Virus record (IMG/VR): IMGVR_UViG_3300030108_005118
Span: 1-21,236 of that record
Source of the DNA: a virus
Reading direction: 5' to 3' (one strand)
Length of the DNA stretch: 21,236 nt
Part shown: piece after piece, positions 1-21,236 of the stretch
Layout of the letters: each line of letters starts with the position of its first letter
Position numbering within the stretch: the stretch's first letter is position 1
Made by a program: the position numbers and the translations under genes
The notes under the pieces: generated by a model
Told to the model about the DNA's origin: nothing
Database searches by the model: none
The model's input: the letters and a program-made list of their open reading frames with translations, nothing else

Positions 1-1
1 T

Positions 2-1924
2 TCACCCGGATTGTTGTACAACACTATAAAATCAGGTATTGCGGTCGATTATCCTATCTTTACTGCGAGCATGGATATTACAGGAGGATACGGCGATCTG
101 CTCTCTGAAGGGGGCGATGGAAATTATCTAGGCACTGGATTTATATCCGGCTCCACCGGTATAGGTAGGTTCCACCTTCGCCTTCCGTTTGAGACCCTTG
201 TGCAGCCAGAAAATTACCTACGTGATATCGATATAGTTAACATGGAGACACACGCCAGTGCTGCGCAGAATTGTACTGCCTCTTGGAACGGGGATGGCGG
301 ACCTCTCTACAAGTATATGGCTAGTAATTTCCTCGCAGAAGTTCCAGAATTTTTCTTGCGTGAGCAGCAATTCACGAGCCTTGTCTCTTTACCTGAATCC
401 AAATGGGGTGAAACTGAGAAGGACAGAGTTTATGGCGCAAGAATCAAAGTTAGAAAGAGTTACAACAATGTGACTGTTCGAACTGGATCTTTGGGCTATA
501 GAAACCCCCTAACTCCTATAACTCAGTGGCGCACCGATTTGCATGAAAACTTTACGATGTATAGTCGCCCAAGTGCATTTGGACCGCCGGTGGGAATAGG
601 TACAAACTTAGACTCTTTGGGTGGCTTCAACCCAGCATTTACGCCGCCATATTATTATGGTGAATCCTGGGCAGATGTGTTTTTTACTGCCCCTCGATCC
701 GGAAGCTTCTCTATCGCTGATTTATTATCGGCAGACAACTTAGCAGTGTCATATATTCGAATCGGAGATGACTGGATTTATAAAGATGGAACTGCCGCAG
801 GCAATGCGTTTGCAAACACAATGCTTCACGGTAATAATATCGAGTTTAATTCGATGCAGCTAGATGCTTCATTTAACTTATTTGGAAAGGCAGAAATTAA
901 AAAGGTAACGTATGATCCATCGGGTAAGCCAACAGCTGTTCAGGACGACGCAACTGATAATGTTTGGGTGCTTCAGAGTAAGTTTGAAACGCCTATGCTT
1001 AACTTTGCAGACGTATCGGTGACCAACCCACAGTTTGGGTCTGGCAGTGTTGCGCGCGGAATGTGGCATCAGTATGGTGTCTATCCAGACGCCCCAGACA
1101 AGGGAATCTTCTTCTCTATTTCAGACATCCCAGAGTCTTATATCGTTAACGCCCTGGGTGGCGACCCATCCCTTACTGGTTCCCTAGTCGATCTGGTAGG
1201 GATGTCATCCGAAGAGAAGCGTCTTGGCGAAACCGCCGCAGCTAAGGAGATTCGCGAAGCAGTTATCGCCATACCTTATATTGAAAGAAGCTCACAAAGA
1301 GAGTTTTTTGAGGTCTCTAGAGAGGACATTGAATTAGCCCTAAGTGGCAACCTCAGTGATAACAACTCTATTCAAAATATGGTTAACTCTATGCAGGGGT
1401 ATGTCTTGCCACCTCGATTTGACTTCCTAGCAAATCCGGATAGAGTTGCTCCGTTTGCGATGTATATTTTTGAGTTTAAACACACACTAGATCGTGATGA
1501 CCTTACGGACATATGGCAGGGATTGTTGCCAAAGATTGGCTACTCGTTTGATGAGGAGAGTGATCCCTTTAAGGAGGGCAACGGTGCTCCATCTAACCAA
1601 GTGCAAAAGGAGGTCTCAATAACCCACCCACTCCTTGCGCAAGAACTATTAAACAAGGAATCATTTAACAACAACATTCGTTGGATGGTCTTCAAGGCAA
1701 AGCAAAAGGCTAACAAGAACTACTTCAGCAAGGTGATCAAGGACCAGATAAATGCCAATAACAACTTTGATAAGGGTCGCGCAGCAGAAATTGGTCGTGA
1801 TGACTCAACAAGGGCGGCTGAGCCAAAGTACAGCTACAACTGGCCATATGATTTCTTTTCTCTGGTCGAACTAGTTAACATAGAAGCAGAAGTAGAGATT
1901 TCAAATACCGAAGAAGATAGTTAG
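2..1924 (+). CDS. Large phage virion protein, 5'-truncated
   Basis: The frame is open from the left edge (codons at 2, 5 and 8 are sense), so the TTG at 11 is not a credible start and the N-terminus lies outside the window. About 640 residues are visible. There is no signal peptide, membrane segment or recognisable enzyme motif. The protein is rich in aromatic, Gly and Pro residues, with a conspicuous segment around nt 570-690 (FTMYSRPSAFGPP, later NPAFTPPYYYGESWAD) that I recall from large structural proteins of uncultured marine phages. The C-terminus is acidic (EEDS). It ends two bases before the next virion-type gene and is presumably cotranscribed with it. A tail, baseplate or other virion role is inferred from context, large size and composition; the exact role is unknown. 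Confidence 0.72.
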   Translation, partial: SPGLLYNTIKSGIAVDYPIFTASMDITGGYGDLLSEGGDGNYLGTGFISGSTGIGRFHLRLPFETLVQPENYLRDIDIVNMETHASAAQNCTASWNGDGGPLYKYMASNFLAEVPEFFLREQQFTSLVSLPESKWGETEKDRVYGARIKVRKSYNNVTVRTGSLGYRNPLTPITQWRTDLHENFTMYSRPSAFGPPVGIGTNLDSLGGFNPAFTPPYYYGESWADVFFTAPRSGSFSIADLLSADNLAVSYIRIGDDWIYKDGTAAGNAFANTMLHGNNIEFNSMQLDASFNLFGKAEIKKVTYDPSGKPTAVQDDATDNVWVLQSKFETPMLNFADVSVTNPQFGSGSVARGMWHQYGVYPDAPDKGIFFSISDIPESYIVNALGGDPSLTGSLVDLVGMSSEEKRLGETAAAKEIREAVIAIPYIERSSQREFFEVSREDIELALSGNLSDNNSIQNMVNSMQGYVLPPRFDFLANPDRVAPFAMYIFEFKHTLDRDDLTDIWQGLLPKIGYSFDEESDPFKEGNGAPSNQVQKEVSITHPLLAQELLNKESFNNNIRWMVFKAKQKANKNYFSKVIKDQINANNNFDKGRAAEIGRDDSTRAAEPKYSYNWPYDFFSLVELVNIEAEVEISNTEEDS

Positions 1925-1926
1925 AA

Positions 1927-3045
1927 ATGGCATTCTTTAATAAAAAACAAGAGGTCTTGGATATTCAATTGACCCCATATGGCGAGGACTTGCTTTCACG
2001 TGGAAAGTTTAAGCCCGTTTATTACGCTTTTTTTGATGATGACATTCTCTATGATGGCTCTGGATCCGCTGGAATTACAGAAGTTCAGAACGATATTGAA
2101 CCAAGAATTCAAGACAACACTCCTAAGAGCAAGATTCAATATGTATATTCCGGACCAGAAAAGCGAACAACGGATAGGATTCGCCAAGCCTGGGAGGAAG
2201 TCGGCTCTGTGGTAATAGGGGAATATGGTGTGCGAACTATTGGAGGCACGCCTGCTCCAATGCTGGAAATGGAACTGCTTACCGAAGAGTCTCGCGGACG
2301 TAATTTTGACCAGTATTACTACGTCGATCGCAACCCTCCGATATTTACCGATTTTAATTTTGTTGAGCCTCTTGGGTCAATGGAGATAGGGAGTGAGCAC
2401 GCCCCATCTTGGAGAATTATTGCACTAAACGGTGAGGTGTCTGGTGCTATAAACTACCTAACAAGCTCCGCTGAAGCAGGTATCCACAACAATGTCAGAA
2501 GGATACCACAGATTGATTTTGACGTTACCTACAGAGTCTTGGTAGGCAATGAGAGGGATATTAATATTGACTCGGGATTAAGAGATAGAATCATCAGTAA
2601 AATATTTGATGATGGGACGTTCTTGTATCTATCGGAGGACGCTCCAAATATCATGTTAGTTGTCGACGAGGAAAATTCTCCAATTGATATTGAGTATGAT
2701 ATTGAAGTATTTTCTGTTGAACGTGGACCAGAAGGAGCAGACACGCTCTTAATGCCTCTATATTTTCAAAAAAAACCGGAACAGGTTGTGAACGGAGTGC
2801 TGCTGGATCCAGACGAAATACCAGTGTTCAACTTGACTGATCTAGACCCTTCATACACTGAATACTTCTTTCAAATCAATTCAGATTTAGAAATACCTGA
2901 AGAAGAGATATGCCCCAAGATAACAAACCTTAGAAGCAGGGGAGTTGTAGGCGGCAATATACCGTATGATTGCCCTGACGTGAAGAGGGTTAACTTAATG
3001 GACGTATATGGATCTGATACCGGAGAAGTGGAGATTTGTGACTAA
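1927..3045 (+). CDS. Phage structural protein with N-terminal LDIxLTxxG motif (372 aa)
   Basis: The ATG at 1927 follows the upstream stop by two bases, and the stop overlaps the next start as TAATG, suggesting translational coupling. Residues 1-44 form a distinctive block: MAFFNKKQEVLDIQLT, then YGEDLLSRGKF, then FFDDDILYDG. A recognisable variant of this block opens the 313-aa protein at 9723. The remainder is acidic, beta-rich looking and without membrane segments. The last ~45 residues carry three cysteines (ICP, YDCP and the terminal EICD), which are rare elsewhere in the protein. I recall this N-terminal block from virion-region genes of marine myoviruses, but do not know its biochemical role. 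A tail or baseplate component is the best guess. Confidence 0.75.
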   Translation: MAFFNKKQEVLDIQLTPYGEDLLSRGKFKPVYYAFFDDDILYDGSGSAGITEVQNDIEPRIQDNTPKSKIQYVYSGPEKRTTDRIRQAWEEVGSVVIGEYGVRTIGGTPAPMLEMELLTEESRGRNFDQYYYVDRNPPIFTDFNFVEPLGSMEIGSEHAPSWRIIALNGEVSGAINYLTSSAEAGIHNNVRRIPQIDFDVTYRVLVGNERDINIDSGLRDRIISKIFDDGTFLYLSEDAPNIMLVVDEENSPIDIEYDIEVFSVERGPEGADTLLMPLYFQKKPEQVVNGVLLDPDEIPVFNLTDLDPSYTEYFFQINSDLEIPEEEICPKITNLRSRGVVGGNIPYDCPDVKRVNLMDVYGSDTGEVEICD

Positions 3046-6000
3046 TGTCAAACGTATCTGAAGATAGCCTAAGAAGCGGTGGTTTTACGCCCAACCTATA
3101 CGTAAAAAGGATATCAATTCGTCACGGCTCGTCAATAGTATCATCAAAAAATTCAATTTCTGATCAGGGCAACTTTATTCGATACCGAAGAGACGATGGG
3201 ACCTTGGTTTATAATGCTGTCAATGGCAATTCTGAATTTACGGATGGCTCAACGGAAGTCGATCTTAGTGTGCAAGTTAAGGACGTAATAAACTCAGAAA
3301 CTAAAAAAGGATTTTGGCTGAGTGATCTTGCTGGACGCGCAAAGTCAGTGATGTATGTTCTTCAAAGCACCAACCCAAGACTAACCTCAGAGCTATTAGA
3401 CGGCGCCATATTTGATAGCATAAATCCAAAAGTTCCAGCAAGGTATAAAAAACTAATCGACTATGAAATAAAAGAATTGTCCTTAGCATTTACAGAAGCT
3501 GAAGAGCTGAGTATCTCAAGTATGATTATGCCCACAACAGGAAATAGAGTCGCCTCTCTTAATAGAAGGTTTACGTTTCAGGTCCCAAGTGACTCCCCTC
3601 AGCATTTAACATACTTTACATTTGTAAAAACACCCCTAGAAGAGCCAAAGGGAAAATTCACCCCCCACAGCATGGTGTCAGTTGAGAAGGTTATCGAGGG
3701 AGGGTTGTTGGTTGATCAAGCTTTTGTTTTTCGAGATTCCAGTAATCAAATATGGGCTGGACCTGTCCACCTTCATCCGGAAAAAGGCTGGATGGAGGGC
3801 GCTTTTCACGTTAGCGCCCCGCACGAAAGCTTACGTAGAATAGCCATAAATAACTTTAAAGTTCAAGACGAGCGTATTTTTTCGCTTATAAATTCCCATG
3901 TCATAAATCTAGGAAAAGTGGAGAACACTAGGTCTGAAGTTTCGGACGCTTACGTTTCAAGGTCTCCCGACAATCAGGCGACTATGATTTTTACTTTTGA
4001 CCATCTTAGCTATATGATAGAAAATTCTAAATACGGCAAGCTCTATGCCAATAGCTCGCGCAGCTTGCAGAATGAGCTATTGAGAAGATCTAGGATAACT
4101 AACTTATCGATACTAAGAAAGAGGGTTGTACCAAGAGATTCTATAAACTCATTAGGTAGTGCGGATAAAGTTTTATATGATTTTTCCGATGAAAAGCCAC
4201 CGGAGGTTTTGGTTGTTTCCACAGATGATGGTGGAGTTTTGCAAAACCAAAGTCGGTATGTGGTCGACGGCGCTGATTATAACAAGTTTAAAGACATAAG
4301 AAGTTCTTCTGAGCCTCCGACTGATTATAAGTTTTATGGAAGTATAAAAGAATTAGCCCTTGACGCGATCGGTCGTAAGAGAGCGTTTGCAGTCAGAGAC
4401 GGCTCAATTGCAAGAGTTTCGGACGGTAAGTACATTTATCAGGCACAGATTGAAATTGAGGATTCGGCATTTTCGTTTCTTAAGGAAAGGTTGGAACATT
4501 TTAACAAGATGCTCAACTTGATGACTAACTATCTTCAGTTGGCGCAGAGCAATAGTAATTTTAACTCACAAACGGGACGTTTTCGCCGATCCTTCGTTAA
4601 TTCTCAAAAGGTTACAGACCAAGCAATCCCGGTCTGGCTTGGGTCAATTATCTCTCTAATTGAAACAATGGATATCCTCACAGAGATTAGCACCCAAGAA
4701 AAATCACGATTAGCCAATGCCATCTATACTTTGATAAGCCCAGAGGTGGGAACCCTCCAGGGTGTTGAAGTATATGTTTCCGCATTGCAGGCGTTTAGCA
4801 AAAGGTTTGAAGCTGCCATAACTGGACAAAAGGCTGTGCATGCGCGGGACAAAAGTTCAATTTCTCAATCCTCAGAGCACACACGCATTTCCAATACTTT
4901 TCAATTTTCTGAGGTTTTTGATGCCAACGTAACCCACAATACTGGCTTTGAGTATGTAAAGCTATCAGATAACCTAAGCCTAACAACAGCCGAGTTTATT
5001 AGGCGTGTTGATACTGAGTTAGCGAGGTACGCCAAGAACCTATACGATACAACAGAACTACAAGAAAATTTTGATTTTATTAACAATCAAGACGCCCAGG
5101 CGTTGGTTGCGAACAACACTAGGTATGCCCATATGGCGCCAAGATATTTTAAAGTGATTGGCACTGTGGTAGACCTTTTATCAGAGAATAAAGATTCTCT
5201 AGATTTTACCTCAGTAACAGCTACAATTCAGTCAATCCTGGATAATCCAGCTAATCGAGATCTGGATGTTTACATCGAGAGGGACACCCTGGGTCTTCTC
5301 AGGAAAACTGGAACTGGTCCAACAACAGAGAGGATTCAGGCTTTGGCGACACTTTTTGAATCAGCTGCCGCCGATGATGGCATATATGTTAAAGAAACTC
5401 TTGATAGATCCATATTAAAGGTCGACCCTCGCGCTGCATCTCAGGCAAGGTCCGTATCTTCTGAGGAGTTTTTAGGATCGGACAATAAATTTTCAACCTC
5501 AACGGATGAGATACCAGCTAATACCGCTCGTAGTGCCGTTGTGAAGAATGCTGATTCATTGTCGGTTTTACAAGAATTGCTCAGATTTAAAAACGAACCT
5601 ACAGATAAAAATGTTTCACAATCAGAGTCACTAGAAAATATATCTTTTGACCTGACTAGAAACGATAACTTTATCAACAAACGTCTTCGTCCAGAGCTGC
5701 AGCCACCCAATGAGCCTGCTCCGCCTGGCGTCTTAACGGAAGCATTGCAAGCCTTACCAGAGCAAATAAAACTCTTAACTAGAAGCAAGAATAGGGTTTA
5801 TAATGATAGCTCGGCTATGTCAACAACCACGACAGATTCCCAGACAGACGCATTCATATACAATTTTTCCATGATACGAGTAGTAGAATATTTATCCGGC
5901 TATCAAGACGAAGATGCCCGCCGTCCAATCTGGCAAACTTTGAATGCCGATGTTTTAAACTCTGCAAGAAAGGGATTGTTGTGCAGGTTTAGAAGCTACT

Positions 6001-6461
6001 CAGATTCAGCAACTAACATTGGCGCGTTTACCAAGCTAGATAGCATCCCCGTTTATAATGAACACTTTATTTTGTCTCCTACCGGCGCTTCTAGCCCAGC
6101 CCGAACCACTCCGCTAGCGCGGAGACAAATAACTCCGAGTGCTTTAGAGATAGGATTTAAAAAGACCTCATTTACCCGTGGTCCAGAGGGTAGCAACACT
6201 CGCCGTCTAATAGGCTTTGGCACCCAAGTCAACGCAATAGATGGGCAGACAGAATATATTTCTTCTTCTATAACAGGCGCTCCAACCAGCTCCAGACGAA
6301 GGCTCTCAGGGATCACTTCAACAGAAAATGGTTCTGCAGCGTCCGTAGCACCACCTTCAGCTGAGGTCCGCGCGCCCACACGCAGACCCACAGCGCCTGC
6401 AAGAAGATCAGCCCCAGCTAGCACAGGAACGTCAGTAGGCGGCGGAGGATCAGGTTACTAA
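3045..6461 (+). CDS. Very large phage virion protein (1138 aa) with WxGPVHxH segment and disordered C-tail
   Basis: The start is fixed by the TAATG overlap with the preceding gene; the stop overlaps the next start in the same way. No enzyme family is recognised. Residues 236-260 hold a histidine-rich stretch: IWAGPVH, then LHPEKGW, then H255 and PH260, with histidines at 242, 244, 255 and 260. A long middle part (about 480-720) is helix-rich, and a more conserved-looking segment follows around 950-1010. The final ~55 residues are low-complexity, Ser/Ala/Pro/Arg-rich and end in a GGGGSGY stretch, probably disordered. There is no signal peptide or membrane span. It sits between two other virion-type genes and is probably a tail or baseplate component. 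The size and position are certain; the function is inferred. Confidence 0.75.
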   Translation: MSNVSEDSLRSGGFTPNLYVKRISIRHGSSIVSSKNSISDQGNFIRYRRDDGTLVYNAVNGNSEFTDGSTEVDLSVQVKDVINSETKKGFWLSDLAGRAKSVMYVLQSTNPRLTSELLDGAIFDSINPKVPARYKKLIDYEIKELSLAFTEAEELSISSMIMPTTGNRVASLNRRFTFQVPSDSPQHLTYFTFVKTPLEEPKGKFTPHSMVSVEKVIEGGLLVDQAFVFRDSSNQIWAGPVHLHPEKGWMEGAFHVSAPHESLRRIAINNFKVQDERIFSLINSHVINLGKVENTRSEVSDAYVSRSPDNQATMIFTFDHLSYMIENSKYGKLYANSSRSLQNELLRRSRITNLSILRKRVVPRDSINSLGSADKVLYDFSDEKPPEVLVVSTDDGGVLQNQSRYVVDGADYNKFKDIRSSSEPPTDYKFYGSIKELALDAIGRKRAFAVRDGSIARVSDGKYIYQAQIEIEDSAFSFLKERLEHFNKMLNLMTNYLQLAQSNSNFNSQTGRFRRSFVNSQKVTDQAIPVWLGSIISLIETMDILTEISTQEKSRLANAIYTLISPEVGTLQGVEVYVSALQAFSKRFEAAITGQKAVHARDKSSISQSSEHTRISNTFQFSEVFDANVTHNTGFEYVKLSDNLSLTTAEFIRRVDTELARYAKNLYDTTELQENFDFINNQDAQALVANNTRYAHMAPRYFKVIGTVVDLLSENKDSLDFTSVTATIQSILDNPANRDLDVYIERDTLGLLRKTGTGPTTERIQALATLFESAAADDGIYVKETLDRSILKVDPRAASQARSVSSEEFLGSDNKFSTSTDEIPANTARSAVVKNADSLSVLQELLRFKNEPTDKNVSQSESLENISFDLTRNDNFINKRLRPELQPPNEPAPPGVLTEALQALPEQIKLLTRSKNRVYNDSSAMSTTTTDSQTDAFIYNFSMIRVVEYLSGYQDEDARRPIWQTLNADVLNSARKGLLCRFRSYSDSATNIGAFTKLDSIPVYNEHFILSPTGASSPARTTPLARRQITPSALEIGFKKTSFTRGPEGSNTRRLIGFGTQVNAIDGQTEYISSSITGAPTSSRRRLSGITSTENGSAASVAPPSAEVRAPTRRPTAPARRSAPASTGTSVGGGGSGY

Positions 6462-9400
6462 TGTCATCAAATAAAAAACATAACTTTTTAGTCGACTTCA
6501 CCAACACTATGACGTCTTGGGATTCTGAAGGGTCGCCGTTTAGCACTAACACCCCGCAAGCATCACCCAGCCGCCCTAACCAAGACGCTCTTCGTAGAGA
6601 TTATGGCGGCTTATGGTATCCCGGTGTTGGCAGCCGCTGGAGGTATGGTGTCGCTATGGGAGATGGGATGTCTTTAACCCCTAGCCGCCCAGGTGCGCGA
6701 GCGCCAGATGCCCTAATTCATAGATATTTTTATAGAGACTACGCCGGTATTTCTGATGTAAGCTTAGAAGATGTTGTAAATGAATATACTCCCGAAGAGG
6801 AGGGTTCAGTTCCTGGAGGTGTTCCCGAACTTTCTTCACGCATGCGAGCCAACGTTGTTGTTAATTCTGTTGGAGCCGAGGAATTTTATGGAAACGAGGC
6901 TCCCTATGGCTATATACGCCAAAGAATAAGGATTGAGGCAAACCGCGATCTGCTGCCAGCCGGAGGTGTTGTTAGTACCTACACTGACGTTTTCGATGCG
7001 AGCACAGAAGAGCGCGCCGATCCAGCCGACATCACTGCCTGGCGAAATTGGTGCATTGAGAACTATTATGGGCGCTCGACCGAAGAGGGTTCCCTTGGAG
7101 TATATAAAACCTTTTTAGATCACTGCGCTAGCTATGATTCGCCTTACACTCCACTAGAAAAACTGGCGAGCCCAAACAACAGACAAGCAGCCACAACGGA
7201 TTTTGAATATAACTTTTTCATTAAAAAGTATGAGAATACCATCGCCACCTCTCCAACAGAGGACGAAAGAATTATTCCTCATATTTACACAATGTATTTT
7301 GAGAAGTCTCGGGGTATGGGTATTGATGGCGCTGAGGACGTCCCTCGTGGCGCCCCCCGCATCGTTGATCCATCGTACAACGAGGACTTCCTGTACAGTG
7401 ATTTCGTGACACTGAACAGAGCGTTAAAGAAAGTGTTTATAAATAGCCTCCGTGTAGAGCGGTTTGACTCCCTTGCTGGTGTTGAATTAGATTCGGTAAG
7501 GACAGAGAAAACTGGCGAGATAGATAGGGTGAGGTATTTTGAAAAGTGGACGAGCCTCTATAACCGTATCTACAACCCCATTGCTGGCTCTGGCTATCCT
7601 CCCGATGTTGTTGTCAACGGGCTAAACCTCATCAGATCAAAGTATAAAAACCTTCTTTTTACTCGAAACGCTGCTGAGGAATCGCAAGGATATAATTTAT
7701 ATAAGAACCTATTTCCAATGCGCTGTGAGCTTTCATTTCCCTTGGCATATTCGCAGTTTATGGGAGAAGCGCATGTCGGCGACATTGCAGGATTTAACTT
7801 AGCCAACGCCAGCACAGTTGCGCGAATTTGGGACGCATATCATGGTGCCCAACAGCGTGAAACATTGTCCCAATATTTGTTGAAAGTCAACTTTGCTGAA
7901 AATCACCAAAGCGGCGATACTATTCGCGCCACGCCGGATAATATTGCAAACGGTACTGAAAGAACCGCTTTTAAACTAGCGGATTTGTTCGAAAATTTAG
8001 ATTCGTCTCGAACCGGTGGAGCGAACATTACATTTGTGGATGACTTTGTATCTTTTCGAGGAGCGCTTGGAGTCACAAGAACTGAAGACCCCGCTGGAAT
8101 CGTCATTGATACAAATACAGAAGAATCCCCAGACGATAGGATTATAGACCTCAACGACGGTATTAGTTACAATGAATTTATTAATAATATGATTGAATTA
8201 CTGCAAAGTCAATCTGAGCAATATTTGAGAAGATATACGGAGATGTTAGAGGGCGCAGAATCATTCTCATGCCCTCTTTACTACCGAGTCAACAAATACC
8301 AAAGGCTAGCCGGTCAGCGTGGAAGTTTGATACAGACCATTATAATACCCCAATACACAGTTATAAAAAATAAGTTGTTTAGTTACATTGACACTCAGAT
8401 GCGTTATGAGAACAGCTATGAGTATGAAATAATAGGATACAACGCAATCATCGGCTCTAAATACAGGTTTACAGAACTTTATTTGCCAACTTACACCGAC
8501 AGTGGCGCGATAATTGATGGTCAGGTAGAGTATTTTGGACCAATCTTTTTGGCAGCGCAAACGCCTGCTAACCGCAGGCGGACTTCCATGGATAGAGCTG
8601 ATGGCACACGGGTGGCTCTTGCCACAGCTGAGCCGGATGCGGATGCTCGGATTGGCACGCTCCCCGCGCTAGCGACCGCCCTCGACGGAGTTACAGAGCC
8701 AGCCCTACTAGAGGGTTCTGGCAATCCATTCTTTGCTGAAATCGAGGTTGTGGTAGAGCCCTCTATTGTGGTGGTAGAGGTGCCCTACATCGCTAATGGG
8801 TATCCCTGGATGCCGTCTGCTGATACATCTTTTGGAATTGGAACAATTCTTGATGATCCCGGCATATCACCAAACGTGCGTGTAATCCCCTATCGTGGAG
8901 TCGATAACAAAATTTTGTTTAACCTTGAGACAGGGATTGGTCAAGAGTTTAATCTTCCAATTAGCATATCTTCCCGCGAGGAGCAATATTATGCTCGTTT
9001 GCAAGAAAATAGCGACGGCGAAAACGGACCCTTGGTTTTTTACGAAAACGACGATCCGGCTGCAGCTTTTGAGATTTATAGAATTTCATCATACCCCGCC
9101 ACTTACAGGGATTTTGAAAATAATATGATCGCCAACATCCCCACTGATGATAAACTTATCGGATACAGGAGGGGCGCCTCCGTTTCGTATGTTGATGATA
9201 TCAGACCAAACACCAAGTATTATTATATGTTCCGTTCTTTGGATATACATGGTCACTATTCATACCCGTCTGAAATTTATGAGGTCGAGATGATAGAGGA
9301 CGCGGGAGCGGTCTATCCAAGGGTTAGGGTTGTAGACCCCCTTCAGGATCAAAGTAGAAAAACTCTGCAAAAGAATCTAAAAAGATTCTTGCAAATTAAG

Positions 9401-9628
9401 CCTCAATTGACACAAAGACTATTTAATGTTGGCGAGACTTTTGACCCCCTTGATCAAGAAGAGAATGCGTCTGCGCCCGTAACAGACAACATTGTTTTAG
9501 GGAATAGGGCAGAGAAGATTTGGGATCGAAAATTTAAGATTCGCTTGACGTCTAAAAAGTCTGGAAAGAAAATAGACTTAAATGTAACTTTCAAGAAAGA
9601 GTATGATGATCAAAGAAGTGATTCTTAA
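6461..9628 (+). CDS. Very large phage virion protein (1055 aa) with C-terminal fibronectin-III-like segment
   Basis: The ATG overlaps the upstream stop (TAATG). The protein begins with a Ser/Asn/Pro-rich stretch and has no signal peptide or membrane span. Residues ~860-950 resemble a fibronectin type III or related beta-sandwich fold: an FEIYRIS strand, a VDDIRPNTKYYYMFRSLD strand pair (912-928), then HGHYSYPSEIYEV. The very C-terminus is basic (KFKIRLTSKKSGKKIDLNVT), a tail I recall from large proteins of marine phages. Fn3-like modules are common in phage tail, baseplate and adhesin proteins, where they mediate surface contacts. It is the last gene before the only sizeable intergenic gap, so it may end a transcription unit. 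A virion role is inferred; the Fn3 call is by eye and needs a profile search. Confidence 0.73.
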   Translation: MSSNKKHNFLVDFTNTMTSWDSEGSPFSTNTPQASPSRPNQDALRRDYGGLWYPGVGSRWRYGVAMGDGMSLTPSRPGARAPDALIHRYFYRDYAGISDVSLEDVVNEYTPEEEGSVPGGVPELSSRMRANVVVNSVGAEEFYGNEAPYGYIRQRIRIEANRDLLPAGGVVSTYTDVFDASTEERADPADITAWRNWCIENYYGRSTEEGSLGVYKTFLDHCASYDSPYTPLEKLASPNNRQAATTDFEYNFFIKKYENTIATSPTEDERIIPHIYTMYFEKSRGMGIDGAEDVPRGAPRIVDPSYNEDFLYSDFVTLNRALKKVFINSLRVERFDSLAGVELDSVRTEKTGEIDRVRYFEKWTSLYNRIYNPIAGSGYPPDVVVNGLNLIRSKYKNLLFTRNAAEESQGYNLYKNLFPMRCELSFPLAYSQFMGEAHVGDIAGFNLANASTVARIWDAYHGAQQRETLSQYLLKVNFAENHQSGDTIRATPDNIANGTERTAFKLADLFENLDSSRTGGANITFVDDFVSFRGALGVTRTEDPAGIVIDTNTEESPDDRIIDLNDGISYNEFINNMIELLQSQSEQYLRRYTEMLEGAESFSCPLYYRVNKYQRLAGQRGSLIQTIIIPQYTVIKNKLFSYIDTQMRYENSYEYEIIGYNAIIGSKYRFTELYLPTYTDSGAIIDGQVEYFGPIFLAAQTPANRRRTSMDRADGTRVALATAEPDADARIGTLPALATALDGVTEPALLEGSGNPFFAEIEVVVEPSIVVVEVPYIANGYPWMPSADTSFGIGTILDDPGISPNVRVIPYRGVDNKILFNLETGIGQEFNLPISISSREEQYYARLQENSDGENGPLVFYENDDPAAAFEIYRISSYPATYRDFENNMIANIPTDDKLIGYRRGASVSYVDDIRPNTKYYYMFRSLDIHGHYSYPSEIYEVEMIEDAGAVYPRVRVVDPLQDQSRKTLQKNLKRFLQIKPQLTQRLFNVGETFDPLDQEENASAPVTDNIVLGNRAEKIWDRKFKIRLTSKKSGKKIDLNVTFKKEYDDQRSDS

Positions 9629-9722
9629 GAGGATACGGCATAAATAACGGTCTTTACTATTTAAATAAAAATGGGCAAAATGATTGAAAAATCACTAATT
9701 ATATTTATGAAGAGGAAATAAC
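9629..9722 (+). promoter_or_regulatory. Largest intergenic gap; candidate late promoter region
   Basis: This 94-bp AT-rich stretch is the only gap above 30 bp in the window. It contains CATAAATA at 9639-9646 and TTTAAATA at 9660-9667, both near the T4-type late promoter consensus TATAAATA, plus a small hairpin (TGATT-GAAA-AATCA, 9681-9694). No convincing sigma-70 pair is present: a TTGAAA at 9684 has only 10 bp to TATATT. CATAAATA also occurs by chance inside coding sequence at about 3845 and 14569, so the motif alone is weak. A start site here would drive the 313/369/423-aa gene group. It also holds a 16-codon open frame (9671-9721). Confidence 0.35.
9711..9716 (+). promoter_or_regulatory. 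Ribosome binding site for the 313-aa gene
   Basis: AGAGGA lies 6 bp upstream of the ATG at 9723, at normal Shine-Dalgarno spacing. It supports that start after the only large gap. Confidence 0.6.
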
Positions 9723-10664
9723 ATGGCATTTTTGGACAATTCGGGTGATATCATCCTCGACGCAGTGCTAACAGATTTAGGCAGAGAAAGACTTTCAAGA
9801 GGCGATGGTAGCTTTAGAATCACAAAATTCTCTCTAGGCGATGACGAAATTGATTACGCTCTTTATCGTAACGCCAACAGCTCCCTAGGCGCACACCCAA
9901 GTGGTAGTGCATACTACGACATTCAGATTCTTCAGACTCCAGTCTTGGAGTCTTTTACAAATAATACCTCTTTCTTTAAGTCCAAGCTTCTTAGTATTGG
10001 GAGAACCAACCTACTCTATCTTCCGGTCCTCGCCTTGGCGCAGGGCACACAGGGAAGAGAGGACTTCTATAACGGCTCTTATCTTGTCGCAGTGGACGAG
10101 AATACACAGGGACCTGATACGACAAACGCCCTAAATATGAACACGGCTGGCTTCTTTTATGGAGCGAGCGGCTTTGAGAACGACCCGTCCCCAATGACAG
10201 TTGATCAGGGACTCAATACAACTGAGGTCTCAAATGCTAACCCGCTTGACGCCGATCTGGTTGAGCAGCAGTATCAAATTGAAATTGATAATCGCTTTGG
10301 AGGCATCATCGACCCCAGTGGTAATGCCGCTTCCGTCTCCTTTATTGATGACGACAACATTGCCACTTACTTTATATCAACTAGGACGGACCCATCTTTC
10401 TTTGAGGACATCACCGACACCTCTGTCCGAGCAGCCGTCGATGGTCCAAGGGGAACAAGATTGGTATTCAAGATTAAGTCATCCGTGGAGCTTGCGACCA
10501 GCACCTACTTGTTCACGAGGCTAGGTAGCACTGTGAGTTTGCCAGGCGCGTCAGGCGGCACTGTAAGTAACGTTAAGTTCCTGGACTCAACAGTTAGAAT
10601 TACCGGCGTAACAACTGGATATCGCCTAGACATTCCAATTAGATTTGTCAAATCACCAGCGTAA
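9723..10664 (+). CDS. Phage structural protein with N-terminal LDxxLTxxG motif (313 aa)
   Basis: The ATG has a good Shine-Dalgarno sequence (AGAGGA, 9711-9716). The N-terminus has MAFLDNSGDIILDAVLTDLG, then RLSRGDGSF, then SLGDDEIDYALY. It lines up with the first 44 residues of the 372-aa protein at 1927, sharing MAF, LD, LT, G, LSRG, F, DD, I and Y. The rest is rich in Ser, Thr, Asn and Gly with alternating hydrophobic residues, suggesting beta structure, and has no membrane segment. It is followed 11 bp later by the 369-aa gene. The motif and location suggest a virion component, perhaps of the tail; I recall similar N-termini in marine phage structural genes. The molecular role is unknown. 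Confidence 0.75.
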   Translation: MAFLDNSGDIILDAVLTDLGRERLSRGDGSFRITKFSLGDDEIDYALYRNANSSLGAHPSGSAYYDIQILQTPVLESFTNNTSFFKSKLLSIGRTNLLYLPVLALAQGTQGREDFYNGSYLVAVDENTQGPDTTNALNMNTAGFFYGASGFENDPSPMTVDQGLNTTEVSNANPLDADLVEQQYQIEIDNRFGGIIDPSGNAASVSFIDDDNIATYFISTRTDPSFFEDITDTSVRAAVDGPRGTRLVFKIKSSVELATSTYLFTRLGSTVSLPGASGGTVSNVKFLDSTVRITGVTTGYRLDIPIRFVKSPA

Positions 10665-10675
10665 AAGGATAGAAA

Positions 10676-11785
10676 ATGGCTACTACATTTAAGACTCTAA
10701 GAAGTGAAGACGTTGTATCAACAAGGTCATTGTTACACGAGGCTATTCCAATCACGGGATCAATAATCTCAGGAACCTACGGAGCCCCCAGTGTTGCCGA
10801 TAACATTAAAAACTACTCTCACGGAATGTTTCAGAGTGTTTATGATTATCCATACCTAAGCTCCTCGGCAAACCACATTTTTGATTTAACGGTTGGGTAT
10901 TCGTCTGATTCTCCTCTTTCCGGCACTGCCAATGTAACTCAGCAAGATAAAAAGATTAACCTCTATACTGAGATGGCACAAGTTCTCATGGGCTTTGATT
11001 ATACCGGTTCTGTCCAGCTGTTCGATGAGGACGGCGATTTGTCCGCCGGGGGAGCCAAACTTAAGGAATGTGTTTTTGTCAACCTCGCGAGGTTGTTGAC
11101 AAAAGACGAAATTAAGAAGGGCACGTTTGCCCTAGAGTTTGGCATGAGTGCCTCTTTTAGCAACGTTTTCTCAACTGATCGGGTAAAGTTAGCGGATACG
11201 GATGCCGCCACAGAGTTTAAAGTAAATTCGCCTGCTGGAGAATATGGTATTTTGTACGCCACTAATGCTGCTGGCGATGAGTTAATAAATAATGACGGTG
11301 GTGCCAAGACAATCAAGGCGGGACTACTGTTTTATCAGGCTGGTGTCGCCGTAGTCACCGGCGCTCTCTTCCAGAAATCTACCCGAGGAGGTCTTCTCTC
11401 CGGGTCTGGTCCGGATGAACTAAAGTTCAATGTGGGAGGCGAGGTGTTCGACGCAGTCCTCACGGGATCTAACATCGAAACTGTGTGCGACAACTTCCGA
11501 CATAGGATTTATGATCTTTCGTTCAACAACACCACAGAGCTTAATTCCACGATATATTTCTGTCGTGCAAATAACCAAGACTTTAATTATTCTGCGAATC
11601 CCACCTATCTTACGGCAAGCAAGATTCGTGTCAAAGAGGGCGTCACTGATCCTCCAATCTCCTATATTACGACTGTTGGGTTGTATAGTCCCGACAATGA
11701 GTTATTAGCAACGGCTAAGCTCTCTGAGCCCCTTAAGAAGGATCCCACAAACGAATTAACTCTTAGAGTGCGTCTAGATTATTAA
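10676..11785 (+). CDS. Phage structural protein, paralogue A of NYSxNPTY family (369 aa)
   Basis: An AAGGA sequence precedes the ATG at 10676. Landmarks are an IKKGT block at 146-150, GLLFYQAGVAVVTG at 216-229, NYSANPTY at 304-311, and a C-terminal block (330-369) running YITTVGLY, then LLATAKL, then PLKK, then LTLRVRLDY. All four appear in the same order in the next gene (423 aa), so the two are paralogues or share a fold. There is no signal peptide or membrane span. I recall this C-terminal block from virion-region proteins of uncultured marine phages. It probably belongs to the tail, baseplate or a head decoration, but the sequence does not show which. Confidence 0.77.
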   Translation: MATTFKTLRSEDVVSTRSLLHEAIPITGSIISGTYGAPSVADNIKNYSHGMFQSVYDYPYLSSSANHIFDLTVGYSSDSPLSGTANVTQQDKKINLYTEMAQVLMGFDYTGSVQLFDEDGDLSAGGAKLKECVFVNLARLLTKDEIKKGTFALEFGMSASFSNVFSTDRVKLADTDAATEFKVNSPAGEYGILYATNAAGDELINNDGGAKTIKAGLLFYQAGVAVVTGALFQKSTRGGLLSGSGPDELKFNVGGEVFDAVLTGSNIETVCDNFRHRIYDLSFNNTTELNSTIYFCRANNQDFNYSANPTYLTASKIRVKEGVTDPPISYITTVGLYSPDNELLATAKLSEPLKKDPTNELTLRVRLDY

Positions 11786-11807
11786 CATAAACTATTTATT
11801 TATGTTA
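11783..11807 (+). repeat. 9-bp AT-rich inverted repeat joining stop and start codons
   Basis: TAACATAAA (11783-11791) and TTTATGTTA (11799-11807) are perfect inverted repeats around a 7-nt loop. The left arm contains the stop codon of the 369-aa gene and the right arm ends on the A of the ATG of the 423-aa gene. No Shine-Dalgarno sequence is visible before that ATG. The stem is AT-rich, so it would be weak in RNA. Confidence 0.5.
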
Positions 11808-13078
11808 TGCCATATTATAAGTTTAAAGAAACTGACATATTCTACAACAGAATAGAGGCGCACCCTAAGAAAGAGTTCTTCGTTTTTAACTCCTCTGTAT
11901 TCTTGGACAACCAGTCTTTAATTAGTGGTGCGTTCACGGCTAGTATACCAAATGTCCCAACCGGTTTCGCCAGTCTTTATGAGCTGAATGTAGATAGAAT
12001 CTCAGCTAGTACCGGTCGCGTTATGGGCGACGGCACAGACCACCCTATATGGAACAATGGTCTCATATACCCATTCATTACAAAGGGCGGTTCTCTGGAG
12101 AGATTTAGGACCGTATCCGCAACCAGCTTTAACGCAGATTTTGCGTATGGCGATGTGATGACTGGCAGTTATCCTTTATCTTCCAGTATAGTTAGGGAGT
12201 TCTTTGCAGAGTCAGCCACACGCGATCAGTCGGCAAACAGAATCAGCGCACTTCGAAATACGCTAAATTACTACACCCCGCTCAGTCGGCAATATGAGTA
12301 CGCTCCCGCAACTGGAGAGTGGGATAAGGGCGTGCAGGCAATTAATTTGATTAGTATCCCGTCCATTTTCTATGGATCATCCATCAAGAAAGGAACTATT
12401 AATTTAAAATACTACATAACTGGCGCTTTGATCGGCGAGATTAGAGATGAGAACTTAAATGGAGAATTAATACAAGTGGGTCCTCCCGGCAGCAATGGCT
12501 CTGGTAGTGTAGCTGGCGTTGCGCTTTATAACGAGGGTTTCCTTGTATTGACAGGAAATTGGGACCTATATTCCCCTGACGGGGTTGGTCCTGTCTCCCT
12601 AGATTATAGCGGGGATGGAAGTAATATTGATTCATCGTGGCTTTACTACGCTGTTGGGGCAAATGACGGCATCACAGCCAGTGTCGATATTGTGGCAAAT
12701 ACAAGAGCCTCCGCAAGCTATGCGATGACCTATGAGGGCGTTAATTACGTGCCAGTCGTCACGATGCTTGCAAATGCGCCAAAGGCAGAGCTAAACTATT
12801 CAAACAATCCTACATATATAAATCTGGTTGACCTGAGAACTGGCTCTTTATTCAACTCCAGTTCAATGTCTTATATCGAAAATGATAAACAAGAAATCAA
12901 AAATACTGTAAAATCACCTTATATAGATCCAACTGGTAGCTATGCACCACAGACATTTATATCAAGAGTTGGACTATACGATGAGAACAAAAGGCTCATC
13001 GGCATTGCTAAGGTTGCTACTCCCGTGAAGAAAACAGAAGATAGGGACCTTACATTTAAGTTGAAACTGGACTTTTAA
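11807..13078 (+). CDS. Phage structural protein, paralogue B of NYSxNPTY family (423 aa)
   Basis: The start at ATG 11807 lacks a visible Shine-Dalgarno sequence and abuts an inverted repeat; the next in-frame Met is far inside (residue 73), so 11807 is kept. Shared landmarks with the 369-aa protein are IKKGT (193-197), GVALYNEGFLVLTG (237-250), NYSNNPTY (330-337) and the C-terminal block (384-423) FISRVGLY, then IGIAKV, then PVKK, then LTFKLKLDF. Residues ~216-236 add a glycine-rich loop (NGELIQVGPPGSNGSGS). The stop overlaps the next ATG (TAATG at 13076-13080), coupling a virion gene to a DNA-processing gene. A virion role is inferred from paralogy and position. Confidence 0.77.
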   Translation: MPYYKFKETDIFYNRIEAHPKKEFFVFNSSVFLDNQSLISGAFTASIPNVPTGFASLYELNVDRISASTGRVMGDGTDHPIWNNGLIYPFITKGGSLERFRTVSATSFNADFAYGDVMTGSYPLSSSIVREFFAESATRDQSANRISALRNTLNYYTPLSRQYEYAPATGEWDKGVQAINLISIPSIFYGSSIKKGTINLKYYITGALIGEIRDENLNGELIQVGPPGSNGSGSVAGVALYNEGFLVLTGNWDLYSPDGVGPVSLDYSGDGSNIDSSWLYYAVGANDGITASVDIVANTRASASYAMTYEGVNYVPVVTMLANAPKAELNYSNNPTYINLVDLRTGSLFNSSSMSYIENDKQEIKNTVKSPYIDPTGSYAPQTFISRVGLYDENKRLIGIAKVATPVKKTEDRDLTFKLKLDF

Positions 13079-13617
13079 TGATTTTAGGATTAGACGTCAG
13101 CACCAGCATCACTGGTGCGACGGTTGTTGACAAAGACGGTAAAGTAGTTTATACTACTGCTTGGGACACAAGAAACAAGAAGCACTTCCCAACACTCATC
13201 TCAAAGGCAACGTGGATTGAAGAGCGCTTGATTGAGGTTGGTAAGAAGTATAAGGTTCAAGAGATTTATATTGAGCAGTCTCTACAATCTTTCAGATCGG
13301 GATTCTCATCGGCAAAAACACTCTCAACATTGTCCCGATATAATGGTATAATATCATGGATATGTTATCAGGTGTTTCATCGTGAGCCCGACTATTTGGC
13401 TGCTACTTCTGCTCGTAAATCTTGTGGTATTACTGTGCCCAAGGGAACCAAAGCAAAAGAAGTAGTTTTAGAATATTTGCTTGACAACGAGCCCTCGTTT
13501 GAGGTAGAATATACAAGACATGGAAATCCCAAGCCCGACTCCTACGATCGGGCTGATAGTATTGTAATAGCGAAAGCCGGTTATATTGAATGGAAGCAGA
13601 GAAACTCAAAATCTTAA
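13078..13617 (+). CDS. RuvC-like Holliday junction resolvase (RNase H fold)
   Basis: At 179 aa this matches RuvC-family length. The N-terminus has ILGLDVSTSITG with the first catalytic Asp at D6, followed by the beta-hairpin typical of the RNase H fold. The second acidic residue is E66 in YIEQSL, and the C-terminal pair is D157/D160 in SYDRADSIVIA. The family cuts four-way DNA junctions with two metal ions; in phages it resolves branched replication and recombination intermediates before packaging. The start overlaps the stop of the preceding virion gene by one base, and the 3' end overlaps the primase gene by 28 bp. A related RNase H-fold nuclease of other specificity is possible. Confidence 0.85.
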   Translation: MILGLDVSTSITGATVVDKDGKVVYTTAWDTRNKKHFPTLISKATWIEERLIEVGKKYKVQEIYIEQSLQSFRSGFSSAKTLSTLSRYNGIISWICYQVFHREPDYLAATSARKSCGITVPKGTKAKEVVLEYLLDNEPSFEVEYTRHGNPKPDSYDRADSIVIAKAGYIEWKQRNSKS

Positions 13618-14525
13618 AATCTATTCTCGGTTCTTTTCGGAGAACCGGAACAGAGTATCTCTTCCACTGTCCTTTCTGCAAGCATCACAAGCCAAAGTTT
13701 TCAGTTAATCTTCATCGCGGCGCCAAGTGCTGGGTGTGTGATTGGAAAACCCCCCATATTCGTCGTGTAGTGCGACGTGCGGGCACTCGTGCTGATTTGC
13801 AAGAGTGGGATGCGTTGACGGGTCGCGTCTCTCTGGATGCGTTTGAGAGCCTTTTTGGGGACATTGACGATTCGGAGCCGGAACCTGTCATCGAGCTGCC
13901 CGAAGAGTTTGTTTCTTTGGCAAATAATAATGTATCTTTGTCGTCACTTCCGGCGAGAAGATACTTACTAAAGAGAGGTCTGTCCAAGACAGACTTCGTA
14001 AAGTGGAAGATTGGCTTTTGCGTGCACGGCGAATACGCTAACCGCGTGATTATTCCGTCTTTCAACATGAATGGAGAGGTGAACTATTTCATTGCTCGTG
14101 CGTATAACGATGATTGGATGCGATATAAGAATCCACCAGTCAGTCGAGACATTGTTTTTAATGAGCTGTTTCTTGATTGGGACAGCGATCTAACGATAGT
14201 GGAGGGCGCCTTTGACGCAATCGTCGCAGGCTCCAACTCTGTTCCAATCCTAGGCTCCACGCTGAACGAGAGTTCTAAACTATTTCAGGAGATTGTCAAG
14301 CATGACACTCCTATTTACCTCGCTCTTGATCCTGATGCAGAGAAGAAGTCCAATCGGCTGATCACTGCCCTTATGAAGTATGACGTGGAACTTTATAAGG
14401 TTGACATCACTGGGTATGATGATGTAGGATCAATGACGGCAGAGGAATACCAAAAGCGAAAAGAGGCTGCGATGTTTATGTCTTCGGACAATTACCTTTA
14501 TTATCGCGCCCTTACCGCACTTTAA
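13590..14525 (+). CDS. DnaG-type DNA primase (zinc finger + TOPRIM, no helicase)
   Basis: The 311-aa protein begins with a CHC2-like zinc finger (C27PFC30 and C47WVC50) for template recognition. A primase core follows, with NRVIIPSFNMNGEV (151-164), then a TOPRIM domain with E205 in VEGAFDAI and the DPD motif D247/D249 in LALDPDAE, the metal-binding residues for RNA primer synthesis. It is shorter than bacterial DnaG (~580 aa) and has no C-terminal helicase domain, so a separate replicative helicase is expected elsewhere in the genome. The start lies inside the end of the RuvC-like gene (28-bp overlap) and lacks a strong ribosome site, consistent with translational coupling. A GGAGAAG site for the following gene sits just past its stop. 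Confidence 0.88.
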   Translation: MEAEKLKILKSILGSFRRTGTEYLFHCPFCKHHKPKFSVNLHRGAKCWVCDWKTPHIRRVVRRAGTRADLQEWDALTGRVSLDAFESLFGDIDDSEPEPVIELPEEFVSLANNNVSLSSLPARRYLLKRGLSKTDFVKWKIGFCVHGEYANRVIIPSFNMNGEVNYFIARAYNDDWMRYKNPPVSRDIVFNELFLDWDSDLTIVEGAFDAIVAGSNSVPILGSTLNESSKLFQEIVKHDTPIYLALDPDAEKKSNRLITALMKYDVELYKVDITGYDDVGSMTAEEYQKRKEAAMFMSSDNYLYYRALTAL

Positions 14526-14534
14526 CGGAGAAGA

Positions 14535-15245
14535 ATGACAAAATTTAAAAACTTGTCCTCGTCAGAGGACATAAATAAATGGATCAATGAAGTGTATTTT
14601 GAATGCAAGTCCTCATATCCCCTCCCCCCAGCTGGGCGTATGCTGTCTACCGCTGTCGACATCGGGGCTAACGTAGGCGGGTTCTGCCTTCACGCTCATA
14701 GCAAATTTGAAAAGATTTATGCCTTTGAGCCCCTAAAGCAAAATTATCACATCTTACAACAAGTTATACTTCAAAGGGGGCTTACAAATGTGGAAGCTTA
14801 TTGCAATGCTGTCTACTCAGAGAGTGGTAAGGCATTAAGTCTTGTGCGTCCCGAGAACAATATATCTGGCGATGTGTTTTGCTCCGAAGAGGGCAATACA
14901 CTCGCTATAGAAAAGTGTGAAACTATTTCGCTAAGTGACATCATTAAGACTTTAAACATCTCAAAAATTGATTATTTAAAGATGGACTGCGAGGGGGCTG
15001 AATATGATATATTTGAAAATTTTAATGATTTTGATAAGATTTTTATAATAGCCCTTGAGCTGCATGAAGTGGGGGACTATCCCCTTCTTAAGAAAGAAGC
15101 GCTGCTTAAAAAGTTACACGAACATTATGTGTTTATTAGAAACCACAAGGGAAGGGTGACAGTGGAAGAAGCTCGCACCTCCTCAGAGGCTCAAGACTAT
15201 AAAGACTTTATAAATGAGTCGGCTCTTATTTTATTTAAAAGGTAG
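14535..15245 (+). CDS. FkbM-family SAM-dependent methyltransferase
   Basis: The 236-aa protein has the class I methyltransferase signature VDIGANVGGF (41-50) for S-adenosylmethionine binding, FEP at 64-66 after the second strand, and the FkbM-type block IDYLKMDCEGAEYDIF (145-160). FkbM enzymes usually O-methylate sugars or small molecules. In phages they are suspected to modify glycans on the virion or host surface, but the substrate cannot be read from sequence. A clear ribosome site (GGAG, 14527-14530) precedes the ATG. It is odd to find this gene between a primase and a recombination nuclease. By eye its DNA is more AT-rich than its neighbours (for example 14995-15060), which could mean separate acquisition. 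Confidence 0.87.
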   Translation: MTKFKNLSSSEDINKWINEVYFECKSSYPLPPAGRMLSTAVDIGANVGGFCLHAHSKFEKIYAFEPLKQNYHILQQVILQRGLTNVEAYCNAVYSESGKALSLVRPENNISGDVFCSEEGNTLAIEKCETISLSDIIKTLNISKIDYLKMDCEGAEYDIFENFNDFDKIFIIALELHEVGDYPLLKKEALLKKLHEHYVFIRNHKGRVTVEEARTSSEAQDYKDFINESALILFKR

Positions 15246-15250
15246 AAAAA

Positions 15251-18200
15251 ATGACTTATAAAATTGCCCACCTGGCAGATGTTCATATCAAGAATCTAAA
15301 GTATCACTATGAATATAGGCACGTTTTTAACCAATTATACGCTATTTTGCGTAAAAATGAGGTAGATTACATCTATATTGGGGGTGATATTGCCCACACA
15401 AAGACCCAAATTAGCCCCGAATTCGTGCAATTGTGCTCGGAATTGTTCACAAATCTGGCAGAAATTGCCCCACTTTACATCATTTTGGGCAATCACGATG
15501 GCAACTTGCGCAACAAAAGTCGTCAAGATGCCATCACGCCCATCGTAAACGCACTAGATAATCCCAATATTCATCTTTTGGCGGCTGCTGGAGAGACTAT
15601 TGTCACCGATGACCTAGCATTTAACGTGCTTTCAGTGTTTGATGAGGACAATTGGGTCAAGCCCAGCAGTGAAGACCGCATCAATATTGCCCTTTACCAC
15701 GGTTGCGTAGCTGGTGTCCAGACCGATGCCGGCTGGGTTATGGAGTATGGGGACCATGATGTCTCAATCTTCGCCGGTCACGACTTCGCAATGCTCGGAG
15801 ATATCCACAAGACCAACCAAATCCTTGACGAAGATGGTCGTGTCCGCTATTGTGGTTCTATTGTCCAGCAAAACCACGGTGAGACCAATGATAAGGGATT
15901 CTTGATTTGGGAAATTAATAGTAAGGACGACTTTACTGTCACCCACCACAAGCTTCTCAACCCCAAGCCGTTTATTACGATTGAGCTTACGCCCAAGGGA
16001 CGACTGCCAAAGAATGTCCAAGTACCAGACGGTGCCCGACTGCGCCTTGTGGCAAATAACAGCCTACCAGCAGACCGCCTCCGCCGAGCGATTGAGATTG
16101 TAAAACATCGATTCAAGCCTGAGAGTGTGTCATTCCTCAATCGTGCCGCAGGACAGCGCGGCTCTGTGGACAACCTGGCTGATGGTCTCAAGAAGGAGAA
16201 CCTCCGAGACCCCAGCGTCCAGGAAAAGTTTATCACTGAATACCTCAAGGACTTTGAGGTCACCGAGGAGGAGCTTGACCGCGTCTTTGAGTTAAACCGC
16301 AAGTATAGCACCCTGGCACAGGAAAACGAGGATGTGTCCCGCAATGTAGATTGGAAGCTAGAGAGTATTGAGTGGGACAACCTATTCAACTACGGCGAGG
16401 ATAACAAGATTGATTTTAATAAGACCAGCGGCATTGTTGGCATCTTCGGCAAAAATTATTCAGGCAAGTCCTCCACAATTGACGGACTGCTTTACACCAT
16501 GTTCAACAGCACGTCCAAGAACGAGCGAAAGAACCTTAATATTATTAATCAGAATAAAGAGGGGTGTAGAGGCGTCGTAAAGGCATCTATAGGGGACGAG
16601 ACCTACGAGATACACCGTACATCGGAAAAGTATGTGAAGCGCCTTAAAGGGCAGGAGACAACCGAAGCAAAGACCGATGTGGACTTCTTCAAGACCAACC
16701 TTCTCGGAGAGAAGGAGGAGCTAAACGGACTCACCAGAAATGACACGGATAAGAAAATCCGAAAGGTTTTTGGTACGATGGAGGACTTCCTCCTGACGTC
16801 AATGGCTTCTCAGCTTGGCTCCCTATCGTTCATCGGCGAGGGTTCCACCAAGCGTAAAGAGATCCTAGCCAAGTTTCTTGACCTAGAAATATTTGAGAAG
16901 AAGTTTAAGATGGCAAAGGACGACAGCTCTAGCATTAAGGGCGCTCTTAAGTTGCTGGAAGGCAAGGACTTTGTAAACCTCATCACAGCTGCTTCCAAGG
17001 AGCTGCGCGAGAACGGCGAGGTAATTGATGGTCACAAGGCAACCTGTGAGGTGACCAGGGAAGAAATCAGGAGTGTACAGGCTCTCATGCAAGACGTTGA
17101 ATCACAGATTGCATCAATCCCCACTCAAATGATTGACTATGACGCTGTACAGGAGGAGCTAGGCACAAATGAGCTTGATCTATACAAAGCAGATGAGGCA
17201 CTCAAGAATCTCCAGCAGGAATACCACGAGAAGGAAAAGTTACTAACAAACATTGCCGCCTTCCTGTCTGACATCGATATTGATGACATTTTTATTAAAA
17301 AGGAACTTCTTGCCACTAAGCAGGAGGAACTGTCTGAGTTAAACAATATTATCAAGCTTCTTGACCGCGAACAGGCGAACAACCAGAAGAAGATGAAGAT
17401 GCTGGAGACGCACGAGTACGACCCCGACTGCCACTATTGTAGCGAGAACAAGTTTGTCAAGGATGCCCACACAGCCAAGCAGAAGTTTGCTGAGAATGCT
17501 GCTAAGCTTGCCACGCTACATAACGAGAGTGGCAAGATTGAAGCCGACATTTCAGCCCTTAACGAGCCAGAGATTATCAAGAAGCACAATCAGTATGAGC
17601 AGTTAGCCAAGAAGAAGAGTGATGTTGAGCGCAAGCTGACGAAGTGCGAACTGGATATTGAGAGGAATAAGTCCACAAAGCTTTCAGCCGAGCATAACAT
17701 CCAGCGGCTTCTTAAGGAAATTGACACATATAACGAAAATAAGGAAGCTATTGAAAAGCTTTCGGAACTCAATAAGCAGAAGCGAAACTATAATAAGAAT
17801 ATCTTTTCTCTTAACAAGACTTTAGAAAATTGCGATAATGAGCTTAAGGAACTATATGTAAAGCATGGCTCGCTGGAGCAGCAGGTTGAAAGCCTGCGAG
17901 ACCAGAAGCAGGAGTTGGAGGACCTACGAAATCAATACTCTGCTTACGATCTTTACATGCGCTGCATGCACAGCAACGGCATTGCATATGATATCATTAA
18001 GAAGAAGCTCCCTGCAATCAATGATGAAATCGCAAAAGTTCTTACAAATATTGTAAACTTTGAGGTTTATCTTGAAAGTGCCGACAAGCGGCTTAATATC
18101 TTTATTAAGCACCCTCGCTTTGAACCGCGACCGCTTGAGATGGGCTCTGGAGCCGAGAAGACAATCGCCTCGATGGCAATCCGCTTGGCACTCCTATCCG

Positions 18201-18415
18201 TCTCCAGCCTACCCAAGGGCGATATCTTCATTCTTGATGAACCGGGCACCGCTTTAGACGAAGAAAACATGGAAGGGTTTGTGCGTATCCTAGATTTGAT
18301 CAAGGCTCAATTCAAGACCATTTTGCTGATTTCGCACTTGGACTCATTAAAGGATTGCGTTGATTCTCAGATAGTTATAGAAAAGAAAGATGGGTACGCT
18401 TTCATAAACCACTAA
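15251..18415 (+). CDS. Fused Mre11/SbcD nuclease - Rad50/SbcC ATPase
   Basis: One 1054-aa open frame holds both halves of a complex usually made from two genes (sbcD/sbcC, or T4 47/46). The N-terminal ~330 residues are a calcineurin-like phosphoesterase with all motifs: D10/H12, GGD (44-46), GNHD (80-83), H150, GH (176-177) and GDIH (183-186). A short helical linker follows. The Rad50 part has Walker A GKNYSGKS (400-407), a Q-loop near TSMASQLG, coiled-coil arms, a CxxC zinc hook (C727-H-Y-C730), the ABC signature GSGAEKT (965-971), Walker B FILDEP (993-998), the D-loop (LDEEN) and switch H1029. All catalytic residues seem intact. It should process DNA ends for recombination-dependent replication. 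No internal stop or alternative restart site was noticed. Confidence 0.93.
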   Translation: MTYKIAHLADVHIKNLKYHYEYRHVFNQLYAILRKNEVDYIYIGGDIAHTKTQISPEFVQLCSELFTNLAEIAPLYIILGNHDGNLRNKSRQDAITPIVNALDNPNIHLLAAAGETIVTDDLAFNVLSVFDEDNWVKPSSEDRINIALYHGCVAGVQTDAGWVMEYGDHDVSIFAGHDFAMLGDIHKTNQILDEDGRVRYCGSIVQQNHGETNDKGFLIWEINSKDDFTVTHHKLLNPKPFITIELTPKGRLPKNVQVPDGARLRLVANNSLPADRLRRAIEIVKHRFKPESVSFLNRAAGQRGSVDNLADGLKKENLRDPSVQEKFITEYLKDFEVTEEELDRVFELNRKYSTLAQENEDVSRNVDWKLESIEWDNLFNYGEDNKIDFNKTSGIVGIFGKNYSGKSSTIDGLLYTMFNSTSKNERKNLNIINQNKEGCRGVVKASIGDETYEIHRTSEKYVKRLKGQETTEAKTDVDFFKTNLLGEKEELNGLTRNDTDKKIRKVFGTMEDFLLTSMASQLGSLSFIGEGSTKRKEILAKFLDLEIFEKKFKMAKDDSSSIKGALKLLEGKDFVNLITAASKELRENGEVIDGHKATCEVTREEIRSVQALMQDVESQIASIPTQMIDYDAVQEELGTNELDLYKADEALKNLQQEYHEKEKLLTNIAAFLSDIDIDDIFIKKELLATKQEELSELNNIIKLLDREQANNQKKMKMLETHEYDPDCHYCSENKFVKDAHTAKQKFAENAAKLATLHNESGKIEADISALNEPEIIKKHNQYEQLAKKKSDVERKLTKCELDIERNKSTKLSAEHNIQRLLKEIDTYNENKEAIEKLSELNKQKRNYNKNIFSLNKTLENCDNELKELYVKHGSLEQQVESLRDQKQELEDLRNQYSAYDLYMRCMHSNGIAYDIIKKKLPAINDEIAKVLTNIVNFEVYLESADKRLNIFIKHPRFEPRPLEMGSGAEKTIASMAIRLALLSVSSLPKGDIFILDEPGTALDEENMEGFVRILDLIKAQFKTILLISHLDSLKDCVDSQIVIEKKDGYAFINH

Positions 18416-18434
18416 CTACTTACTAGTTGTTAAT

Positions 18435-18439
18435 GGAGG
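18435..18439 (+). promoter_or_regulatory. Strong ribosome binding site for the holin-like gene
   Basis: GGAGG lies 4 bp before the ATG at 18444, one of the best Shine-Dalgarno matches in the window. It sits in a 28-bp gap that otherwise holds only a weak 5-bp hairpin around TTAC. Confidence 0.65.
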
Positions 18440-18443
18440 AAAG

Positions 18444-18650
18444 ATGACAGAAGCACAAATACAAAAAGCTCCCTTTGTTGATAGGGTTCTTGGAAAGTTA
18501 ACTTCAAGAAAGCTATTGGTATGGGGAACGGGCACAGTCCTAGCGTTTCTAGGATTTGTGACCTCTAGTGATTGGGTGACAATCTCAGTTGTATACATCG
18601 GCTCTCAGGGCGTTGTTGATACTGTGGTTGCCCTAAAGAATGCGGGCTAG
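18444..18650 (+). CDS. Small two-TM membrane protein, holin-like
   Basis: This 68-aa protein has a short polar N-terminus and two hydrophobic segments, about residues 24-40 (LVWGTGTVLAFLGFV) and 45-65 (WVTISVVYIGSQGVVDTVVAL), with a short loop between. Size, topology and position next to two further small membrane proteins fit a phage holin, which forms inner-membrane holes to time lysis. The strong GGAGG ribosome site suggests high translation. No endolysin is present in the window, so a lysis role is inferred from form and context rather than proven. It overlaps the next gene by 11 bp (ATG at 18640, stop at 18648-18650). Confidence 0.68.
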   Translation: MTEAQIQKAPFVDRVLGKLTSRKLLVWGTGTVLAFLGFVTSSDWVTISVVYIGSQGVVDTVVALKNAG

Positions 18651-19059
18651 TGTGAGCTGGCTCGGGACGAAAACCTTCCTATTAAAAGCACTGGCATGGC
18701 TCAAGACTCATTGGTACGTGCCAGTGCTTTTTATTATCGCTGCCTTACTTACCATTCTTACCAAAGGAGACTCCGTTGGTCCTATCTTGGACCTAATGGA
18801 TAAGAACCGCAAGAACTATGAAGATAGAGTTAGAGTTCTTGAAGAAAGTCGTGAGAATGAAATAAGAAGGTCAGAATTAGTCAGGACAAAATTTGATGAA
18901 ACGATACGACAGATTGAGCGACAACATAATGAGTCTAGTAGTTCACTTGATAGAAAAAAGCGTCAAAGGGTTAAGGAACTTGTGGAAAACTTTCATCAAG
19001 ATCCTGGATCCCTCTCAGAAGCTCTAGAAAAGGAATTTGGGTTTAAGAATGTTGAGTAG
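18640..19059 (+). CDS. Single-TM coiled-coil protein, inner-membrane spanin-like
   Basis: The 139-aa protein has one transmembrane segment (about 25-41, WYVPVLFIIAALLTIL) and then a highly charged, heptad-like region (about 52-115) likely to form a coiled coil. That matches the architecture of inner-membrane spanins (Rz-like) that bridge to the outer membrane in the last step of lysis. The ATG overlaps the holin-like gene by 11 bp; a GTG at 18652 just after that stop is an alternative start. No ribosome site is strong. A perfect 13-bp inverted repeat with a T-run (18684-18731) lies inside its first 31 codons. A different membrane role is possible. Confidence 0.6.
   Translation: MRASVSWLGTKTFLLKALAWLKTHWYVPVLFIIAALLTILTKGDSVGPILDLMDKNRKNYEDRVRVLEESRENEIRRSELVRTKFDETIRQIERQHNESSSSLDRKKRQRVKELVENFHQDPGSLSEALEKEFGFKNVE
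18684..18731 (+). terminator. 13-bp perfect inverted repeat with T-run, terminator-like, inside a coding region
   Basis: AAAAGCACTGGCA (18684-18696) pairs perfectly with TGCCAGTGCTTTT (18719-18731). The loop is 22 nt and the T-run continues to 18732, followed by ATTAT. A strong GC core (GCACTGGC/GCCAGTGC) next to A- and T-tracts is the form of an intrinsic terminator, possibly bidirectional, though the loop is longer than usual. It lies 34 bp after the stop of the holin-like gene and within codons 15-31 of the next gene, so any termination would be partial or regulated. It may instead be an RNA stability or processing element. Confidence 0.5.
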
Positions 19060-19507
19060 AATCCTAGTATTGATAGTAATTTTTAGTTTGTTCCCCGCAG
19101 AGTTATTCGCCCAAGAAGAAGAGCCACAGTTTACCCAGCTAGAAGAAGGCGAGCCGGCACCATTTACCGGCACTCTCTTCAACCCTACAGCAACGGCACA
19201 ACTTATTGCAGATCGTGAGTTTCGGCTTACTGATTGTGACTTGCGTGTAAACTATGAGATTAATCTCTTAACAGCACGCCACGAGTTGGAGTATAATCTT
19301 CTGCAAGTTCGCTATGATTCGCTTGAAGAGCGCACCACAGCTTTGTCACAGCTAAAGAATCAGGAGATTGCTGATCTCCAAGAGATGGTGCGCAAGCACC
19401 CCAACCGCCATAGTCATTGGTTCTTTGCGGGAGGCTTTGTTGCGGGCGCTGTCGCTTCAATCGCGATCTTTTTTGCAGCGAGAGAGATAACACAGGGGTC
19501 GCAGTGA
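19049..19507 (+). CDS. Secreted protein with signal peptide and C-terminal TM anchor; lysis-cluster protein
   Basis: The ATG at 19049 is preferred over an upstream in-frame TTG at 19037, because it puts the signal peptide at the very N-terminus. The 152-aa product has a hydrophobic signal (residues 3-15) and a signal peptidase I type site (LFA|Q, 21/22). It then has an acidic stretch, an APFTGTLFNPTATAQLI segment (37-53) that I recall from small marine phage proteins, a heptad-like region (70-115) and a C-terminal transmembrane segment (about 124-144). There is no lipobox cysteine, so it is not a classical outer-membrane spanin lipoprotein. It overlaps the spanin-like gene by 11 bp and the next gene by 4 bp. 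A periplasmic partner in lysis is inferred; function unknown. Confidence 0.62.
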   Translation: MLSRILVLIVIFSLFPAELFAQEEEPQFTQLEEGEPAPFTGTLFNPTATAQLIADREFRLTDCDLRVNYEINLLTARHELEYNLLQVRYDSLEERTTALSQLKNQEIADLQEMVRKHPNRHSHWFFAGGFVAGAVASIAIFFAAREITQGSQ

Positions 19508-19947
19508 GTAATAAAGATTGGGACAGAATTGCGAAGATAGAACAAGCTATTAGCAAGAAGTATGGTCCTGAAGCCGTCCAAAATCCAAGGGGTAACTGGA
19601 ATGACGAAAAAGAGAAACAATATCTTGAGCAAATACAAGAGCTAGCAAAAAAAGAAGTAGAGCTGCGCGACAAAGATGAGAAAGTAGAAGTTAATGGCAT
19701 TTTAATGCCCAAGAAACTACTTAATAAAGAGTCTAATCGTACCTGTCCGGTGTGCGATACATATTCATTTGATGTTCGTGATGACATTTATATGAATAAA
19801 TATGAGTGTTGCCGGATTTGCTACGTAAAGTATGTTGAAGATCGAGAGGACAGATGGCAACTTGGGTGGAGACCAAACAAGGGATTTGGAATTGCCATCC
19901 AAGATGATATCATAAAAGGGAGACCCACGAATGGCAACGACACTTGA
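19504..19947 (+). CDS. Small zinc-ribbon protein upstream of terminase (147 aa)
   Basis: The GTG at 19504 is chosen as the start: it overlaps the upstream stop as GTGA, has AGGGG 5 bp before it, and removes an implausible Cys-rich extension encoded upstream in the same frame. The product has a helical, charged N-terminal half and then a cysteine cluster, C81PVC84 and C102-C103-x-x-C106, likely a zinc ribbon. A conserved-looking tail (WQLGWRPNKGFG, 118-129) follows. It could bind nucleic acid or protein. Being two genes before the terminase large subunit, it might act in packaging, for example as a small terminase analogue, but no small-terminase fold can be seen from the sequence. Confidence 0.65.
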   Translation: MSNKDWDRIAKIEQAISKKYGPEAVQNPRGNWNDEKEKQYLEQIQELAKKEVELRDKDEKVEVNGILMPKKLLNKESNRTCPVCDTYSFDVRDDIYMNKYECCRICYVKYVEDREDRWQLGWRPNKGFGIAIQDDIIKGRPTNGNDT

Positions 19948-20461
19948 GATTATCCGAGGAATCGCGCAAGCAGCTGCGAATGCTTACGACGGAGGGCATG
20001 ACTTAGGCTCCTCCTATGGAGAAGGAGACGAAAAGATTGTTGGTCTAAAGCGCGAAGAGGGTCATATGATTAATGATCGCCGCGTCATTGATGGATTTAA
20101 CGTAAAGTTTATGGGAAACGTTCTACGTGTCACTTACCAAGGAGAGGTTCAGCTAAAAGAGGTGTATGCTAACGATTTTGAAAGTAACATGGAGCAAACT
20201 TTTGCTGACATTGTAAAATTTCTTAAGAAAGAATATAAATCTATTACAAAGAACACTCTTTCCTTAAAGAAGCTCGGTGACTGTGATATGCTAGTACAAA
20301 ATCGATCAAGAGTTTGGACATGGGTCCAAGCCACTTGCGACTATGAAATCGGCGGCTTGACCGGCGTAGTGGATGACGAGGCACAAAAGGAACTGGCTGA
20401 TCGTAATTTCCGCAATCTCCTGAAGAGAACTCCGCAAGGCTACGGTCCTGAGACTCCCTAA
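19931..20461 (+). CDS. Unknown phage protein next to terminase (176 aa)
   Basis: The ATG at 19931 overlaps the zinc-ribbon gene by 17 bp and has AGGGAG 8 bp upstream. The N-terminus (MATTLEIIRGIAQAAANAYDGG) is a short helix. The middle (about 50-130) looks like alternating strands and a helix: GFNVKFMGNVLRVTYQGEV, then FADIVKFLKKEYK. The end is charged, with a PQGYGPETP tail. There is no membrane segment, zinc site or enzyme motif. I recall similar proteins beside terminase genes in marine phages but know no function. A packaging or head-assembly accessory is a guess from the fact that the terminase ATG follows its stop by only 8 bp. Confidence 0.68.
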   Translation: MATTLEIIRGIAQAAANAYDGGHDLGSSYGEGDEKIVGLKREEGHMINDRRVIDGFNVKFMGNVLRVTYQGEVQLKEVYANDFESNMEQTFADIVKFLKKEYKSITKNTLSLKKLGDCDMLVQNRSRVWTWVQATCDYEIGGLTGVVDDEAQKELADRNFRNLLKRTPQGYGPETP

Positions 20462-20469
20462 AATGACGA

Positions 20470-21236
20470 ATGGGCTACCAACTTACCAAGAAAGAAATTT
20501 ATAAAGAAGTTATAAAGTGCGGTAAGGACCCCGTCTATTTTGTAAACAACTATGCCCGCATCTCTCACCCTCAAAAGGGGTTAATCCCGTTTAAAACATA
20601 CGATTTTCAGTCAGAGCTTCTAAACGATTTTAACAACTATCGCTTTAACATTATTCTAAAAGCCAGGCAGTTAGGTATTTCCACAATTACAGCGGGATAC
20701 ATTGTCTGGCTTATGCTTTTTCATCGTGACAAGAACGTGCTTGTTATCGCCACCAAGTTCGGAACGGCATCTAACCTTGTAAAAAAGGTAAAGCATATCC
20801 TCAAGAATGTCCCCGACTTCTTGCAAATTACAGACATCACCATTGACAACCGATCATCATTTGAGCTGTCCAATGGATCGCAGATCAAAGCCTCTTCAAC
20901 TTCCGGTGACGCTGGTCGTTCAGAGGCTTTGTCACTTTTGGTGGTGGATGAGGCTGCCCACGTTGAAGGTTTATCAGAGCTATGGACCGGTCTTTACCCT
21001 ACGCTGTCAACTGGTGGTCGCTGCATCGCCCTCTCTACACCTAACGGTGTTGGGAACTGGTTTCACAAGACTTACACAGAGTCTGAGCAGGGTGTTAATG
21101 ATTTCTACCCAACTCGGCTTATGTGGGACGTTCACCCAGATCGCGATCGAGAGTGGTTTGAGAAAGAGACAAGAAACATGTCTCGTCGACAGATCGCACA
21201 AGAGCTTGAGTGTAACTTCAACACATCTGGTGAGAC
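20470..21236 (+). CDS. Terminase large subunit, ATPase domain (3'-truncated)
   Basis: The ATG at 20470 opens a frame with no stop to the right edge; 255 residues are visible. Motifs of the T4 gp17-like packaging ATPase are present: an N-terminal region with a possible adenine-binding Q (TYDFQSE, 43-49), a deviant Walker A (KARQLGIST, 64-72), Walker B with catalytic Glu (LLVVDEAA, 156-163) and the coupling motif (LSTPNG, 189-194). The enzyme powers DNA translocation into proheads; the C-terminal nuclease domain lies outside the window. The Walker A Lys of T4 (LGKT) is replaced by Ile, a variation I recall in many phage terminases with an upstream Arg (R66). No clear ribosome site is seen, so it may rely on coupling to the preceding gene. 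Confidence 0.92.
   Translation, partial: MGYQLTKKEIYKEVIKCGKDPVYFVNNYARISHPQKGLIPFKTYDFQSELLNDFNNYRFNIILKARQLGISTITAGYIVWLMLFHRDKNVLVIATKFGTASNLVKKVKHILKNVPDFLQITDITIDNRSSFELSNGSQIKASSTSGDAGRSEALSLLVVDEAAHVEGLSELWTGLYPTLSTGGRCIALSTPNGVGNWFHKTYTESEQGVNDFYPTRLMWDVHPDRDREWFEKETRNMSRRQIAQELECNFNTSGE

Follow-up and report, generated by a model that had tools for sequence, protein, structure and literature searches.

The T4 gp46/gp47 proteins process DNA ends for recombination and recombination-dependent replication. These proteins and their relatives (phrog_77/phrog_100) are an SbcC/SbcD-like pair, a phage recombination endonuclease, that is specified by two separate genes, with a GHFH or GHYH motif in the gp47-type proteins and a CPTC hook. 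E. coli SbcCD and the Mre11-Rad50 complexes of Thermotoga and Pyrococcus also comprise two subunits and bear a GHIH motif. Yoshida, Claverie and Ogata (2011; PMC3175470) reported fusions of Mre11 and Rad50 from eukaryotes and plasmids as well as from Mimivirus and a Bacillus phage, and thus the fused architecture is not new but has been known from viruses since 2011. The same study inferred that aquatic phages carry Mre11/Rad50 fusions, some beside a primase, argued for a role of the fusions in end processing and recombination, and concluded, with a different set of taxa from that used here, that the fusions do not form one group. A linker of 9-12 residues was estimated from the Thermotoga complex, with which three clamp residues and the linker length were compatible (PMC3175470).

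In the window analyzed here (the whole stretch of 21,236 nucleotides of viral DNA), one frame of 1,054 codons opens with ATG and runs uninterrupted by stops through an Mre11/SbcD phosphoesterase and then a complete Rad50/SbcC ATPase (Table 1). In the product, P0001, residues 4-178 matched Metallophos (2e-10) and residues 375-583 matched AAA_23 (8e-9) in Pfam, whereas residues 1-346 were SbcD-like (2e-32) and residues 271-1048 were SbcC-like (8e-58) in PHROGs. A fold search of the PDB retrieved Mre11-Rad50 heads, SbcD and SbcC. The best matches in a viral fold library were near full-length proteins of giant viruses (Tupanvirus, Harvfovirus, Yasminevirus and Catovirus) and phage proteins, those of similar length being from Tenacibaculum phages PTm1 and pT24 and Listeria phage LMTA-57. 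Based on these family matches and on the conservation of the motifs, the proposal in an earlier note of an Mre11-Rad50 that unites nuclease and ATPase motifs in a single polypeptide is confirmed. The fused gene was the sole SbcC/SbcD match in each of 14 large related viral records, and a 735-kb phage record possessed further partial SbcC/SbcD matches beside its fused gene. In six named phages (T4-like, T5-like and others) the SbcC/SbcD matches lay in separate frames. The two-gene organization was confirmed for T4-like phages and E. coli, in line with the separate subunits that the earlier note gave for T4 and bacteria.

P0001 shares its domain order, a preserved capping and helix-loop-helix region, a short linker and a viral origin with Mimivirus R555 and the metagenome homologs of the latter, and some of the homologous scaffolds bear primase genes as is the case beside P0001 (PMC3175470). 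However, judged from its published description, R555 is longer (1,351 aa) than P0001 and its phage relatives (~1,050 aa) and has a longer coil. The WWT39521.1 protein of Microcystis phage Mel-JY01 is similarly fused, is 30.8% identical to P0001 over its full length, and is encoded one gene past a primase, but is located on a distant branch and has a CxxC hook of the type DPKCKHCCNN. P0001 also shares its fold and motifs with the E. coli, Thermotoga and Pyrococcus proteins, although the coil of E. coli SbcC is longer. Quick trees of both halves, which are limited by long branches and few outgroups and leave out the other fusions of the 2011 study, placed 29 fused viral proteins in one group apart from the T4-like, T5-like, E. 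coli and Chloroflexota pairs, with support of 98 for the Rad50 half and of 97 for the Mre11 half (93 when one truncated row was removed).

Table 1. Features of the fused gene and its upstream neighbors in the window.
Feature	Coordinates	Strand	Basis
RuvC-like resolvase	13078..13617	+	PHROG 159, 3e-7
DnaG-type primase, in relatives usually directly upstream of the fused gene	13590..14525	+	PHROG 47, 6e-36
Fused Mre11-Rad50 (SbcD-SbcC) gene, P0001, 1,054 aa	15251..18415	+	Open frame; family matches; 80/80 relatives fused
Mre11/SbcD phosphoesterase domain, ~residues 1-235 (D10, H12, D46, N81-H82, H150)	15251..15955	+	Pfam Metallophos 4-178; invariant residues; domain end approximate, from model
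GDIH, residues 183-186; Asp184 at first His of canonical GHIH	15797..15808	+	Profile alignment to solved Mre11/SbcD; invariant in family
Loop, ~residues 188-200; split/insert site in relatives, intact in window	15812..15850	+	Comparison of relatives
Mre11 helix-loop-helix (Rad50 clamp), residues 321-358	16211..16324	+	Two helices in AlphaFold2 model
Joint, clamp to Rad50, residues 359-366, family-constant length	16325..16348	+	Model; R319-W368 = 50 residues in 80/80
Rad50 N-terminal ATPase lobe, residues 367-545; Walker A GKNYSGKS (400-407)	16349..16885	+	Pfam AAA_23; model
Coiled coil, first arm, residues 546-719	16886..17407	+	Model helices; fast-evolving
Zinc hook loop, residues 720-733, CxxC type (C727, C730)	17408..17449	+	Loop between arms in model; hook types compared
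Coiled coil, second arm, residues 734-906	17450..17968	+	Model helices
Rad50 C-terminal lobe, residues 907-1054; signature SGAEK, Walker B D996-E997, switch His H1029	17969..18412	+	Match to solved Rad50; invariant residues

Residues D10, H12, D46, N81-H82, H150 and G183-D184-I185-H186 of the nuclease half were invariant or nearly so among 49-64 relatives. Profile alignment with solved Mre11/SbcD proteins set D184 of the GDIH motif opposite the first His of GHIH/GHLH. The canonical set of seven metal ligands that includes GHIH therefore is incomplete in P0001, which has D184 in place of this His and retains the remaining ligands. As the Asp is invariant, occurring in every aligned fused relative, this ligand has been replaced across the whole family. 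The description of all motifs as intact in the earlier note thus was correct in that every listed motif is present, but GDIH carries an Asp where the canonical GHIH, the form in E. coli SbcD, has a metal-ligand His. An Asp likewise replaces the second metal-ligand His in the R555 fusion (PMC3175470), and a T5-like D12 protein has GDLH. The substitution could change metal use. If the nuclease half instead were weakened or retuned by the substitution, which is common to all aligned fused relatives, the protein might act chiefly as an ATP-driven DNA tether or clamp. This is unlikely, because every other metal ligand is invariant, the Mre11 half is well conserved, metal binding is possible for Asp, and the GDLH of the D12 protein has the same exchange.

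The ATPase half of P0001 possesses the complete canonical SbcC/Rad50 set of Walker A, Q-loop, signature, Walker B and switch His. Walker A, Q521, C730, S966-G967-E969, D996-E997 and H1029 were invariant or nearly so in the 49-64 relatives, and the signature is SGAE compared to the canonical SGGE. The CxxC zinc hook, C727/C730, is positioned in the apex loop of the coil in the model, with C727 being part of the hook type that varies in the family.

P0001 probably functions as an Mre11-Rad50 (SbcCD) enzyme in a single chain, with which a large marine tailed phage processes DNA ends for recombination and replication. We infer the enzyme activity, dimerization, clamp docking and replication role by analogy with canonical complexes, in which case two chains would pair both through their ATPase heads and through the zinc hook, and the heads would close over the nuclease upon ATP binding. 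ATP hydrolysis then would give the nuclease access to DNA ends, hairpins or blocked ends for cutting or resection, and the resulting 3′ ends would pass to a RecA/UvsX-type recombinase of the phage for repair and recombination-dependent replication. In addition to the primase and resolvase genes, a terminase gene is located downstream of the fused gene in the window. The flanks of the 80 nearest viral relatives contained a primase match in 65 cases, a resolvase in 56 and a terminase in 61, and the primase match ended <100 bases from the fused gene in 30. A RecA-family gene was present in 11 of the 12 related genomes that were searched, and none was found in the window's own record, a 22.8-kb fragment. 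The primase, resolvase and terminase flanks, together with RecA in related genomes, fit a function in end processing for recombination and recombination-dependent replication.

The enzyme alternatively might mainly degrade the DNA of the host or of rival phages, or counter host defense, as the ATPase half matched Lamassu LmuB at 2e-26. However, all Rad50-like ATPases score against LmuB, P0001 is fused to Mre11, most relatives have the gene in a neighborhood of replication and packaging functions, and no LmuA or LmuC partner was recognized beside it. On this gene context a Lamassu defense role is not favored, and degradation or counter-defense as the main function is quite improbable.

Other features of the neighborhood also were recorded. 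An FkbM-type methyltransferase gene lies between the primase and the fused gene at positions 14535-15245 of the window; none of the 80 relatives, even that with 94% identity (L002), has this gene in its flanks, and so it probably is a recent insertion. Two very large open reading frames (1,138 and 1,055 aa) at positions 3045-9628 matched nothing in Pfam or PHROGs at the default threshold and perhaps specify tail or baseplate proteins, judging by their position. The Immutovirus phages, which were checked as near cultured relatives (TerL 49% and primase 36% identical), have no matching fused gene.

The earlier note regarded the clamp of Mre11 on the Rad50 coil as having been turned into a covalent linker at residues ~330-370. 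The AlphaFold2 model of P0001 (mean pLDDT 84.9, pTM 0.50) points to a different arrangement: helices at residues 321-335 and 339-358 are followed by residues 359-366, with the first Rad50 strand from residue 367. The predicted clamp helices match the C-terminal region of Thermotoga Mre11 in profile alignment, and the model helices and this alignment place a capping and helix-loop-helix region before a short linker. Thus, the Mre11 clamp is predicted to be retained intact, and only the ~8 additional residues make up the joint, which is close to the 9-12 residue linker of the 2011 fusions (PMC3175470). Across the joint, every one of the 80 aligned sequences has precisely 50 residues from R319 to W368, without gain or loss. 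As the clamp is retained, the joint most likely would tie it to the Rad50 N-terminus in the normal docked place and thereby fix the pairing of nuclease and head, rather than act as a new hinge, although the pTM of just 0.50 leaves clamp docking on the coil as a proposal.

In principle, a separate Rad50 also could be produced from an internal start near codon 362, such that one-piece and two-piece forms coexist. The window has a GTG at codon 362 after GAGGAT, with a purine-rich stretch just upstream. However, there was no common ATG or GTG/TTG at codons 345-416 in the 80 relatives, and codon choice in this interval was not unusually uniform, which together make a conserved second translation product unlikely. 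A conserved internal start at the joint therefore was dropped, and the coexistence of both forms is very improbable. The fused frame of P0001 is present in 80 of the 80 nearest viral relatives (53-94% identical), with no stop and restart at the joint. Given the two separate genes of T4-like phages and the metagenomic origin of the contig, an assembly or sequencing error might be suspected as the source of the fused frame. This is rejected, since all 80 relatives are on other contigs and the Mel-JY01 genome carries the same frame annotated as one CDS.

The fused genes of the relatives start with ATG, GTG or TTG, with GTG/TTG in many instances (for example L008, L010, L015, L018 and L024 among others), so that gene calling restricted to ATG would remove 60-170 residues from the nuclease. 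Fused genes also were observed on contigs binned into bacterial and archaeal MAGs (L124, L125 and L127-L133), which probably are misbinned phage contigs. Moreover, the chromosome of a WOR-3 bacterium MAG (CP070664.1, 2.8 Mb; L126, positions 2959-5052) has a relative that is 62% identical over residues 3-628 and in which the frame stops at 698 aa. This is either an integrated phage remnant or a misassembly.

In 24 fetched loci, of which 17 are distinct, the gene is broken inside the phosphoesterase between GDIHK (~residue 187) and YPGSxxQQN (~residue 200) (L083, L104, L166, L168, L196, L203, L259, L269, L275-L277, L281, L289-L296, L304, L311, L316 and L322). The first open reading frame contains the metal ligands and ends in a tail similar to EIEIDEDDLxKYPGAEVI, and the second opens with a lead similar to MSKKIKIKVKKPWIAYPGS and runs on across the clamp and into Rad50. 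These new tails are conserved. In many pairs the two frames overlap where one stops and the next starts, either in an ATGA or GTGA arrangement or across several bases; a short gap separates others. An open reading frame of ~290-305 aa separates the halves in L083, L293 and L304/L322 and has weak nuclease-fold matches: TnsA-like barely above the cut-off, and Vsr and PvuRts1I-like below it. The product may be endonuclease-like. There was no Rfam match at gathering thresholds in the split relatives, and an intron reading of these loci, including L083, was dropped because overlapping or near-abutting frames with their own start codons better fit a split gene. Split and one-piece states required five changes on the tree, four of them forced, and thus splitting or rejoining has recurred. 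One relative (L068, positions 5634-8867) is one-piece with an in-frame insert of ~30 residues at the split site, VDEKDLDKYLEDGWEIVEENKIRKAQCLAIYPGS, that resembles both tails of the split relatives joined in frame.

Homing endonucleases split phage genes in a like manner, and the split nrdA of phage Aeh1 still is functional (PMC2988022). In both Aeh1 nrdA with mobE and the re-split relatives a replication enzyme is cut into two frames in a functionally critical region, at times with an endonuclease gene between the halves (PMC2988022). Here, unlike in nrdA, the cut lies within a nuclease whose gene had already been fused, and is confined to relatives and absent from the window. No scorable locus was broken at the Mre11-Rad50 joint, and the 11 loci scored as 'other' also are long in-frame fusions, but similarity to fused proteins was the basis for fetching the loci, which biases the comparison towards intact joints. 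Re-splitting of the nuclease with retention of the joint in 24 relatives indicates that a single chain is not required family-wide. Consequently, the fixed 1:1 ratio that the earlier note attributed to the fusion applies to the one-piece proteins but not to these relatives. A partial literature search found no earlier report of nuclease re-splitting with the fusion kept.

The CXXC hook is described as a highly conserved, constitutive dimerization module that can be replaced by an SMC hinge (PMC6969161). Among the 80 aligned relatives, the coil apex was CxxC in 17, including the window, PCG-type Cx6C in 57 and Cx7C in six. The CxxC hook typically reads HEYDPDCxYCxxNxFV and the PCG type VPCGxxFxxCKFI, and models of one protein of each type placed the motif in a loop between two long arms. 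Hook state changed eight times on a tree of residues 1-560, which excludes the hook, and well supported branches forced at least seven of these changes; with 117 sequences in a wider set, eight changes were forced. The sisters L005 (CxxC) and L007 (Cx6C) share 85-98% identity in the heads, compared to 31% in the hook. Recombination of the whole coil was rejected as a full account of hook switching, since a coil tree without the hook columns still needed eight changes, four of them forced. A search for a recent DNA donor of the hook found none, and the PCG hook had no significant match in named phages (best E of 6, in other genes). No earlier report of a PCG-type alternative hook was found in a partial literature search, and alternation between CxxC and PCG-type Cx6-7C hooks seems to be unreported. 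That the two types set dimer specificity or metal use is a guess.

Taken together, the evidence leans modestly towards a family that is under constraint at the joint while other parts of the enzyme vary. In this reading, the hook would be an interchangeable module with two alleles, CxxC and PCG-type Cx6-7C, which might govern either metal use or the specificity of dimerization. The nuclease would have been re-split several times in its active-site loop, yielding, with new terminal tails, a free Mre11 N-half and a chimera of the Mre11 C-half and Rad50. As the fusion itself is a known architecture, the main interest is in how the family behaves around the fused gene. The full-length fused genes in phage contigs back the inference, made in 2011, of a phage origin for many of the aquatic reads labelled 'Mimivirus R555-like'. 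With the clamp kept and the joint constant in length, the one-piece proteins would provide natural single-chain constructs for structural study of Mre11 on Rad50. Moreover, sister proteins with near-identical heads but unlike hooks are a natural experiment on what the hook decides, and the re-split relatives are a natural experiment on which covalent links the enzyme truly needs.
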